Below, piece by piece: positions 1 to 64,000 of a stretch of 64,000 bases of DNA. The notes under the pieces were generated by a model. It did not search any database. It was given only the letters and a program-made list of their open reading frames with translations, and was not told the origin of the DNA. Numbering within the stretch: position 1 is the stretch's first letter; each line of letters begins with the position of its first letter. The translations under genes and the position numbers were made by a program. Source of the stretch: Actinomycetales bacterium JB111 (GTDB lineage Bacteria > Actinomycetota > Actinomycetes > Actinomycetales > Actinomycetaceae); contig FUHX01000013.1 in NCBI GenBank assembly GCA_900163555.1, positions 1 to 64,000 on the forward strand, written 5' to 3'.

Positions 1-24
1 GCGTCTGATGTGTATAAGAGTCAG
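1..24 (+). other. Residual Tn5/Nextera adapter at contig end
   Basis: These 24 bases match the Nextera read-1 adapter junction (tail GCGTC followed by the Tn5 mosaic end) at 22 of 24 positions. The differences are T for A at positions 6 and 21. The core GATGTGTATAAGAG is intact and lies exactly at the sequence edge, as expected for untrimmed library adapter rather than genomic DNA. The T at position 21 also matches the natural Tn5 outer end, so a variant transposon end is possible. Confidence 0.85.
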
Positions 25-479
25 CGCCCGACCAGTGCCCGGCATGTGAGACGTCGGACGCATTCCTCCCGCCACGCCGTCGGCCGTGGTTTTATTGAAT
101 AGTCAACTTCACGGCGCGGCTCCGGCCGCGCCATAGTTCTGGGAGAACCGTGCTGAACCCCTGGCACCTGACCACGCGCCTCGACGTCGACCTGTGTCGC
201 CGCTCGACGATGACGTGTCGTCGGTGCGCCCGCATGCACGGCTGACACTTCCCGCGCGCCCATCGCGCGCCCCACGCCCGGCCGGGCGGCCACGGAACAG
301 GCCCCCGCGACGACGGCGACCACCACCCTGCGCTGCTCGCCCACCGGCGTGCCGCCGTGGGCACACCCCACCGGCCTCCCGCCCACCGGTACACCGCCGC
401 CGGCTCCCGCCCACCAGGGCCTGCCTGTGACGACCGGGCCGCCGCACGCATCGACGATCTCCCACCGAAAGGCACCCCT
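25..479. other. Intergenic region upstream of the symporter gene
   Basis: I see no convincing gene here. A locally AT-rich patch around 90-112 contains TTGAATAGTCAAC. A short GC hairpin follows at 113-132 (arms GGCGCGG and CCGCGCC, 6-nt loop) and could terminate a gene lying left of the contig edge. The remainder is proline-codon-rich sequence open in several frames, but without a ribosome binding site or recognisable protein similarity. Confidence 0.5.
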
Positions 480-1994
480 GTGTCCACCACCTCCACCGCG
501 CCCCGGCGTCGGCTCAAGCTGCCGTCCTTCAGCGCTCAGATCCTGCTGGGCCTCGTGCTCGGCGTGCTGCTCGGCTGGCTCGCGCTCAGCCTCGGCACCG
601 GCGCGGACGAGGAGCCGAACGCGCTGACGACCACGCTCGCCACGATCGGCTCGACGTTCGTCGGCCTGCTCCGCGCGATCGTCCCGCCGCTGGTCTTCCT
701 CGCGATCGTCACGTCGATCGCCAACCTCCGGGGCATCGCCAACGGTGCGCGCCTCGCGGCCCAGACGCTCATCTGGTTCGCCGTCACGGCGCTCATCGCG
801 GTCGCGATCGGCACGGCGCTCGGCCTGCTCCTCGAGCCCGGCGCCCACTCCGGCGTCGACGCCGCGGCCGCCGAGGCCCCGGGACGCACGGGCAGCTGGC
901 TCGACTTCCTCGGCGGCATCGTGCCCGCCAACTTCCTCGGCCTCGAGATCAACGGCGGCCTCGACCGCGCGGCGGACGGCACCATCACCGGCCTCAGCGC
1001 CGGCCCGAGCTTCAACATCCTGCAGATCCTCGTGCTCTCGCTCGTCGTCGGCGTCGCCGCCCTCAAGGTCGGCGAGAAGGCGGACGCCTTCCTCAGCTTC
1101 TCCGCATCGCTGCTCGCGGTCGTCCAGAAGGTCCTGTGGTGGATCATCCGCCTCGCCCCGATCGGCACGGTCGGCCTCATCGGCAACGCGATCGCCACCT
1201 ACGGCTGGTCCTCGCTCGGCCAGCTCGGCACCTACACGATCGCCATCTACATCGGCCTCGCGCTCGTCCTGTTCGCTGTGTACCCGGTCCTGCTGCGCGC
1301 CCATGGCCTGTCGGTCGTCCGGTACTTCCGCGGCGCCTGGCCGGCGATCCAGCTCGCGTTCGTCTCCCGATCGTCGATCGGCACCCTGCCGGTCACGCAG
1401 CGCGTGACCGAGCGCAACCTCGGCGTCCCGCGCGCCTACTCGGCGTTCGCCGTCCCGCTCGGCGCGACGACCAAGATGGACGGCTGCGCCGCGATCTACC
1501 CGGCGATCTCGGCGATCTTCGTCGCCCAGTTCTTCGGCGTCGACCTGGCGGTCACGGACTACCTGCTCATCGCCTTCGTGTCCGTCGTCGGCTCCGCGGC
1601 GACCGCGGGCGTCACCGGCGCGACCGTCATGCTCACCCTCACCCTGTCCACGGTGGGCCTGCCGCTCGAGGGCGTGGGCCTCCTCCTGGCGATCGACCCG
1701 ATCCTCGACATGGGCCGCACCGCCGTGAACGTCGCGGGCCAGGCACTCGTGCCGGTCATCGTGGCCAAGCGCGAGGGCATCCTCGATATCGACCAGTACA
1801 ACCGGGCCAGCTCCGAGGACCTCTTCACCGAGGACGCCCCGGCCGGGGACAGCGCAACGGAGGCCCCGGCCGCCGGGTCGGCCACCGCCGACGAGCCGGC
1901 CTCCGGCGAGACGGACGCGGACCTCGCGCCGACGTCGGGGGACGTCCCCGACGCCGGCCGCGCGGGTGAGGAGGAGCCGGCCCTGCGCCGCTGA
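480..1994 (+). CDS. Dicarboxylate/amino acid:cation symporter (DAACS family)
   Basis: This is a secondary transporter of the GltP/DctA family that imports an acidic amino acid or C4-dicarboxylate with protons or sodium across the cytoplasmic membrane. The 504-residue protein has about eight hydrophobic segments. Family landmarks are the serine-rich re-entrant loop SRSSIGTLPVT (about 296-306), the GATTKMDGCAA segment, and the substrate-site motif DMGRTAVN with D410, R413 and N417. The Arg aligns with the residue that selects acidic substrates in archaeal GltPh. The last 65 residues are an Ala/Glu/Asp-rich tail of unknown use. I chose the GTG at 480 because GAAAGG lies about 7 nt upstream; an ATG at 357 would add 41 proline-rich, non-conserved residues. 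The gene stands alone, so the exact substrate is not shown by context. Confidence 0.9.
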   Translation: MSTTSTAPRRRLKLPSFSAQILLGLVLGVLLGWLALSLGTGADEEPNALTTTLATIGSTFVGLLRAIVPPLVFLAIVTSIANLRGIANGARLAAQTLIWFAVTALIAVAIGTALGLLLEPGAHSGVDAAAAEAPGRTGSWLDFLGGIVPANFLGLEINGGLDRAADGTITGLSAGPSFNILQILVLSLVVGVAALKVGEKADAFLSFSASLLAVVQKVLWWIIRLAPIGTVGLIGNAIATYGWSSLGQLGTYTIAIYIGLALVLFAVYPVLLRAHGLSVVRYFRGAWPAIQLAFVSRSSIGTLPVTQRVTERNLGVPRAYSAFAVPLGATTKMDGCAAIYPAISAIFVAQFFGVDLAVTDYLLIAFVSVVGSAATAGVTGATVMLTLTLSTVGLPLEGVGLLLAIDPILDMGRTAVNVAGQALVPVIVAKREGILDIDQYNRASSEDLFTEDAPAGDSATEAPAAGSATADEPASGETDADLAPTSGDVPDAGRAGEEEPALRR

Positions 1995-2109
1995 CCGTCC
2001 CCATCCCGTCGGCCCTGCGGCCGGGCTTCGAGCCCGGCCGCGGGGCCGACGCGCGGCGTCGGGGCGCCCATGCGCGCCGCCGTGCGTCACGGGAGGTCCG
2101 GGCAGCGCC

Positions 2110-2115
2110 TAACCT
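2110..2115 (+). promoter_or_regulatory. -10 hexamer TAACCT, leaderless NYN gene
   Basis: TAACCT is followed by exactly six bases (gaggcc) and then the ATG at 2122. This places the expected transcription start on the start codon itself. No Shine-Dalgarno sequence is present. The same layout recurs at many genes in this window. Confidence 0.6.
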
Positions 2116-2121
2116 GAGGCC

Positions 2122-2688
2122 ATGAGCGACGCCGAGACCACGTACCTCGTCATCGACGGGGAGAACATCGACGCGACCCTCGGGGTCAGCATCCTGGGCC
2201 ACCGCCCGAACCCCGAGGAGCGACCGCGGTGGGACCGTGTCCTCACGCGCGCGGGCGAGACGTGGGGCGGCGAGACGAAGGGCCTGTTCTTCCTCAACGC
2301 GACGTCGGGCAACCTGCCCACGACGTTCATCTCCGCGCTGCTCGCGATGAACTGCCGCCCGATCCCGCTGGCCGGCTCCGCCACGGAGAAGGTCGTCGAC
2401 ATCGGCGTGCAGCGGATGCTCGAGGCGGTCCTCGAGCAGGGGCACGGCAACGTCCTCCTCGTCTCCCACGACGGCGACTTCCTCCCCCAGGTGGAGCAGC
2501 TGCTGGACGCCGGGCACAAGGTCGGCGTCATCGCCTTCCGCGAGTTCCTCAACGGCGACCTGGCTGCGCTGTCCGGCAAGGGCATGCGGATCCTCGACCT
2601 CGAGGACGACGTCCACGCCTTCACCGCCCCCCTGCCCCGCGTCCGGATCATCCCGCTCGAGTCCTTCGACCCGATCCAGTTCCTCTGA
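2122..2688 (+). CDS. NYN-domain (PIN-like) protein, LabA/DUF88 type
   Basis: A 188-residue single-domain protein of the NYN/LabA group. These are PIN-fold proteins expected to act as metal-dependent ribonucleases in the cytoplasm. The conserved acidic positions are visible: VIDGENID at the N-terminus (residues about 9-16), VVDIGVQRML mid-protein, and SHDGDFLPQ at about 115-123, which together form the usual Asp cluster. The ATG at 2122 is preceded by TAACCT with a 6-nt gap and no ribosome binding site, which fits a leaderless message. The gene lies between the symporter and the two-component system, all on the plus strand, but with separate signals. The RNA target is unknown. The family call is firm; nuclease activity is inferred. 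Confidence 0.85.
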   Translation: MSDAETTYLVIDGENIDATLGVSILGHRPNPEERPRWDRVLTRAGETWGGETKGLFFLNATSGNLPTTFISALLAMNCRPIPLAGSATEKVVDIGVQRMLEAVLEQGHGNVLLVSHDGDFLPQVEQLLDAGHKVGVIAFREFLNGDLAALSGKGMRILDLEDDVHAFTAPLPRVRIIPLESFDPIQFL

Positions 2689-2761
2689 GGCGACCACTCG
2701 CCGTCGGGGGGTTCCAGGGACCTCCCAGCAAACCCCCAGGGTGAAGGAGGACGATGGGGGC

Positions 2762-3520
2762 ATGACGCCCGACGCCGGATCCGACGCGCCCGCCGAGGCC
2801 CACCTGCTCGTCGTCGACGACGAGCCCAACATCCGCGAGCTGCTCACCGCCTCGCTGCGCTTCGCGGGCTTCCAGGTCACGCCCGCGGCCGACGGCAACG
2901 AGGCGCTGCGGAAGGCGGCGGACAAGGAGCCGGACCTCGTCGTCCTCGACGTCATGCTGCCCGACATGGACGGCTTCACCGTGCTGCGCAGGCTGCGTGT
3001 GAACGACCCCAACCTGCCGGTGCTGTTCCTCACCGCCCGGGACGACCTCTCGGACAAGGTGCACGGGCTGACGGTCGGCGGCGACGACTACATCACCAAG
3101 CCGTTCAGCCTCGAGGAGGTCGTCGCCCGGATCCGGACCGTCCTGCGCCGCGCGGGAGTGGCCGGGCCGACCGAGGACCCGGTGCTGCGGTACGCGGACC
3201 TCGAGATCGACCAGGACGCCTACGAGGTACGGCGCGCGGGCGTCACGGTCAACCTCGCGCCGACCGAGTTCAAGCTGCTGCGCTACCTCATGGACAACGC
3301 GGAGCGCGTGGTCTCCAAGGCGCAGATCCTCGACCACGTGTGGGAGTACGACTTCAACGGCGAGGCGACGATCGTCGAGTCCTACATCTCCTACCTGCGC
3401 CGGAAGATCGACTCAGCCGAGCACCTCGGGCTCACCGGCGCTGCCGCGGAGTCGCTCGAGCCCCTCATCCACACCCGCCGCAACTTCGGGTACGTCCTGC
3501 GACGGCCGAGCGCCCGCTGA
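2762..3520 (+). CDS. OmpR-family response regulator, PhoP-like
   Basis: DNA-binding response regulator of 252 residues. It has an N-terminal receiver (LVVDDEPNIREL near residue 13, phosphoacceptor Asp in DVMLPDMDG at about residue 63, switch Lys in ITKPFSLEE) and a C-terminal winged helix (LAPTEFKLLRYL ... SKAQILDHVWEYDF). The sequence around LFLTARDDLSDKVHGLTVGGDDY resembles the mycobacterial PhoP/TcrX type, but orthology cannot be proven here. The ATG at 2762 has AAGGAGG 11 nt upstream; a competing ATG at 2754 is in another frame and stops at once. The sensor kinase gene starts 9 bp downstream, so the two form an operon and the regulator is presumably phosphorylated by that kinase. The regulon is unknown. 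Confidence 0.9.
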   Translation: MTPDAGSDAPAEAHLLVVDDEPNIRELLTASLRFAGFQVTPAADGNEALRKAADKEPDLVVLDVMLPDMDGFTVLRRLRVNDPNLPVLFLTARDDLSDKVHGLTVGGDDYITKPFSLEEVVARIRTVLRRAGVAGPTEDPVLRYADLEIDQDAYEVRRAGVTVNLAPTEFKLLRYLMDNAERVVSKAQILDHVWEYDFNGEATIVESYISYLRRKIDSAEHLGLTGAAAESLEPLIHTRRNFGYVLRRPSAR

Positions 3521-3529
3521 CCGGTCCGC

Positions 3530-5992
3530 ATGCAGATCACCCAGCGCCCCGCGGGCGCCCAGCAGGGACTGTCGCTGACGGCGCGGCTCGTCGCCGCCAC
3601 GATCCTCCTGCTCGCGACCGGGCTCGCGATGGCCGGCATCGCGGTCATCACCGTCCTGCGCACCCAGCTCATCGCCCAGATGGACGACAACCTCGCCGTT
3701 ACGGTCGACACGCTCGCCGATTCCGATCTCGTCGAGATCGAAGGGGAGGTCGACCAGCTCGTCCCCACGCGGTACGCGATCACGATCCAGGTGGACGGCC
3801 TCTCCGACCGCACCCGCGCCCACCCCAACACCGAGGCCACGGTCGGCCTGCCGATCATCGAGGAGGCGACCCTCGACGGGCCGGTCACGGTCGCCGGCTC
3901 GCATCCCGGCGTCGCGTGGCGGGCACTCAGCATCGCGATCGTCTCCACCGCGACCGGCGAGAAGGTCGGCACGCTGACGATCTCCTCCCCGCTCGACCAG
4001 GTCTCGGCCACGATGCAGCAGACCGGGAAGTACGTCGTGCTCATCTCCGTCACGCTCGTCGTGCTCGGCGCGACCATCGGCTTCCTGGCGATCCGCCGCG
4101 AGCTGCGCGACCTGAAGTCCATCGAGCGCACGGCCGGGGCCATCGCGGCCGGCGACCTCACCCGACGCGTCGCGCCCGGTCCGCCGGGGACGGAGATCGG
4201 GAGCCTGGCGGACTCGCTCAACGCGATGCTCGCCCAGATCGAGATCGCGTTCGAGGCGCGGTCGGCGTCCGAGCGCCGGATGCGGCGGTTCGTCGCCGAC
4301 GCCTCGCACGAGCTGCGCACCCCGCTGGCGACCGTGCGCGGGTACGCCGAGCTGCACCGCATCGGCGGGGTCCCGGAGTCCGAGGTGCCCGCCGCGATGG
4401 GCCGCATCGAGGCGGAGGCCACCCGGATGGGCTCCCTCGTGGAGGACCTCCTCACGCTCGCCCGCATCGACGAGCAGCGCCAGATCGTGCTCTCGCCGGT
4501 GGACGTCCGCAACCTCGCGGACGACGCCATCCGCGACCTCAGGGCCCTCGACCCGTCCCGCCCGGCCGCCCTCGCTCCGCTGCCCGACTCGCCGGGGCCG
4601 ACGATCGTCCACGCCGACGCCGACCAGCTGCGCCAGGTCTTCGCCAACCTCGTGGGCAACGCCGTGCGGCACACGCCTCCCGGGACGCCGGTCGAGATCC
4701 TCGTGGGCTTCCGCCGGGGCGCCTTCGCCGCGACGCCCACGCCGCCCGCGACGCAGTCCGGCGCCGCCCCCTCCGCCCCGCACGCCCCGCAGCAGCCCGG
4801 CCCGGGGTGGGGGCAGCCGTCGATCGCGGCCTCCGCGCCGAGCGGCCCGCACGCAGGCCCCGTTCCGGGGTCCTCCCCCGCTGCCGGCCCGTCGGCGGCC
4901 GGTTCTCCTGCGGCCGGGTCGCCCGCGGCCGGTTCTCCTGCGGCCGGCTCTCCCGGCGCCGACTCCGAGGATCTCGACCAGACGCTCACCCGCTCGCGGT
5001 GGGCGGCCGTGGGGCAGCTGGAGTCTGAAGAGGTCGGCGACACGACCGTCCCGAACACCGAGCCGACACCCGCCGGCCCGCGCTCACGGACCGCGCGACG
5101 CATACCCGACCGCAGCATCCTCGGCCTGTTCACCGGCCGCCACGGCCGGCAGGCCGAGACCGACCCGCCCGACGGCGACGCGGACGAGGTGTCCTCCTCG
5201 CCCCGGGCCGATGGTCGGGTCGGCGACGACGGAGCGGCCGACAGCCGCGAGGCCTGCGCCCGCGAGACCGATACCCGCGCGGACGAGGACACCGGGGGAG
5301 GGCACGAAGCGACGACGCGCGACGACGTCAGGGCCTCGGGTCCCGAGCCCATCGGCTCCGGGAGCGCAGACGACGTCGCGCTCACCGTGCGGCGGGAGCC
5401 GGGCGATGCGTCCGGCGGCGGGTCCGACGCCGATCCGGACGACACGTCCGGCGACGGGACCGATCCGACCGACGAACCGGACGCGCCGGAGCAGGGCGAC
5501 GAGCCGTCCGACGGTCCGCACGCGCCGGACCGCGGCGACAAGGAGGCGGGAACCGCCTCCGCCGGGGTGGACAGCGTGGCCGGTCCCGCCGGTGCGACCG
5601 ACGCGTCCGGTTCGGCCGGTGCGGCCGGCCAGGGCGACTCGGCGCGCGTGCTCCCGGCCGACTTCCGCACGGCCCCGCCGAGCGCCCCGCTCACGGTCGA
5701 CGCCGTCGTGGTGCGCGTGCAGGACCACGGGCCCGGCATCCCGCCCGACGAGGCCCGCAAGGTCTTCACCCGCTTCTACCGGGTCGACCAGTCCCGCGCC
5801 CGCGCCTCGGGCGGCGGGTCCGGCCTCGGCCTGGCGATCGTCGCGTCCGTCGCGGAGTCCCACGGCGGGCGCGCGGACGTCCTGTTCACGCCCGGCGGCG
5901 GGACCACGGTCGAGTTCATGGTTCCGGTGGCCGGCCCACCCCTGGCCGCCACGATGAGGACGACGTCGGAGACGCGTCCCCGCGCGGTCTGA
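3530..5992 (+). CDS. Sensor histidine kinase with large insert in the ATPase domain
   Basis: Membrane sensor kinase, partner of the regulator just upstream. Order of parts: transmembrane helix at about 20-42, extracytoplasmic sensor to about 165, second helix at about 166-187, HAMP linker, dimerisation/phosphoacceptor helix with DASHELRTPLATV (His about 260), N box VFANLVGNAVRHTPPGT, then an insert from about residue 400 to 720, and finally the G boxes QDHGPGIP and SGLGLAIV. At 820 residues it is about 320 longer than usual for the family. The insert is Pro/Ala/Gly/Asp-rich, includes four AAGSP units, and sits in the turn between two beta strands of the HATPase fold, where a loop can be tolerated without breaking the active site. 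The reading frame stays open and catalytic motifs are intact on both sides, so the protein is probably functional. Confidence 0.9.
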   Translation: MQITQRPAGAQQGLSLTARLVAATILLLATGLAMAGIAVITVLRTQLIAQMDDNLAVTVDTLADSDLVEIEGEVDQLVPTRYAITIQVDGLSDRTRAHPNTEATVGLPIIEEATLDGPVTVAGSHPGVAWRALSIAIVSTATGEKVGTLTISSPLDQVSATMQQTGKYVVLISVTLVVLGATIGFLAIRRELRDLKSIERTAGAIAAGDLTRRVAPGPPGTEIGSLADSLNAMLAQIEIAFEARSASERRMRRFVADASHELRTPLATVRGYAELHRIGGVPESEVPAAMGRIEAEATRMGSLVEDLLTLARIDEQRQIVLSPVDVRNLADDAIRDLRALDPSRPAALAPLPDSPGPTIVHADADQLRQVFANLVGNAVRHTPPGTPVEILVGFRRGAFAATPTPPATQSGAAPSAPHAPQQPGPGWGQPSIAASAPSGPHAGPVPGSSPAAGPSAAGSPAAGSPAAGSPAAGSPGADSEDLDQTLTRSRWAAVGQLESEEVGDTTVPNTEPTPAGPRSRTARRIPDRSILGLFTGRHGRQAETDPPDGDADEVSSSPRADGRVGDDGAADSREACARETDTRADEDTGGGHEATTRDDVRASGPEPIGSGSADDVALTVRREPGDASGGGSDADPDDTSGDGTDPTDEPDAPEQGDEPSDGPHAPDRGDKEAGTASAGVDSVAGPAGATDASGSAGAAGQGDSARVLPADFRTAPPSAPLTVDAVVVRVQDHGPGIPPDEARKVFTRFYRVDQSRARASGGGSGLGLAIVASVAESHGGRADVLFTPGGGTTVEFMVPVAGPPLAATMRTTSETRPRAV
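4895..4954. repeat. 4 x 15-bp tandem repeat in the kinase insert
   Basis: Four consecutive 15-bp units of the form gcggccggttctcct, with minor variation, encode AAGSP repeats inside the disordered insert of the sensor kinase. The period is a multiple of three, so copy-number change would keep the frame. Confidence 0.85.
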
Positions 5993-6149
5993 CCCGCCGC
6001 TCCGCAGCATGCTCGGTAGGCCGCTGCCAGACGCGCCACCTGCCCGCAGATCGATGCCTGACCCGCGCGTCGTCGCGTTACCCGCGCGCTGTCGCCTGAC
6101 CCTCCGCGCCGCCACCTCGCCGCTCCGGCCGCACCCACCCGAACATGCG

Positions 6150-6210
6150 TCGAGACACCTCGGTCCGGGACGGAACTCGCGAAGTTCCGTCCCGGACCGA
6201 GGTGTCTCGA
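6150..6210. terminator. 28-bp perfect inverted repeat between convergent genes
   Basis: Arms at 6150-6177 and 6183-6210 are perfect reverse complements over 28 bp around the 5-nt loop cgcga. The element lies between the end of the plus-strand kinase gene and the end of the minus-strand flavoprotein gene. A bidirectional terminator is the simplest reading. The arm is much longer than the 10-20 bp of the other terminators in this window and no T tract follows, so a dispersed palindromic repeat is the alternative. Confidence 0.6.
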
Positions 6211-6258
6211 TGACGGGTGAGCGCTCAGCACGCCCGCGCGCTCACCGCGCGCGGGCGG

Positions 6259-7950
6259 TCACCACTCGCGTTCGGTGGGGATGAGCGATCCGGGGTTGAG
6301 GTTGCGCCCGGGGTCCGCGGAGGACAGCAGGCCGACCATGAGGTCGAGGCCCGCGGTCGAGATGTCCTGCTCCATCCACGGCGCGTGGTCGGTGCCGACG
6401 CCGTGGTGGTGGGACAGCGTGCCGCCGCCGTCGATGAACGACTGCTGGACGACCTCCTTCAGGCGCCAGTACTGGTCGAGCGGCGCCTCGGCCCCCTCGC
6501 CCTCCAGCGGCGGGAACGCGAACGTGAAGTACAGGCAGGCGCCCGCGTGGTAGCTGTGCGAGAGGTGGCACATGATGTACCCCTTCACACCGATCTCGTC
6601 GTACACGCGGTGCGCGCCGGCGATGACCCGCTCGTAGATGCCGCGCAGCTTCGACCACGGGGCGGCGGTCTCGGAGACGTCGGCAAGCGCGCCGCGGTCG
6701 AGCAGGAAGTCCCGGATGTACGGGGTGTCGAACTTCTTCTGGTCGTACATGGCGCCCGGGCCGGTGCCGAGGCCGATGCCGCCGTGCGCGGAGACGATCT
6801 TGCCGACCGCCTTGCGCTGGTAGGCCACGTGCTTCGGGGATCCCTCGTAGCCGACGTAGCTGAGGCACACCTCGTTCAGGTCCCAGCCGCGCTTCGCCAG
6901 CAGGTCGAAGATCCCGGTGGAGATCTTCCCCTTGATGCCGGTCTGCGCCTTCTGGGTGGCGAGCGAGAACTGGGTCTCGTACGGGTCGGAGACGCGCGTG
7001 ATCGACGGGTGCACGTCGGACGTCGAGATGGTGCGCATGGCCTCGAGCGCGCTGCCCCAGTTCTGGAACAGGTAGGCGACGACGAGGCGCTTCTCGGGCA
7101 CGCGGTGCACGTGGATCCAGGCCTCGGTGACGACGCCGAGCCGCCCCTCGGAGCCGATGATCATCTCGCGGACGGACGGGCCGGTCGACGTCGACGGCAG
7201 CGGCCGGATCGTGACGACCTTGCCCGGCAGCACGCTGCGCAGGCCGCGCGTGATGTCGGCGATGTCGCCGTAGCGGTCGGACTGCATGCCGGACGACCGG
7301 GTGGCGATCCACCCGCCGAGCGTGGAGTGGCGGAAGGAGTCGGGCTGGTGACCCGCGGTCCACCCGAGCGCGGCGAGCTGCTCCTCCAGGTCCGGGCCGA
7401 GCACGCCGGCCTGGACACGTGCGAGCCCGGAGTCCTCGTCGATCTCGAGGACCTTGTTCATCCGCCCCATGTCGAGGGAGACGATCGGCCGCTCCTCGTC
7501 GGCGGGGGGCGTGAGCGACCCGGAGATGTTGGAGCCACCGCCGAACGGGATGATCACGGCGTCGGCCGCCGTGGCCAGGTCGACGACCTCCCGCACCTGG
7601 TCCTCGTCGGCCGGGTAGACGACGACGTCGGGAACGCGCGGCAGGTCGCCGGCGCGGACCTTGACGAGGTCGGAGATGCCCTTGCCGTAGGTGTGGACGA
7701 CACGATCCTGGTCGTCGGTGACGACGTTTCCCTCGCCGACGGCGGACGCCAGGCCCTTCGCGAGCACGCCCGGCAGACGGCTGGCCGGGACGGAGATCTC
7801 GCCGAAGTCGGGCGGCGGGGTGCCCTCGGTCCACAGGTCGAGGCCGACCTTGTCCAGCACGAAGGGGGCGAAGTTCGGCTTGTTCTCGTGCGTGAAGGTC
7901 ACGCCCTCGACGCCCCACCCCCACCACTTCATGTGCTGGACCTCGGTCAC
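6259..7950 (-). CDS. FAD-binding oxidase, alkyl-DHAP synthase-like
   Basis: A 563-residue flavoprotein of the FAD_binding_4 (VAO/PCMH) superfamily. It most resembles alkyl-dihydroxyacetonephosphate synthase, which swaps the acyl chain of acyl-DHAP for a fatty alcohol to create the ether bond. Seen: an N-terminal MKWWGWG, typical of this group; FAD-binding segments VIIPFGGGSNISG and SFRHSTLGGWIATRSSGMQSDRYGD (read here in two parts); IIGSEGRLGVVT; a C-terminal Tyr-His region SHSYHAGACLYFTF; and LSHHHGVGTDH, equivalent to the catalytic histidine tract of the eukaryotic enzyme. The GTG start at 7950 has AGGAGG just upstream and overlaps the acyltransferase stop as GTGA, so translation is coupled. 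It is the last gene of the lipid operon. A glycolate or lactate oxidase-like activity is the main alternative. Confidence 0.8.
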   Translation of the reverse strand: MTEVQHMKWWGWGVEGVTFTHENKPNFAPFVLDKVGLDLWTEGTPPPDFGEISVPASRLPGVLAKGLASAVGEGNVVTDDQDRVVHTYGKGISDLVKVRAGDLPRVPDVVVYPADEDQVREVVDLATAADAVIIPFGGGSNISGSLTPPADEERPIVSLDMGRMNKVLEIDEDSGLARVQAGVLGPDLEEQLAALGWTAGHQPDSFRHSTLGGWIATRSSGMQSDRYGDIADITRGLRSVLPGKVVTIRPLPSTSTGPSVREMIIGSEGRLGVVTEAWIHVHRVPEKRLVVAYLFQNWGSALEAMRTISTSDVHPSITRVSDPYETQFSLATQKAQTGIKGKISTGIFDLLAKRGWDLNEVCLSYVGYEGSPKHVAYQRKAVGKIVSAHGGIGLGTGPGAMYDQKKFDTPYIRDFLLDRGALADVSETAAPWSKLRGIYERVIAGAHRVYDEIGVKGYIMCHLSHSYHAGACLYFTFAFPPLEGEGAEAPLDQYWRLKEVVQQSFIDGGGTLSHHHGVGTDHAPWMEQDISTAGLDLMVGLLSSADPGRNLNPGSLIPTEREW

Positions 7951-8774
7951 GATGCCTCCTCCTGGCCCCTCGGGCCACTCGTTGCGGACGTGGGACGCGC
8001 GACCACGACGTCGGGCGTGCGTGCCTGGTACATGGCGACGACCTGCGCGCGGATGCGGTCGTTGAACTCGCGGATCCGCTCGCCGTTGCGCGGGCGCATC
8101 GGCTTGCCGATGACGACCTTCACGGGCGGGCGGCCGCGGGTGGGCCAGTTCTGGCCGACCGGCATGGCCTCGTGGAAGCCGATGAGAGCGACCGGGACGC
8201 ACGGGATCCGGCGGGTGACGCACAGGGCGGCGACGCCGGGCTTGAAGCGCCCGATCGAGCCGTCGCGCGAGCGCGTGCCCTCGGCGAAGATCAGCAGCGG
8301 GACACCGGCGTCCACCAGCCGCGCGGACAGCCCTGCGCGCCGACGGTTCCCGGTGCGGTCGACCGGGTAGGTGTTGAAGAACATCGCGGTGAGCACGCGC
8401 ACGATGCGCTTCGTGTAGAACGTGTCCCCGGCTGCGGCCGTGGCCACCTTGCCGGCGTGCTGCCACGGCATGATCGCGTGCAGGACCGCCGTGTCGAGGT
8501 GCGAGTTGTGGTTCGGCGCGATGACGAACGGGCCGCGGACCTTCTTCAGGTTCTCGCGCCCGACCACGTCGATCTTCGTCATCCCGTGGACGACCGCGTT
8601 GAGCGGCCCCTTCTGCGCGAGGACGCGCCCGAAGCGCCAGATCCCCGACGTGTACTGGAGGATGCCGTCCCCGGCCTTGTCGACGACGCGGCCCGCGGCG
8701 TTCCTCGCCGCGCTCGCGGCGCGGGCGGGGCGCGCGGGCTCCGGGGGCGCAGACTCCATCGGTAGGGCGCTCAT
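7947..8774 (-). CDS. PlsC-like lysophospholipid acyltransferase
   Basis: Membrane-associated glycerol-phosphate acyltransferase of the LPLAT family, 275 residues. Block I is present as NHNSHLD (HX4D catalytic motif) and block III as FAEGTRSRDGSIGRF. These bind and activate the phosphate-bearing acceptor for transfer of an acyl chain from acyl-CoA or acyl-ACP. The ATG at 8774 is preceded by GGGAGG with a 6-nt gap and overlaps the SDR stop by 4 bp; its own stop overlaps the next gene by 4 bp. In this operon it could acylate DHAP or alkyl-glycerol-3-phosphate rather than the usual 1-acyl-glycerol-3-phosphate. That choice is inference from the neighbours only. Confidence 0.85.
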   Translation of the reverse strand: MSALPMESAPPEPARPARAASAARNAAGRVVDKAGDGILQYTSGIWRFGRVLAQKGPLNAVVHGMTKIDVVGRENLKKVRGPFVIAPNHNSHLDTAVLHAIMPWQHAGKVATAAAGDTFYTKRIVRVLTAMFFNTYPVDRTGNRRRAGLSARLVDAGVPLLIFAEGTRSRDGSIGRFKPGVAALCVTRRIPCVPVALIGFHEAMPVGQNWPTRGRPPVKVVIGKPMRPRNGERIREFNDRIRAQVVAMYQARTPDVVVARPTSATSGPRGQEEAS

Positions 8775-9553
8775 CGCCGACCTCCCTGGATCTTCCGAGA
8801 AATGGCCCGCACGGCAAACTTCGGTCCGTGCTCCGCACCGAAGGCGAGGACCTTGTACCGCCACGACGGGATCGACCGGACCTGGCCCCGCTCCGCGGCG
8901 TCGAGGGACTCGGTGACGACCTGGTCGACGTCGAGCCACAGCTCGTCCGGGATCTTACCGGTGGACATCCCGGCCCGCTCGTGGAACTCGGTGCGGACCC
9001 ACCCCGGCATCACGCAGGTGACGGTCACCCCGGTGCCCTCGAGCTCCATGCCGAGGGACTCCGAGTAGCTGTTCACCCACGCCTTGATGGCGGAGTAGTG
9101 ACCGGTCGCGATCATCCCCGAGATCGAGCCGATCGTGATGATGACGCCGCTCCCCCGCGAGCGCATGGCGCGCGCGGCCGCGGCGCCGGTGTCGAGCACG
9201 GCGCGGATCATGAGGTCGATGGCCGCGTGGTGGCTGGACATGTCCTCGGCGGTCAGCGGCGTGTACAGGCCGTGGCCCGCGTTGTTGACGTACACCTCGA
9301 CCGGCGAGTCCTCGCTGGCGAGGCGCTCGACGACCGTGGCGACGCCGTCGGGCGTGGCGAGGTCCGCGACGACGATCTCGACGTCGACGCCCAGGGCGCG
9401 CAGCTCGGCGGCGGTCGACTCGAGGCGCTCCGCGTTGCGGGCGACCAGCACGATGTCGAGCCCGCGCAGCGCGAGGTGGCGCGCGTAGCCCAGTCCGATG
9501 CCGGAGGTGCCGCCCGTGACGAGGGCGCGTCCGGTGAGTCGACGCGCGCTCAT
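8771..9553 (-). CDS. Short-chain dehydrogenase/reductase
   Basis: Classical SDR of 260 residues with an NAD(P) Rossmann fold. Cofactor motif TGGTSGIGLGYA lies near residues 13-24, NNAGHG follows the fourth strand, and the catalytic Ser-Tyr-Lys set is seen as GSISG followed by YSAIK. The C-terminus is basic. The gene overlaps the reductase fusion upstream and the acyltransferase downstream by 4 bp each (ATGA), so it belongs to the same message. In the ether-lipid reading of this operon it would reduce the keto group of alkyl- or acyl-DHAP, the step that follows the synthase. Substrate assignment is inference; the family call is secure. Confidence 0.85.
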   Translation of the reverse strand: MSARRLTGRALVTGGTSGIGLGYARHLALRGLDIVLVARNAERLESTAAELRALGVDVEIVVADLATPDGVATVVERLASEDSPVEVYVNNAGHGLYTPLTAEDMSSHHAAIDLMIRAVLDTGAAAARAMRSRGSGVIITIGSISGMIATGHYSAIKAWVNSYSESLGMELEGTGVTVTCVMPGWVRTEFHERAGMSTGKIPDELWLDVDQVVTESLDAAERGQVRSIPSWRYKVLAFGAEHGPKFAVRAISRKIQGGRR

Positions 9554-11814
9554 GCGCGACCTCGCACGGCGCGCCAGACCGGCGCGAGCCGGGACTCGGC
9601 GGTCCGGGACCAGGTGACCACCGGCCAGCGCTTGGCCCGCGCGTAGGCGTAGAGGTCGGTGTCGGGGTTGACCGCGGTCGGGTTGCCGACCTGGTCCAGC
9701 CAGGCGCGGTCGGCGTAGGCGTCGCCGTAGGCGAACGACGACGACAGGTCCCAGCCGTGCTCGCGGGCCGCCCGGACCAGCCAGGCCGCGCGGGCCTCGC
9801 CGACCAGCGGCGAGACCGCGAGGTGACCGGTCCAGTTCCCCTCGTCGTCGACGTCCATCTTCCCGGCGACGATGTGGTCGAACAGGTCGCCGAGCGGCTC
9901 GACGAAGACGTCGATCTCGCCGGTCACGAGCACCGTCCGGTGCCCGGCCGCGCGGTGCTCGGCGATGCGGGCGAGCGCCTCGGCGTGCAGGTTCGCGCGC
10001 AGCGACGGTGCGAGGCGCTCGGCGACGAGGTCGCGCATCTCCTGCTCGGACCGGCCGGCGTAGCGGCGCATGACGCGGCGGATGAACTCGCCGCGGTCGC
10101 GCCGGTCGGCCGTGAGGTAGGTGGGGGCGCTCGCGACGGCGCCGACCATGGCGCCGGGCCAGCGACGCACGCCGCCCTGGAGCTCCGCCCACAGCAGGTG
10201 CTCGACCGGCGTGGACCGGGCGATCGTCCGCTGGAGGTCGAAGACGGCGACGACGTCCTCGCGCCTGGGCAGCGCGGCCGCCGAGACCGGCTGCACGCCC
10301 GACGACGAGGAGCGGCGCTCGCGCAGCAGTCCCGGGACGTTCGGGATGTGCACGTCCTGGAGATAGACCTGCCAGTCGATCTCGGCGACGTCGAAGCCGT
10401 GCTCGACCTTGCGGTCCTCCGGCAGGGCGTCGTGCAGGGTACGCGTGTTGCGGTCGTCGAAGATGACCTCGGTCTGCGTGTACGGCTGGTAGAGGTCCGT
10501 GAACTTCCGCAGCGTGCGCAGGTCGCGGCCGGCCTTGTACAGCGTGGACGACCACGAGCGGGTGCGGTCCGAGGCGGGCAGGCGGCGCAGCACGCGGTCG
10601 GCGGACTTCACGAGCTGCTCCCGCCGCGTGATGCTCCGCTCCACGGCCGGGCCGTGCGGGAACGTCCAGCGCGGGACCTTGACGACGACGCCCTCGGCGT
10701 CGGACAGCGGGTTGGCCTCGAAGTACTCACGGACGAGCTCGTAGAGCCGGCCGAACCGCAGCGGGTTCGTCAGGCCGGAACCCACCTGGTAGTAGTTCGG
10801 CGCGCTCGGCTCCGGGGGCGTCGCGGCGGCCGCGAGGATCGCGTTGACGACGAAGTCGACCGGGATGACGTCGAGGATCGAGTCCGCGACGGCCGGGAAC
10901 TCCGGCAGCATGCCGCGGCCGTAGGCGGCGATGAGCGGGTCCGCCACCTTGAACCCGTCGATCCAGCCCGGGTACGGGTGGCGGAACGCGGACTCGATGA
11001 TCGTCGGACGGACGACCGACAGGCGGTGCTCGGCGCCCCACGAGGTCTCGGCGACGCGCTCGCCGAGTGCCTTGGTGAACGTGTAGACGTCCGGCCAGCC
11101 GAGCGTGCGCGCCCGGTTGCGGCCGGCGTCGACGAGGGACTCGCGGACGAACGAGTTCCGGGCCTCCTCGGCGGCCTCGGAGACCGCCTGGGCGCCGGCC
11201 CGGCCGTGCTCCGCCGTCGCGGTGGACAGGAAGGCGGCGAGGCGGCGCGGGTTGCGGGAGTCCTGCTCCGCCCGGTCGAGGGAGGCCCGCGCGGAGTCGA
11301 GCTCGACGCGCCAGTCCACCTCGTGCTCGAGGGAGGTCTCCTCGGAGACACCCTTGCGCAGCCCGGCCACGTAGCAGGTCGAGACGTGCACGACGTGCGG
11401 GTCCGAGCCGGAGGCGTGGATCTTCTCGTACAGCCCGACGGGGCCGCCGACGTTCGAGGCGAAGGCCTCGTTGATCGGCAGGTCGAAGGACACGGTCGAC
11501 GCGGAGTGCACGACGACGTCGAGGTCCCCGGGCAGGTCCGGGACGTCGCCGAGGTCCCCCTCGAGGACGTTCACACGGCGGGCGAGCTCGCGGTCCGCGG
11601 CCTCGTCACCGACCGACTCGCGCCACGACGCGAAGACCGGCTTGCGGATCAGTCGCTTGATCCGGTCCTCGCCGGAGATCTGGCCGCGCGGGCGGACCAG
11701 AACGGTCACGGTCGTGGTCGGGTACGCCGACAGCAGCTTCTCGAGGACCGCCTGCCCGACGAATCCCGTGGCACCGGTGATGAGGATGTGTGCGCCATCC
11801 AACGGAAGAGTCAC
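9550..11814 (-). CDS. Fatty acyl-CoA reductase fused to a HAD-IB domain
   Basis: A 754-residue two-domain protein. Residues 1-about 490 form a fatty acyl-CoA reductase of the extended SDR (male-sterility/NAD_binding_4) type: ITGATGFVGQAVLEKLL at the N-terminus, VHSASTVSF, and YTFTKALGE carrying the Tyr-x-x-x-Lys pair. It should reduce a long-chain acyl-CoA to the fatty alcohol. Residues about 520-740 form a HAD-IB (SerB-like) domain with motif I as VFDLQRTIA, motif II in VLVTGEIDVFVEPL and motif IV as YGDAYADRAWL. Motif I has Gln where the second Asp of DxD is expected, so phosphatase activity may be lost. It is the first gene of the lipid operon. The start is GTG directly after a TAGAGT hexamer with a 6-nt gap and no Shine-Dalgarno sequence. 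Confidence 0.85.
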   Translation of the reverse strand: MTLPLDGAHILITGATGFVGQAVLEKLLSAYPTTTVTVLVRPRGQISGEDRIKRLIRKPVFASWRESVGDEAADRELARRVNVLEGDLGDVPDLPGDLDVVVHSASTVSFDLPINEAFASNVGGPVGLYEKIHASGSDPHVVHVSTCYVAGLRKGVSEETSLEHEVDWRVELDSARASLDRAEQDSRNPRRLAAFLSTATAEHGRAGAQAVSEAAEEARNSFVRESLVDAGRNRARTLGWPDVYTFTKALGERVAETSWGAEHRLSVVRPTIIESAFRHPYPGWIDGFKVADPLIAAYGRGMLPEFPAVADSILDVIPVDFVVNAILAAAATPPEPSAPNYYQVGSGLTNPLRFGRLYELVREYFEANPLSDAEGVVVKVPRWTFPHGPAVERSITRREQLVKSADRVLRRLPASDRTRSWSSTLYKAGRDLRTLRKFTDLYQPYTQTEVIFDDRNTRTLHDALPEDRKVEHGFDVAEIDWQVYLQDVHIPNVPGLLRERRSSSSGVQPVSAAALPRREDVVAVFDLQRTIARSTPVEHLLWAELQGGVRRWPGAMVGAVASAPTYLTADRRDRGEFIRRVMRRYAGRSEQEMRDLVAERLAPSLRANLHAEALARIAEHRAAGHRTVLVTGEIDVFVEPLGDLFDHIVAGKMDVDDEGNWTGHLAVSPLVGEARAAWLVRAAREHGWDLSSSFAYGDAYADRAWLDQVGNPTAVNPDTDLYAYARAKRWPVVTWSRTAESRLAPVWRAVRGRA

Positions 11815-11820
11815 CCTGGC

Positions 11821-11826
11821 ACTCTA
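11821..11826 (-). promoter_or_regulatory. -10 hexamer TAGAGT, lipid operon
   Basis: On the minus strand TAGAGT is followed by gccagg and the GTG at 11814. The spacing predicts a leaderless transcript for the four-gene lipid operon. No clear -35 box is seen. Confidence 0.55.
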
Positions 11827-12035
11827 CTGGGATCGGACAACGGGGAGACGAGTGCGATTCGTCGCGAACCTCACCGGGACGAGACGCAGGAGACGGACCG
11901 GATCGGGGCGAGGTCCCCTTCCTCGGGGCGCACCGGGACCGCATTCGGTCTACGATCGGTCGCGCCCGATCGGGGCCGCCGCGTGGGATGGCACGGGCGG
12001 TCGCCGAACAGCACACGACGAGGGACTGAGAATCT

Positions 12036-13577
12036 ATGGGCGTCCAGGACGCTCGGCAGTGGCTGCCCGCAGCCTTTGCTCGCAGCGCGGCCGCGGTCGG
12101 CGCGACCGCCGACCGCGAGGAGCTCGAGGAGCACGCCCGGGGTCTCGTCGACCGGTGGTCCGGCCAGGAGCGGCACCACCACGGGCTCAAGCACCTCGTC
12201 AAGGTCCTCACCGTGGTCGACGAGATCGCCCAGGAGACCCACCACCCGGACCTCGTGCGGCTGGCGGCCTGGTACCACGGCGTCGTCTTCTCGGTCGACG
12301 AGAGGCGGGCCTACCGCCGCGCGGCCGGCGAGGACGAGGCCGCGTCGGCCGACGTCGCCGAGGTCGAGCTCGCCGGGCTCGGGGTCCCGGCCGACGCCGT
12401 CGCCCGCGTCGGCGAGCTCATCCGGCGGCTGCGCGGGCACGACTGCGACACGCGCGACATCGACCAGCTCGCGCTCGTCGACGCCCACCTCGCGATCCTT
12501 GCCAAGAGCCCGCAGGACTACCGCACGTACCGGGAGACCGTCCGCCGCGAGTACTCCCACCTGCCCCCCAGGCACTACCTCCAGGCGCGGATCGCGATCG
12601 TCGATCGCCTCCTCGCCCGACGACGGATCTTCGGCTCCCCCATGTGCGTGACCTGGGAGGAGCCCGCCCGGGAGAACCTCACCTCCGAGCTGGCGATCCT
12701 CACCGAGGAGCTCGCGGAGCTCGGGCCGGACGGCCCCGAGGGCGACATCTCCGCCGCCGAGCACGAGGCGGCCGTCGAGCCCGAGGTCATCGGGGGTTCG
12801 CGGGGCGTGGTCCCGGAGGACGACGGCGCGGGCTCGGGCGACCCGGCGGCCGGCGGTTCGGTGAGCGCCGATCCGGCTGCCGGAGGTTCGATCACCGACG
12901 GCCCGGAGGGCCGTGGCCCGTCGGCCGGCGGCTCGGCCACCGACGGCTCGCGCGCGAAGCCGCGGACGACGTCGGCATCCGGCCCTCCCCTCCCCCACGA
13001 CGGCGCCTCCCGGCGGTTCCCCGTGCTGCCGGGCGGCGGGCCCGAGACCGATCGCCGGCTTGCCGCCGGCGAGCCCGACCCGCTGCGCCGCCCTCCGCAC
13101 CGCGAGGCGCGGCCCGGGGCCGAGCCCGCCGGCGCGGGCACACCCGGGCCCCGCGGTGAGCGGGACCGGTCGCCGGAGCGCCCGTCGATCGCGGACCGCA
13201 TCAGGTTCGGGCCCGCGGGGCGAGCGCCGTCGCCGTCCGAGTACAGCACCGGCACCTCCACCCTCGAGTCCGTACCGGACCTGCTGCGCGGCCCGCTCGG
13301 CGCTGCCGCCGGACCGGGGAGGAAGGGTGGCCCAGGGAAGCCGTCGGGTCCGGGCGAGACGACCGTCCCGGTTCCGCCGGAGGCACCGCTCCCGTCGGGT
13401 CGGGGCCGGCCGGGCGGGCCCGGAGAGGCAGGCGGACCGGCGCTGCCGACCGGCCGTCGGAGCGAGAGCGCGACGAGCGGACGAACGCCCAGCGCCCCCA
13501 GCCCCGAGGACACCGAGGAGCGCTCGGGCATGGAGCGCGACCCGGACGACGTCTTCCGACCCCGCCGCCGTCGCTGA
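12036..13577 (+). CDS. HD-superfamily protein with degenerate active site and disordered tail
   Basis: A 513-residue protein. The first 235 residues align with the predicted metal-dependent HD phosphohydrolase family (COG4339-like), seen by comparison with the paralogue at 14174-15281: RHHHGLKHL, LAAWYHGVVF, REYSHLPPRHYLQARIAIVDRLL. The usual WFHD of the metal site reads WYHG and the usual DADLAIL reads DAHLAIL, so two metal-binding Asp residues are missing and catalysis is doubtful. The remaining 280 residues are a Pro/Gly/Ala/Ser-rich tail with repeated AAGGS-like units, without domain similarity. Upstream TACGAT at 11951-11956 may be its -10 box, giving a leadered message. Function is unknown; a regulatory or binding role for the HD fold is possible. 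Confidence 0.7.
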   Translation: MGVQDARQWLPAAFARSAAAVGATADREELEEHARGLVDRWSGQERHHHGLKHLVKVLTVVDEIAQETHHPDLVRLAAWYHGVVFSVDERRAYRRAAGEDEAASADVAEVELAGLGVPADAVARVGELIRRLRGHDCDTRDIDQLALVDAHLAILAKSPQDYRTYRETVRREYSHLPPRHYLQARIAIVDRLLARRRIFGSPMCVTWEEPARENLTSELAILTEELAELGPDGPEGDISAAEHEAAVEPEVIGGSRGVVPEDDGAGSGDPAAGGSVSADPAAGGSITDGPEGRGPSAGGSATDGSRAKPRTTSASGPPLPHDGASRRFPVLPGGGPETDRRLAAGEPDPLRRPPHREARPGAEPAGAGTPGPRGERDRSPERPSIADRIRFGPAGRAPSPSEYSTGTSTLESVPDLLRGPLGAAAGPGRKGGPGKPSGPGETTVPVPPEAPLPSGRGRPGGPGEAGGPALPTGRRSESATSGRTPSAPSPEDTEERSGMERDPDDVFRPRRRR

Positions 13578-13824
13578 ACCCCGCGCGGCACGCTGAGCAC
13601 CTCCCTCACCGGTGGCATTGCCCGACCGTTCCGCACTCCCACCGGGGCTCGGCCGGCCCCTCCCGGAGTGGGCCCACCCATCTCACTCGGCTCCGTGCGC
13701 CCACAGGTGACCGCGCTGCCGCCGCGTCCACACCTCGCACAGGCGACCGGGCACCCACGGCCCGGCGGCTCCTAGCGTCGGTCCCGTCGTCGTGCAGGGT
13801 GCACGACCGCGGAAGGGGACGGCA

Positions 13825-14115
13825 ATGGCACGGTTTCAGGTCGACAGCGCCGAGGTACAGACTGCGGCGGCGCAGGTGAGGACGACCGCGGGCGCGGTCC
13901 GCACGGAGGTCGGCACGATGATGGCGCACCTCCTCACGCTCCAGACCACGTGGACGGGCACCGCGGCGTCGTCCTTCACCACGTGCTCCGAGCAGTGGCG
14001 GGCCCTGCAGTCGCAGGTGGAGGCGAATCTCGACGAGATCTCGCTCGCGCTGGACTCGGCGGCTCGCGGGTACGAGGACGCGGAGACGGCCGCGCACGGG
14101 ATGTTCGCCGTGTAG
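13825..14115 (+). CDS. WXG100-family (ESAT-6-like) protein
   Basis: A 96-residue helical-hairpin protein of the WXG100 family, small proteins exported by type VII (ESX) secretion as dimers. The turn motif reads WTG in LQTTWTGTAASSF (residues about 41-53), flanked by two amphipathic helices without signal peptide. An acidic-aromatic stretch YEDAE near the C-terminus resembles the YxxxD/E export signal of this family. The ATG at 13825 has GGAAGGGGA just upstream. No ESX ATPase, mycosin or partner WXG100 gene is nearby; it stands between two HD-domain genes. It may be secreted by an ESX system encoded elsewhere. Confidence 0.85.
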   Translation: MARFQVDSAEVQTAAAQVRTTAGAVRTEVGTMMAHLLTLQTTWTGTAASSFTTCSEQWRALQSQVEANLDEISLALDSAARGYEDAETAAHGMFAV

Positions 14116-14161
14116 CCGGGCGGCCGGGGTCCGAGTCGACGGATCGCCGGGGGAAGCGACC

Positions 14162-14167
14162 TACGCT
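14162..14167 (+). promoter_or_regulatory. -10 hexamer TACGCT, leaderless DUF4031-HD gene
   Basis: TACGCT, six bases (ctacgc), then the ATG at 14174. No ribosome binding site precedes the start, so a leaderless message is predicted. Confidence 0.55.
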
Positions 14168-14173
14168 CTACGC

Positions 14174-15281
14174 ATGGCTCTGCTCGTGGACGAACCCCTG
14201 TGGCGCGCCCACGGCACCACGTGGTCGCATCTCGTCTCCGACCACTCGCTGGCCGAGCTGCACGCGTTCGCGCGGGGGCAGGGACTCCCCCGGCGATCCT
14301 TCGACCTCGACCACTACGACGTCCCAGCGGGCTCGGTCCCCGCGCTCGTGGCGGCCGGCGCCGAGCCGGTGGACCGGCGCACGCTCCTGTCGCGCCTGCG
14401 CGCCGCGGGACTGCGGGTTCCCGGCGGCGAGCGCGAGCGCGCGCGGGCGGAACGGCGCGGGTCCGATCTCGCCACCCAGTGGGCGGCGCTCGGTGAGGCG
14501 CTCGGGGTCGGGGATGGGGTCGGGAACCCGGCGGGGTCGGCGCCCGGCGAGGCGGTCTGGGCCGGGTCCGATGCCGGGTCCGATGCCGGTGCGGGGCCGT
14601 GCCGATGCCGATGCCGATGCCGATGCCGATGCCGATGCCGATGCCGATGCCGATGCCGATGCCGATGCCGATGCAAGCACCGGGACCGCGAGCTCGGCAT
14701 GGTCGGCACTCGGGTCGGACCTCCTGGCCCGCTGGGGCGAGCCGCACCGGACCTATCACGACCTCCGGCACCTCGAGGCGGTCCTGCTGGACCTGGACCT
14801 TCTGCGCCTGGACGGTGCCGACGTCACGCCGGAGGTCCTCCTCGCGGCCTGGTTCCACGACGCCGTCCACGACGGCTCGACCCCGCAGGACGAGCAGGCC
14901 TCGGCGGCCCTCGCGCTGCAGGCACTGGGCGGACCCGCCCTCTCGGCGGTACTGCCCGAGGGGATCGTGACGGAGGTGGCCCGCCTCGTGCGCGTCACCG
15001 CCGACCACCGGGCGCAGGACACGGCGGCGGCCATCCTGTGCGACGCCGACCTCGCGATCCTCGGCGCACCGGAGAACCGTTACCGCGCCTACGCGGAGGA
15101 CGTGCGCCGCGAGTACTCCCACGTCACGGACGACGACTTCGCCCGCGGACGCACCGCGGTGCTGACCTCGCTCCTGTCCGCCGGACGCATCTTCGCCACC
15201 GACGCCGGTCACACCCGGTGGGAGCTGCGGGCACGGTCGAACATCGCCGCCGAGCTCGACCGCCTCGCGCGAGGCGCATAA
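14174..15281 (+). pseudogene. DUF4031-HD phosphohydrolase, frameshifted beside a hexanucleotide tract
   Basis: The first part (14174 to about 14590) encodes a DUF4031 domain: MALLVDEPLWRAHGTTWSHL, HYDVPAG, LRAAGLRVPGGERER. The HD phosphohydrolase domain continues only in the next frame: EPHRTYHDLRHLEAVLLDL, AAWFHDAVHDG, DEQASAALALQ, DADLAILGAPENRYRAY, with all metal ligands intact. Dropping one G from the GGGG run at 14593-14596 restores one frame and gives a 368-residue DUF4031-linker-HD protein whose linker is (Ala-Asp)12. Either a real frameshift, a programmed shift, or a sequencing/assembly error at a low-complexity site would explain this. An in-frame ATG at 14571 could restart the HD part (236 residues), but it lacks a ribosome binding site. 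Confidence 0.75.
14601..14674. repeat. (GCCGAT)12 hexanucleotide microsatellite
   Basis: Twelve perfect copies of gccgat plus a partial one. In the HD-domain frame they encode twelve Ala-Asp pairs; in the DUF4031 frame they read Cys-Arg pairs. Gain or loss of units alone cannot move the frame. Confidence 0.95.
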
Positions 15282-15317
15282 CCCTCTTGCCGGAACCCGC
15301 ACGCTGCGACACCCGCG

Positions 15318-15345
15318 GGGCGGTCGCCGGCGGGTGCGACCGCCC
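15318..15345. terminator. Hairpin between convergent HD and MFS genes
   Basis: Ten-base perfect arms (gggcggtcgc and gcgaccgccc) around an 8-nt loop lie between the end of the HD gene and the end of the minus-strand MFS gene. This suits a bidirectional terminator. Confidence 0.55.
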
Positions 15346-15390
15346 GTGGGGCGACCTCCCACACGACGACCACCCGAGCAGTTCTCTCCC

Positions 15391-16644
15391 CTACTCGCCG
15401 GCCACGCCGTCCTTCGGCGCGCCGATCGGCCGGTCGCTCGACGCCGGGAACCCCGCGATCGTCTGTGCGACCGCGAGGCTCACGCCGAGGATGCAGCCGG
15501 CGAGCCACCCGCCGGTGAAGTCGAACAGCCAGCCGAACGCGATCGGGCCGAGAGCAGCGACCGTGTACGCCGCGGACTGCACCATGGACGAGACACTGCG
15601 GCCGTGCACCACGTCGATCGGGCGCACCGCGACGAGCGTGAGGCTCAGCCCGATCCCGATCCCCTGGCCCACGCCGGCGACGATCGACCACACGACCCAG
15701 GCGTCGGGCACGACGATGAGGCCGAGGTACGCCACGACCCAGAACGCGCCCGGGACCGCGGACGCGCGACGGTAGCTCCCGAGCCACCGCACGACGAGAG
15801 GAACGGTCAAGGAGCCGAGGATGCCGAACAGGAAGTACAGGGTGAGCGCGTACCCGCCCTCGGCCCGCCCGGCGTCGGCACGGTGGCCGACGATCGAGGG
15901 CAGCCATGCTGCGGTCGCGTAGAACAACCCGGACTGGATGCCGAAGAACATGGCCAGCCACCAGGCGGAAGGGTCCCCCCAGGGCGAGCGTCGCGGGGCG
16001 ACGGGCGCCGGCGTCGGCCCGGTCCCGAGGACCGGGGTGGTGTGGTCCCCCTCCGGCACCGCGCGCATCCGCACGAGCCAGACGACGGACGCGATCGCGG
16101 CGGGCACCGCGATGACGGCGATCGTCCAGCGCCATCCGACGAGCTGCTCGGCGTCGACGGCCACGAACGAGGCGCACGCGGCCCCCATGGAGAGCATCGC
16201 CGTCGACAGGGGCATGAGGAGCCCCACCTTGCCGGGCGGGGCGTCCCGCCGGACCACGACGGGCACGAGGACGTTGAGGATCGTGATGGCAGCCCCGACC
16301 AGCAGGGTGCCGGCGAACAGCACGAGCACCCCGGACCACGGCCGCGCGGCCACCGACACGGTCAGCAGCACGAGCCCACCGAGCATGACCGCGTTGACGC
16401 CGAAACGCCGCGTCAGGGCGGGCATGGCGAGCCCGAAGAGCGCGAAGCAGACCAGCGGGATCGACGTCAGCGCGCCCGTGAGGGCCGTCCCCATGCCGAT
16501 GTCGTCGGCCATGAGGTCCTGGATCGGCGGGATGACCGTGATCGCGGGGCGCTGGTTGAAGCCGATGAGCAGGACGGCCAGGACGAGCATGCCGAAGCCG
16601 GCGCCGAGCGCCTGGGACCGGGCGCCGCGCGGGGGGTCCTTCAC
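15391..16644 (-). CDS. MFS transporter, CynX/NimT type
   Basis: A 417-residue major facilitator with about twelve membrane helices, most like the CynX/NimT (cyanate/2-nitroimidazole) branch by its N-terminal GFNQRPAITVIPPI and the central cytoplasmic loop around residue 200. It is the distal gene of the minus-strand transport cluster, 36 bp after the ABC ATPase stop. I chose the GTG at 16644 because AAGGA lies 7 nt before it. The upstream in-frame GTG at 16650 would sit only 1 nt from the same Shine-Dalgarno sequence. The substrate is unknown: an organic anion related to the neighbouring aromatic pathways, or a sulfur/nitrogen compound, are both open. Confidence 0.8.
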   Translation of the reverse strand: MKDPPRGARSQALGAGFGMLVLAVLLIGFNQRPAITVIPPIQDLMADDIGMGTALTGALTSIPLVCFALFGLAMPALTRRFGVNAVMLGGLVLLTVSVAARPWSGVLVLFAGTLLVGAAITILNVLVPVVVRRDAPPGKVGLLMPLSTAMLSMGAACASFVAVDAEQLVGWRWTIAVIAVPAAIASVVWLVRMRAVPEGDHTTPVLGTGPTPAPVAPRRSPWGDPSAWWLAMFFGIQSGLFYATAAWLPSIVGHRADAGRAEGGYALTLYFLFGILGSLTVPLVVRWLGSYRRASAVPGAFWVVAYLGLIVVPDAWVVWSIVAGVGQGIGIGLSLTLVAVRPIDVVHGRSVSSMVQSAAYTVAALGPIAFGWLFDFTGGWLAGCILGVSLAVAQTIAGFPASSDRPIGAPKDGVAGE

Positions 16645-16680
16645 GTCCACATCCTTCTCATCCAGACGATCGAGCAGGTC

Positions 16681-17577
16681 TCAGGCCCCGTGTGCGGCGG
16701 AGTCCGCGGCGGCCGAGTCGGCGGCGGAGCCGCCCTCGGCGTAGATCGGGGCCACGCCCTCGCCACGGTAGCCCTTCTTCGCCTTCTGGACGAGCTCGTG
16801 CACGTGCGTACGCAGCTCGGCGAAGCGCGGGTCGTTGCGTGTGACGATCTGGGAGCGCTCGTCCGGCAGGTCGACGATGACGTCCTCGAGGATGACCGTC
16901 GGCCGGTGGGACAGCACGAGCACCCGCTGGCCCAGGTAGATCGACTCGTCGATGTCGTGCGTGACGAACAGCAGCGACATGCCGAGACGGCTCCACAGCT
17001 CGCGCACGAGGTCCTCGAGGTCGGCGCGGGTCTGCGCGTCGACCGCCGCGAACGGCTCGTCCATGAGCAGGACGTGCGGCTCATAGGCGACGGCGCGGGC
17101 GATGGCCACGCGCTGCTGCATACCGCCGGACAGCTGCCACGGGTAGGAGTGCGGGACGTCGGACAGGCCGACCGCGTCGAGCGCCGCGTTCACCTTCTCC
17201 GCGCGCTCCGCCTTCGGCATGCCCCGCTCCTTGAGCGGCAGCTCGACGTTCTTGAAGACCGTCAGCCACGGGAACAGCGAGCGGGCGTACTCCTGGAAGA
17301 CGACCGCCATGCCCTTCGGCGGCCCCGTGATCGGGGAGCCCTCCATGACGAGCTCGCCGTCCGTCGGCGGCAGCAGGCCGGCGATCGAGCGGAGCAGGGT
17401 GGTCTTGCCGGCGCCCGACGGGCCGACGATGCAGACCATCTCGCCCGCCTTCAGCGTGAAGCTGATGTCGCGGATCGCCTCGACGCCGTCGGGCCCGGAG
17501 CCGTAGACCTTGTTGAGGCTGGTGACCGTGAGGATCTCCGCGCCGGCCGCGGGTCGGTTGTGGGTTTCGGTGGACAT
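16681..17577 (-). CDS. ABC transporter ATPase, NitT/TauT (SsuB-like) family
   Basis: ATP-hydrolysing subunit (298 residues) of an importer for nitrate, sulfonate, taurine or a related organic anion. Walker A is GPSGAGKTTLL (about 52-62), the Q loop is VVFQEYARSLFPW, the signature is LSGGMQQR, Walker B is VLLMDEPFAAVD, and the switch His is in VTHDIDE. The C-terminal tail is Ala/Ser/Asp-rich. It overlaps the upstream permease stop by 1 nt (TGATG), so the two permeases and the ATPase form one translationally coupled unit. No substrate-binding protein gene is within the window, so substrate identity stays open. Confidence 0.85.
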   Translation of the reverse strand: MSTETHNRPAAGAEILTVTSLNKVYGSGPDGVEAIRDISFTLKAGEMVCIVGPSGAGKTTLLRSIAGLLPPTDGELVMEGSPITGPPKGMAVVFQEYARSLFPWLTVFKNVELPLKERGMPKAERAEKVNAALDAVGLSDVPHSYPWQLSGGMQQRVAIARAVAYEPHVLLMDEPFAAVDAQTRADLEDLVRELWSRLGMSLLFVTHDIDESIYLGQRVLVLSHRPTVILEDVIVDLPDERSQIVTRNDPRFAELRTHVHELVQKAKKGYRGEGVAPIYAEGGSAADSAAADSAAHGA

Positions 17578-18443
17578 CAGTTACCTCCACGCTGGGCACG
17601 GCGCAGGCCGTTGTACCAGTTCAGGACGAAGTGCTCGACGGCACGGAAGATCAGGGACAGGAGGACGCCGACGACTCCGAGCAGGAGGATGCCGGTCCAC
17701 ATCTGGGGGATGGCGAAGCTGCGCTGGAACTGGACGATCGTGAAGCCCAGCCCGTTGTTCGCGGCGAACATCTCGGAGATCACCATGAGGATGATGCCGA
17801 TGGAGAGCGCCTGACGGGCGCCGGCCATGAGCTGGGGGCTCGCCCCCCGCAGGAGCAGGGTCGTGATCCGCTTGTGCCAGCGCATCCGGTACACGCGCGC
17901 CGTGTCCCGCAGGACCTCGTCGACGCCGCGCACACCCTCGGCGGTGTTGAGCAGGATCGGCCACGCGCATCCCATGGCGATGACGAAGATCTTCATGGGG
18001 TCGCGGATGCCGAGGAAGAGCATGAGCACCGGGACCAGGACCGGCGGGGGGATCGCGCGGAAGAACTCCAGGGTCGGCTCCAGGAAGGCGCGCAGGCGCC
18101 GCGAGGAACCGATGAGCATGCCGAGCACGATGCCGAACACCAGCGCGAGGCCGTAGCCGACGAGCAGGCGGTAGACCGACGGGAGGACCTCGGTCTGGAT
18201 CCGGCGGCCGCTCCCGCGAACCTCGATCCAGGTCGGCTGGAACTGCTTCAGAATGTTCTCCAGCGAGGGGAAGAACGGGTTGTCGGAGTCCGCGGAGATG
18301 AACCACCAGCCGACGACCAGGACGATCGGCACGACGATCGCGATGGCGAGGCTGAGAACGACCGGACGGCCCTTCTTCCTGCGCGGCGGCTTGGTCGAGC
18401 CCGCGGCGGCCGGGGCCGCCGCCTCGATCATGGATTCAGCCAT
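17577..18443 (-). CDS. ABC transporter permease, NitT/TauT family
   Basis: Inner-membrane permease of 288 residues with about six helices and the BPD_transp_1 fold. The EAA loop that docks on the ATPase is seen in ILLNTAEGVRGVDEVLRDTARVY, followed by the usual LRGASPQLMAGARQAL. The N-terminus has a basic patch (KPPRRKKGR) before the first helix. Start and stop overlap the two adjoining transporter genes by 1 nt each. With the next permease it would form a heterodimeric channel, as each differs clearly in sequence. Confidence 0.85.
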   Translation of the reverse strand: MAESMIEAAAPAAAGSTKPPRRKKGRPVVLSLAIAIVVPIVLVVGWWFISADSDNPFFPSLENILKQFQPTWIEVRGSGRRIQTEVLPSVYRLLVGYGLALVFGIVLGMLIGSSRRLRAFLEPTLEFFRAIPPPVLVPVLMLFLGIRDPMKIFVIAMGCAWPILLNTAEGVRGVDEVLRDTARVYRMRWHKRITTLLLRGASPQLMAGARQALSIGIILMVISEMFAANNGLGFTIVQFQRSFAIPQMWTGILLLGVVGVLLSLIFRAVEHFVLNWYNGLRRAQRGGN

Positions 18444-19261
18444 CAGCTGTTCGCCTCCCTGCGGACCGAGGTGTGCCAGAAGAGCAGTCGGCGCTCGACC
18501 GTCCGTGCGCCGATGTTGACGAGGACGCCGAGGATGCCGGTCACGAAGATGAGGCCGTACATCGAGGCGACCGCGCCGGACTGCTGGGCGACCGAGATGA
18601 GCTTGCCGAGCCCGGGGGTCCCGATGATGAGCTCACCCGTGATCGTGAGGATCAGTGCCACGGAGGCGGCCAGGCGGAATCCCGTGACGATGTACGGCAG
18701 CGCGGTCGGCCAGATGACCTGGCGCGCCTCGGTGAAGAACCGGAAGCGGTAGCTGCGCGCGGTGTCGCGCGCGACCGGGTCGACGTCCTGGGCGCCGTAC
18801 ATGACCTGCAGCAGTACCTGCCAGAAGGACGCGTACACGACGAGGACGAGGGTCGACTCGCGGCCGGTGCCGAGGGTCAGGACGACGAGCGGGATGAGCG
18901 CCACCGACGGGATCGGCCGGAGGAACTCGATCGTCGACGTGAGCAGCTCGCGCAGGATCCGCACGGAGCCGAGCAGCATCCCGAGGATCGTGCCGGCGAC
19001 CATCGCGATCGCGAGCCCGACGAACCACGTGATGAGGGTGTCGCCGAGCGCGCCCCAGAACTCGGGCTGCTGGAAGCGCTGGGCGAGCGACTCCATCCAC
19101 GCGGACAGGGGCGGGAGGAAGCGCGGATTGACCACGCCGAGACGCGGAAGGAGCTCGGCGATCAGAAGGAAACAGACGACTCCGGCGATCCCGAGGAGCG
19201 CGGTCTCGCGCTTGGCCTTGCGGGCGGCAGAGCTCGCCGCACGGGAGATGACGACGCTCAT
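18443..19261 (-). CDS. ABC transporter permease, NitT/TauT family
   Basis: Second permease (272 residues), with the same fold: six hydrophobic segments and an EAA loop at QVMYGAQDVDPVARDTARSYRF followed by IWPTALPYIVTGFRLA. It is the first large gene of the transport operon. Its ATG overlaps the stop of a 29-codon upstream reading frame as ATGA, so its translation may depend on that leader. The DTARxYRF-type loop is shared with its partner permease. Substrate unknown. Confidence 0.85.
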   Translation of the reverse strand: MSVVISRAASSAARKAKRETALLGIAGVVCFLLIAELLPRLGVVNPRFLPPLSAWMESLAQRFQQPEFWGALGDTLITWFVGLAIAMVAGTILGMLLGSVRILRELLTSTIEFLRPIPSVALIPLVVLTLGTGRESTLVLVVYASFWQVLLQVMYGAQDVDPVARDTARSYRFRFFTEARQVIWPTALPYIVTGFRLAASVALILTITGELIIGTPGLGKLISVAQQSGAVASMYGLIFVTGILGVLVNIGARTVERRLLFWHTSVRREANS

Positions 19262-19347
19262 CGCTGATCGCCTCGATCCTCGCGGTCACCGGCTGACCGG
19301 CATCGACCGCTCACCCTCGGCGCGGCGCGCAACAGAGGTGTGCGCAT
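19258..19347 (-). CDS. Small upstream ORF, candidate Cys-containing leader peptide
   Basis: A 29-codon frame starting MRTPLLRAAPRVSG and containing one Cys in GRCRSAGD. AAGGAG lies about 9 nt before the ATG, one of the better ribosome binding sites in the region, and the stop overlaps the permease start by 4 bp (ATGA). Several actinobacteria have short leader peptides with a MRTPLL-like start and an RVxSxxCR-like motif before sulfur or sulfonate transport genes; the resemblance here is partial. A TACACT hexamer on the minus strand at 19401-19406 could be the -10 box. If real, it would couple transporter expression to Cys-tRNA or general translation. Chance cannot be excluded. Confidence 0.4.
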   Translation of the reverse strand: MRTPLLRAAPRVSGRCRSAGDREDRGDQR

Positions 19348-19739
19348 GGACTGGAACTCCTTCGTTCGTGGTCGTGCTTGCTTCTTCGTCGAGCATGCCG
19401 AGTGTAGGCGTCCTCGCGACCGCGGCCCCCGTCGTTCCGCCTGCGGATTCTGTATGGCGGGCTCGTCCGCGACCGTGTCCGCTCCCCCGCGCGCACCCAC
19501 GTGATGCTAGGAGGAATGCGTGACACCGTCAATTTTTGATACTGCCGATCAAGTTCTCGCGTTCGAGCCGCCCCGCACGCTACGAGCCTGCCCAGGACCG
19601 CACACACGCTCACCCCCGACCATCGGACATCCTCCGACGCCGGGACCCGGCCCGGTCTAGCGTGTCCACCACACCGAGGACCGCGCATCGCCGCCGGTTC
19701 GGACCCGTCGTCGACGACGCCGAGGAGGGCGCACCGCAC
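19348..19739. promoter_or_regulatory. Divergent control region between transporter operon and pcaHG
   Basis: This 392-bp region separates the minus-strand transporter operon from plus-strand pcaHG. Candidate -10 boxes are TACACT on the minus strand (19401-19406) and TAGCGT on the plus strand (19658-19663). A patch at 19529-19552 is AT-rich for this genome and holds the inverted repeat TTGAT-7-ATCAA. No further gene is apparent. Confidence 0.45.
19536..19552. promoter_or_regulatory. Inverted repeat TTGAT-N7-ATCAA, candidate operator
   Basis: Perfect 5-bp arms separated by ACTGCCG, about 105 bp before the likely pcaHG -10 box and in the divergent intergenic region. The layout fits a dimeric regulator such as GntR or IclR type. 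No binding partner is known. Confidence 0.3.
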
Positions 19740-20510
19740 ATGACCGGAACACATGACCTGTTCGCCCCGGGCGCCATCACCCGCGGCGGCGTCGTCCTGC
19801 CCAGCTTCCCCGTCCCCCAGGGCGTCCACCCCGCGCTCGACACCCCCGAGTACCAGTCCACGAAGCTTCGCCACCCCACCGAGCCGCTCGTCCTGCTCCC
19901 CCAGCGCCTCGGCGAGCTCACGGGCCCCGTGCTCGGCGAGGACCGCGTGAGGCCCAGCGACGCGGACCTGACCGCGCAGCACTCCGGCGAGCCGATCGGC
20001 CAGCGGATCATCGTCCACGGCCGCGTCCTCGAGGAGGACGGCCGCCCGCTGCGCGGCGCGCTGGTCGAGGTCTGGCAGGCCAACGCCGGCGGCCGCTACC
20101 GCCACCAGTGGGACCAGTGGCCGGCGCCGCTCGACCCGAACTTCTCCGGCGTCGGCCGCGTGATCACGGACAACGACGGCCGCTACCGGTTCACCACCAT
20201 CAAGCCGGGCGCCTACCCGTGGCGCAACCACCCGAACGCCTGGCGGCCCGCCCACATCCACTTCTCCCTGTTCGGCCGGGCGTTCACCCAGCGGCTCGTC
20301 ACGCAGATGTACTTCCCGGACGACCCGCTGTTCTTCCAGGACCCGATCTACAACTCGGTGCGGGACGAGAAGGCCCGCGAGCGGATGATCTCCCGCTTCG
20401 ACTACGAGCAGACCGAGGACCACTGGGCCCTCGCCTTCGAGTTCGACATCGTGCTGCGCGGGGACAACGCCTCGGTCTTCGAGGACGAGGAGGACGACGA
20501 TGACGAGTGA
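19740..20510 (+). CDS. pcaH: Protocatechuate 3,4-dioxygenase beta subunit
   Basis: Iron-bearing subunit (256 residues) of the intradiol dioxygenase that opens protocatechuate to 3-carboxy-cis,cis-muconate in the beta-ketoadipate pathway. The four Fe(III) ligands of the family are visible: Tyr in GGRYRHQW, Tyr in PGAYPWRN, and both His in RPAHIHFSLFG. The N-terminal 90 residues match the PcaH extension. The ATG at 19740 follows GGAGGG. It overlaps pcaG by 11 bp. No pcaB, pcaC, pcaD or pcaIJ genes are in the window, so downstream steps must be encoded elsewhere. The acidic C-terminus (EDEEDDDDE) is unusual. A closely related intradiol enzyme with another catecholate substrate is a minor alternative. 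Confidence 0.88.
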   Translation: MTGTHDLFAPGAITRGGVVLPSFPVPQGVHPALDTPEYQSTKLRHPTEPLVLLPQRLGELTGPVLGEDRVRPSDADLTAQHSGEPIGQRIIVHGRVLEEDGRPLRGALVEVWQANAGGRYRHQWDQWPAPLDPNFSGVGRVITDNDGRYRFTTIKPGAYPWRNHPNAWRPAHIHFSLFGRAFTQRLVTQMYFPDDPLFFQDPIYNSVRDEKARERMISRFDYEQTEDHWALAFEFDIVLRGDNASVFEDEEDDDDE

Positions 20511-21096
20511 GCGCCACGGCCTGACCCCCTCCGCGACGGTCGGCCCCTACCTGTCGATCGGCCTGGACTGGGGCGACGACGGCCGCCTGCTCGTGCCCGA
20601 GGGGACCGACGGGTCGTTCTGGGTCCGCGGGCAGGTCCTCGGCGGAGACGGCGAGGCGATCGAGGACGCGCTGATCGAGTTCTGGCAGGCCGACCCGCAG
20701 GGACACTTCGACCACCCGGACGACCCGCGCGGCGTGCGGGCGACCGCGGTCGAGGGGTTCCGCGGGTTCGGCCGCAGCCACACGGTCGACCCGGACCGGA
20801 GGTACAAGATCCTCACGGTGCGCCCCGGGCCGCTGCCGGCGGGCGAGCTCGACGACGAGGACGGCCCGCTCGAGGCCCCGCACATCAACGTCACGGTCTT
20901 CGCCCGCGGCATGCTCATCCACACGGTCACGCGGATGTACTTCCCCGGCGAGCCGCTCAACGCGACCGACCCGGTCCTTGCCACCGTCCCCGAGGAGCGC
21001 CGCGACACGCTGGTCGCGCGCGAGGACGGCGAGGGCGGCTACGCCTTCGACATCCGCCTCCAGGGCAACCGCGAGACGGTCTTCTTCCAGACCTGA
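20500..21096 (+). CDS. pcaG: Protocatechuate 3,4-dioxygenase alpha subunit
   Basis: Non-iron partner subunit, 198 residues. It shows the shared fold (TPSATVGPYLSIGL, ALIEFWQADPQGHF, APHINVTVFARGML) but lacks the paired metal histidines, having APHINV where the beta subunit has RPAHIH. That is the normal difference between PcaG and PcaH. The ATG at 20500 lies within the end of pcaH, so the two are translationally coupled, giving the equimolar subunits the enzyme needs. A strong hairpin follows 38 bp after the stop. Confidence 0.88.
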   Translation: MTSERHGLTPSATVGPYLSIGLDWGDDGRLLVPEGTDGSFWVRGQVLGGDGEAIEDALIEFWQADPQGHFDHPDDPRGVRATAVEGFRGFGRSHTVDPDRRYKILTVRPGPLPAGELDDEDGPLEAPHINVTVFARGMLIHTVTRMYFPGEPLNATDPVLATVPEERRDTLVAREDGEGGYAFDIRLQGNRETVFFQT

Positions 21097-21134
21097 CGCT
21101 CCCCCGACGACGGCGCCCCCCCGGGTGCATGCAG

Positions 21135-21169
21135 GCGGCCCCCGCATCCGGTCCGGATGCGGGGGCCGC
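21135..21169. terminator. Terminator between pcaG and the Usp gene
   Basis: Seventeen-base perfect arms meeting at a single T lie between convergent pcaG and the universal stress protein gene. A bidirectional terminator is likely; there is no T tract, as is usual in this genome. Confidence 0.75.
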
Positions 21170-21189
21170 TCGCGTGAGGAGGGTGGGTC

Positions 21190-21597
21190 TCAGCTCGCGG
21201 AGGTCGCCTTCACGGCGAGGACCGGGCAGTCGGCCTTCATGAGGATCTGCTGGGCGTTCGAGCCGAGCAGCAGCTTGCCGACCTGGCTGCGGCGGCGCAG
21301 CCCGATGACGATGAGGTCCGCGTCCTCGGCGGCGGAGACGTCGACGAGGTCGTCGGCCGGGTCCTGCCCCTTCACCAGCGTGCGCACCTCGTGCTCCACG
21401 CCGGCCGCCTCGAGGTCCTTGCGCACCTGGGCGAGCTCGTCCTCGAAGCGCATCGACTCCTGGGGGTCCCAGCTGCGGCCGCCGTGCTGCGAGTTCACGA
21501 CGATGAGCTTGGTGGACCGGAGCGTGGCCTCGGCCGCCGCGCGCGTGAGCGCCGCACGTCCCTCGGCGGTGGGGATGTAACCCACGATGATCGACAT
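21190..21597 (-). CDS. Universal stress protein (UspA family)
   Basis: A single-domain 135-residue Usp-fold protein. It starts MSIIVGYIPTAEGRAAL and ends with the nucleotide-loop region LIVIGLRRRSQVGKLLLGSNAQQIL, DCPVLAVKA. The usual G-2x-G-9x-G(S/T) ATP motif is partly preserved: the second Gly is replaced in GLRRRS, while GSNAQ is kept. The ATG at 21597 has AGAGAGG upstream and a TATGAT hexamer on the minus strand at 21655-21660 as likely -10 box. It lies downstream of the gentisate operon on the same strand but with its own promoter. The GLRRRS-type variant is common in actinobacterial Usp proteins near aromatic catabolic genes; the role is unknown. Confidence 0.85.
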   Translation of the reverse strand: MSIIVGYIPTAEGRAALTRAAAEATLRSTKLIVVNSQHGGRSWDPQESMRFEDELAQVRKDLEAAGVEHEVRTLVKGQDPADDLVDVSAAEDADLIVIGLRRRSQVGKLLLGSNAQQILMKADCPVLAVKATSAS

Positions 21598-21700
21598 CGG
21601 GTGACCTCTCTTCGACGGGAATCACTTGTTCGGCTGCGGTGCCGACGCCCACTCATCATAGAAGCGGGGGTCGCCCGCGGGTGCGGGACGGCCGTTGATC

Positions 21701-21764
21701 GGGCACCGGGTGTGACTGGCACCGGGTCCGGCGGGCACCGGGTGTGACGGGCACCGGATCCGAC
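21701..21764. repeat. 4 x 16-bp intergenic tandem repeat
   Basis: Four units based on gggcaccgggtgtgac; units 1 and 3 are identical and units 2 and 4 differ at four to five positions each. They lie between the Usp gene and the maleylpyruvate isomerase gene, just upstream of the Usp promoter. Confidence 0.85.
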
Positions 21765-21809
21765 GGGCGCAGGGCGGCCGGGTGCCATGGCCGCCCTACG
21801 CCCGGACGC

Positions 21810-22586
21810 TCAGAGCCAGGCGGGGATGTCCGGCAGCTCGCCGCCCTCGGCGTTCAGGCGTCGAGCGCCGCGGCCGGTGAGCCAGCGGACGAGGTCCGCC
21901 TGCCGCCCGCTGACGACCGCGCCGCCCTGGCCGACGACGGTCCGCCCGGGCCGGTCGGTCGGCGCGAGCACGAGGTCGACGTCGAGCTTCTTCCGCTGCC
22001 ACACGGTCGTGACGTCGCCCGCGAGGCGGTCGAGGAGCTCGGGCGGGAAGTCGAGGTAGGAGCCCTGGTTGTCGAGGTCGACGGCGTGGATCCACACCTC
22101 CCGCGTGCGCATCCATGCGGTCTCCCGTACGGGGACCGTCCGCCCCTGCGCGGTGACCACCTCGTGGTCCCACTGCTCGTTCGTCAGGTCGCGCCACTCG
22201 ACGTTCAGGTGGACGACCGAGTGGTCGATGAGGTGCCGCAGCGCGAGCGCCGGGAGCGTCGCGCCGAGCGCGATCTCGGCGTCACGCTGGCCGGGCACGT
22301 ACATCGGCGTCTCCACCCCGGTGCGGGCCCACTCGGTCAGCCGGGTGAGCGCGCGGGCGTTGTAGCCGACGTGCGCGAGGAGCTCGCGCCGGTCCCAGCC
22401 GCCCAGCAGGCTCGGGCCGTCCAGCTCTCGGTCCGACAGCTCCCGCAGCTTGCGCAGGAAGTACGCCGTGCCGCTGCGCGCCCAGGCGAGATCCCGCTTC
22501 GGCGCCTGCTCGGCGTCGTAGCGCGCGCCCGAGCCCTGGCGCTCCATGAGCTCGGCGAGCGCCGTCTCGTCGTACGGGGTGCTCAT
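21810..22586 (-). CDS. Maleylpyruvate isomerase, mycothiol-dependent type
   Basis: Converts maleylpyruvate to fumarylpyruvate in the gentisate pathway. The 258-residue protein has the DinB-like mycothiol-dependent isomerase fold, with the zinc ligands visible as His in LLAHVGYNAR and the Glu/His pair in REVWIHAVDLD. The C-terminal part (about 180-258) matches the MDMPI_C extension. Use of mycothiol rather than glutathione fits an actinobacterium. Its ATG overlaps the hydrolase stop by 4 bp. It is the last gene of the gentisate operon. Confidence 0.85.
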   Translation of the reverse strand: MSTPYDETALAELMERQGSGARYDAEQAPKRDLAWARSGTAYFLRKLRELSDRELDGPSLLGGWDRRELLAHVGYNARALTRLTEWARTGVETPMYVPGQRDAEIALGATLPALALRHLIDHSVVHLNVEWRDLTNEQWDHEVVTAQGRTVPVRETAWMRTREVWIHAVDLDNQGSYLDFPPELLDRLAGDVTTVWQRKKLDVDLVLAPTDRPGRTVVGQGGAVVSGRQADLVRWLTGRGARRLNAEGGELPDIPAWL

Positions 22587-23401
22587 GCACGCACCGCGCG
22601 GTTGTCGACCTCGCCGAGCCCGTCGATCGTCACGGTCACCCGATGGCCGTCCTCGATGTACCGCGCGGGCTTGCGTGCGTGTCCCACGCCGCCCGGGGTG
22701 CCGGTGAGGATGATGTCGCCCGGGTTCAGGGTGAAGATCGTCGAGATGTAGGAGACCAGGGCGGCCGGGCCGAAGACCAGGTCGCCCACCGGGGTGCGCT
22801 GCACCTCGTCCCCGTCGACCCGGGTGACCAGGGCGGCGTCGTCGGGCAGCTCCTCCGGGGTGACCAGGTGCGGGCCGACCGGCGTAGAGGCCTCCCACGC
22901 CTTGCCCTGGAACCACTGCGTGGTGCGGTACTGCCAGTCGCGCATCGTGATGTCGTTGGCGACCGTGTACCCGGCGATCGCGGCCGCGGCCTGCTCCTCG
23001 TCCGCACGGCGGACCGTGGACCCGACGACGACGGCGAGCTCGCCCTCCCAGTCGATGGCCGGCGACTCGGGCGGGAGCACGATGTCGTCGAACGGGCCGA
23101 TGAGGGCGTCCGCGTACTTCGTGAACAGGGTCGGGAACTCCGGCAGCTCCCGCCCCATCTCGAGGATGTGGTTGCGGTAGTTGAGCCCGACGCAGATGAC
23201 CTTCCCGGGCGTCGTGACGACGGCCGCGTGGTCGGCCTCCGCCAGGTCGTGGCGTTCGCCGTCGGCGGTCGCGGCCTCGGCGAGGCCGCCCCCGCGCAGC
23301 AGGTGCGCGACGTCGCCGTATCCCGGGACCTCGATGCCGGTGTCCCCCTCGACGCGGGCGACGAACGTGCCGCCTCCGCGGCGCAGCGTTGCGAGCCTCA
23401 T
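22583..23401 (-). CDS. Fumarylpyruvate hydrolase (FAH family)
   Basis: Cleaves fumarylpyruvate to fumarate and pyruvate, the last gentisate step. The 272-residue protein carries a FAH domain from about residue 65: VICVGLNYRNHILEMG, the metal-binding acids in DWEGELAVVVG and ANDITMRDWQ, and LNPGDIILTGTPGGVG. It overlaps the dioxygenase and the isomerase genes by 4 bp on each side, so the three enzymes are made from one coupled message. Other FAH-family hydrolases share these motifs; the pathway context decides the assignment. Confidence 0.85.
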   Translation of the reverse strand: MRLATLRRGGGTFVARVEGDTGIEVPGYGDVAHLLRGGGLAEAATADGERHDLAEADHAAVVTTPGKVICVGLNYRNHILEMGRELPEFPTLFTKYADALIGPFDDIVLPPESPAIDWEGELAVVVGSTVRRADEEQAAAAIAGYTVANDITMRDWQYRTTQWFQGKAWEASTPVGPHLVTPEELPDDAALVTRVDGDEVQRTPVGDLVFGPAALVSYISTIFTLNPGDIILTGTPGGVGHARKPARYIEDGHRVTVTIDGLGEVDNRAVRA

Positions 23402-24504
23402 CGCTCTCCTCCCTCGAGCAGCGTGCGGTTGAAGTGCAGACGCTCCATGATCGGGGCGTCCGAGAAGCGGAACAGGTCGAACTGGTTCTCCGCCTGGAGC
23501 GACCAGGCCACCCAGGACGGGACGACGAACAGGTCGCCCTTCTCGACGTTGTGCTCCTCGCCGTTCATGACGACCTGGCCGCGGCCCTCGAAGACCTGGA
23601 AGACGGTCGAGCCGACCTCGCGGCGGACCTGCGTGACGGCGCCCGCGCGCAGGCGGTGGAACTCGGCGCGGATCGTCGGCATGACGTCGCCGCCCGTCGT
23701 CGGGTTCACGTAGCGGATGGCCGCGTGCCCCTGCTCGACGGTGGCCGGCTGGCCCTCGTCCTCGAGCAGCAGCTGCTCGGTGAGCGCGCGGTCGGTGTGC
23801 TCCCAGCGGTAGGCGCCGATCGGCGACGACACCGTGTTCTGCAGGCCCGACAGCGGACGCAGGCCCGGGTGGCACCACAGGCGCTCGCCGCGGGAGTAGT
23901 TCGGTGTCGCGTAGTCCGTCACGCGCTCCGAGCCGAACTCGAAGAAGCCGACGTCGGTGTAGTGCGAGAACGGGATGTCCAGGCCGTCGATCCACGCCAT
24001 GGGCTGGTCGGTCTCGTTGTGGTGGCCGTGGAAGTGCCAGCCCGGCGTGAGCAGGAAGTCGCCCCGCGACATGCGGACCGGGTCGCCGTTGACGACCGTC
24101 CACACGCCCTCGCCCTCGACGACGAAGCGGAACGCGTTCTGCGCGTGCCGGTGCTCGGGCGCGGTCTCCTTCGGGCCGAGGTACTGGATCGCGGCCCAAA
24201 GGGTCGGCGAGACGTAGGCGCTGCCGGGCAGGCCGGGGTTCGCGAGCGCGATCGCGCGGCGCTCGCCGCCGCGGCCGACGGGCACGAGGTCGCCCGCGCG
24301 CTCGGCAAGCGGGAGCAGGTTGCTCCAGCGCCACACGTGCGGCACTGCCTTGGGCTGCGGGTGCATGGGCATGAGCTCGTCCAGCTGCGTCCACAGCGGG
24401 ATGAGGTTCTCGGACTCGAAGTCCGCGTACAGCTGGTGAAGTTCTGGCGTGTCCTCCGGGGCCATCGTGTTGTCGACGTTCCCGTGGTCCTGCTGCTCCA
24501 ACAT
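23398..24504 (-). CDS. Gentisate 1,2-dioxygenase
   Basis: Bicupin Fe(II) dioxygenase (368 residues) that opens the gentisate ring to maleylpyruvate. The N-terminal cupin holds the iron site: PEHRHAQNAFRFVVEGEG at about 117-134, followed by GDFLLTPGWHFHGHHNE with further His residues. The C-terminal cupin has VFQVFEGRGQVVM and KGDLFVVPSWVAW. AGGAGG precedes the ATG at 24504. A 76-bp gap separates it from the hydroxylase gene upstream, and its stop overlaps the hydrolase gene by 4 bp. Length and motifs are typical for the family. Confidence 0.92.
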   Translation of the reverse strand: MLEQQDHGNVDNTMAPEDTPELHQLYADFESENLIPLWTQLDELMPMHPQPKAVPHVWRWSNLLPLAERAGDLVPVGRGGERRAIALANPGLPGSAYVSPTLWAAIQYLGPKETAPEHRHAQNAFRFVVEGEGVWTVVNGDPVRMSRGDFLLTPGWHFHGHHNETDQPMAWIDGLDIPFSHYTDVGFFEFGSERVTDYATPNYSRGERLWCHPGLRPLSGLQNTVSSPIGAYRWEHTDRALTEQLLLEDEGQPATVEQGHAAIRYVNPTTGGDVMPTIRAEFHRLRAGAVTQVRREVGSTVFQVFEGRGQVVMNGEEHNVEKGDLFVVPSWVAWSLQAENQFDLFRFSDAPIMERLHFNRTLLEGGER

Positions 24505-24580
24505 GGCAGTTCCTCCTGGCGGATGAGCGGTGGTGCGGTCGGTTCCCGGGGCTCTGGGTGCCTCGGGTGATGTCTGCGTC

Positions 24581-25891
24581 CTAGGCCGGGGCCTGGTCGG
24601 CGTCGACTGGGCTGCCGGCGTCGGCGGGGTCTCCCGCGTCCGCGTAGGCGGGCGGCATCGGCGCCGGTGGCCGGTCAGACTCGCCGACGACGGGGCCGTA
24701 CAGCCAGTCGACGAGCGAGTAGTCGTCGACCTCGCGGCTGGAGAAGATGTGGTCGCGCAGCAGCATCGGCGCGCCCTCCTCGACGTGCCAGATGTCGCCC
24801 CACATGCGGCCGACCGTCTGGGTGGCCGCGGCCGCCTCGACGCGGTCGGCCTCGTACGCCTCGAGGGCCCGGGCGATCGCGTCGCCGGTCCACTCGCCGT
24901 CGATGGCGGACAGGTGCGTCGTGAGCGCGGCGCCGTCGAGCAGCGACTGGCCCGCGCCCTGGGCGAGGTACTGCAGCATGGCGTGCGCGGCGTCGCCGAG
25001 GAGCGTGATGCGCCGGTCGGTCCACGTGCGGATGGGCTCGCGGTCGGACATCGGCCAGCGGTTGATGCGGCCGAGCGCGGGGATCGCCTCGACGACCGGC
25101 TCGCACATGTCCGCGTACGTGGCGTCGAGCTCCTCGGGCGTCCCCCAGTCCTCCTTGCCCTCGAGGAACTCCTTGCTGCGGAAGACGGCGACCTGGTTGT
25201 ACAGTTCGCCCGCGCGCACGGGGTACTGCACGAGGTGCAGGCCAGGGCCGAACCAGACGTTGACGTCGTCGAGCGCGAGGTGCGCGGGCGTGTTCTCCAG
25301 CGGGACGGCGCCGCGGTAGGCGACGTACCCGGACGGCACCGTCTCGTCGGTGACGATCTCGCCACGGACGATCGAGCGCAGGCCGTCGGCGCCGACCAGC
25401 AGGTCGCCGGTGAAGACGCGGCCGTCGGTCGTGATCGCGCTGGCGCCGTCCTGGTCCTGCTCGACCCGCTCCACGCCCGCGTTGGTCAGCAGCGTGACGG
25501 TGTCGAGCGCGCGGGCCGCGTCCACGAGCGCGTGGTGCAGGTCGCTGCGGTGCAGCACGATGTACGGCCCGCCGTAGCGCTCCTTCGCGTCGGCCAGGTC
25601 GAGGTGCGTGAGCTCCGCGCCGGTCTTGGCGTTGCGGAACACGAGCCGGTTCGGCACGACCGACAGCGGAAGGATCTGCTCGAGCACACCCACCTCGTCG
25701 AGCATGCGGGTGATGTTCGGGGCCAGCTGGAGGCCCGCGCCCACCTCGCCGAACTCCGGCGCCGACTCGAGGACGGTCACCCTGATGCCGGCCCGGCCGA
25801 GCATGAGGGCGGCACTGATGCCGCCGATCCCACCCCCGACGACGACCACCTGGCTGCGGGACTCGTCCTTCAGCTCGTTCTGCGTACTCAC
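24581..25891 (-). CDS. 3-Hydroxybenzoate 6-hydroxylase (FAD monooxygenase)
   Basis: Flavoprotein aromatic hydroxylase, 436 residues, expected to convert 3-hydroxybenzoate to gentisate with NADH and oxygen. Motifs: VVVVGGGIGGISAALML (about 15-31) for FAD, LVGADGLRSIVRG as the DG motif, and LLGDAAHAMLQYLAQGAGQ as the GD motif. The C-terminus is a short Pro/Ala/Asp tail. The GTG at 25891 is chosen because GGAGG lies 6 nt upstream; a GTG at 25903 would add four residues without a ribosome site. It heads the gentisate operon, divergent from an IclR regulator. Salicylate 5-hydroxylation is less likely for this single-component type. Confidence 0.85.
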   Translation of the reverse strand: MSTQNELKDESRSQVVVVGGGIGGISAALMLGRAGIRVTVLESAPEFGEVGAGLQLAPNITRMLDEVGVLEQILPLSVVPNRLVFRNAKTGAELTHLDLADAKERYGGPYIVLHRSDLHHALVDAARALDTVTLLTNAGVERVEQDQDGASAITTDGRVFTGDLLVGADGLRSIVRGEIVTDETVPSGYVAYRGAVPLENTPAHLALDDVNVWFGPGLHLVQYPVRAGELYNQVAVFRSKEFLEGKEDWGTPEELDATYADMCEPVVEAIPALGRINRWPMSDREPIRTWTDRRITLLGDAAHAMLQYLAQGAGQSLLDGAALTTHLSAIDGEWTGDAIARALEAYEADRVEAAAATQTVGRMWGDIWHVEEGAPMLLRDHIFSSREVDDYSLVDWLYGPVVGESDRPPAPMPPAYADAGDPADAGSPVDADQAPA

Positions 25892-25943
25892 GCTCGCCTC
25901 CACGTCGAAGCCACCCGTCCTGCCCAGGGACGGAGAGTGAAAT

Positions 25944-25960
25944 GTCGACCCATCGTCGAC
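25944..25960. promoter_or_regulatory. Candidate IclR operator, GTCGAC repeat
   Basis: Two GTCGAC palindromes separated by 5 bp lie just downstream of the predicted start point of the gentisate operon, where a bound repressor would block transcription. The adjacent divergent IclR gene is the natural candidate regulator. This is inferred from position only. Confidence 0.35.
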
Positions 25961-25968
25961 CCTCGCCG

Positions 25969-25998
25969 ACTGTATCGAGTGAATTCCATTAGTCGCAA
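25969..25998 (-). promoter_or_regulatory. Promoter of the gentisate operon
   Basis: On the minus strand TTGCGA (25998-25993) and TACAGT (25974-25969) are separated by 18 bp, giving a sigma-A-like promoter with a leader of about 70 nt before the GTG at 25891. Confidence 0.6.
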
Positions 25999-26006
25999 GA
26001 GTCCGG

Positions 26007-26012
26007 TACGGT
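26007..26012 (+). promoter_or_regulatory. -10 hexamer TACGGT, leaderless IclR gene
   Basis: TACGGT, six bases (cattcc), then the ATG at 26019. The box overlaps the upstream flank of the divergent gentisate promoter, so the two promoters share regulatory DNA. Confidence 0.55.
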
Positions 26013-26018
26013 CATTCC

Positions 26019-26999
26019 ATGCAGCGGAAGAGACGATCGGACGGCTCCCCCACTCTCTACCGGCGCACCGTGCCCGGCACGACCGCCGGAAGCGCGCCCG
26101 CGCCCGACGGTGCGGCGTCGCCCGACGGTGCGGCGTCGCCCGGCGCGTCGGCGTCCGGCCCCGGAGTGGCGCCGGCCGCCGCGCCGGGCACCCCGTCGTC
26201 CGCCGAGCTCTCGGCCTCGCCGGGCGCGACGGCGGTCGGGGTGGGCCCCGTCGTCGAGTCCGTCGACCGGGCGCTCCGCCTGCTCACCGTCCTCGGCTCG
26301 GGCGGGCCCCGCGGCGTCACGGACCTCGCCCGGCAGATCGAGGTGGCCCCCTCGACCGCACACCGGCTACTGTCCACGCTCGCCGTCCGCGGCTACGCGG
26401 TGCAGCTCGCGGACCGGCGGTACGACGCCGGCCCCGCCCTCCTCGCCCCCGGCGCCAACCGGTACGGCGGCTCCGTCACCGAGGTCGTCCGGCCCTACCT
26501 CGAGCAGCTGTTCGCCGAGTGCGGGGAGACCTGCCACCTGCTCGTCCGGATCGGGCACGGCGGCGGCGACGTGCTCTTCGCCGACGGGCTCGAGTCCGAG
26601 CAGGGGCTGCGGGTCGGCTCGCGCACGGGCATGACGATGCCGGCCTGGACCACCTCCGGCGGCAAGGCGATGCTGTCCGAGCTGGACGCCCTCGCCGCCG
26701 AGCAGCTCGCCCTCGGCGGCACCGACGGGGCCGACGCCGCGCCCGCACGCAAGCGGTCCGCCGCGTTCGCGACCGAGTACGCGGAGATCCGGCGCCTCGG
26801 CTACGGCGTCAACGAGAACGAGTCGGAGCGCGGGGTGACCGCCGTCGGGGTGTCGCTCGGCATCATCTCCGGCCGCCACGTGGCGCTCACCGTCTCGCTG
26901 CCGAGCGTGCGCGTGACCCCGGCGCTCCTGCGGTCCGTCGCGGCGAGCGCCGTGGACGTGGCCGCGCGCGCCCGGGCCGCGCTCACCAACGCCGACTGA
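26019..26999 (+). CDS. IclR-family transcriptional regulator of gentisate operon
   Basis: A 326-residue IclR regulator. The winged helix spans about 77-135 (VESVDRALRLLTVLG, VTDLARQIEVAPSTAHRLLSTL) and the ligand-binding domain about 150-320 (RTGMTMPAWTTSGGKAML, GYGVNENESERGVTAVGVSL). Family members are usually near 250 residues; this one has about 75 extra N-terminal residues rich in Ala/Pro/Ser/Gly, including a duplicated PDGAAS unit (18-bp direct repeat near 26103-26138). The leaderless-type ATG at 26019 supports the long form, yet a start further in cannot be excluded. It is divergent from the 3-hydroxybenzoate/gentisate operon and is the likely pathway-specific regulator responding to the aromatic acid. 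Confidence 0.85.
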   Translation: MQRKRRSDGSPTLYRRTVPGTTAGSAPAPDGAASPDGAASPGASASGPGVAPAAAPGTPSSAELSASPGATAVGVGPVVESVDRALRLLTVLGSGGPRGVTDLARQIEVAPSTAHRLLSTLAVRGYAVQLADRRYDAGPALLAPGANRYGGSVTEVVRPYLEQLFAECGETCHLLVRIGHGGGDVLFADGLESEQGLRVGSRTGMTMPAWTTSGGKAMLSELDALAAEQLALGGTDGADAAPARKRSAAFATEYAEIRRLGYGVNENESERGVTAVGVSLGIISGRHVALTVSLPSVRVTPALLRSVAASAVDVAARARAALTNAD

Positions 27000-27070
27000 G
27001 CCGGGCAGACGGACACCGCTCCCCATCCGGCACTCTTGGCTGCCGGCCGGCCCGCTGGCACTCTTTCGCC

Positions 27071-27850
27071 ATGAAGGCCAGCCCCCGCCGCCGCACCGTC
27101 GCGTCCGCCGCCCCCGTCGCCGTCCTCGCCGCCTTCTCCCTCGCCGCATGCGCGGGAGGAGAGACCCCCTTGCCCGGTGGGACCGAGGCCTCCCCCGGCG
27201 CCGACATCGAGATCCCGTCCCCGGACTCGGACACCGGCGACGGCGTCACCCGCGCGACCACCGCCGACGGCCTGAGCATGACCGTCACCCTCGACACGGA
27301 CGGGGCGGTCGCCGACCCGGCGGTCACGCGGCTCGCCGGCACCTACGAGGTCACCAACACCGGGTCGCAGGACATGCTCCTCATCCGCGGCATCGGCACG
27401 GCGAACCCGACCGAGGCCGACCTCGCTGCGGACCCCGCGTCCCTGCCCTCCGCCGTCGAGCTCGAGGGCGGCGTCGCCTGGCTGACCAGCCGCTCGGTTC
27501 TCGCCACGCACTTCGAGGGGTTCAACGCGCGCGGCATCGTGCTCGCCCCGGGCGAGACCTATGTCGGCACGTCGTTCGCCGACATGCCGCTCGCGCTCCC
27601 GGACGGCGCCGACGCTCCCACCGCCTGGGGCGTCTGCATCGAGTACGGGACCGCGGCGGACGGCGGCGCGACGACGACCGGGCGCGGCCGCGACCTCGGC
27701 ACCGTGCCGAGCGCGGACGGCTCGGGCAGCCTCCCGCTCGTCCTGCTCGACATCGTGCCCACGGACTCCATCACCGACAGCGCGCCGCCGATCACCACGC
27801 TGTGCTCGCCGACCGTGCAGGGCCTCCCCTCCCAGGCCCTCGGCTCGTAG
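27071..27850 (+). CDS. Predicted lipoprotein of unknown function
   Basis: A 259-residue exported protein. It has a basic N-terminus (MKASPRRR), a hydrophobic core and a lipobox LAACAG with the lipidated Cys near residue 28. The mature part is Asp/Thr/Gly-rich at first, then beta-rich with YEVTNTGSQDMLL and FNARGIVLAPGETYVG, suggesting an Ig-like or related beta domain. I do not recognise a family. No ribosome binding site is clear; CACTCT six bases before the ATG is a near match to the leaderless -10 pattern of this window. It ends at a strong terminator shared with groEL. Confidence 0.75.
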   Translation: MKASPRRRTVASAAPVAVLAAFSLAACAGGETPLPGGTEASPGADIEIPSPDSDTGDGVTRATTADGLSMTVTLDTDGAVADPAVTRLAGTYEVTNTGSQDMLLIRGIGTANPTEADLAADPASLPSAVELEGGVAWLTSRSVLATHFEGFNARGIVLAPGETYVGTSFADMPLALPDGADAPTAWGVCIEYGTAADGGATTTGRGRDLGTVPSADGSGSLPLVLLDIVPTDSITDSAPPITTLCSPTVQGLPSQALGS

Positions 27851-27891
27851 GCGATCTCCGGCCGAAGCCGACCGGCCCGGACACACGACGA

Positions 27892-27926
27892 CGCGGGGCC
27901 GTCCTCGTCATGAGGACGGCCCCGCG
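27892..27926. terminator. Terminator between the lipoprotein gene and groEL
   Basis: Fifteen-base perfect arms around the loop gtcat lie between the convergent lipoprotein gene and groEL. Bidirectional use is likely. Confidence 0.75.
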
Positions 27927-27999
27927 CCGTGGTGTCTGAGCGATCGGTCCCGTCTCCCGGCGGCGTGCCGCCGTCGTCAGGAACCTCTCACCGGGTGGA

Positions 28000-31517
<3,518 letters not shown>

Positions 31518-31534
31518 GCGCCCGCACGCCAGGA

Positions 31535-31584
31535 CGCCCCGACCCGGTCGGGAGAACCGCGGTTCTCCTCCCCGGATCGGGGCG
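31535..31584. terminator. Imperfect 50-bp hairpin between convergent genes
   Basis: Outer arms cgccccga/tcggggcg enclose a perfect central palindrome (31551-31568, GGAGAACCG and its complement). It lies between the GH15-like gene and the DUF5302 gene and likely terminates both. Confidence 0.6.
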
Positions 31585-31611
31585 CCCCGATGAGGTCGAT
31601 GCGACGGCCGC

Positions 31612-31791
31612 TCAGCCGGACTTCCTCCGGAAGGTCCGCTTGAGGTCGGGTGCGGCGACGTCGTGGGCCTTGCCCTCGCCGTGCCCCCCGTCCCCGTGCG
31701 CCGCCTTCTCGCGGTCGTTCTTCCGGTCGAGGGCCGCGCGCATCTTGGCCTTCACGTCCTCCTGGGACGTGGGTGAGCCGTTGTCGTTCAA
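31612..31791 (-). CDS. DUF5302 family small protein
   Basis: A 59-residue basic, hydrophilic protein. It is recognised by the family hallmarks DVKAKMRAALDRK in the first third and the C-terminal TFRRKSG. Function is unknown; members are small cytosolic proteins of actinobacteria. The start is a TTG at 31791, with GGGAGG five bases before it and no in-frame ATG or GTG in a better place. The TTG start and short length make it easy to miss in automatic calling. It is flanked by a terminator hairpin on its 3' side. Confidence 0.8.
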   Translation of the reverse strand: MNDNGSPTSQEDVKAKMRAALDRKNDREKAAHGDGGHGEGKAHDVAAPDLKRTFRRKSG

Positions 31792-31901
31792 TGCGCCTCC
31801 CTTCCATCTCGTGGGCGTCCGCCTCTCGGCGCCGGGAGTGCCATCGTGTCGGGTTTCACCGCGGCGCGCCAGCGATTAAGCCGGGCGGCCGCGCGGGGGC
31901 A

Positions 31902-32552
31902 CTACTCCTGGAAGTCGGCCCGGAGGACCACGACGATGTCGCCCTGGCCGACCATCTCGGCGTTCAGCTCGACGACCTCGATGCCGAGGTCCGAGGCGGC
32001 CTGCGCGGCGGAGGCCTCCATCGCGGGGTCGGCGTAGTACACGGTGCTGACCTCGGGCGGCCCACCGGCGATGTTGCCGGCCTCGACAGTCGTCCAGCCG
32101 GCCGCGGCGAGCGTATCGGAGGTGCGCCCGGCGATCCCCGCCACCCCGGCACCGTTGAGCACGGTGACGTTGGCGTCGAGGTCGACCTCGCCGGCCGGCC
32201 CGTCGGACTCCGTGCCGTCCCCGCCGTCCGTCCCGTCCCCGCCGTCGGTCCCGTCTCCGCCGTCCGTGCCGTCGCTCGGCGTCTCGGCCCCGTCCGTCGC
32301 GGTCTCGTCCGGCAGGTCCGTGAAGGTCTCGGTCGGCGTCGGCCCGTCCGTGGTGGGCTCCTCGTCGTCCCCGCCCCCGACCAGGAGGGCGATGACCCAC
32401 ACCGCGATCACGAGGAGCGCGAGAATGGCGATGAGGGGAAGCAGCGAGGCGCGTCGGGCACGCTGGCGGTGGGAGCCCTGCGCGGTCCGGCCGCGCGCGG
32501 CGGCGTCGAACTCGTCCTCGGGGTACTGGTCGGGTGCGCTCACCTGGGTCAC
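31902..32552 (-). CDS. LytR C-terminal-domain membrane protein
   Basis: A 216-residue protein with a cytoplasmic N-terminus (YPEDEFDAAARGR, then a basic patch), one transmembrane helix at about 37-60, an acidic Thr/Gly/Asp linker containing three GGDGTD repeats, and a C-terminal LytR_C domain (VTVLNGAGVAGIAGRTSDTL, VVYYADP-like strand, GIEVVEL). Such domains occur in cell-envelope proteins related to wall-polymer ligases, without the catalytic LCP part. The start is uncertain: GTG at 32552, or GTG at 32543 that lies 7 nt after TAGCGT. It is downstream of the DUF3263 gene on the same strand with a 36-bp gap. Confidence 0.8.
   Translation of the reverse strand: MTQVSAPDQYPEDEFDAAARGRTAQGSHRQRARRASLLPLIAILALLVIAVWVIALLVGGGDDEEPTTDGPTPTETFTDLPDETATDGAETPSDGTDGGDGTDGGDGTDGGDGTESDGPAGEVDLDANVTVLNGAGVAGIAGRTSDTLAAAGWTTVEAGNIAGGPPEVSTVYYADPAMEASAAQAASDLGIEVVELNAEMVGQGDIVVVLRADFQE
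32215..32268. repeat. 3 x 18-bp tandem repeat in the LytR_C gene
   Basis: Three units based on ccgtccccgccgtccgtc encode the GGDGTD repeats of the periplasmic-side linker. The period keeps the frame. Confidence 0.85.
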
Positions 32553-32588
32553 GCTACCGTTTCGCGCGCGCGGAGCCGCGGAGGCTGA

Positions 32589-32885
32589 TCAGGGAAGCTG
32601 CAGGCGGCGGACGCTGCGCTCGCGGTGGCGCTCGGACCGCAGCCGGCGCAGCCGCTTGATGAGCATCGGGTCGTGCGCGAGCGCGGCCTCGGAGTCGAGG
32701 AGCTGATTGAGGATCTGGTAGTACCGCGTGCCGCTCATACCGAGCTTCTCGCGGATGGCCGTCTCCTTGACGCCGGAGTATCGCCACCAACGGCGCTCGA
32801 CGTCGAGGACACCCTCCTCGACGTCCGTGAGCTCGAGGTTCGCGGACGAACCGGAGTTCAGGGCCTCGGGCGATGCTGCGGTCAT
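32589..32885 (-). CDS. DUF3263 family protein
   Basis: A 98-residue protein of the actinobacterial DUF3263 family. It shows LDVERRWWRYSGVKETAIREKLGMSGTRYYQILNQLL-type sequence, that is, a helix-turn-helix-like region with WWRY and TRYYQILN as conserved parts, and an Arg-rich C-terminus (RRLRRLRSERHRER). A DNA-binding role is plausible but unproven. The ATG at 32885 has GAGGAG six bases upstream; an in-frame ATG at 32909 lacks such a site. It is divergent from ung, and upstream of the LytR_C gene. This order (DUF3263 and LytR_C) is common in actinobacteria. Confidence 0.85.
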   Translation of the reverse strand: MTAASPEALNSGSSANLELTDVEEGVLDVERRWWRYSGVKETAIREKLGMSGTRYYQILNQLLDSEAALAHDPMLIKRLRRLRSERHRERSVRRLQLP

Positions 32886-32982
32886 CTCACGCTCCTCGTC
32901 TGCCGTCATCGGGGCCGGCGCACGCCGACGGCCCCTAGCATACGGCCGAACTACAGCCGTGTCATTCGCGACGCGGCGTGGC

Positions 32983-32988
32983 TAACCT
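32983..32988 (+). promoter_or_regulatory. -10 hexamer TAACCT, leaderless ung
   Basis: TAACCT, six bases (gacgcc), then the ATG at 32995. This is the same hexamer and spacing as at the NYN gene and the Ser/Thr kinase gene. Confidence 0.6.
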
Positions 32989-32994
32989 GACGCC

Positions 32995-33669
32995 ATGGCC
33001 GCGCAACCCCTGACGGAACTGATGGAGCCCGGGTGGGCGCGGGCGATGGCTCCTGTCGCCGATCAGATCGCCGACATGGGCACCGCCCTGCGCGCCGAGC
33101 TCGCCGCCGGTCGCACCTACCTCCCCGCCGCCGAGAACGTGCTGCGCGCGTTCACCTACCCGCTGGACGCGGTCCGGGTGCTCGTCGTCGGACAGGACCC
33201 CTACCCCACGCCCGGAAACGCGGTCGGCCTCAGCTTCTCGGTCGCCCCCGACGTCGCGATCCCCGCGAGCCTGCGGAACATGTTCACCGAGCTCGTGGAC
33301 GACCTCGGCGTCCCTGCGCCCACGACCGGCGACCTCACCCCGTGGGCCGAACAGGGCGTCATGCTGCTCAACCGGGTGCTCACGGTCCGTCCCGGGGCGG
33401 CCGGCTCGCACCGCGGCATGGGTTGGGAGGCGGTCACCGAGCACGCGATCCGCACGCTCGTCCAGCGCGGCGGCCCGCTCGTGGCGATCCTGTGGGGCCG
33501 CCAGGCCGGCACCCTCTCCCCGCTCCTCGGCCCGACGCCGCAGATCGCCTCCGCGCATCCCTCGCCGCTGTCGGCGTACCGGGGGTTCTTCGGGTCGCGG
33601 CCCTACTCGCGGACGAACGAGCTGCTCGAGGCAGCCGGCGGCGACCCCGTCGACTGGCGCCTGCCCTGA
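32995..33669 (+). CDS. ung: Uracil-DNA glycosylase, family 1
   Basis: Removes uracil from DNA, the first step of base excision repair. The 224-residue protein has the water-activating loop [20 protein letters not shown] (about 62-81, with the catalytic Asp), [11 protein letters not shown] for uracil recognition, and the DNA-intercalating loop [18 protein letters not shown] with its His. The PYPTPG variant of the usual PYHGPG is frequent in actinobacteria. Length is normal. The start is fixed by the leaderless -10 box. Confidence 0.95.
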
Positions 33670-33725
33670 CCCGCCCGACGGCCGCGACGTCGGAATCAGG
33701 GGCGCGAGGTCGGATCAGCAGATGG

Positions 33726-33798
33726 AGCCGACTGCGGGACTCGAACCCGCGACCGTCCGCTTACAAGGCGGGAGCTCTACCAGCTGAGCTAAGTCGGC
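33726..33798 (-). tRNA. tRNA-Thr (TGT)
   Basis: A 73-nt cloverleaf on the minus strand: acceptor GCCGACT/AGTCGGC, D arm GCTC/GAGC, anticodon loop CTTGTAA with anticodon TGT, T loop TTCGAGT between GCGGG and CCCGC. CCA is encoded (33723-33725). It stands alone between ung and the DsbA-like gene. Confidence 0.95.
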
Positions 33799-33874
33799 GT
33801 CGGGCCTGAAGCCCGCAGACGAGCGTACTAGGCGGGACGACGCCCCACGACGCGGGACGACGTGCCCCGACGAC

Positions 33875-33908
33875 GAGGCGGGGCCGGCCGTCCGGCCGAC
33901 CCCGCCTC
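33875..33908. terminator. Terminator after the DsbA-like gene
   Basis: Fifteen-base arms with one G-U type mismatch around gtcc, 13 bp past the stop of the minus-strand thioredoxin-fold gene. Confidence 0.65.
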
Positions 33909-33920
33909 GATCCCGGTGCG

Positions 33921-34808
33921 TCAGCCCTCGGAGGAGGTCTCCGCGCCCTGCGAGGCGGACTCCTCCGACGGGCTCTCGGCGCCGTCGGTGGAGGTCTCGG
34001 TGCGGGCCTCACCCGTGATGCGCTCCCAGAGGGCGCCCGGGGTGTAGCGGTCCTCGACCCACTCCTCGTCGTCGATGACGATCGTCGGGGTGCCGCTGAT
34101 GCCGTCGGACGCGGCCTGGTTCGTCACCGCGTCGACGAGCTCCTGGTACTCGTGGTCCTCCAGCTGGCCGGCGACGTCCTCCGGGACGCCGATGCCGACG
34201 AGGGTGTCGATGATCTGCTGGTCGGTCGGCTGCTGGCCGGTCGACTGGATCTCCTCGAGGTTGTCCGTCCACAGCGAGAACAGGGCGGTGTTGGCCTGGA
34301 GCACGAGCTCGGGGGCGCCGTCGGCGACGATGTACAGGCCCTCGATCGCGCGGCTGGCGTAGCCGGAGAAGTCGCCGCTGCTGTCGAGGAAGGCGATCGG
34401 CCGCATGTTGTACTGCACGGTGCCGTCGAGAGTGAGCTCGTTGAGGTCGGCGCCGTTGGCCTCCTCGAAGTCCGCGCAGTAGTGGCAGGTGAAGTCGGCG
34501 TAGACCTCGACGCGCGTGGCGCCGTCCGTGGCCGACCCGGCCGCGCCGTCGGTGCCCACGTTGATCGAGCCGTCGGACTCGACGTTCTCGGGCATCGGGC
34601 CGTCGTACTCGTCCATCGGGGACTTCGTGCCCTGGTAGACGATGTACCCGATCACGCCGACGACGAGGGCGACACCGGCCACGATCGCGGCGATCGTGAG
34701 GATCTTGTTGCGGCGGGCCCGCCGCTCCTGCTCCAGCTTGAGCTGTCGCGCGCGCTCGCGAGCGGCCTCTCGACGCTGAGCCGCGGTCTGGCGGTCCTTG
34801 TTGGCCAT
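33921..34808 (-). CDS. Membrane-anchored DsbA-like thioredoxin-fold protein
   Basis: A 295-residue thiol-disulfide oxidoreductase of the DsbA/Thioredoxin_4 type, expected to form disulfides in exported proteins. It has a highly charged N-terminus (RREAARERARQLKLEQERRA, cytoplasmic), one helix (ILTIAAIVAGVALVVGVIGYIV, about 36-57, slightly split), the active site ADFTCHYCADFEE with a CxxC of sequence CHYC near residue 110, and the cis-Pro loop GISGTPTIVID near residue 245. The C-terminus is a Ser/Glu tail. GGAGG precedes the ATG at 34808, and TAGTCT further upstream is a likely -10 box. No vitamin K epoxide reductase partner gene is adjacent. Confidence 0.85.
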   Translation of the reverse strand: MANKDRQTAAQRREAARERARQLKLEQERRARRNKILTIAAIVAGVALVVGVIGYIVYQGTKSPMDEYDGPMPENVESDGSINVGTDGAAGSATDGATRVEVYADFTCHYCADFEEANGADLNELTLDGTVQYNMRPIAFLDSSGDFSGYASRAIEGLYIVADGAPELVLQANTALFSLWTDNLEEIQSTGQQPTDQQIIDTLVGIGVPEDVAGQLEDHEYQELVDAVTNQAASDGISGTPTIVIDDEEWVEDRYTPGALWERITGEARTETSTDGAESPSEESASQGAETSSEG

Positions 34809-34941
34809 GGGTGTCGTCCTCCGGGAGTACTCGGCACTCCCGCCCAGGGAGCCGCGCCTCAGACTACGTGGAGCCCCTGTGCCGCTGGGATCGCCCCGGT
34901 TCCGGCGGACACGAACCGTGGCGCTTCTCTCACGATTCCGG

Positions 34942-37149
34942 TTACCTCACGGAAAGATTCGGGAAGGGCGCCCACTGCGGGTCGATGCCCGCTCCCAGCA
35001 GCACCAGTCCGATCGCGACGGCGGCGACCGCCGCGAGCGCGGCCGCCACGATGATCCGGCCCAACCGGCCGCGGCTGAGAGTCGCCGCGACGTCGGCCAC
35101 GCCGTCGCGCGCGTTGCCGGACGTGGGCGCGAGCCACGTCCCGACGACCGCGAGCAGGCCCGCGGCCAGCAGGACGAGCGGACCGGCGGGTTCGTCCGTC
35201 AGCAGCTCGCTCCCCATGACGACGGCGCCGGCCAGCACGAGGCCGATGACGAGCCCGAGCGCGATCGAGAGCGTGCCGATGACGGCGTGCCACGGCAGGC
35301 CGGCGACCATCCGCGCGGTGTCGCTGCGGCGCAGCCCCCGCCGGAACCGGGCGGCCCGCCGGGAGCTGATCGCCTGGCCCCACGTGGCGGCCAGGACCGC
35401 GCCCACGACGAGGAGGACGAGGAACACCCCCGGCGCGTGCGGGGCGAGGGACGCGAGCGCCAGGCCCGCGACGGTCCCGAGGAGGGGTCGCCGCTCGGGC
35501 GGCCGCGCCCAGTCGGGGACGTGGTCCGGCTGCGGTCCGGGCGACCAGCGGGTCGCGCCGTCGCGGTCGCCGAACGCGGCGAGCCCGGCGGCGTTGCGCT
35601 GGTAGGACACGGGCCCGGCCGGGCCCGGCCGGTCGCCGCCGTAGCCGGGCGGGTACGCGCCGGGCACGCCCCCGTCGGACGAGGACGCCCCGGGCGCGGG
35701 GGGCTGGGCCGAGACGCGGGTCCGGTCGCCGTACGTGCCGTCGCCCGGGCGGCCGTAGGGGTTCTCCCCCGCCGGGCCCGGCGCGAACCGGGTGGGGCCG
35801 GGATCGGCGGAGCCGGGGCCCGACGACGGCCCCGACGACGCTCCGGGGGCGCCCCAGGCGGACGGTGATCCGCCCGCGGGCGTACCCCAGGCGGGCTCCT
35901 GGCCGTCCACGGATCGACCGTCCCCAGACCAGGCGTCCGCGGACCGGGCGGCTGCTCCCGGGCGATACCCGCCGTCGGGCGGCGGGCCGTCCGCACGGGT
36001 GCCCCACGCGGGCAACGGTCCACCGACCGGGCCGCCGGCCGGGCTGCCTGCCGGCCCACCGCCGCCCCGCAGGACGTCGGTGGCCGCGTCGGCGGGGAGG
36101 ACCTGGTGGGCGAGGCCGGTCGGCTCTGCGCCGACGACGGCCGCGATCTCGTCGTCCAGCTCGTCGCGGCCGATCTCGTCGTCGATGACGGCGAGGACGA
36201 CGCCCGGGTCGATGCGGTGGGCGGGGTCCGGGCTGAGCGCGCTCGCGAGCGCCGCCGCGAGGGTGGGCTCGACGCCGTCGAGGTCGACCCGGCCGGTGGC
36301 GACCCGGCCGAGGACGGCCGCGGTGGAGCCCCGGCCGAACGGCGGGCGGCCGGTCGACGCGAACGTGAGCACGGCGGCCCAGGCCCACCAGTCGCACGCG
36401 GGGGTCGGCTCCGCGCCGGCGAGCACCTCGGGGTCGAGGTAGCCGGGTGTGCCCGTGACGAGGCCGGTCTGGGTCAGGCGTTCGTCGTCGATGACCTGGG
36501 CGATGCCGAAGTCGATGAGCACCGGTCCGGAGCGCGCGAGCATGACGTTGCCGGGCTTGAGGTCGCGGTGGACGATGCCCTCGGCGTGGATGGCGCGCAG
36601 CGCGCTCGCCAGGCCGTGGGCAAGCATGACGATCTCCTCGGCACTGAACGGCCCGTGCTCGCCGACGTCCTGCTCGAGGGTGGGGCCGTCGATGAGCTCC
36701 GTGACGACGAATGCCTCCTCGTCCTCCACCTCCGCGTCGACGACCCGGGCGACCCCTGGGTCGCGCACGCGGTGCAGGAGGGCCACCTCGCGGGACAGTC
36801 GGGTGCGGGAGGCGGGGTCTCGGGAGACGTGCGGGTGCAGGAGCTTGAGCGCGACCCGGTTGCCGTCACCGTCGAGGGCCTCGTGGACCTCGCCCATGCC
36901 TCCGGAACCGATGACGCGCAGGAGCCGGTACCCGCCGACCTCCCGGGGCGGCGGGGCGGAGCCGGGCGCCGGGGCCGAGCCGCGCGCCGGGGCCGGCACG
37001 GCAGTGCCGGGGACCGGTCCCGGCGCCTGCCACGCGGTCGCCGGGGCGGCCGCACCCTCGCCGATCGGCAGCTGCTCGGTCGCGTCCTCGGGCACGCCGG
37101 GGCCCGGGCCGGACGGCGCGGCCCGGTTCACTCCCGGCTCGGTACCCAC
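34942..37149 (-). CDS. Ser/Thr protein kinase with C-terminal membrane region
   Basis: A 735-residue Hanks-type kinase. After 70 Pro/Ala-rich residues, the kinase domain (about 74-330) shows RVIGSGGMGEVHEAL, VALKLLHPH, the catalytic loop IVHRDLKPGNVML, and DFGIAQV followed by GTPGYLDPE. About 220 residues of Gly/Pro/Ser-rich linker follow, then about four to five hydrophobic segments to the end. There are no PASTA or other sensor repeats outside the membrane, unlike PknB. HRD, DFG and the Gly loop are intact, so it should be active. The GTG start at 37149 follows TAACCT with a 6-nt gap, that is, leaderless. It is divergent from otsAB and the substrate is unknown. Confidence 0.88.
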   Translation of the reverse strand: MGTEPGVNRAAPSGPGPGVPEDATEQLPIGEGAAAPATAWQAPGPVPGTAVPAPARGSAPAPGSAPPPREVGGYRLLRVIGSGGMGEVHEALDGDGNRVALKLLHPHVSRDPASRTRLSREVALLHRVRDPGVARVVDAEVEDEEAFVVTELIDGPTLEQDVGEHGPFSAEEIVMLAHGLASALRAIHAEGIVHRDLKPGNVMLARSGPVLIDFGIAQVIDDERLTQTGLVTGTPGYLDPEVLAGAEPTPACDWWAWAAVLTFASTGRPPFGRGSTAAVLGRVATGRVDLDGVEPTLAAALASALSPDPAHRIDPGVVLAVIDDEIGRDELDDEIAAVVGAEPTGLAHQVLPADAATDVLRGGGGPAGSPAGGPVGGPLPAWGTRADGPPPDGGYRPGAAARSADAWSGDGRSVDGQEPAWGTPAGGSPSAWGAPGASSGPSSGPGSADPGPTRFAPGPAGENPYGRPGDGTYGDRTRVSAQPPAPGASSSDGGVPGAYPPGYGGDRPGPAGPVSYQRNAAGLAAFGDRDGATRWSPGPQPDHVPDWARPPERRPLLGTVAGLALASLAPHAPGVFLVLLVVGAVLAATWGQAISSRRAARFRRGLRRSDTARMVAGLPWHAVIGTLSIALGLVIGLVLAGAVVMGSELLTDEPAGPLVLLAAGLLAVVGTWLAPTSGNARDGVADVAATLSRGRLGRIIVAAALAAVAAVAIGLVLLGAGIDPQWAPFPNLSVR

Positions 37150-37155
37150 GCGCCG

Positions 37156-37161
37156 AGGTTA
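37156..37161 (-). promoter_or_regulatory. -10 hexamer TAACCT, leaderless Ser/Thr kinase gene
   Basis: On the minus strand TAACCT is followed by cggcgc and the GTG at 37149. Confidence 0.6.
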
Positions 37162-37271
37162 TCCGGGCCGGGCGTCACCGGGCGTGCGGCGCGACGGCCA
37201 GCCCTCCCCGGGCGAGGGTCGTTCGGGACCCGACCGGCGGCGTCGGGCGAGCATTCTTCGCCGCGGCCACC

Positions 37272-37277
37272 TAACGT
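37272..37277 (+). promoter_or_regulatory. -10 hexamer TAACGT of otsAB
   Basis: TAACGT lies 35 bp before the otsA ATG, and AGGAGGAG at 37303-37310 is a strong ribosome binding site. This is a leadered promoter, in contrast to the divergent kinase gene. Confidence 0.5.
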
Positions 37278-37312
37278 GGGACGGAGAACCACGTCACACA
37301 CCAGGAGGAGTC

Positions 37313-38803
37313 ATGTCAGAGGATCACGACGGCGGCTACGACCTCGTGGTGGTGGCCAACCGTCTCGCGGTCGATGCGGTCCACGACGAGGACACAGACG
37401 ACACCGGCGTCAGCACCGACGCCTCCGGCCGGAGGTGGCGCCGCTCCCCCGGCGGACTCGTCACCGCGCTCGCGCCGATCATGCGCCCGGCCGACGCGGC
37501 CTGGATCGGCTGGTCCGGCTCGGCCAGCGACTCCCCCACCCTCGAGCCCTTCGACGCCGAGGACATGCACCTCGTCCCGGTCCACCTCACGGCCGACGAG
37601 GTCAAGCTCTACTACGAGGGCATGTCGAACGGGACGCTGTGGCCGCTGTACCACGACGTCATCGTGCCGCCGGAGTTCCACCGCGAGTGGTGGGACGCCT
37701 ACCGGAAGGTCAACCAGCGGTTCGCGGACGCCGCGGTCGAGACGGTCGCCGAGGGCGGCAGCGTGTGGGTGCACGACTACCAGCTGCAGCTCGTGCCCGC
37801 CCTCATCCGGTCCAGGCGGCCGGACGTGAAGATCGGCTACTTCCACCACATCCCGTTCCCGCCGGTCGAGATCTTCACGCAGCTGCCCTGGCGCAAGCAG
37901 GTCGTCGACGGTCTGCTCGGCGCGGACGTCGTCGGGTTCCAGCGGGACTCTGACGCGGGCAACTTCCTGCGGGCCACGCGCCGACTGACCGACAACACGA
38001 CCAAGGGCGACCAGGTGCGCGTGCGGACGAGCCGCCACCTGACCGAGGAGCGGTACGTGCGGGCGCGGGCGTTCCCCATCTCGATCTCCTCCGAGGACTT
38101 CGCGGCCGTGGCCGCGAAGCCGGAGGTGCGCGCCCGGGCGCGCGAGATCCGCAGGGAGCTCGGGGAGCCGACGACGATCCTGCTCGGCGTGGACCGCCTC
38201 GACTACACGAAGGGCATCCTCCACCGCCTCAAGGCCTACGGGGAGCTGCTCAGCGACGGCCTGCTCAAGTCCGCGGACACGGTCCTCGTGCAGGTGGCCT
38301 CGCCGTCGCGCGAGCGGGTCGAGCACTACAAGCTCCTGCGCGACGACGTGGAGCAGACGGTCGCGCGGATCAACGGCGACCACGGCGGGATCGGGTCCGC
38401 GCCGATCAACTACCTCCACCAGTCCGTCGGCATGGAGGAGATGGCCGCCCTGTACCTGGCGGCGGACGTCGCGCTCGTGACCTCGCTGCGCGACGGCATG
38501 AACCTCGTCGCCAAGGAGTACGTGGCCGCGCGGGAGGATCTCGGCGGCGCGCTCGTGCTGTCGGAGTTCACGGGGGCCGCCGACGAGCTGCCGCAGGCCT
38601 TCCTCGTCAACCCGCACGACATCGACGGCCTCAAGGCGGCGATCGTCCGCGCCACGCGCGTCGAGCCCGCGGAGGGCCGACGTCGGATGCGGGCCATGCG
38701 CAGGCGGATCATGCGCCACGACGTCCACCGGTGGGCCGACGACTTCCTCGGCTACCTCGCCATGGCGGCCCCCGGGCCGCGTCCGACCCAGGAGGATTCA
38801 TGA
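37313..38803 (+). CDS. otsA: Trehalose-6-phosphate synthase
   Basis: Retaining GT20 glycosyltransferase (496 residues) that joins a nucleotide-activated glucose to glucose-6-phosphate, forming trehalose-6-phosphate. Seen: LVVVANRLAVD and RSPGGLVTAL at the donor-phosphate loop, WVHDYQLQLVPALI, GYFHHIPFPP, VDRLDYTKGI, and SLRDGMNLVAKEYVA near the C-terminus. Length is normal. AGGAGGAG precedes the ATG. The stop overlaps the otsB start as ATGA, so the two-step trehalose pathway is a coupled operon, likely used in osmotic and desiccation stress. Confidence 0.95.
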   Translation: MSEDHDGGYDLVVVANRLAVDAVHDEDTDDTGVSTDASGRRWRRSPGGLVTALAPIMRPADAAWIGWSGSASDSPTLEPFDAEDMHLVPVHLTADEVKLYYEGMSNGTLWPLYHDVIVPPEFHREWWDAYRKVNQRFADAAVETVAEGGSVWVHDYQLQLVPALIRSRRPDVKIGYFHHIPFPPVEIFTQLPWRKQVVDGLLGADVVGFQRDSDAGNFLRATRRLTDNTTKGDQVRVRTSRHLTEERYVRARAFPISISSEDFAAVAAKPEVRARAREIRRELGEPTTILLGVDRLDYTKGILHRLKAYGELLSDGLLKSADTVLVQVASPSRERVEHYKLLRDDVEQTVARINGDHGGIGSAPINYLHQSVGMEEMAALYLAADVALVTSLRDGMNLVAKEYVAAREDLGGALVLSEFTGAADELPQAFLVNPHDIDGLKAAIVRATRVEPAEGRRRMRAMRRRIMRHDVHRWADDFLGYLAMAAPGPRPTQEDS

Positions 38804-39717
38804 CACACCGCCCCGACGACGACGCGACCGCCGGCGCGGCCGGCTCACCGGCCGCCTTCGACCCCGCCACCTTCGACCCGGGCGTGCCCGGCCCGGGCAT
38901 CGACTCGCCGACCTTCACGGCCCACCTCCAGCCGGAGCTCGACGCCGCGGTCACGGCCTTCGCGACGCACGGCACGATCCTGCTCGCCCTCGACTTCGAC
39001 GGCGTGCTCGCGCCGCTCGTCGACGACCCGGCGGCGTCCGCGATGACCGACGCGGCCGTCTGGGCACTGCACGAGCTGGCCGGGCTGACGGGCGTCGAGA
39101 TCGCGATCGTCACCGGGCGGGACGCCGAGACACTGGTGGGTCTCGCGGACCTGCCGGACGGCACGCGGATCGTCGCCTCCCACGGCGGCGAGCGCGGCCG
39201 CGTGCGGGTCGGCGGCGACGGCGGGGCGGAGCTGGTCGCCGAGCCGCTGGACCTGGACCCGGAGCTCGTCGACCTGCGCGGGGAGGTCCTGCGCGAGGTC
39301 GAGGCGATCCACGCGGCGCACCCGGACACGAAGATCGAGCGCAAGCCGGCGTCCGTCACCCTGCACACCCGGGGCATGGACGAGCACGAGGCCCGCGCCG
39401 TGACGACCGCGCTGCTCGGTGGTCCCGCGGGGCTGCCGGGCGTCCGCGTGATCTCGGGCCACGACATGCTCGAGATGTCCGTCCTCACCGTCACCAAGGG
39501 CGACGGGGTGCTCGACCTGCGGTCCGAGACCGGGGTCGACGCGATCCTCTACGCCGGCGACGACCGGACGGACGAGGACGCCTTCGCCGTGCTCGACGGC
39601 GGCGACCTCGGCATCAAGGTCGGCGACGCGGAGACCGTCGCCCCCTTCCGCGTGGGCGACCCGGACGAGTTCACGGTGGTGCTCGCGAGGATCGCGCAGC
39701 TCCGGTCGCGGGACTGA
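38800..39717 (+). CDS. otsB: Trehalose-6-phosphate phosphatase
   Basis: HAD-superfamily phosphatase (305 residues) that releases free trehalose. Motif I is LALDFDGVLAPLV (about 63-75) with both Asp residues, motif II includes IVTGRD, and motif IV is AGDDRTDEDAF. A cap region lies between. About 50 Pro/Ala/Phe-containing residues precede the domain and are not conserved in the family. It is translated with otsA through a 4-bp overlap. Confidence 0.93.
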   Translation: MTHRPDDDATAGAAGSPAAFDPATFDPGVPGPGIDSPTFTAHLQPELDAAVTAFATHGTILLALDFDGVLAPLVDDPAASAMTDAAVWALHELAGLTGVEIAIVTGRDAETLVGLADLPDGTRIVASHGGERGRVRVGGDGGAELVAEPLDLDPELVDLRGEVLREVEAIHAAHPDTKIERKPASVTLHTRGMDEHEARAVTTALLGGPAGLPGVRVISGHDMLEMSVLTVTKGDGVLDLRSETGVDAILYAGDDRTDEDAFAVLDGGDLGIKVGDAETVAPFRVGDPDEFTVVLARIAQLRSRD

Positions 39718-39907
39718 GGCCCTCCCACGGACGTCGCCCGAGGTGACCGGCCGGTGAACGATTCGCCGGGCACTCCCCGGCGACGCCGTCGTCGTGCGAA
39801 GATCACGAGGCAGCGTGGCGACGTGCGGCGCTGCGCGCGTCATCGCTGACGCGCTCGCTCTTCACGACGGATCGTCCGGCACGTACCTGCCGGTGGAGGG
39901 AAACATC

Positions 39908-41032
<1,125 letters not shown>

Positions 41033-41039
41033 TCCGAGA

Positions 41040-41085
41040 GGTCGGCCGACCCCGGGGTTCGTCTGCCCCGTGGGGTCGGCCGACC
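41040..41085. terminator. Terminator after the sugar ABC ATPase
   Basis: Fourteen-base perfect arms (41040-41053 and 41072-41085) around an 18-nt loop that itself begins ggggt and ends ccccgt and can extend the stem. It lies 8 bp past the stop. Confidence 0.7.
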
Positions 41086-41247
41086 CCACGGTCCCCGGCC
41101 GGGGGCGCGCACCGCGTCGCCCCTGGCCCGGGATAGGGCCCGGGCCGGGGGCCGGCGCCGCCACCGGCGGCGGCCGACGCGGGCCGCCCCCTCGTCCGCG
41201 GCGAGCCGTCCGCACACCCATCGCGCGCCGTCGGGGAGGATGGGGAC

Positions 41248-42510
41248 ATGGCCACCGAACGTCAGATCACGGCCGCGGTCGTGGACCCGGGCCTGCTCAG
41301 CCTGCCCTGGGACGTGCCGCTGGTCGACTGGCCGTCGGACGTGCTCGCCGCGCTCCCCCGCGGGATCTCGCGCCACATCGTCCGCTTCGTCCGCACGACG
41401 ACCGGCCTGGTCGCGGTCAAGGAGATCGGCGACTCGGTCGCGCACGGCGAGTACGACATGCTGCGCACGCTCGACCGGCTCGGCGCGCCCGCCGTCCAGC
41501 CGCTCGCGGTGGTCTCCGGCCGGACGTCCGTGGACGGCGAGCCGCTGAGCTCCGCCCTGGTCACGCGCCACCTGGCGTACACGCTCCCCTACCGCGCACT
41601 GTTCAGCCAGCACATGCGGCCGGAGATCCTCACGCGGCTCATCGACGCGCTCGCGGTCCTGCTCGTCCGGCTGCACCTGCTCGGCTTCTTCTGGGGCGAC
41701 GTCTCCCTGTCCAACACCCTGTTCCGCCGGGACGCCGGGGCGTTCACCGCCTACCTGGTCGACGCGGAGACCGGCGAGCTGCACCCGCCCCTGTCGGACC
41801 ACAAGCGCAGCTACGACCTGGACCTCGCGCGGACGAACATCATCGGGGAGCTCATGGACCTCCAGGCGGGCGAGATCGCCCCGGCCGAGGTGGACACGAT
41901 CGCGGTGGGCGACCAGATCGTCGAGCGGTACGAGACGCTGTGGACCGAGCTCACGCGGCGGGAGAGCTTCTCCGCCGGCGAGCTGTGGCGGGTCGAGGAG
42001 CGGATGAACCGGCTCAACAAGCTCGGCTTCGACGTGGACGAGATCGACATCACGACCGACATCTCCGGCACGACCGTGTCCATCCAGCCGAAGGTCGTCG
42101 ACGCCGGCCACTTCAACCGGCAGGTCATGCGCCTGACCGGGCTGGACGTGCAGGAGAACCAGGGCCGTCGGATGCTCAACGACCTCGAGCAGTACCGGGT
42201 GCGCACCGGCCAGCACGGCGACGACCTGTCGATGGTCGCGCACGAGTGGCTGTCGGACGTCTTCGAGCCGACGGTGCGGGCCGTGCCGGTCGAGCTGCGC
42301 CGCAAGCTCGAGCCGGCGGAGATCTTCCACGAGGTGCTCGAGCACCGCTGGTACATCTCCCAGGACCAGCAGCGGGACGTGCCGATGGCCGAGGCGGTCG
42401 CCTCCTACGTGCGGGAGGTGCTCGCGCACCGCCGCGACGAGCGCCGGCTGCTCGACGCCGACGACCCGGGACGCGACTCGCCGTCGGCCTCGGCCCCGCC
42501 GGTCAGATAG
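41248..42510 (+). CDS. DUF4032 protein with kinase-like features
   Basis: A 420-residue cytosolic protein of the actinobacterial DUF4032 family. The N-terminal half has traits of an aminoglycoside-phosphotransferase/LPS-kinase-like fold: VAVKEIGD as possible nucleotide lysine, FFWGDVSLSNTLF as catalytic-loop-like segment, and LVDAETGEL where DFG would lie. The second half (about 210-400) is the family-specific DUF4032 part with EERMNRLNKLGFDVDE and HEVLEHRWYISQD. No substrate is known. GGGGAGGATGGGGAC before the ATG gives the ribosome site. Kinase activity is inferred from the motif pattern only. Confidence 0.75.
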   Translation: MATERQITAAVVDPGLLSLPWDVPLVDWPSDVLAALPRGISRHIVRFVRTTTGLVAVKEIGDSVAHGEYDMLRTLDRLGAPAVQPLAVVSGRTSVDGEPLSSALVTRHLAYTLPYRALFSQHMRPEILTRLIDALAVLLVRLHLLGFFWGDVSLSNTLFRRDAGAFTAYLVDAETGELHPPLSDHKRSYDLDLARTNIIGELMDLQAGEIAPAEVDTIAVGDQIVERYETLWTELTRRESFSAGELWRVEERMNRLNKLGFDVDEIDITTDISGTTVSIQPKVVDAGHFNRQVMRLTGLDVQENQGRRMLNDLEQYRVRTGQHGDDLSMVAHEWLSDVFEPTVRAVPVELRRKLEPAEIFHEVLEHRWYISQDQQRDVPMAEAVASYVREVLAHRRDERRLLDADDPGRDSPSASAPPVR

Positions 42511-42522
42511 GTCGGCGTCGGT

Positions 42523-42930
42523 CTACTCGTCGGCGTCGCCCGCCGGGCGCGGCGGGATGACGAGGTTGCCCTTGCTGTCCGTGCGCCGGCCCAGGTAGGC
42601 GGCCATCAGCATCTCGGCGGCGGCGTCGTACAGGAGCGCGACGGCGCCGAACGCCGGAAGCAGGCCCTTCGAGCGCCCGGACCGCCGGGCCGCGCGGGAG
42701 CGACGGACGAGCAGCGCGGCCGTGGCCACCTCGGCGATCGCGACGCCGCGCAGGATCCACGGGCGGTCGATCGCGATCGTCCGGTAGAAGCCCCACAGGT
42801 CGCGCACGGTCTGCGGGACCCGCGGGTCCCGCTCGTCGACGACGAGGCCGTCCCCGGCGATGAGCGCCTCGCTCGCGAGGTCGGCGAACTCGGCCGAGGT
42901 CAGCTCCTCGGTCGCGGCCTGCTCCGTCAT
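42523..42930 (-). CDS. Small protein with one hydrophobic segment, unknown function
   Basis: A 135-residue protein that I do not recognise. The N-terminal half is acidic, followed by DLWGFYRTIAIDRPWILRG, an Arg-rich patch (LLVRRSRAARRSGRSKG), and one hydrophobic segment FGAVALLYDAAAEMLMAAYL near residues 93-112. Its ATG overlaps the rlmB stop by 4 bp (ATGA), so it is translated with the rlmB-cysS unit. It converges on the DUF4032 gene with only 12 bp between the stops. Confidence 0.7.
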   Translation of the reverse strand: MTEQAATEELTSAEFADLASEALIAGDGLVVDERDPRVPQTVRDLWGFYRTIAIDRPWILRGVAIAEVATAALLVRRSRAARRSGRSKGLLPAFGAVALLYDAAAEMLMAAYLGRRTDSKGNLVIPPRPAGDADE

Positions 42931-43949
42931 TCCGCGTCCCCCTCGGCCCGGGCGCCCTCGAGGCGCTTCTGGTCCACCTCGTACAGCGCGATGCCGGTGG
43001 CGACCGCCGCGTTGAGCGACTCCACATCCGCGCCGATCGGGATGGAGGCGACGACGTCGCACGTCTCGCGGACGAGCCGGGACAGGCCCTTGCCCTCGGA
43101 ACCGGTGACGAGCACGAGCGGGGCGGTCGCGAGCTCGAGGTCGCGGATCGACACGCTCCCCTCCCCGTCCAGCCCGACGACGAAGCAGCCCGCCTTCTTC
43201 GCCTCGCCGAGCGCGCGGGTCAGGTTCGTCTCCCGCGCGACCGGCACGCGGGCGGCCGCGCCGGCCGACACCTTCCAGACCGTCGAGTTCACGCTGGCGG
43301 ACCGGCGCTCGGGGATGAGCACGCCGTGGGCCCCGAACGCGCCGGCGGACCGCAGGACGGCACCGAGGTTGTGCGGGTCCGTCACGGAGTCCAGGGCGAC
43401 GATCAGGGGGTCCTCGCCGCGCCGGGCGGCGCGGTCGAGCAGGTCGACGACGTCCGCGTACTCGTAGGACGCGATCGCGATGGCGACGCCCTGGTGGCTG
43501 CCGGAGTCCGTGAGCAGGTCGAGCTCGGTGCGGCCGAGCTCGACCATGGGCGCCCCGAGCGCGGTCGCGGTCCGGACCACCTCGGCGAGCCGCTCGTCCG
43601 AGGTGGCCGATCCGGAGATGAGCACGTGGGACATGGTCACCCCCGCGCGCACCGCCTCGGCCACGGGGTTGCGCCCGATGACCAGCTCGGCGTCCGCCGC
43701 GATGCCGATCTTCGCCCGGAGCTTCGCGGCGCGGTCGGCCGCCAGGGCCGCCTGCGCCTTGGGGTCCGCCTTCGCGCGGCGCGCGCTGACGGCCGCCTTC
43801 TTCGCGGCCGGGTGGTAGGTACGCTCCTCCGCCTTCGGCGTCGGCCCCCTGCCCTCCAGGCCGCGGCGGCGCTGGCCGCCGGACCCCTTGGTCGCCTGCT
43901 TCTTCGTCGTCTTGCGCACCGCACCACGACGCTGGGAGTTCCCGGCCAT
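42927..43949 (-). CDS. rlmB: 23S rRNA 2'-O-ribose methyltransferase, RlmB/TrmH type
   Basis: SPOUT-class methyltransferase (340 residues) of the RlmB/TrmH family, acting on 23S rRNA Gm2251-type sites. A Lys/Arg-rich N-terminal extension of about 90 residues precedes the substrate-binding domain (VIGRNPVAEAVRAGV). The SPOUT domain has the three motifs: DSVTDPHNLGAVLRSAGAFG, LVTGSEGKGLSRL and IPIGADVESLNAAVATGIALYE, which form the knot and the SAM site. Its ATG shares 1 nt with the cysS stop. The pairing cysS-rlmB is standard in actinobacteria. A tRNA target cannot be ruled out from sequence. Confidence 0.9.
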   Translation of the reverse strand: MAGNSQRRGAVRKTTKKQATKGSGGQRRRGLEGRGPTPKAEERTYHPAAKKAAVSARRAKADPKAQAALAADRAAKLRAKIGIAADAELVIGRNPVAEAVRAGVTMSHVLISGSATSDERLAEVVRTATALGAPMVELGRTELDLLTDSGSHQGVAIAIASYEYADVVDLLDRAARRGEDPLIVALDSVTDPHNLGAVLRSAGAFGAHGVLIPERRSASVNSTVWKVSAGAAARVPVARETNLTRALGEAKKAGCFVVGLDGEGSVSIRDLELATAPLVLVTGSEGKGLSRLVRETCDVVASIPIGADVESLNAAVATGIALYEVDQKRLEGARAEGDAE

Positions 43950-45391
43950 CAGGCGCCTCCTGCCACGTGCCAGCGGGCCCCGCCCGCGCCGTCCTCGACC
44001 GAGATCCCGGCCGAGGTGAGTCGATCGCGCACCGCGTCGGCGCGCGCGTAGTCCTTCGCCGCTCGCGCCTCGGCGCGCTCCGCGAGCGCGTCCTCCACGA
44101 GCGCGGCGAGCGCCTCGCGCGTGGAGTCCGAGCCTGAGGCGCCGGAACCGAGGGTCGCCGACCGCCAGGGGGCGGCGAGCGGGTCGAGCCCGAGGACGTC
44201 GAGCATGGCCCGCACGCGCACCTGCGCGGTCCGGACCCGGTCCGCGTCCTGCTCGGCGAGCGCCGTGTTCCCGGCGCGCAGCTCGGCGTGCACGGCCGCG
44301 AGGGCGGCCGAGACGCCGAGGTCGTCGTCCATCGCCGCGACGAAGTCGTCCGGCAGCGCGCCCGCGGCGGCGAGCTCGTCCGCCGTCGCCTCGCCGGTCT
44401 CCTCGGCCGCGCGCGTGACGAACGCGGTGATGCGCTCCCACTGCGTGGCGGCCTCGGTGAGCGAGACGGCGGAGAACTCCACGGCGCTGCGGTAGTGCGC
44501 GGAGGCGAGCGCCAGGCGTACGACGGGGGCCGAGGCCGTCCTCAGCACCTCCGACACGGTGAGCGCGTTGCCGAGGGACTTGCCCATCTTCTCGCCGGCC
44601 ACGACCACCCACGCGTTGTGCAGCCAGAGGCGGGCGAACCCGTACCCGGCGGCGCGCGACTGGGCCTGCTCGTTCTCGTGGTGGGGGAAGCGCAGGTCGA
44701 TGCCGCCCGCGTGGATGTCGAACTCCTCGCCGAGGTAGCGGTGCGCCATCGCGGAGCACTCGAGGTGCCAGCCCGGACGGCCGCGACCGTACGGCGTGTC
44801 CCAGGCGGCGGTCTCCGGCTCGCCCGGGCGCGGCGCCTTCCACAGGGCGAAGTCGAGCGGGTCCTGCTTGTCCGGGGCGGCGTCGGCCTCGTCCGCGACG
44901 GAGCTGCCGGCCCGCTGGTTCGTCAGCGCGCCGTAGTCCTCGAAGGAACGCACGGAGAAGTACACGTTGCCGGGGTCGCCCGCGTACGCGTGGCCGCGGG
45001 ACTCGAGGCGCTGCATGAACGCGATCATCTCGGGCACGTGCCCGGTGGCGCGGGGCTCGTAGGTGGGCGGCAGGACGCCGAGCGCGGCGTACGCCTCGGT
45101 GAACTCGCGCTCGAACCGGTACGCCCAGGCGAACCACTGCGCGCCCGCCTCGGCGGACTTGGTGAGGATCTTGTCGTCGATGTCCGTGACGTTGCGGATG
45201 AGCGTGACGTCCAGGCCACCGCGACGCAGCCATCGGTTCAGGATGTCGAACGCGATCGCGGACCGCAGGTGACCGACGTGGGGCGCGCCCTGCACGGTGG
45301 CGCCACACAGGTAGATGCCGACCTTGCCGGGGGTGACCGGCGTGAAGGGGACATCCGTCCGGGACGCTGTGTCGTGCAGGCGAAGACTCAC
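43949..45391 (-). CDS. cysS: Cysteinyl-tRNA synthetase
   Basis: Class I synthetase (480 residues) charging tRNA-Cys. Motifs: [19 protein letters not shown] (HIGH-type HVGH near residue 37, and a zinc Cys), [15 protein letters not shown] with a second zinc Cys, [14 protein letters not shown], and the KMSKS loop as EKMGKSLGN. The C-terminal helical domain is present. This is CysS rather than the mycothiol enzyme MshC, by length and the intact anticodon-binding region. The GTG at 45391 lies 7 nt after TAGGCT, so it may be leaderless. It is the head of the cysS-rlmB-small protein unit. Confidence 0.93.
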
Positions 45392-45398
45392 ACCGGCC

Positions 45399-45404
45399 AG
45401 CCTA
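45399..45404 (-). promoter_or_regulatory. -10 hexamer TAGGCT, cysS
   Basis: On the minus strand TAGGCT is followed by seven bases and the GTG at 45391, close to the leaderless spacing seen elsewhere. Confidence 0.45.
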
Positions 45405-45633
45405 ACGAGCCGACGCCCCGCGGGGACGGAGATTCTGGGCACGCCCGGCGAGCAGGGCGAGCAGCGGGACGAGCGCCCGGACGAGCACCGATCCGCGCAC
45501 GCGGACGAACCCCGGGCGAGCATCCGGTCGCGCGGCCGGACCCGCGGCCGACCGCGCGCTCGGCCGAGCGCCCGGCCGAGCGCCACACCGTCCAGAGTCA
45601 CCCCAAAGTCGCCCGCCGGACACCCGACCGGGT

Positions 45634-45639
45634 TAGGTT
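45634..45639 (+). promoter_or_regulatory. -10 hexamer TAGGTT, leaderless UMF1-type transporter gene
   Basis: TAGGTT, six bases (gcgacg), then the ATG at 45646, without a ribosome binding site. Confidence 0.55.
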
Positions 45640-45645
45640 GCGACG

Positions 45646-47148
45646 ATGACGTCCCCCGAGCCCGGGCGCGGCCCCGCGCCCTCCCCCGAGGTCACCGACC
45701 AGTTCTCCCGCCCCCTGACGTCGGGCACCGCCCGCTCGTCGCTCCTGCGGGACCGGAGGGTGGTGGTCTGGGCGCTGTGGGACTGGGCGTCGGCGGCGTT
45801 CAACGCGGTGATCACCACGTTCGTCTTCTCCGTGTACCTCACCAACTCGGACCTCTTCGGCCCTGGCGCCGACCGGACGCTCGCGGTCGTCCTCGCGGTC
45901 GCGGGCGTCGCCGTCGCGCTGACGGCCCCGGTCACGGGGCAGCGCGCGGACCGCTCGGGCCGCCGCGCGATCAGCCTGGCGATCTACACCGGCATCATCG
46001 CCCTGGTCACCGCGCTGATGTTCCTCGTGCAGCCGGCGGTGCAGGACGACGGCACGTTCGCTGCCCAGTGGCTGTGGCTGGGCCTCATCCTGCTCGCGGT
46101 CGGCAACGTCGCGAGCGAGCTGGCTGGCGTCAACTACAACGCCATGCTCAACGGCATCTCGACGCCGGCCAACGTCGGCCGCGTTTCGGGCTTCGGCTGG
46201 GGCCTGGGCTACGTGGGCGGCATCGTGCTGCTGCTCATCGTCTACTTCGGCCTCATCAACCCGGAGGTCGGGCTGTTCGGCGTGACCTCCGAGCGCGGCA
46301 TGGACGTCCGGGTCACCACGCTCGTCGCCGCGCTCTGGACGGCTCTGTTCTCCCTGCCCCTCATCGTCTCCTCGCTGCGCGCAGCGGCGGCCGAGAAGGC
46401 CGAGCGCGGACGTGAGCAGGCGGCGCCGAAGGAGTCCATCGTCGAGTCCTACCGGCGGCTCCTCCGTTCGATCGTCGAGCTGGCGCGGTCCGACCGCCGC
46501 ACGGCCTTTTTCCTCCTGGCCTCCGCGGTGTTCCGGGACGGCCTGGCGGGCGTCTTCACGTTCGGTGGCATCATCGCGGCCGGCACGTTCGGATTCTCAC
46601 CGGGCGACGTCATCATCTTCGCGGTCGCCGCGAACATCGTCGCGGGCATCGCGACCATCGCCTTCGGCCGGCTCGACGACGCCCTCGGCCCGAAGACCGT
46701 CATCGTCCTGTCCCTGACCTGCATGGTCATCGCGGGCATCGGGGTCTTCGTCCTCCACGACCTCGGCGCCGCCGTGTTCTGGGCGCTCGGGCTCACGCTC
46801 TGCGTGTTCGTCGGCCCGGCCCAGTCCGCGTCGCGCACGTTCCTGGCCCGGCTTATCCCGGCCGGCAAGGAGGGCGAGGTCTTCGGCCTGTACGCCACGA
46901 CGGGCCGCGCGGTCTCGTTCCTCGCGCCGGCCATGTTCGCCGGGGCGCTGTGGATCGGCGAGCAGGTCACCGGCCTGACCGACGACGACGTCCAGTACTG
47001 GGGCATCCTCGGCATCGTCCTCGTGCTCGCCATCGGGCTCGCGCTCGTCCTCCCCGTGAGCGCGAAGAATCTCCGCCCCGCCGACGCCGTGGACGAGCCG
47101 GGCGAGGACGCGGCACCCGGTCGGGACGACCCGACGGCGAAGGGCTGA
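45646..47148 (+). CDS. MFS transporter, UMF1/Atg22-like
   Basis: A 500-residue membrane protein with about twelve helices, of the UMF1 (vacuole effluxer Atg22-like) branch of the major facilitator superfamily. Typical features: [24 protein letters not shown] in the first helix (tryptophan-rich start), [15 protein letters not shown] as the cytoplasmic loop, [34 protein letters not shown] (read in parts), and [28 protein letters not shown]. The C-terminus is acidic and hydrophilic. It is divergent from cysS and stands alone. The transported solute is unknown; amino acid export is the role of eukaryotic relatives. Confidence 0.85.
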
Positions 47149-47256
47149 TCCGGGCGGGTCGCACGGGTCGCGCGCGTCTTGCCCGCGCCTGGGCGCGCGG
47201 GCACGTCCGCGCCCACGCTCGCGCCCACCCGCGGCTGGGCGCCCGGTCCGTCGCCC

Positions 47257-47736
47257 CTACGCGCGCGCGACGAGCGCCGTCGCGACCGCGGCCACACCCT
47301 CCCGGCGGCCGGTGAATCCGAGCCCGTCGGTGGTCGTGGCCGACAGTGACACGCTCGCCCCGAGTGCGGCGGCCATCGCCGCCTCGGCCTCCTCGCGCCG
47401 CGGGCCGACCCGGGGGAACGCGCCGACGACCTGCACCGCCACGTTGCCGATCACCCAGCCCGCCTCGCGCACGCGCCGCGCCATCTCGGTGAGCAGGTCC
47501 GCGCCGGACGCGCCCGCCCAGCGCGGGTCGTCGGTGCCGATCTGGGTGCCGAGGTCCGCCATGCCCGCGGCGGAGAGGATCGCGTCGCAGGCGGCGTGGG
47601 CGGCGACGTCCGCGTCGGAGTGCCCCTCGAGCCCGACCACCCCGGGCCAGTGCAGGCACGCGAGCATCATCGGTCGGTCGGCATCCGCGGAGACCGCGTG
47701 CACGTCGGTGCCGATGCCGGTGCGGGGAAGCTCCAT
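47257..47736 (-). CDS. ispF: 2-C-methyl-D-erythritol 2,4-cyclodiphosphate synthase
   Basis: MEP-pathway enzyme (159 residues, trimeric) forming the cyclic diphosphate en route to isoprenoid precursors. The zinc site is visible as GIGTDVHAV (Asp and His) plus [11 protein letters not shown]; the C-terminus has [19 protein letters not shown]. Length is normal. It starts 10 bp after the ispD stop, so ispD and ispF are one unit with carD just upstream. Confidence 0.95.
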
Positions 47737-47746
47737 GCCCCCGACG

Positions 47747-48523
47747 CTACCGCCCGGCGACGATGAGCTCGGCGACCCTCAGGTCCCAGGGAGTCGTCAC
47801 CTTGAGCGCCTCCATCGAGCCTGGCACCACGACCACCTGGCCGCCGGCGGCCTCGACCAGGCCGGCGTCGTCGGTGGCCGCGAGCGACTCATCTCCCGCC
47901 CGCTCGGCGCCGAACTCATGGGCGCTGCGGACGACCGCGCACGTGAAGCCCTGCGGGGTCTGCACGGCGCGCAGGACGGCCCGGTCCACGGTCGCCGTCA
48001 CCGGCTCCGTCCCGTCGGCGGACGCCTCGCCGACCCGCTTGAGCGTGTCGGTCACGGGCACCACCGGGATCACCGCCCCGTGCCCCCCGACGACGGCCTC
48101 GACCACGTCCCGGATCTGCGCCCCCGGGGTCAGGCAGCGGGCGGCGTCGTGGACGAGCACGACATCCGTCTCGTCCGGGGCCGCCAGGTCGTCCAGCGCG
48201 GCCAGCCCGGCGACGACGGAGCCCTGTCGGGTGGATCCGCCCGGCACGACCGCGAGCGGGCCGGTCCACCCGGCCGAGGCGAGCGCGCTGCGGGAGGCGG
48301 CGTCGGCGTCGGGGATGCGGCCCGCCGGGCCGACCACGACGATCGAGTCGACGACGCCGGAGCGCGCCAGCCCCTCGAGCGCGTGGGCGAGCAGGGGGCG
48401 GCCGGCGAGCTCGACGAAGGCCTTCGGCCCGCGGTCCCCGAGCCTCGTGCCGGACCCGGCGGCCACGAGGACGCAGTGCACGCGGACGCCCCGGACCGGT
48501 GCGGCGGGATCGTTGGGGGTCAT
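47747..48523 (-). CDS. ispD: 2-C-methyl-D-erythritol 4-phosphate cytidylyltransferase
   Basis: MEP-pathway cytidylyltransferase (258 residues). The CTP-binding loop is [19 protein letters not shown] near residues 17-35; [10 protein letters not shown] and [10 protein letters not shown] are further family motifs, with [20 protein letters not shown] near the end. I chose the ATG at 48523 because GGAGG lies five bases upstream; an ATG at 48568 would reach the carD terminator. The order carD-ispD-ispF is a well-known actinobacterial arrangement. Confidence 0.93.
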
Positions 48524-48574
48524 CGGCGCCTCCGGCTCGCTCCCGCCGCGGTCGTCGGGGCGGGACATGAGCAG

Positions 48575-48595
48575 GCCCGCCCCGTCGGGGCGGGC
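48575..48595. terminator. Terminator after carD
   Basis: Ten-base perfect arms (GCCCGCCCCG and its complement) around a single T, 33 bp beyond the carD stop on the minus strand. It separates carD from ispD at least in part. Confidence 0.7.
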
Positions 48596-48627
48596 CGCTG
48601 CATGGGATGGGTGCTGCGTGGGACGGG

Positions 48628-49167
48628 TCAGGAGGCCTCGGGCTCGACGGCCTTCTCGGCCTCCGGCTCCTCGGCGGCCGGCATGCCCTCGGCGAGGACG
48701 TCGTCGAGCAGGCGCTCGGCGGCCTCCTCGTCGATCTCCTTCGCGAGCGCGAGCTCGGAGGACAGGATCTGACGTGCCTTGGCCAGCATGCGCTTCTCAC
48801 CGGCGGACAGGCCACGATCGGTGTCCCGGCGCGAGAGGTCGCGGACGACCTCGGCGACCTTGTTGATGTCACCGGAGGCGATCTTCTCGACGTTCGCCTT
48901 GTAGCGGCGCGACCAGTTGGTCGGCTCCTCGGTGTGCGGGGCGCGCAGGACCTCGAGCACGCGCTCCAGGCCCTCCTCGCCGACCACGTCGCGGACGCCG
49001 ACGAGGTCGACGTTCTCGGCGGGCACCTGGATGCTCAGATCCCCCTGGGCCACGCGAAGGTGGAGGTAGGTCTTCTCCACGCCCTTGATTGTGCGGACCG
49101 TGATGTCCTCGATGAGGGCTGCTCCGTGATGCGGATAAACCACGGTCTCACCAACGGCGAACGTCAT
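48628..49167 (-). CDS. carD: CarD transcription factor (RNA polymerase-binding)
   Basis: Global RNA polymerase-binding regulator (179 residues) that stabilises open complexes, notably at rRNA and other housekeeping promoters. The N-terminal RID Tudor-like domain reads [20 protein letters not shown], and the helical C-terminal DNA-binding part includes [17 protein letters not shown] with the Trp that wedges at the bubble edge. A short Glu/Ala tail follows. GAGGGAG precedes the ATG. In actinobacteria with leaderless, weakly -35-dependent promoters this factor is important. Confidence 0.95.
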
Positions 49168-49203
49168 GTGTGAAGTGCTCCCTCAAGATGTCGACGACGG
49201 CCT

Positions 49204-49209
49204 ATTCTA
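49204..49209 (-). promoter_or_regulatory. -10 hexamer TAGAAT of carD
   Basis: TAGAAT on the minus strand lies 37 bp before the carD ATG, within an AT-richer patch. The leader carries a ribosome binding site. Confidence 0.5.
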
Positions 49210-49326
49210 CCACGAGGAAATGGCGAGATTCCGCGCTTGATCAAGCCGGGCCCCGGCGGAGCGCGCAACCGGTCCGCGCCGGTCTAGTACTCTGCGAGAG
49301 GTCCCACCTCGTCCCATAAGGAGCCC

Positions 49327-49809
49327 ATGACCATGGCCGTGCTCAAGCGCCTCGCTCGCGCAGGTGTCGTCCTGGCGTCCGCCGCCGTCCTGGCGTCCTG
49401 CCAGCTCGCGACCCACCCGATCACGACCAACGGTTACGGCCCGTCCGACGGCATCCGGGTCGTCGTCGCCGACGGCATCAACGTCGAGAACCTCCTCGTC
49501 GTCACCGAGGCGGAGGGCGAAACCGGGTACGTGATCGGATCGATCGTCAACAACACGGGAACCGACGCCACGGTGCTGCTCGACATCGGCGAGTCCGGCA
49601 GCCCCTCCCCCTTCGAGGTGCCCGCGCGCGGCAACATCAACCTCACCGAGTCCGACATGACGGTCGAGTCGGTCGACGCCGCCCCCGGAGCCACGATCCC
49701 CACCACGATCCAGGGCCCGGACGGCTTCAACGAGGTCCGCGCGACCCCGGTCCTCGACGGGACGCTCCCCGAGTACGCGGAGTTCCTCGAGACCGCCACC
49801 GCCCCCTGA
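49327..49809 (+). CDS. Predicted lipoprotein of unknown function
   Basis: A 160-residue exported lipoprotein. Signal peptide MTMAVLKRLARAGVVLASAAVLASC, read as a basic start, hydrophobic core and lipobox LASC with Cys near residue 25. The mature part is beta-rich (GIRVVVADGINVENLLVV, GYVIGSIVNN, INLTESDM) and resembles small actinobacterial lipoproteins of the kind found beside carD; no catalytic motif is seen. AAGGAG lies just before the ATG at 49327; the ATG at 49333 is an alternative with better spacing. TACTCT at 49288-49293 is a likely -10 box, divergent from carD. Confidence 0.75.
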   Translation: MTMAVLKRLARAGVVLASAAVLASCQLATHPITTNGYGPSDGIRVVVADGINVENLLVVTEAEGETGYVIGSIVNNTGTDATVLLDIGESGSPSPFEVPARGNINLTESDMTVESVDAAPGATIPTTIQGPDGFNEVRATPVLDGTLPEYAEFLETATAP

Positions 49810-49882
49810 TCCACGGGGTCCCTGATCGACGCAGCTCCCTGATCCACGCGGCCGCCGGCGCACGACGTCGGGGCCGAACACC

Positions 49883-49916
49883 ACGAGGCCGGCTCGCCCA
49901 CGCGAGCCGGCCTCGT
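49883..49916. terminator. Terminator between the lipoprotein gene and regX3
   Basis: Fifteen-base perfect arms around the loop ccac lie between convergent genes. Three approximate copies of ccctgatccacg lie just before it (49803-49850). Confidence 0.75.
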
Positions 49917-49957
49917 CGTCGTCGGGGGGCCTATGACCGGGCGTCAGTCGCCGGTCC

Positions 49958-50644
49958 TCAGGCGTCCGTGACGAGCTTGTAGCCCAGGCCGCGCACGGTC
50001 TGCAGCATCGTCGGGTTCGCCGGGTCCTCCTCGATCTTCGCCCGCACGCGCTTGACGTGGACGTCGAGGGTCTTCGTGTCCCCGTGGTAGTTCGGGCCCC
50101 AGATGCGGTCGATGATCTGGCCGCGGGTGAGGACCCGGTCCGGGTTGCGCAGGAACATCTCGAGGAGCTCGAACTCGCGCAGCGGCATGGCGACCTGGGT
50201 GCCGTCCACCGACATCTCGTGGCGGTCGATGTCCATGCGGACCCGCCCGACGGCGAGCACGGCCTCCTCCTCGACGTCGACGTTCGAGCCGCGCCGCAGG
50301 ACCGCCCGCACGCGGGCGAGGAGCTCGCGGTACGAGTACGGCTTCGTCACGTAGTCGTCGGCACCCAGCTCGAGGCCCACCACCTTGTCGATCTCCGAGT
50401 CCTTGGCCGTCAGCATGATGACCGGGACCTGCGAGCGCTGGCGCAGCTGGCGGCACACCTCGGTGCCGGACAGCCCCGGCAGCATGAGGTCGAGCAGCAC
50501 GAGGTCCGCCCCGGAGCGGTCGAACACGCCGACCGCCTCCGCGCCGTCGGCCACCGCCTCCACGTCGAAGCCGTCGCGCTCCAGCTTGAACGTCAGCGTC
50601 TCGCGGTAGGTCTGCTCGTCCTCGACCAGCAGGATCTTCGTCAT
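49958..50644 (-). CDS. regX3: Response regulator RegX3-like (phosphate)
   Basis: OmpR-family regulator of 228 residues. Receiver: ILLVEDEQTYRETL, phosphoacceptor Asp in LVLLDLMLPGLSG, and VTKPYSYRELLARV. Winged helix: LREFELLEMFLRNPDRVLTRGQIIDRIWG and LDVHVKRVRAKIE. Its ATG overlaps the kinase stop (ATGA), and phoU is divergent from the kinase, which is the standard senX3-regX3 neighbourhood of actinobacteria. It should control phosphate-starvation genes. Note the kinase-first order in this operon. Confidence 0.9.
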   Translation of the reverse strand: MTKILLVEDEQTYRETLTFKLERDGFDVEAVADGAEAVGVFDRSGADLVLLDLMLPGLSGTEVCRQLRQRSQVPVIMLTAKDSEIDKVVGLELGADDYVTKPYSYRELLARVRAVLRRGSNVDVEEEAVLAVGRVRMDIDRHEMSVDGTQVAMPLREFELLEMFLRNPDRVLTRGQIIDRIWGPNYHGDTKTLDVHVKRVRAKIEEDPANPTMLQTVRGLGYKLVTDA

Positions 50645-51876
50645 CTGTGCTCCTCGGCGTGCAGTTCGGGCTCGGTGTCGATGCCCTCGGTCTCGACGCC
50701 GTCGGCGTCGGGGTCGTCCTCGTCGGTGGATTGTCCCGCGCCGGGCTCGTGCGCCTCGGGCAGGACGAGGGTGAAGGTGGATCCGCGCCCGCCCGTCGAC
50801 CACAGCTCGGCGCGGCCGCCGTGGTCCGCGGCGACGTGCTTGACGATGCTGAGGCCGAGGCCGGACCCGCCGGTCTCGCGCGACCGGGCGACGTCGCCCC
50901 GGTAGAAGCGCTCGAAGACGCGCTCCTGCGCGTCCGGCGGGATGCCCTGGCCCTGGTCGACGACGGCGATGCGGATGAGGCCGTCCTGGCGGCTGACCCC
51001 GACCGAGGCCGTGGAGCTCGACGGCGAGTAGCGGACGGCGTTGTCGAGGAGGTTGCGCACCGCGGTGGTGAGCATGCCCTGGTCCCCGTACAGGCGCAGG
51101 CCGGGGGTGCCGCCGGTGCGGATCGCGACCTTGCGGGACTCGGCCTCCACGCGGACGCGGTCGACGGCGTCGGCCACCACGTCGTCGACGTCGACGACGA
51201 CCGGGTCCACGAGCGCGTCCGGCTCCTGGAGCCGGGAGAGGTCGATGATGTCCTGCACGAGGCCGGTCAGGCGCCCGGACTCGGTGATCATGCGGCTCGC
51301 GAAGTGCCGCACCTGCTCAGGCTCGTCCGCGACGTCGTCGACGGTCTCGGCCAGCAGGGCGATCGCCCCGATCGGGGTCTTCAGCTCGTGCGAGACGTTG
51401 GCGACGAAGTCGCGGCGCATGTCCTCCACCCGGCGGGCGCGCGTGCGGTCCTCGGCGAGCAGGAGCACGCGGCCGTCCTTGAGGCCGGCCACCCGCACCT
51501 GGAGGTGCACGACGCCGGTCCCGTCGACCGGCCCGCGCGGCAGGGTGAGCTCGGCGTCCCGGATCTGGCCGTCGCGCCGCAGCTTGGCGACCATGTCCGC
51601 CAGCTCCGTGTGGGCGAGCCGGTCGTGCCGGACCATCCCGAACCCGTAGGCCGCGGACGATGCCCGCACGACGTCGTCGTCGGCATCGAGCACCACGACC
51701 AGCTGGGGCAGGACCGTGAGGACCGAGACGACCTCGGCGTCCAGGCCCTCGTCGGCGTCGGGCGGGTCGAGGACGGCCGCGCGCTCGCGGTCGGACGCGC
51801 GCAGCGCGAGGCCGGCGCCGAGACCGACCAGAAGGCCGAGAAGGGCGACCACCCACAGATGCCAGGAGTCCTGCAC
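50641..51876 (-). CDS. senX3: Sensor histidine kinase SenX3-like (phosphate)
   Basis: A 411-residue membrane kinase. One or two short N-terminal helices (WVVALLGLLVGLGAGLAL), a PAS-like region (about 45-145), then RRDFVANVSHELKTPIGAIALL with the phosphoacceptor His near residue 165, N box AVRNLLDNAVRYSPSS, and G boxes VDQGQGIP and SGLGLSIVKHV. The C-terminal 40 residues are Asp/Glu-rich and not conserved. In phosphate-replete cells this kinase is held in check by PhoU and the Pst transporter. The GTG at 51876 lies 7 nt after TACCCT, so a leaderless message is possible. Confidence 0.9.
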   Translation of the reverse strand: MQDSWHLWVVALLGLLVGLGAGLALRASDRERAAVLDPPDADEGLDAEVVSVLTVLPQLVVVLDADDDVVRASSAAYGFGMVRHDRLAHTELADMVAKLRRDGQIRDAELTLPRGPVDGTGVVHLQVRVAGLKDGRVLLLAEDRTRARRVEDMRRDFVANVSHELKTPIGAIALLAETVDDVADEPEQVRHFASRMITESGRLTGLVQDIIDLSRLQEPDALVDPVVVDVDDVVADAVDRVRVEAESRKVAIRTGGTPGLRLYGDQGMLTTAVRNLLDNAVRYSPSSSTASVGVSRQDGLIRIAVVDQGQGIPPDAQERVFERFYRGDVARSRETGGSGLGLSIVKHVAADHGGRAELWSTGGRGSTFTLVLPEAHEPGAGQSTDEDDPDADGVETEGIDTEPELHAEEHR

Positions 51877-51883
51877 GTGACCG

Positions 51884-51889
51884 AGGGTA
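51884..51889 (-). promoter_or_regulatory. -10 hexamer TACCCT, senX3-regX3
   Basis: On the minus strand TACCCT is followed by seven bases and the GTG at 51876. Confidence 0.4.
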
Positions 51890-51904
51890 GGACGAAGGTG
51901 CCCA

Positions 51905-51986
51905 GTTCACCGAAGCCGCTCCGCCACGACAGATTGCGGCAACCGGCCCTGCACCGGTCGTTAACCTGGACAGGCTTGGCTAACGT
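51905..51986 (+). promoter_or_regulatory. phoU promoter region with PHO-like half-sites
   Basis: GTTCACC at 51905-51911 and GTTAACC at 51960-51966 resemble half-sites of actinobacterial phosphate-regulator boxes, and TAACGT at 51981-51986 is a likely -10 box for phoU. The divergent layout with senX3 would allow autoregulation by RegX3. The half-sites are isolated, not the tandem arrays of strong boxes. Confidence 0.3.
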
Positions 51987-52045
51987 TGGACCGTGCGGCA
52001 GCAGATTCGGCCGCCATCTAGACGAGCCCGCGGAGGCCACACAGC

Positions 52046-52705
52046 ATGCGCAAGATCTTCACCCACGACCTGGAACAGCTCCAGGACAACCTGATCCGTC
52101 TCGCCGAGGCCAGCCGCCAGGCGATGACCAAGGCGGCCGAGGCCCTGCGCAGCGCCAACCTCGTGCTCGCGGAGCAGGTCATCGACGCCGACGACCGGAT
52201 CGACGAGCTCGACCGCCAGCTGAACGAGCAGGGCGTGGCCCTCCTCGCGCTGCAGGCCCCTGTCTCCCGCGACCTGCGTCAGGTCATCTCCGCCCTGCGC
52301 CTGTCCTCGACCCTCGAGCGCATGGGCGACCTCGCCCAGCACGTCGCGATGGTCGCGCGCGGCCGGTTCCCCGACCACGTGGTCGGCGGCAGCGCCCACG
52401 ACCTCCTCATCGAGATGGCCGACGAGGCCGTCCGCGTCGCCGACGACGTCGTCGACCTGGTCGTCAACGTCGATCTCGAGACCGCGCGCCGGATCGAGGA
52501 GAAGGACCACATCCTCGACGCGCTGCACCTGAAGACCTTCGACCTGGTGCTCGACGACTCGATCGAGCTCACCCGCCAGGAGATCGTCGACGTCATCCTG
52601 CTCGGCCGCTACCTCGAGCGCTTCGGCGACCACGGCGTCTCCGCCGCGCACCGCATCAACTACCTCGTCACGGGCGACCCGGTCCGCGAGGCCGACGAGG
52701 ACTGA
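52046..52705 (+). CDS. phoU: Phosphate signalling protein PhoU
   Basis: Cytosolic all-helical protein (219 residues) that links the phosphate transporter to the sensor kinase and represses the pathway when phosphate is ample. Two PhoU repeats are visible, each with the metal-binding E/D-xxx-D pattern: ADDRIDELDRQLNEQGVAL in the first, and EEKDHILDALHLKTFDLVL in the second; RYLERFGDHGVSAAHRI closes the second repeat. The ATG at 52046 follows CGGAGG. It is divergent from senX3-regX3. Confidence 0.93.
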   Translation: MRKIFTHDLEQLQDNLIRLAEASRQAMTKAAEALRSANLVLAEQVIDADDRIDELDRQLNEQGVALLALQAPVSRDLRQVISALRLSSTLERMGDLAQHVAMVARGRFPDHVVGGSAHDLLIEMADEAVRVADDVVDLVVNVDLETARRIEEKDHILDALHLKTFDLVLDDSIELTRQEIVDVILLGRYLERFGDHGVSAAHRINYLVTGDPVREADED

Positions 52706-52755
52706 CCGACCTCGCCGCGCGTCCGCGGACGGATGAAAGCGCGCGGCACGAACAA

Positions 52756-52799
52756 ACGACGCGGGGCGGGTGAATACACATTCACCCGCCCCGCGTCGT
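52756..52799. terminator. Terminator between phoU and gpmA
   Basis: Twenty-base perfect arms around the loop acac lie between convergent phoU and gpmA. The outer bases of the stem are AT-rich toward both sides. Confidence 0.85.
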
Positions 52800-52825
52800 G
52801 TTCGCGCCGTGGGCGCGAGCGCGTG

Positions 52826-53563
52826 CTACTTCCCCTGGTTGGCGACCGCCGCGATCGCGGCCTTCGCGGCCTCCGGGTCGAGGTACTGACCACCCGGGGT
52901 GATCGGCTTCAGGTTCTCGTCGAGCTCGTAGAGCAGCGGAATACCCGTCGGAACGTTGAGGCCCGAGATGGTCTCGTCGTCGATTCCGTCAAGGTGCTTG
53001 ATGATCGCCCGCAGCGAGTTTCCGTGGGCGGCGACGAGAACGGTCTTGCCCGAGGTGAGGTCCGGGACAATCTCGGATTCCCAGTACGGAAGGGCGCGCA
53101 CGAGGACGTCCTTCAGGCACTCGGCGCGCGGAATCGGCTCACCGGCGTAGCGGGCCTCCGCATCCTGGCTGAATTCGGAGCCGAGCTCGATCTCCGGCGG
53201 CGGGACGTCGTAGCTGCGGCGCCAGAGCATGAACTGCTCCTCGCCGTACTCGTCGCGGATCTCCTTCTTGTTCTTTCCCTGGAGAGCGCCGTAGTGACGC
53301 TCGTTCAGGCGCCAGTCGCGCTTGACCGGGATCCAGTGCAGCTCGGCCGCGTCGAGGGCGAGGTTCGCGGTCGTGATCGCCCGCCGCAGGAGCGAGGTGT
53401 GCAGGACGTCGGGGCGGACGCCGGCGTCGACGAGCAGGTGCCCTCCGCGCGTGGCCTCCTCGACGCCCTTCTCGGACAGCGGCACGTCCACCCAGCCGGT
53501 GAACAGGTTCTTGGCGTTCCACTCGCTCTCGCCGTGGCGGAGCAGTACGAGTCGGTAGGTCAT
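52826..53563 (-). CDS. gpmA: 2,3-bisphosphoglycerate-dependent phosphoglycerate mutase
   Basis: Glycolytic/gluconeogenic enzyme (245 residues) interconverting 3- and 2-phosphoglycerate. The phospho-His motif is [20 protein letters not shown] (residues about 5-24); [14 protein letters not shown], and the second catalytic His in [13 protein letters not shown], are present. Length is typical of the dPGM type. GGAAGGATGGGGGC precedes the ATG. This is a core gene with slightly lower GC at wobble positions than its neighbours. Confidence 0.95.
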
Positions 53564-53600
53564 GCCCCCATCCTTCCACCTCGCGGCCCCGCGCACACGG

Positions 53601-53640
53601 ACGATGCGGCCCGATGGACATGTCCGTCGGGCCGCATCGT
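53601..53640. terminator. Terminator after lsr2
   Basis: Fourteen-base perfect arms, extended inward by the GGACATGTCC palindrome, lie between the lsr2 stop and the gpmA start, both on the minus strand. It separates the two transcripts. Confidence 0.75.
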
Positions 53641-53687
53641 CACCGTGCTTGTCGCCGGTGATGCTGCTCGTCAGCGAGCGCTGGTCG

Positions 53688-54017
53688 TCAGCGGTTGTTG
53701 TACATCTCCACGACCTCGGCCTTGATGCGACCGCGGTCGCTGACCTCGATGTTGTTCTCCCGCGCCCACTCGCGAATCGCCTGGGCGTCGCTTGAGGCGC
53801 CGCTCCGGGAGGCGCGCGGACGACGGGTCGTCGCGGCGCCGCCGCGCACGCGGCGAGCACCCGCGATCCACGGAGCGAGCGACTCGCGCAGCTTGGCCGC
53901 GTTCGAGTCGGACAGGTCGATCTCGAAATTCGTGCCGTCGAGCGCGAAGGTGATCGTCGTATCAGCGGCGGAACCGTCGACGTCGTCGATCAGCTTCGTG
54001 ATGGTCTGCCGAGCCAT
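53688..54017 (-). CDS. lsr2: Lsr2 nucleoid-associated protein
   Basis: H-NS-like xenogeneic silencer of actinobacteria (109 residues), which dimerises and bridges AT-rich DNA. The N-terminal dimerisation part is [20 protein letters not shown] plus [15 protein letters not shown]; the C-terminal DNA-binding part has [26 protein letters not shown] with the RGR hook that enters the minor groove. GGAGGG precedes the ATG at 54017; a further upstream in-frame start would add 34 residues without similarity. The sequence before it is AT-rich for this genome, which suits autoregulation. Confidence 0.95.
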
Positions 54018-54218
54018 TTTGCCCTCCACATGGGTTGATACCCCGGTAAAGAATCCCCCCACCGGGCAAGCGGATGAGACACTACTACAGCGGTCGATCG
54101 CGCGCCACAAAGCATTCACAGGGGCATATCAATTGCTGACGTGATCGGAAAGCAAACGATCGTATTGTTGGCCGCCAATCACCATATGGGGAGCGGCTCC
54201 GACTCGCTGCCCGGGTGA
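54018..54218. promoter_or_regulatory. AT-richer region upstream of lsr2
   Basis: The 200-bp gap contains a block at about 54105-54190 with a near-even base mix (for example CATATCAATTGCTGACG), far less GC than the surroundings. It is the lsr2 promoter region and a natural Lsr2 binding target. No gene is seen. Confidence 0.5.
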
Positions 54219-54473
54219 CTACCGGGTCTGCTGCGGATCGTCGTCCGTGGCGGTTCCGCCCACATTTCCCTTGGTGGTCTCGTCCCGTGCGACAGGGAAG
54301 GCGGGGCGCCGGTCGATCGAGGTGGCGGCGAGATCGAGATCCGGGTGCTCCTCACGAAATCGACGCTCGGCGTCCCGTTCTGTCCGGTCTGCCCGGAGAA
54401 ATGCCCGCACGACGACGGCGAGCAGAAGGGCCAGTCCGATCGGAGGGACGAGCGCGATGACGTAGTCGAGCAC
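54219..54473 (-). CDS. Small single-helix membrane protein, unknown function
   Basis: An 84-residue protein with one transmembrane helix at the N-terminus (VIALVPPIGLALLLAVVVRAFL, about 5-26) and a charged cytoplasmic-type tail (ADRTERDAERRFREEHPD). I do not recognise a family; small proteins of this plan are common near lsr2 in actinobacteria. The GTG at 54473 lies 7 nt after TATCGT on the minus strand, close to the leaderless pattern. The upstream ATG at 54542 would run through the tRNA terminator and is unlikely. Confidence 0.6.
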   Translation of the reverse strand: MLDYVIALVPPIGLALLLAVVVRAFLRADRTERDAERRFREEHPDLDLAATSIDRRPAFPVARDETTKGNVGGTATDDDPQQTR

Positions 54474-54480
54474 GGGACCC

Positions 54481-54486
54481 ACGATA
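54481..54486 (-). promoter_or_regulatory. -10 hexamer TATCGT, small membrane protein gene
   Basis: On the minus strand TATCGT is followed by seven bases and the GTG at 54473. Confidence 0.4.
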
Positions 54487-54503
54487 GTCCCCGCAGACGC
54501 AGG

Positions 54504-54534
54504 TCGGGTCCGCGCCTGTTCGGCGCGGACCCGA
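54504..54534. terminator. Terminator after tRNA-Thr (CGT)
   Basis: Thirteen-base perfect arms around the loop tgttc lie 18 bp past the encoded CCA of the minus-strand tRNA. Confidence 0.7.
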
Positions 54535-54554
54535 TCCGGCATGTCATGCCGTGG

Positions 54555-54627
54555 AGCCGCCTAAGGGAATCGAACCCTTGACCTATTCATTACGAGTGAA
54601 TCGCTCTGCCGTCTGAGCTAAGGCGGC
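54555..54627 (-). tRNA. tRNA-Thr (CGT)
   Basis: A 73-nt cloverleaf on the minus strand: acceptor GCCGCCT/AGGCGGC, D arm GCTC/GAGC, anticodon stem ATTCA/TGAAT around CTCGTAA with anticodon CGT, T arm AAGGG-TTCGATT-CCCTT. CCA is encoded (54552-54554). Confidence 0.95.
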
Positions 54628-54714
54628 GCGCTGCCGTGGCAGCGACGTCCACTCTAGTCGGGGACCGCCGTCCCCTTCGACCCGTCAGGGCGCGTCACTC
54701 GTCACACCGGGCGA

Positions 54715-56283
54715 TCAACAGCTGAGCTCGTCCTCGGGGACGACGTCCTCGAGGAAGTACTGGTCGACGGCGGACTGCACGCAGTCGTTCGACCGGCCGT
54801 AGGCGGTGTGCCCCTCGCCGTCGTACGAGACGAGGATGCCGTTCTCGAGCTGGTCGGCCAGGCCGACCGACCACTCGTACGGGGTCGCCGGGTCGCCCGT
54901 GGTGCCGATGACGATGATCGGGTCGGACCCCTCGGCGGTGACCTCGCCGGGCTCCCGCTCGGACTGGAACGGGAAGTTCAGGCACAGCTCGTCGTTCGAG
55001 CCGCCGAAGAACTGACCGAAGTGCGGGGCGACCTCCTCGAGCTGGGCGACCTGGTCGTCGAGCTCCTCCTGGGTGTACTCGGCCGCCGGGTAGTCCATGC
55101 AGTTGATCGCCCAGTTGGCCTCGGTCGAGTTGTCGCCGAACGTGCCGTCGGAGTTGCGCACGTTGTAGATGTCCGCCAGCTCCAGGAGCGAGGCTCCGGT
55201 CCCCAGGGTCATCGCCTCGGTCAGGGCCGCGGTGAGCATCGGCCAGCTGGCCTCGTCGTACATCGTGACGATCATGCCCGTGAAGGCGAGGGACTGCGTG
55301 AGCGGCCGGTCCGAGTCGCCGGTCGGCAGCGGGTTGGCGAGCGCGTCGTCGAGCAGGTCGACGATCTGCTCCGCCGCCTCGTCCGGGGTGTCGGACAGCG
55401 GGCAGAGGCTGCCGGCGAGGCAGTCCTCGATGTAGGCCATGAAGGCGCCCTCGAAGCCGCCGGCCTGGCCGAGGTTCATGTCGAAGGAGGTCGAGGTGGG
55501 GTCGAGCGCGCCGTCGAGCACCATGTGCCCGACGTTCTCAGGGAAAAGGTCGGCGTAGGTGGAACCGAGGAAGGTGCCGTAGGAGAAGCCGAGGTAGTCG
55601 AACTCGCTCTCGTCGAGCACGGCGCGGATGACGTCCATGTCGCGGGCGGCGGAGACGGTGTCCATGTTCCCCGCGAGCTCCCCGGAGAGCTCCTCGCAGC
55701 CCTCGCCGATCGCGGTCGCGTCGGTGGTCCACTCGGCCTCGCCGGCGTCGGTGTCCGCGTAGTCGGCCGAGATCACGCGGTCGAGCTCGGCGTCCGAGAC
55801 GCAGTCGAGCGGGGTGGAGTTCTGCACGCCGCGAGGGTCGAAGCCGACGACGTCGTAGTTCTGGTAGATCTCCGGCGACATCGAGGAGGTGACGTACTCG
55901 ACGAACTCGATCCCGGAACCGCCCGGGCCGCCCGGGTTCACGAGGATGGATCCCATCGGGTCCCCACCGGTCGCACCGAGGCGCTTGACGGCGATCGTGA
56001 TCGTCTCCCCGTCGGGGGCGTCGTAGTCGAGCGGCACCTCGACGTCGGTGCACTCGTACCGGTCGCCGCACTCCTCCCACATGACCTGCTGGTCGTAGAT
56101 GTCCTCCAGGCCCGCGGGCGCGGGCGGCATGTCGGCGGAGTCCCCGCCGTCGCCGTCCGTGCCGGTCTCGCCCGACCCGCCGGTGGAGGGGTCGGTCGGC
56201 TCGACGGGGTTCGTCTCGACGCACGCGGACAGGACGAGTGCGGCGGCGGCCAGCACAGGCAGGGTTCTCATGAGCTTCGACAT
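54715..56283 (-). CDS. Secreted alpha/beta hydrolase, tripeptidyl aminopeptidase type
   Basis: An exported lipoprotein (522 residues) of the Slp/TAP-like protease family. Lipobox LSAC with Cys near residue 21, an acidic Gly/Thr/Asp linker, then the alpha/beta fold: oxyanion region NPGGPGGSGIEF, nucleophile Ser in GFSYGTFLGSTYA (near residue 234), acid in IIVIGTTGDPATPYEW, and His in YDGEGHTAYGRS, with Cys pairs in the lid and C-terminal TAP domain. It should cleave short peptides or esters outside the cell. The ATG at 56283 lies 6 nt after TAGCGT, so it is probably leaderless. It is separated from holB by 88 bp. Confidence 0.85.
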   Translation of the reverse strand: MSKLMRTLPVLAAAALVLSACVETNPVEPTDPSTGGSGETGTDGDGGDSADMPPAPAGLEDIYDQQVMWEECGDRYECTDVEVPLDYDAPDGETITIAVKRLGATGGDPMGSILVNPGGPGGSGIEFVEYVTSSMSPEIYQNYDVVGFDPRGVQNSTPLDCVSDAELDRVISADYADTDAGEAEWTTDATAIGEGCEELSGELAGNMDTVSAARDMDVIRAVLDESEFDYLGFSYGTFLGSTYADLFPENVGHMVLDGALDPTSTSFDMNLGQAGGFEGAFMAYIEDCLAGSLCPLSDTPDEAAEQIVDLLDDALANPLPTGDSDRPLTQSLAFTGMIVTMYDEASWPMLTAALTEAMTLGTGASLLELADIYNVRNSDGTFGDNSTEANWAINCMDYPAAEYTQEELDDQVAQLEEVAPHFGQFFGGSNDELCLNFPFQSEREPGEVTAEGSDPIIVIGTTGDPATPYEWSVGLADQLENGILVSYDGEGHTAYGRSNDCVQSAVDQYFLEDVVPEDELSC

Positions 56284-56289
56284 GGGGCA

Positions 56290-56295
56290 ACGCTA
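56290..56295 (-). promoter_or_regulatory. -10 hexamer TAGCGT, leaderless hydrolase gene
   Basis: On the minus strand TAGCGT is followed by tgcccc and the ATG at 56283. Confidence 0.55.
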
Positions 56296-56371
56296 AGGCA
56301 GCGGGAGATGCCCCGACGACAGCACCCACGGGGTAGCGCTCCCCCGCGCAGACCTCCCCTGCCGGCCGGTC

Positions 56372-57556
56372 TCAGACCCTGGCCAGGTCGACCCCGGACC
56401 AGAGGTCCACCATGAGCGCCTCGACGGCGAGCAGGGGCGGCACGTTGAACTCGAGCCGCTCGCGCGCGGTGCGGATCGCGTCCAGGCGCCGCAGGGTCGT
56501 CTCGGACCGCGACCCGGCGGCGACCGTCTCGATGACGTCCTCGGCGCCCGCGTTGATCGCCGGCACGTCCGAGCCTAGCTGGCGCAGGAGGACGTCCCGA
56601 TAGAGCGACATGAGCGCGAGCAGGGAGCCGTCGAGGACGTCGCGCTGGGCGCGGGTGGTGCGGCGCTTCTGGTCCTCCTCGAGCTGACGCACCTGGGCGC
56701 GCAGGGCCGGCGGGAGCCGCCCGCCCTCCTCGGCGCCGAGCGCGCGCAGCAGGTCGGCGCGCTCCGTCGCGTTGCGCTCCTCGGTCGCCGCGGTCGCGTC
56801 GGCGGCCGCGATCTCCACGAGGGTGGCGGCCGCCTGGGCGGCGTCGGCCACGGAGCCGAGCTCGACCGGCACCCGCAGGAGGTCGGCGCGACGCGCGCGG
56901 GCGTCGTCGTGGAGGGCGAGCCTGCGGGCGAGGCCGATGTGCGACTGCGCGGCCCGGGCGGACTCCATCGCGATCCGGGGGTCGGCGCCGTCCCGGGTGA
57001 CCAGGAGGTCGGCGACCGCGGCCGGGTCCGGGATGCGCAGCTGGAGCGAGCGGCATCGGGAGCGGATCGTCGTGACGACGTCGCGAGGGCTCGGCGCGCA
57101 CAGCAGCCACACGGTGCGCGGCGGCGGTTCCTCGATCGACTTGAGCAGCAGGTTCGACGTGCGCTCGACCATCCGGTCCGCATCCTCGACGATGACCATG
57201 CGCCACGGCGCGGAGCCCGGCGCGCGCTGGGCGAGCGTCACGAGCTCGCGCACCTCGTCGATCGAGATCGTCACCTTCTCGGTGGCGAGGACGGTGATGT
57301 CCGCGTGGGAGCCGGCGAGCGCGGTCGTGCACGCCGTGCAGCGGCCGCAGCCCACCTCGTCCGGGTCCGTGCAGACGAGGGCGGCGGCGAAGGCCCGGGC
57401 CGCGACCGAGCGGCCGGATCCCGGCGGCCCGGTGATGAGCCATGCGTGGGTCATGCGGGCGGCCTCGGCGCCCTCGGCCCCGCGGGCCGCGCGCGCAGCC
57501 TCCTGCAGCCGCTCGACCACGTCGGGCTGGCCCACCAGCGCGTCCCAGACGCTCAT
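56372..57556 (-). CDS. holB: DNA polymerase III delta-prime subunit
   Basis: Clamp-loader subunit of the replicative polymerase (394 residues). AAA+ features: WLITGPPGSGRSVAARAFA (Walker A-like, about 39-57), the zinc module CTDPDEVGCGRCTAC with four Cys, VIVEDADRMVERTSN (Walker B-like), and LLKSIEEPPPRTVWLL, with SRC at RSRCRSLQL. Delta-prime does not need to hydrolyse ATP. Its ATG overlaps the tmk stop (ATGA). The topA, tmk, holB order is usual for actinobacteria. Confidence 0.93.
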   Translation of the reverse strand: MSVWDALVGQPDVVERLQEAARAARGAEGAEAARMTHAWLITGPPGSGRSVAARAFAAALVCTDPDEVGCGRCTACTTALAGSHADITVLATEKVTISIDEVRELVTLAQRAPGSAPWRMVIVEDADRMVERTSNLLLKSIEEPPPRTVWLLCAPSPRDVVTTIRSRCRSLQLRIPDPAAVADLLVTRDGADPRIAMESARAAQSHIGLARRLALHDDARARRADLLRVPVELGSVADAAQAAATLVEIAAADATAATEERNATERADLLRALGAEEGGRLPPALRAQVRQLEEDQKRRTTRAQRDVLDGSLLALMSLYRDVLLRQLGSDVPAINAGAEDVIETVAAGSRSETTLRRLDAIRTARERLEFNVPPLLAVEALMVDLWSGVDLARV

Positions 57557-58209
57557 GGGGTCACCTCGCTCGTCCGCGCGCCGGCCGCGGCGAGCGCCCG
57601 CTCGACGGCGGCGCGCGTCCGGGCGTGCACGTCCTCGATCCCGAGGGAGGCGTCGACGACGACCACGCGGTCCGGCTCGGCGGCCGCGATGGCGAGGAAC
57701 TGCTCGCGCACGCGGTCGTGGAAGGTGTCCCCCGCGCGCTCGAGCCGGTCCGGGTGACCCTCGCGGCGGGCGGCGCCGACGGCCGGGTCGAGGTCGAGCA
57801 GCAGGGTGACGTCCGGCGTCAGGCCGCGGGTGGCCCACAGCGAGAGGTCCCGGACCTCGTCCGTGCCGAGCGAGCGAGCGGCGCCCTGGTAGGCGACCGA
57901 GGAGTCGATGTACCTGTCCGCGAGGACGACGGCACCGGCGGCGAGTGCCGGCCGCACGACCGTCTCCACGTGGTGGGCGCGGTCGGCGGCGTAGAGCAGC
58001 GCCTCCGCGCGGGGATCGACGTGCTCGCCGTGCAGGACGAGCCGCCGGATCTCCGCCCCGAGCGGGGTACCACCGGGCTCGCGCGTGAGGACGACCTCGC
58101 GGCCCTCGGCACGCAGCCAGTCGGCGAGCAGCGCCTGCTGGGTCGACTTCCCCACGCCGTCCCCTCCCTCGAGGGTGACGAACGCGCCGGTGGTCGCGGA
58201 AGAGGTCAC
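57553..58209 (-). CDS. tmk: Thymidylate kinase
   Basis: dTMP kinase (218 residues) supplying dTDP for DNA synthesis. P loop FVTLEGGDGVGKSTQQALL (about 10-28), the DR motif VVLADRYIDSSVAYQG, and the lid region ARREGHPDRLERAGDTFHDRV. It starts with GTG at 58209, 6 nt after TACCCT on the minus strand, so the tmk-holB message is probably leaderless and separate from topA, 60 bp upstream. Confidence 0.95.
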   Translation of the reverse strand: MTSSATTGAFVTLEGGDGVGKSTQQALLADWLRAEGREVVLTREPGGTPLGAEIRRLVLHGEHVDPRAEALLYAADRAHHVETVVRPALAAGAVVLADRYIDSSVAYQGAARSLGTDEVRDLSLWATRGLTPDVTLLLDLDPAVGAARREGHPDRLERAGDTFHDRVREQFLAIAAAEPDRVVVVDASLGIEDVHARTRAAVERALAAAGARTSEVTP

Positions 58210-58215
58210 CGATTC

Positions 58216-58221
58216 AGGGTA
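58216..58221 (-). promoter_or_regulatory. -10 hexamer TACCCT, leaderless tmk
   Basis: On the minus strand TACCCT is followed by gaatcg and the GTG at 58209. Confidence 0.55.
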
Positions 58222-58269
58222 GTGGGGTCCGGGGATGTGGCGTGCCCGCGCTCCACACGTGGCTCTCGG

Positions 58270-61035
58270 TCAGGAGTCGGCGCCGCCGGTCGGCTTCTTG
58301 GCGGGTGCCTTCTTCGTCGTCGTGGGCTTCTTGGCGGCGGTCTTCGCCGTCGTCGTCTTCTTCGCCGCAGGCTTCTTCGCGGGGGCCTTGCGGGTCGTCC
58401 GCTTGGCCGGCCCCTTGGCGCGCTTCTCGGCGAGCAGCTCGTAGGCCCGCTCGTTCGTCAGGGTCTCGAGCGGGTCGTCCTTGCGGAGCGTCGCGTTCGT
58501 GGTGCCGTCCGTGACGTACGGGCCGAAGCGGCCGTCCTTGACGACGACCGGCTTCTCCGAGACCGGGTCCGTGCCGAGCTCCTTCAGCGGCGGCCGGGCC
58601 GTCTGCCCGCGGCGCTGCTTGGGGGCGGCGTAGATCGCGAGCGCCTCCTCGAGCGTGATGCCGAAGATCTGCTCCTCGGTCTGCAGCGAGCGGGAGTCCG
58701 TGCCCTTCTTGAGGTACGGGCCGTACCGGCCGTTCTGGGCGGTGATCTCCTCGCCGCTGGTCGGGTCGGCCCCGACCACGCGCGGCAGGGACAGCAGCTT
58801 GAGCGCGTCCTCGATGCCCACGGTCGACAGGTCCATGGACTTCAGCAGCGAGGCCGTGCGCGGCTTCGGCTGGCCGGGCTTGAGCCGGCCGGACGCGGTG
58901 CGCTCGGGCTCGGGCAGGACCTCGGTGACGTACGGGCCGTACCGGCCGTTCCTCGCGATGATCGTGTGACCCGACTCCGGGTCCGTGCCCAGCTCGCGGC
59001 CGTCGTCGGCGGATGCCTCGAGCAGTTCCTTCGCCTTGGCGAGCGTGAGCTCGTCGGGGGCGACGTCGTCGGGGACGGACGCTCGCCGGCCGGGGGCCGG
59101 CTCCGACCCGTCCTCGGTCGGCTTGGCGGCCTCCTCCAGGTACGGGCCGTAGCGGCCGACGCGGACGGTGACACCCTCGCCGAGCTCGATCGAGTTCACG
59201 GCGCGGGCGTCGATGTCGCCGAGCCCCTCGACCAGGGCGTGCAGGCCGGGCTGGTCGTCGGAGCCGCGGTAGAAGCCGGCGAGCCACTCGACGCGGTCGA
59301 CCTCGCCGGACGCGATCTTGTCGAGGTCGTCCTCCATCGCGGCGGTGAAGTCGTAGTCCACGAGCCGCGGCAGGTTCTCCTCGAGGAGGCGGACCACGGA
59401 GAACGCGAGCCAGCTCGGGACGAGAGCCTGGCCGCGGCGGGAGACGTAGCCGCGGTCCGTGATCACGCCGATCGTCGCCGCGTAGGTCGACGGTCGGCCG
59501 ATGCCGCGCTCCTCGAGCGCCCGCACGAGGGAGGCCTCCGTGAATCGCGGCGGCGGGGAGGTCTCGTGGCCGTCGGCGGCGGAGTCCTTCACCTCGAGGA
59601 CGTCGCCCTCGGAGACGTCGGGGAGGCGGGCCTCGCCGTCGGAGTCGCCGTGGCGCTCGGCGTCCCGGCCCTCCTCGTACGCGGCGAGGAAGCCGCGCTC
59701 GGTGATGACGGTTCCGGACGCGGTCAGCGTCGCCGCGTCGGACGAGGCGTCGGAGCCGGCGATGTCCGCGGACAGGCGGAGGGTGGCGGTCGAACCGGTG
59801 GCGTCGATCATCTGCGAGGCGACCGTGCGCTTCCAGATGAGCTCGTACAGGCGGGTGGCCGACGGGTCGAGCTGGCCGGAGAGCTCCGACGGCGTGCGCA
59901 TCTGGTCGCCGGCGGGCCGGATGGCCTCGTGCGCCTCCTGGGCGCCCTTCGCCTTGGAGGCGTACATGCGCGGCTTGCTCGGCACGGAGGCCGGGCCGTA
60001 GAGCTCGGTCGCCCGCTTCCGCGCGGCGGTGATCGCCTCCGAGGACAGGTTCGTGGAGTCCGTCCTCATGTAGGTGATGAAACCGTTCTCGTACAGGCCC
60101 TGCGCCACGCGCATCGTGTCCCGCGAGGAGAGCCGCAGCTTGCGCGAGGCCTCCTGCTGGAGCGTGGACGTGGTGAACGGGGCGGCCGGACGGCGCCGGT
60201 ACGGCTTCGTCTCCACGCCCACGACGGCGGTGGTCGCCTCGCGCAGCGCGCCCGCCACCGCGGTCGCGGAGGCCTCGTCCAGCACGACGGCGCCCGCGGA
60301 GCGGGCGACCAGCTCGCCGTCGTCGCCGAAGTCGCGACCCGTGGCGACCTTCGCCCCGTCCAGCTCGACGAGGCGTGCGGTGAAGGTCTCCGGGGCGTCG
60401 GTCGCGGAGTACGTGCCCTCGACGCTCCAGTAGGAGGCGGTGCGGAACGCCATGCGCTCCCGCTCCCGCTCGACCACGAGACGGGTCGCCACGGACTGCA
60501 CGCGGCCGGCGGACAGGCCGGAGCGGACCTTGCGCCACAGCAGCGGGGAGATCTCGTAGCCGACGAGGCGGTCGAGGATGCGGCGGGTCTCCTGGGCGTC
60601 GACGAGTGGGACGTCGATCTCGCGGGGGTTGGCCAGCGCGGCGGCGATCGCGTCCTTCGTGATCTCGTGGAAGACCATCCGGTAGACGGGCACCTTCGGT
60701 TTAAGGACCTCGTGGAGGTGCCACGCGATGGCCTCCCCCTCGCGGTCCTCATCAGTGGCGAGGTAGAGCGCGTCGGCGTCCTTGAGCTTGCGCTTGAGCT
60801 CGGCGACCTTCTTCTTCTTGTCCGCGTCGACCACGTAGTAGGGGTCGAAGTCGCCGTCGACGTCGACCGCGAACTTCCCGTACGGGCCCTTCTTCAAGTC
60901 CGCGGGCAGGTCCGAGGGCTGGGAGAGGTCCCGCACGTGTCCGATCGACGCCTCGACGTCGTACTCCGGTCCGAGGTAGCCGCCGATGGTGCGGGCCTTG
61001 GCGGGCGACTCGACGATGACGAGATTGCGGGGCAT
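58270..61035 (-). CDS. topA: DNA topoisomerase I (type IA)
   Basis: Relaxes negative supercoils (921 residues). The TOPRIM domain at the N-terminus has NLVIVESPAKARTIGGYLG and ATDEDREGEAIAWHL; the active-site Tyr lies in GFITYMRTDSTN near residue 322; LSAGRVQSVATRLV and RGIGRPSTYA-type segments follow (seen as EERGIGRPSTYAATIGVI). Instead of zinc fingers the C-terminus carries four GRYGPY/GRFGPYV-type repeats and a Lys/Ala/Pro tail (KKPAAKKTTTAKT), as in other actinobacteria. The ATG at 61035 has no strong ribosome site. All catalytic motifs are intact. Confidence 0.96.
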   Translation of the reverse strand: MPRNLVIVESPAKARTIGGYLGPEYDVEASIGHVRDLSQPSDLPADLKKGPYGKFAVDVDGDFDPYYVVDADKKKKVAELKRKLKDADALYLATDEDREGEAIAWHLHEVLKPKVPVYRMVFHEITKDAIAAALANPREIDVPLVDAQETRRILDRLVGYEISPLLWRKVRSGLSAGRVQSVATRLVVERERERMAFRTASYWSVEGTYSATDAPETFTARLVELDGAKVATGRDFGDDGELVARSAGAVVLDEASATAVAGALREATTAVVGVETKPYRRRPAAPFTTSTLQQEASRKLRLSSRDTMRVAQGLYENGFITYMRTDSTNLSSEAITAARKRATELYGPASVPSKPRMYASKAKGAQEAHEAIRPAGDQMRTPSELSGQLDPSATRLYELIWKRTVASQMIDATGSTATLRLSADIAGSDASSDAATLTASGTVITERGFLAAYEEGRDAERHGDSDGEARLPDVSEGDVLEVKDSAADGHETSPPPRFTEASLVRALEERGIGRPSTYAATIGVITDRGYVSRRGQALVPSWLAFSVVRLLEENLPRLVDYDFTAAMEDDLDKIASGEVDRVEWLAGFYRGSDDQPGLHALVEGLGDIDARAVNSIELGEGVTVRVGRYGPYLEEAAKPTEDGSEPAPGRRASVPDDVAPDELTLAKAKELLEASADDGRELGTDPESGHTIIARNGRYGPYVTEVLPEPERTASGRLKPGQPKPRTASLLKSMDLSTVGIEDALKLLSLPRVVGADPTSGEEITAQNGRYGPYLKKGTDSRSLQTEEQIFGITLEEALAIYAAPKQRRGQTARPPLKELGTDPVSEKPVVVKDGRFGPYVTDGTTNATLRKDDPLETLTNERAYELLAEKRAKGPAKRTTRKAPAKKPAAKKTTTAKTAAKKPTTTKKAPAKKPTGGADS

Positions 61036-61370
61036 GCGGCAGACAGTCCTTTACACCGACGGGCGACTTCATCCGACTGATCTCGTGGCGGCGGGCGGTT
61101 GCCGCACGTGCCGTCACCGTGCGGGTGACGGCACGGCGGACGGCCCACGAAAGGTCGGTCCTGAAGGGGATCGTAAGGGACATGGGGGTGGGCCGTGGGC
61201 GGGAGGTCCGGAATCGGGGGGCGCGGGGACCGTGTCGGCGCAGTCGGAACGGTGCCGCGGAGGCTGTCCGATCAGAACCGCGGGGACCGATCGGACCGCG
61301 TCTCGGCGGCTGCCCGGCCGACCCTGTGCAGGCCGTCCGACCGACCCCGCAGAGGGTGCGCCCGGAACAC

Positions 61371-61570
61371 CCGCCGCGGGGGCTGATGGGTGCGCCCGGC
61401 GCGGCCGCCGCGGGGGCTGACGCGTGCGCCCGGCGCGGCCGCCGCGGGGACTGATGCGTGCGCCCGGGCCACGCGCCCGGGCCACCCTCCGCGGGGACTG
61501 GGGCACACGCCCGGGCCACTCCCCGCGGGGGCTGACGCGTACGCCCGGCGCGGCCGCCGCGGGGGCTACC
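61371..61570. repeat. About six 34-48 bp tandem units before rlmC
   Basis: Units begin ccgcgggggctga and contain gcgcccggcgcggccg. The first two copies (61371-61404 and 61405-61438) are nearly identical 34-mers; later copies vary in length and sequence. The last copy merges with the -10 box, reading gggggctaccgt where other copies read gggggctgacgcgt. Confidence 0.75.
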
Positions 61571-61572
61571 GT
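61567..61572 (+). promoter_or_regulatory. -10 hexamer TACCGT, leaderless rlmC
   Basis: TACCGT, six bases (gcaccc), then the GTG at 61579. It lies at the edge of the tandem array. Confidence 0.6.
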
Positions 61573-61578
61573 GCACCC

Positions 61579-62979
61579 GTGAGATGCGACTACTACGACG
61601 CCGGGACGTGCCGATCGTGCACGTACCTCGAGGTGCCGTACCCGGAGCAGCTCGCCCACAAGGTGGCTGCCCGCACCGACCTGCTCACCTCGGTTGCGGC
61701 CGACGCCTGGCTGCCCCCGGTCGCCTCGCCGGAGGCGCACTTCCGCAACAAGGCAAAGATGGTCGCCGGCGGCTCCACCGCCAACCCCACGCTCGGGATC
61801 CTCGGCGCGGACCAGCGGGGCGTGGACCTGCGCGGCTGCCCGCTCTACCCGGCTCCGATCACCGACGCCCTGCCCGTTCTCGCCGATGTCGTCACGTCCG
61901 CCGGGCTCGTTCCCTACTCGGTGCCCGACCGGCGCGGCGAGCTCAAGCACGTCCTCGTCACCGCGTCGCCGGCGGGGCGACTCATGGTCCGGCTCGTACT
62001 GCGGTCCACCGACCAGCTCGGGCGGATCCGACGCGCCCTGCCCGGGCTCCTCGCCGCGCTGCCGAACCTCGACGTCGTGACCGTCAACATCCTGCCCACG
62101 CACGTCGCCCTGCTCGAGGGCGACACCGAGATCGTGCTGACCGAGCGCGACCGGCTCGAGATGGATCTCGGGACCGTGCGGCTCGAGCTGCCGCCGCAGT
62201 CCTTCTTCCAGACGAACTCCGCGATCGCCTCGCAGATGTACGGCCAGGCCCGCGCATGGGCCGACGAGATCGGGGCGCGTTCCGCGCTCGACCTGTACTG
62301 CGGGGTCGGGGGGTTCGCCCTCGCGCTCGTCTCGGGGGTCGCTGGTGGTTCGACCGACGGTTTGACCGACGGTTTGGCCGACGGTTTGACCGACGGTTTG
62401 GCCGACGGCGGCTCGGCCTCCGATCGCGGCGAGCGTTTCAGTTTGGGCGACCACCCCGAGGACGGCGGCCTCTCCGGAGGCCGTGTCGTTGACGACGGGC
62501 ACGCCCCCGCGGACGTCCGTTCGCACTCCGACGACGGTTCCGCTTCCCTCGTCGGCGCACCTTCCGACCAAGTCTCGGGCCCGCCCGACCAAGACCCGGG
62601 CCTCCCCGACCGTCGGGTCATCGGGATCGAAACGTCCGCTCCCGCGATCGAGGGTGCCCTGGCAGCCGGCGAGGCGGCCGGCGTGGCCGACCGAGCCGAG
62701 TTCCGCTCGGGTGACGCGACCGCGTTCGCGACGGCGTCGTCGTCGGGGGATGTCGATCTCGTCATCGTGAATCCGCCGCGTCGGGGGCTGTCCCCCGAGC
62801 TGGCGGGCTGGCTGGAGAACTCGGCCGTAGGGCACGTCCTGTACTCCTCCTGCAACGCGATCACCCTGGCGCGCGATCTTGACCTCATGCCCTCGCTGCG
62901 TCCGGTGGCGGCGCGGCTGTTCGACATGTTCCCCCACACCGCCCACGACGAGGTCATGGTCCTGCTGGCGCGCGACTGA
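61579..62979 (+). CDS. rlmC: 23S rRNA (uracil-C5)-methyltransferase, RlmC-like
   Basis: Iron-sulfur, SAM-dependent RNA m5U methyltransferase (466 residues; the usual length is near 375). N-terminal cluster cysteines are in RCDYYDAGTCRSCTYLEVPY and GCPLYPAPI; motif I is LDLYCGVGGFALAL; NPPRRGLSPEL and the catalytic Cys in LYSSCNAITLARDL are present. Between motif I and the next strand (VIGIETS) an insert of about 85 Asp/Gly/Ser-rich residues appears, starting with alternating TDGL/ADGL repeats. The insert lies at a surface loop of the Rossmann fold. The YDAGxCRSC start favours RlmC over RlmD or TrmA. The GTG start follows a leaderless -10 box. Confidence 0.88.
   Translation: MRCDYYDAGTCRSCTYLEVPYPEQLAHKVAARTDLLTSVAADAWLPPVASPEAHFRNKAKMVAGGSTANPTLGILGADQRGVDLRGCPLYPAPITDALPVLADVVTSAGLVPYSVPDRRGELKHVLVTASPAGRLMVRLVLRSTDQLGRIRRALPGLLAALPNLDVVTVNILPTHVALLEGDTEIVLTERDRLEMDLGTVRLELPPQSFFQTNSAIASQMYGQARAWADEIGARSALDLYCGVGGFALALVSGVAGGSTDGLTDGLADGLTDGLADGGSASDRGERFSLGDHPEDGGLSGGRVVDDGHAPADVRSHSDDGSASLVGAPSDQVSGPPDQDPGLPDRRVIGIETSAPAIEGALAAGEAAGVADRAEFRSGDATAFATASSSGDVDLVIVNPPRRGLSPELAGWLENSAVGHVLYSSCNAITLARDLDLMPSLRPVAARLFDMFPHTAHDEVMVLLARD
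62356..62403. repeat. 4 x 12-bp tandem repeat in rlmC
   Basis: Alternating units gacggtttgacc and gacggtttggcc, four in all, encode Asp-Gly-Leu-Thr/Ala repeats inside the rlmC insert. Confidence 0.9.
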
Positions 62980-63116
62980 CGGTGGGCGTTCCGGCCGTCG
63001 GTGGTCGGTCGGTCGTCGATCGGCGGTGGTCGGCGGTGGTCGGTCACCGGTCGCGGATCGGCGGCGGTCGGTCGTCTCGTCTGTCGTCGGTCGCAGTTCG
63101 CGGACCGCAAGCTGCC

Positions 63117-63181
63117 GGTCGCCAGTCGCCGGTCGCCAGTCGCCAGTCGCCGGTCGCCGGTCGCCGGTCGCCGGTCGCCGG
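63117..63181. repeat. Nine-copy heptamer array RGTCGCC
   Basis: Nine contiguous copies of (G/A)GTCGCC plus two bases. The A variant occurs at copies 2, 4 and 5. It is intergenic and follows the rlmC stop. Confidence 0.95.
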
Positions 63182-63217
63182 AAGATGGACTCATCCTCGG
63201 CTTGGGCACCTGCGCGT

Positions 63218-63353
63218 TTGTCCACAGGATGTTTGCGCGAGCATTTATCCACAGGTGATCGTTGTCGATGTCGGTGGATCTAGCGAGTCGACTTTTCCAC
63301 AGTTTGCGGGGCACCCGATTTCCACAGATGGCGGACTAGCCGAACTTTCCACA
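63218..63353 (+). promoter_or_regulatory. Cluster of five DnaA-box-like sites
   Basis: All on the plus strand: TTGTCCACA (63218-63226), TTATCCACA (63245-63253), TTTTCCACA (63293-63301), ATTTCCACA (63318-63326) and CTTTCCACA (63345-63353). The first is the typical actinobacterial DnaA box and the second the E. coli consensus; the others share TTCCACA. Start-to-start distances are 27, 48, 25 and 27 bp. The block lies just upstream of the DUF222 gene. Confidence 0.55.
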
Positions 63354-63463
63354 GATGCTTCCGGTGGACGTATTGAATGTCGGTGGTCGCTTCTACACTG
63401 AGGGGAAGAGATCAGTCGAGATTTATCGGGTTCGATGACGCACACGGAACGGGGGTGGAGGCC

Positions 63464-64000
63464 ATGGCAGTCGCCGATATCGATCGCACGCGCCAGGCGC
63501 GCGAGAAGCGCGGAGAGCGGAGGCCAATGCCTGGGCGTCCGGCCTCGACGCGTCCCGTCTCGCTGCGCTCATCCTCGTCTCCGACCGTCGCGCCGTCTCG
63601 GTCAGCCTCGTCCCCGACTCCTACAGGGGTCCACTCCGAATCTCCGGCCAGCGCGTCATCGCCTACCCCCGAGACGCTTGCGGACGCCTCTTGTTCGCCC
63701 GCTTCCTCCGTTTCTTCCGACGCGCTGGCTGTTTCGGATGTGTCGTCCTCGCGGGTGTCGGTCGGTCAGATCGCGGCGGTGCGGGACCTGCTGGCCGGCG
63801 TGGGACCCGATTCGCAGGCGGAGGCGATCGTCCAGCTGAGGGCGTTGGAGGAGGTCAAGTCCGCGGCCGCCGCCGCGCAAGCGAAGGTCACTGATGCCCT
63901 TGTGCGGATGAGGCATGACGCCGAGGAACGCCAGGGCATACCGGCCTCACGGCGGGGCCGGGGGTTGGACAGCGAGGTCGCACTCGCACGGATGGACTCA
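63464..64000 (+). CDS. DUF222/HNH endonuclease-type protein, 5' part
   Basis: An open frame of 179 codons running off the right edge without a stop. About 100 Ser/Pro/Ala-rich residues come first, then a DUF222-like helical region: SVGQIAAVRDLLAGV, LRALEEVKSAAAAAQAKVTDAL, and PASRRGRGLDSEVALARMDS. The PAxRRGRG...EVALAR motif is typical of the 13E12/DUF222 family, whose C-terminus, beyond this window, usually carries an HNH nuclease domain. GGAG lies close before the ATG at 63464. The codons contain more A/T than in neighbouring genes, which, with the AT-rich upstream block, suggests an accessory origin. The family is multi-copy in actinobacteria. Confidence 0.75.
   Translation, partial: MAVADIDRTRQAREKRGERRPMPGRPASTRPVSLRSSSSPTVAPSRSASSPTPTGVHSESPASASSPTPETLADASCSPASSVSSDALAVSDVSSSRVSVGQIAAVRDLLAGVGPDSQAEAIVQLRALEEVKSAAAAAQAKVTDALVRMRHDAEERQGIPASRRGRGLDSEVALARMDS

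What the first reader, a model, noticed from the sequence alone, without database searches (positions are those of the whole stretch)
6259..11814. Four-gene overlapping operon that reads as a bacterial ether-lipid pathway
Seen: acyl-CoA reductase-HAD fusion, SDR, PlsC-like acyltransferase and alkyl-DHAP synthase-like flavoprotein on one strand, each overlapping the next by 4 bp (ATGA, ATGA, GTGA). Known: ether-lipid synthesis needs a fatty alcohol (reductase), acyl-DHAP (acyltransferase), alkyl exchange (alkyl-DHAP synthase) and keto reduction (SDR-type reductase). All four activities are matched by family, in one coupled message. Inference: this organism makes 1-O-alkyl glycerolipids. Myxobacteria are the bacterial precedent I recall for this logic; a compact actinobacterial operon of this form would be worth describing.
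Basis: partly seen in the sequence, partly recalled or inferred. Interest (0 to 1): 0.75.

Follow-up and report, generated by a model that had tools for sequence, protein, structure and literature searches.

The report
Actinobacterial ether-lipid gene operon
Four overlapping genes in this actinobacterium look like a kit for building ether-linked membrane lipids by the chemistry that animal peroxisomes use, and relatives carry two extra genes beside the kit, one of them for a probable iron enzyme.

Summary
In detail: FAR-HAD, SDR, PlsC and AGPS genes lie on the minus strand of window 6259-11814, overlapping by ATGA, ATGA, GTGA. The flavoprotein is an AGPS homologue: 382 bits to Dictyostelium AGPS against 77 to the best glycolate/lactate-oxidase-type chain, AGPS fold over residues 4-560, and R419, R515, Y578 and H615-617 kept. 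The reductase matches FAR. PlsC and SDR fit, but their substrates are not shown.

FAR-HAD is linked in 18 of 36 named loci and found outside the flanks held in 12 of 17 tested unlinked genomes, one copy partial. In 59 relatives, all 9 with this AGPS clade have full-length FAR-HAD, against 3 of 50 without.

New here: the fused HAD has lost catalytic residues. Relatives carry two further genes beside FAR-HAD: X2, a desaturase-like di-iron protein, and a degenerate paralogue, X1. The window's genome holds this pair on another contig.

AGPS-type ether-lipid synthesis is known, including a Myxococcus xanthus operon (PMC9131029, passages). This is a new variant. I found no lipid data for this organism.

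The parts
9550..11814 (-). Gene 1: fatty acyl-CoA reductase fused to a HAD-IB domain. FAR part is about aa 1-502; HAD part is aa 523-719 (9658-10248)
   Evidence: PF07993 152.8 bits, PF03015 39.5 bits, PF12710 106.8 bits; PDB 7eoz E 8.9e-54, Z 35.7 over model 2-501; TGxTGF and YxxxK kept in 19 of 19
8771..9553 (-). Gene 2: classical SDR, proposed alkyl(acyl)-DHAP reductase
   Evidence: PF00106 131.6 bits; TGGTSGIG, NAG and YSxxK kept in 19 of 19; substrate inferred
7947..8774 (-). Gene 3: PlsC-like acyltransferase, proposed DHAP acyltransferase and/or 1-alkyl-G3P acyltransferase
   Evidence: PF01553 73 bits; NHxSHLD 18 of 18, EGTR 17 of 18; only PDB match at E<=0.001 is 5kym, a 1-acyl-sn-glycerol-3-phosphate acyltransferase, E 3e-10
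6259..7950 (-). Gene 4: alkyl-DHAP synthase (AGPS) homologue, FAD-dependent ether-bond-forming enzyme
   Evidence: PDB 2uuu E 5e-113 and 4bby E 4e-84 against 1e-20 for the next family; Z 38.8 to 4bc9; R319, R413, Y474, H514-516 (numbered from the GTG at 7950) match guinea-pig R419, R515, Y578, H615-617. Searches used the stretch from 7959, three residues longer at the N-terminus
6150..6210 (.). 61-nt palindrome between the convergent AGPS gene and histidine-kinase gene; possible bidirectional terminator, one copy of a dispersed repeat
   Evidence: 28-nt arms, 100% complementary, 5 nt between; fold of 6135-6262 z -10.9; 11 places in the genome, this one counted

Best explanation
The operon encodes an AGPS-type route to 1-O-alkyl (plasmanyl) glycerolipids. 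Proposed steps: the FAR domain reduces fatty acyl-CoA (or acyl-ACP) to a fatty alcohol; an acyltransferase (the operon's PlsC or another PF01553 enzyme of the cell) makes 1-acyl-DHAP; the FAD enzyme AGPS exchanges the acyl chain for the fatty alcohol and makes the ether bond; the SDR reduces alkyl-DHAP to 1-alkyl-glycerol-3-phosphate; a PlsC enzyme adds the sn-2 acyl chain; ordinary phospholipid enzymes finish. Shown here: gene anatomy, family membership and active sites of AGPS and FAR, conservation and co-occurrence. Inferred: every reaction in this organism, the substrates of PlsC and SDR, and the role of the HAD domain (probably structural or regulatory rather than a normal phosphatase). 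In several relatives the system also has two further proteins, X2 (di-iron type) and X1 (degenerate paralogue), which may act on the alkyl chain.
For: AGPS: 381.9 bits to Dictyostelium AGPS and 286.6 to guinea-pig AGPS against 77.1 to the next family. Predicted fold (pLDDT 79.6): the first 37 of 50 Foldseek rows shown are AGPS; VIA Z 36.0-38.8 over model 4-560, against at most 33.0 for D-lactate dehydrogenases, which align from residue 62. All six tested positions (R419, R515, Y578, H615, H616, H617) are kept in 85 of 91 aligned rows, the window, Dictyostelium and guinea pig counted. By my count on the alignment they include, with one constant offset of 3, Dictyostelium R352, R447 and Y508, which a figure legend in PMC3509576 names as important by mutagenesis (passages). 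FAR: match to 7eoz (rice DPW with NADP) over residues 2-501, Z 35.7. Linkage: FAR-HAD adjacent in 18 of 36 loci; outside the flanks held in 12 of 17 unlinked genomes tested, 11 full-length and 1 partial. Co-occurrence 9 of 9 against 3 of 50, Fisher p 1.8e-8, not corrected for relatedness. The M. xanthus operon MXAN_1676-1674 has the same logic (AGPS, FAR-acyltransferase, dehydratase-family protein; PMC9131029, passages).
Against: I found no lipid analysis of this organism, and none showing alkyl ethers in close carriers. PlsC and SDR specificities rest on family alone; Propioniciclava (L044) has no PlsC hit between SDR and AGPS, and 7 loci (Kribbella, Nonomuraea, Pseudokineococcus; L037 is cut short by its contig) show no SDR hit beside PlsC and AGPS. 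Full-length FAR-HAD occurs in 3 of 50 relatives without this AGPS clade, so it has at least one other use or partner. Five of 17 unlinked genomes with the AGPS clade have no full-length FAR-HAD. In M. xanthus, disrupting the AGPS homologue lowered ether lipids only slightly (PMC9131029, passages), so an AGPS gene need not mean abundant ether lipid. Y and HHH are also kept in more distant paralogues. The model is of low confidence at residues 518-521, next to the HHH motif.
Confidence: 0.8

Rival explanations
1. The pathway ends in vinyl-ether lipids (plasmalogens): the X2/X1 pair, a soluble di-iron desaturase-like protein with a degenerate partner, desaturates the alkyl ether in place of CarF/PEDS1.
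For: X2 and X1 flank or precede FAR-HAD in 13 of 18 FAR-HAD-linked named loci and in G012, and form a tandem pair elsewhere in the window's genome. X2 keeps the set E, ExxH, E, ExxH in 13 of 13. FA_desaturase_2 is its best Pfam match in 5 of 6 scanned and second in 1, over cut-off in 1 of 6. Its best natural PDB match is a DesA2 desaturase, E 0.0017, after a designed helix bundle. Subtercola, in the same family (Microbacteriaceae) as several carriers, has dimethyl acetals, the usual derivative of vinyl ethers (recalled), one of them at 17% in S. vilae (PMC5945732, passages).
Against: No Subtercola locus was seen here. The Lacisediminihabitans profunda description has no occurrence of 'DMA' in its main text (PMC7033078, find). 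Four of 9 AGPS-clade relatives show no X, and one X-bearing relative has neither this AGPS nor full-length FAR-HAD. No X was found in 5 of the 18 FAR-HAD-linked loci. Such proteins could equally desaturate or hydroxylate ordinary acyl chains.
Confidence: 0.12
2. The end product is a neutral ether lipid (alkyl-diacylglycerol or free alkylglycerol), with the HAD domain as the phosphatase that removes the phosphate.
For: The HAD-IB domain is fused to FAR in one ORF in the window and the 18 linked loci. M. xanthus makes the alkyldiacylglycerol TG-1 and its elb operon holds a HAD protein, ElbB (PMC9131029, passages).
Against: The motif I second Asp is Q, H or E in 18 of 19, and the position I take for the motif III Lys is Arg in 19 of 19, so a normal HAD phosphatase is unlikely. 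No WS/DGAT hit in the genome, but that control was silent.
Confidence: 0.1
3. The flavoprotein is an oxidase or dehydrogenase of the glycolate/D-lactate type, and FAR makes fatty alcohol for another purpose such as wax; the operon is not an ether-lipid pathway.
For: Same Pfam pair PF01565 and PF02913 and a TIGR00387 glcD match. Full-length FAR-HAD exists without this AGPS clade in 3 relatives.
Against: TIGR00387 scores 137 against a cut-off of 568. AGPS beats the oxidases by over 300 bits and the R515 equivalent is kept. The other match of this genome at E<=1e-30 (L018), which lacks R515, shows no such margin (164 bits to AGPS, 141 to D-lactate dehydrogenase).
Confidence: 0.05

Closest known systems
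Myxococcus xanthus MXAN_1676-MXAN_1674 operon (PMC9131029, passages read)
   Same: An AGPS homologue in one operon with a fatty acyl-CoA reductase, an acyltransferase domain and a protein of the dehydratase/epimerase class.
   Different: There FAR is fused to the acyltransferase, here to a HAD domain. The reductase here is a classical SDR. Genes and order differ, and the host is an actinobacterium. X2/X1 are not mentioned in the passages read.
Mammalian peroxisomal ether-lipid pathway (FAR1, GNPAT, AGPS, acyl/alkyl-DHAP reductase; outline in PMC9131029, passages)
   Same: Same proposed chemistry; AGPS is homologous with its active site kept, and the FAR domain has the two domains of that family.
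   Different: One bacterial operon instead of separate genes; a PlsC-type acyltransferase instead of GNPAT; no CarF/PEDS1 family match in this genome.
M. xanthus elb operon (ElbD route; PMC9131029, passages)
   Same: Makes alkyl ether lipid; contains FAR-like and acyltransferase domains and a separate HAD protein.
   Different: ElbD is a multidomain FAR/acyl-CoA synthetase/ACP/acyltransferase protein without AGPS; that architecture is not in this operon.
Ger / PlsA-PlsR anaerobic routes (PMC9702350, PMC11150832, passages)
   Same: Bacterial production of alkyl or alkenyl ethers.
   Different: They reduce an existing ester. PF09989, which I took from memory as a PlsA marker, gives no match in this genome, with the control ringing in 4 of 14.

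Membership tests
Alkyl-DHAP synthase (AGPS/ADPS) | FAD_binding_4 plus FAD-oxidase_C, nearest solved relatives AGPS by a clear margin | tested here: met
   382 and 287 bits against 77; for fold
Alkyl-DHAP synthase (AGPS/ADPS) | Catalytic Arg and Tyr (Dictyostelium R352, R447, Y508; guinea-pig R419, R515, Y578) and the HHH motif | tested here: met
   the three Dictyostelium residues named important in PMC3509576
Alkyl-DHAP synthase (AGPS/ADPS) | N-terminal region beyond the oxidase core, with the KWxGWG motif | tested here: met
   KWWGWG in the window, KWNGWG in Dictyostelium (a weak separate alignment of -0.7 bits); fold alignment starts at residue 4-6 for AGPS and 56-73 for the other families listed
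Alkyl-DHAP synthase (AGPS/ADPS) | Forms alkyl-DHAP from acyl-DHAP and fatty alcohol | not testable with these tools
   Needs an enzyme assay
Alcohol-forming fatty acyl-CoA reductase | NAD_binding_4 plus C-terminal Sterile domain, YxxxK | tested here: met
   Both Pfam cut-offs passed; YTFTK, 19 of 19 YxxxK; 7eoz over 5-502
Alcohol-forming fatty acyl-CoA reductase | Produces alcohol rather than aldehyde | not testable with these tools
   Needs an enzyme assay
HAD-IB phosphatase (fused domain) | DxDx(T/V) motif I and motif III Lys (motifs recalled) | tested here: not met
   DLQRT in the window; D+2 replaced in 18 of 19; Arg at the Lys position in 19 of 19. A HAD domain by PF12710, but not shown to be a phosphatase
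GNPAT-type DHAP acyltransferase | GNPAT/PlsB-type sequence and DHAP specificity | tested here: inconclusive
   PlsC-type motifs (NHxSHLD, EGTR); PDB match is a 1-acyl-G3P acyltransferase; specificity cannot be read from this
Alkyl/acyl-DHAP reductase | SDR with catalytic motifs and this substrate | tested here: inconclusive
   SDR motifs in 19 of 19; best NCBIfam model is mycolate reductase, below cut-off; substrate not tested
Aerobic plasmalogen system with CarF/PEDS1 | PF10520 desaturase in the genome | tested here: not met
   No match in G000 (genome 98% complete); the same search rings in 12 of 296 genomes of the phylum sample

The most novel reading that the evidence does not exclude
Aerobic actinobacteria have their own complete plasmalogen system: AGPS, FAR-HAD, SDR and PlsC make plasmanyl lipid, and the X2/X1 pair (a soluble acyl-ACP-desaturase-like di-iron protein plus a degenerate partner) makes the vinyl ether. 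This would be a third way to make that bond besides CarF/PEDS1 and PlsA/PlsR, and could account for dimethyl acetals reported in some Microbacteriaceae. The window's genome would have all six genes, two of them on another contig.
Probability: 0.12. Interest if true: 0.85.

Novelty: new variant of a known kind. Interest (0 to 1): 0.57.

Why it matters
Ether lipids made by AGPS chemistry are thought of mainly as eukaryotic, with myxobacteria as the studied bacterial case. A conserved, compact gene set in several actinobacterial families, including cultured genera (Ruania, Occultella, Pseudactinotalea, Propioniciclava), gives tractable strains in which to test every step, and markers (R515-positive AGPS plus FAR-HAD) for predicting producers from genomes. 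The X2/X1 genes give a concrete candidate for a lipid-modifying di-iron enzyme, and the degenerate HAD fused to FAR is an open question of its own.

Tried and rejected
GlcD/D-lactate oxidase reading of the flavoprotein: rejected on score margin, R515 and fold coverage. The VIA list is a second look at Foldseek's own rows, so absent families are not excluded.

HAD domain as an ordinary phosphatase: considered and set aside because of the motif losses. The rows shown by the FAR-HAD fold search cover only the FAR part, so the HAD part was not tested structurally.

CarF/PEDS1 route and PlsA anaerobic route in this genome: no match. alone had a silent control; one search supplied one that rings. 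WS/DGAT: no match, but the control was silent, so nothing is concluded. PlsY: no match, with controls ringing in 8 of 14; not followed up.

Neighbouring genes in ten places of Propionibacteriaceae, Kribbella, Actinoplanes and others: 2 of the 10 proteins scanned (L048, L072) are short NAD_binding_4 reductases lying divergently from AGPS; none of the other eight hit a reductase family.

Tree of 91 AGPS-like rows (quick method): the window groups with 11 FAR-HAD-linked rows (support 98). The two PDB AGPS rows fall beside the actinobacterial clade with support 93 but on long branches that the tool flags, so no claim on eukaryotic origin is made.

Literature searches. In these listings I saw no paper describing this four-gene operon, the FAR-HAD fusion or X2/X1; the library lacks most subscription journals, so this is not proof of absence. 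The Rubrobacterales ether-lipid paper (Sinninghe Damste 2023) was seen only as a title in a reference list. All papers cited here were read as passages found by term, none whole.

Counting choices. The AGPS clade threshold (about 600 bits, 50% identity) was set, where 13 of 59 pass E 1e-30; the four weaker ones (G005, G027, G053, G057) were counted as lacking the clade, and G053 and G057 are two of the three FAR-HAD genomes without it. In one search, 31 of 59 pass E 1e-20; I counted the 12 with a match across nearly the whole model and dropped 19 that match the HAD part only. The Fisher tests do not correct for relatedness. In one search three of the unlinked loci (L037, L038, L050) have a contig end within 5 kb upstream of AGPS, so linkage there cannot be judged. 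One search scored only the best three candidates of each genome. G048 and Occultella (L020) carry identical AGPS rows and may be one organism.


Full report
Observation. On the minus strand: FAR-HAD 9550-11814, SDR 8771-9553, PlsC-like 7947-8774, AGPS-like 6259-7950. The junctions read ATGA, ATGA and GTGA. Pfam gives NAD_binding_4, Sterile and HAD in the first gene, adh_short in the second, Acyltransferase in the third, and FAD_binding_4 with FAD-oxidase_C in the fourth. The window lies on contig C35 of a 3.26 Mb genome.

The flavoprotein is an AGPS homologue. phmmer against the PDB gives Dictyostelium AGPS at 381.9 bits and guinea-pig AGPS at 286.6; the next family, a chain named glycolate oxidase, has 77.1. 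The curated glcD model scores 137 against a cut-off of 568. The predicted structure (22 sequences, pLDDT 79.6, pTM 0.82) has AGPS entries in its first 37 Foldseek rows. In VIA-align it gives Z 36.0-38.8 to AGPS over residues 4-560 and at most 33.0 to D-lactate dehydrogenase from residue 62 on. Residues 518-521 of the model, next to the HHH motif, have low pLDDT, so residue identity rests on the sequence alignment. Read from that alignment, guinea-pig R419, R515, Y578 and H615-617 fall on R, R, Y and HHH; PDB titles name 4bca as Tyr578Phe and 4bc7 as Arg419His. By my count with a constant offset of 3 the same Arg, Arg and Tyr are Dictyostelium R352, R447 and Y508; PMC3509576 (passages) names these three as important by mutagenesis. 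As a control, of 91 aligned AGPS-like rows 85 carry all six residues. The three GlcD-type outgroups carry EAHGEH. The own-genome paralogue L018 and L019 (from relative G005) keep Y and HHH but lose the R515 equivalent, and L017 has one His changed. L018 scores 164 bits to AGPS and 141 to D-lactate dehydrogenase, so it has no such margin. Y and HHH alone are therefore weak evidence; R515 plus the margin is better.

The reductase. The first 502 residues match 7eoz, a fatty acyl-CoA reductase titled rice DPW with NADP, at E 8.9e-54 and Z 35.7. The motif TGxTGF and YxxxK are kept in 19 of 19 operons, that is the window and the 18 FAR-HAD-linked loci. The fused HAD domain keeps the nucleophile Asp and motif IV, but the second motif I Asp is Q, H or E in 18 of 19 and the position I take for the motif III Lys is Arg in 19 of 19. 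I read it as a degenerate or altered HAD, not a normal phosphatase. This is an inference from motifs; the motif definitions are recalled.

PlsC and SDR. PlsC motifs NHxSHLD (18 of 18; L044 has no PlsC) and EGTR (17 of 18), and SDR motifs (19 of 19), are intact. Their substrates cannot be read from family. PlsC scores below the cut-offs of all five NCBIfam models listed, and the SDR's best model, below cut-off, is mycolate reductase. The genome has four PF01553 matches and no PlsY match, so the source of acyl-DHAP is open.

Conservation. The search for related loci gave 55 loci, 36 of them with an AGPS of 54% identity or more. Of these 36: 7 have the four genes in line (L020, L021, L022, L023, L025, L039, L059); 11 have FAR-HAD divergent from SDR-(PlsC)-AGPS (L044 without PlsC); 7 have SDR-PlsC-AGPS only; 7 have PlsC-AGPS without SDR; and 4 have AGPS with at most a weak PlsC. 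In L037, L038 and L050 the contig ends within 5 kb upstream, so their linkage cannot be judged. I searched 17 of the 18 genomes without linkage (L037 left out) plus 3 linked ones. Of the 17, 11 hold a full FAR-HAD outside the flanks held, 1 (L050's) a partial one at a contig end, and 5 hold none. In 59 relatives including the window's genome, the AGPS clade is in 9 (of 13 with any match at E 1e-30) and full-length FAR-HAD in 12 (of 31 with any match at E 1e-20, the rest HAD only), with all 9 shared; Fisher p is 1.8e-8, uncorrected for relatedness. In 8 of the 9 the two genes are on the same contig within about 3 kb. Across 396 genomes of the phylum, AGPS-like matches at E 1e-60 or better occur in 82, so wider AGPS-like genes are common. 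A tree of 91 rows puts the window with 11 FAR-HAD-linked rows (support 98).

A further pair of genes. In 9 Microbacteriaceae-type loci a gene of about 280 aa (X1) overlaps the FAR-HAD start, and a second (X2) follows FAR-HAD. In Occultella and three Ruania loci X2 and X1 precede FAR-HAD in one run of six genes. One locus, L047, is from a record labelled Acidobacteria but falls among Microbacteriaceae in the tree, probably a mis-binned contig. In the other 5 FAR-HAD-linked loci (L021, L025, L044, L059, L070) no X was found. The window's genome has the X2/X1 pair on contig C26, away from the operon. X is in 5 of 9 AGPS-clade relatives and 2 of 50 others (p 0.0005, uncorrected). X1 has no Pfam or NCBIfam match at E 0.001 (six X1 scanned in Pfam beside the window genome's own, four in NCBIfam). 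X2 keeps E45, E77xxH80, E141 and E171xxH174 in 13 of 13, while none of 14 X1 keeps the set. FA_desaturase_2 is X2's best Pfam match in 5 of 6 scanned and second in the sixth, over cut-off in 1. In the PDB its profile hits a designed helix bundle first and then the natural desaturase DesA2, E 0.0017. I conclude that X2 is probably a soluble di-iron protein related to acyl-ACP desaturases; that it acts on ether lipids is only a guess from gene neighbourhood.

How it most likely works. Fatty acyl thioester to fatty alcohol (FAR); DHAP to acyl-DHAP (an acyltransferase); acyl-DHAP plus alcohol to alkyl-DHAP (AGPS, through a flavin adduct as reviewed in PMC3509576, passages); alkyl-DHAP to 1-alkyl-G3P (SDR); sn-2 acylation (PlsC). 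No CarF/PEDS1 family match is found in this genome, so plasmanyl rather than plasmenyl lipids are expected unless X2 supplies the desaturation.

Comparison with what is known. PMC9131029 (passages) describes MXAN_1676-1674 in M. xanthus: AGPS, a FAR-acyltransferase fusion and a dehydratase-family protein. Disruption of MXAN_1676 lowered ether lipids only a little. PMC11868695 (passages) reports AGPS homologues in many phyla including Actinobacteria by sequence search. A paper on ether lipids in Rubrobacterales, also actinobacteria (recalled), was seen by title only. So actinobacterial ether lipids and bacterial AGPS operons each have precedent; this gene order, the FAR-HAD fusion and the X2/X1 association did not appear in the listings of my searches.

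Dimethyl acetals. Subtercola species show them, iso-C16:0 DMA reaching 17% in S. vilae (PMC5945732, passages). The Lacisediminihabitans profunda description has no occurrence of the term DMA (PMC7033078, find), which speaks against the idea for that genus. I did not have a Subtercola locus, so this stays a lead.

Verdict. It is a new variant of a known kind, interest 0.57. The boldest reading not excluded is a separate aerobic plasmalogen system with X2/X1 (probability 0.12).

Noticed in passing
Own genome G000:C26:111879-113377 (L164:6727-8378, minus strand); also L020, L022, L023, L039, L030, L032-L035, L043, L046, L047, L049, L132: Tandem or flanking pair X2 (complete di-iron ligand set, weak FA_desaturase_2 match) and X1 (degenerate paralogue, no family match), tied to FAR-HAD in relatives.
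   Followed up: partly
L139:2903-6065 (genome G184, contig C68); also G083, G334 and others of one family: PF10520 (CarF/PEDS1 family, which by recall also holds other desaturases) in 12 of 296 genomes of the phylum sample. In L139 it lies convergent to a FAR-like gene followed by the end of an AGPS-like gene: a possible aerobic plasmalogen cluster, or a mis-binned 6-kb contig.
   Followed up: partly
window 6150-6210: 61-nt palindrome between convergent genes; 11 places in the genome, this one counted, carry similar copies, so it is a dispersed palindromic repeat family, perhaps terminators.
   Followed up: partly
window 14568-14674: Six-base tandem repeat (CCGATG, 18 copies) inside ORF 13950-15281, giving an Ala-Asp run. 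That ORF and 12036-13577 look like paralogues by eye and gave no Pfam match.
   Followed up: no
L029:8040-8984: Kribbella locus: a luciferase-like monooxygenase (PF00296) sits between PlsC and AGPS.
   Followed up: no
G000 whole genome: No PlsY (PF02660) match while 8 of 14 control genomes ring: the first acyltransferase for ordinary phospholipids may be another enzyme, perhaps one of four PF01553 matches.
   Followed up: no
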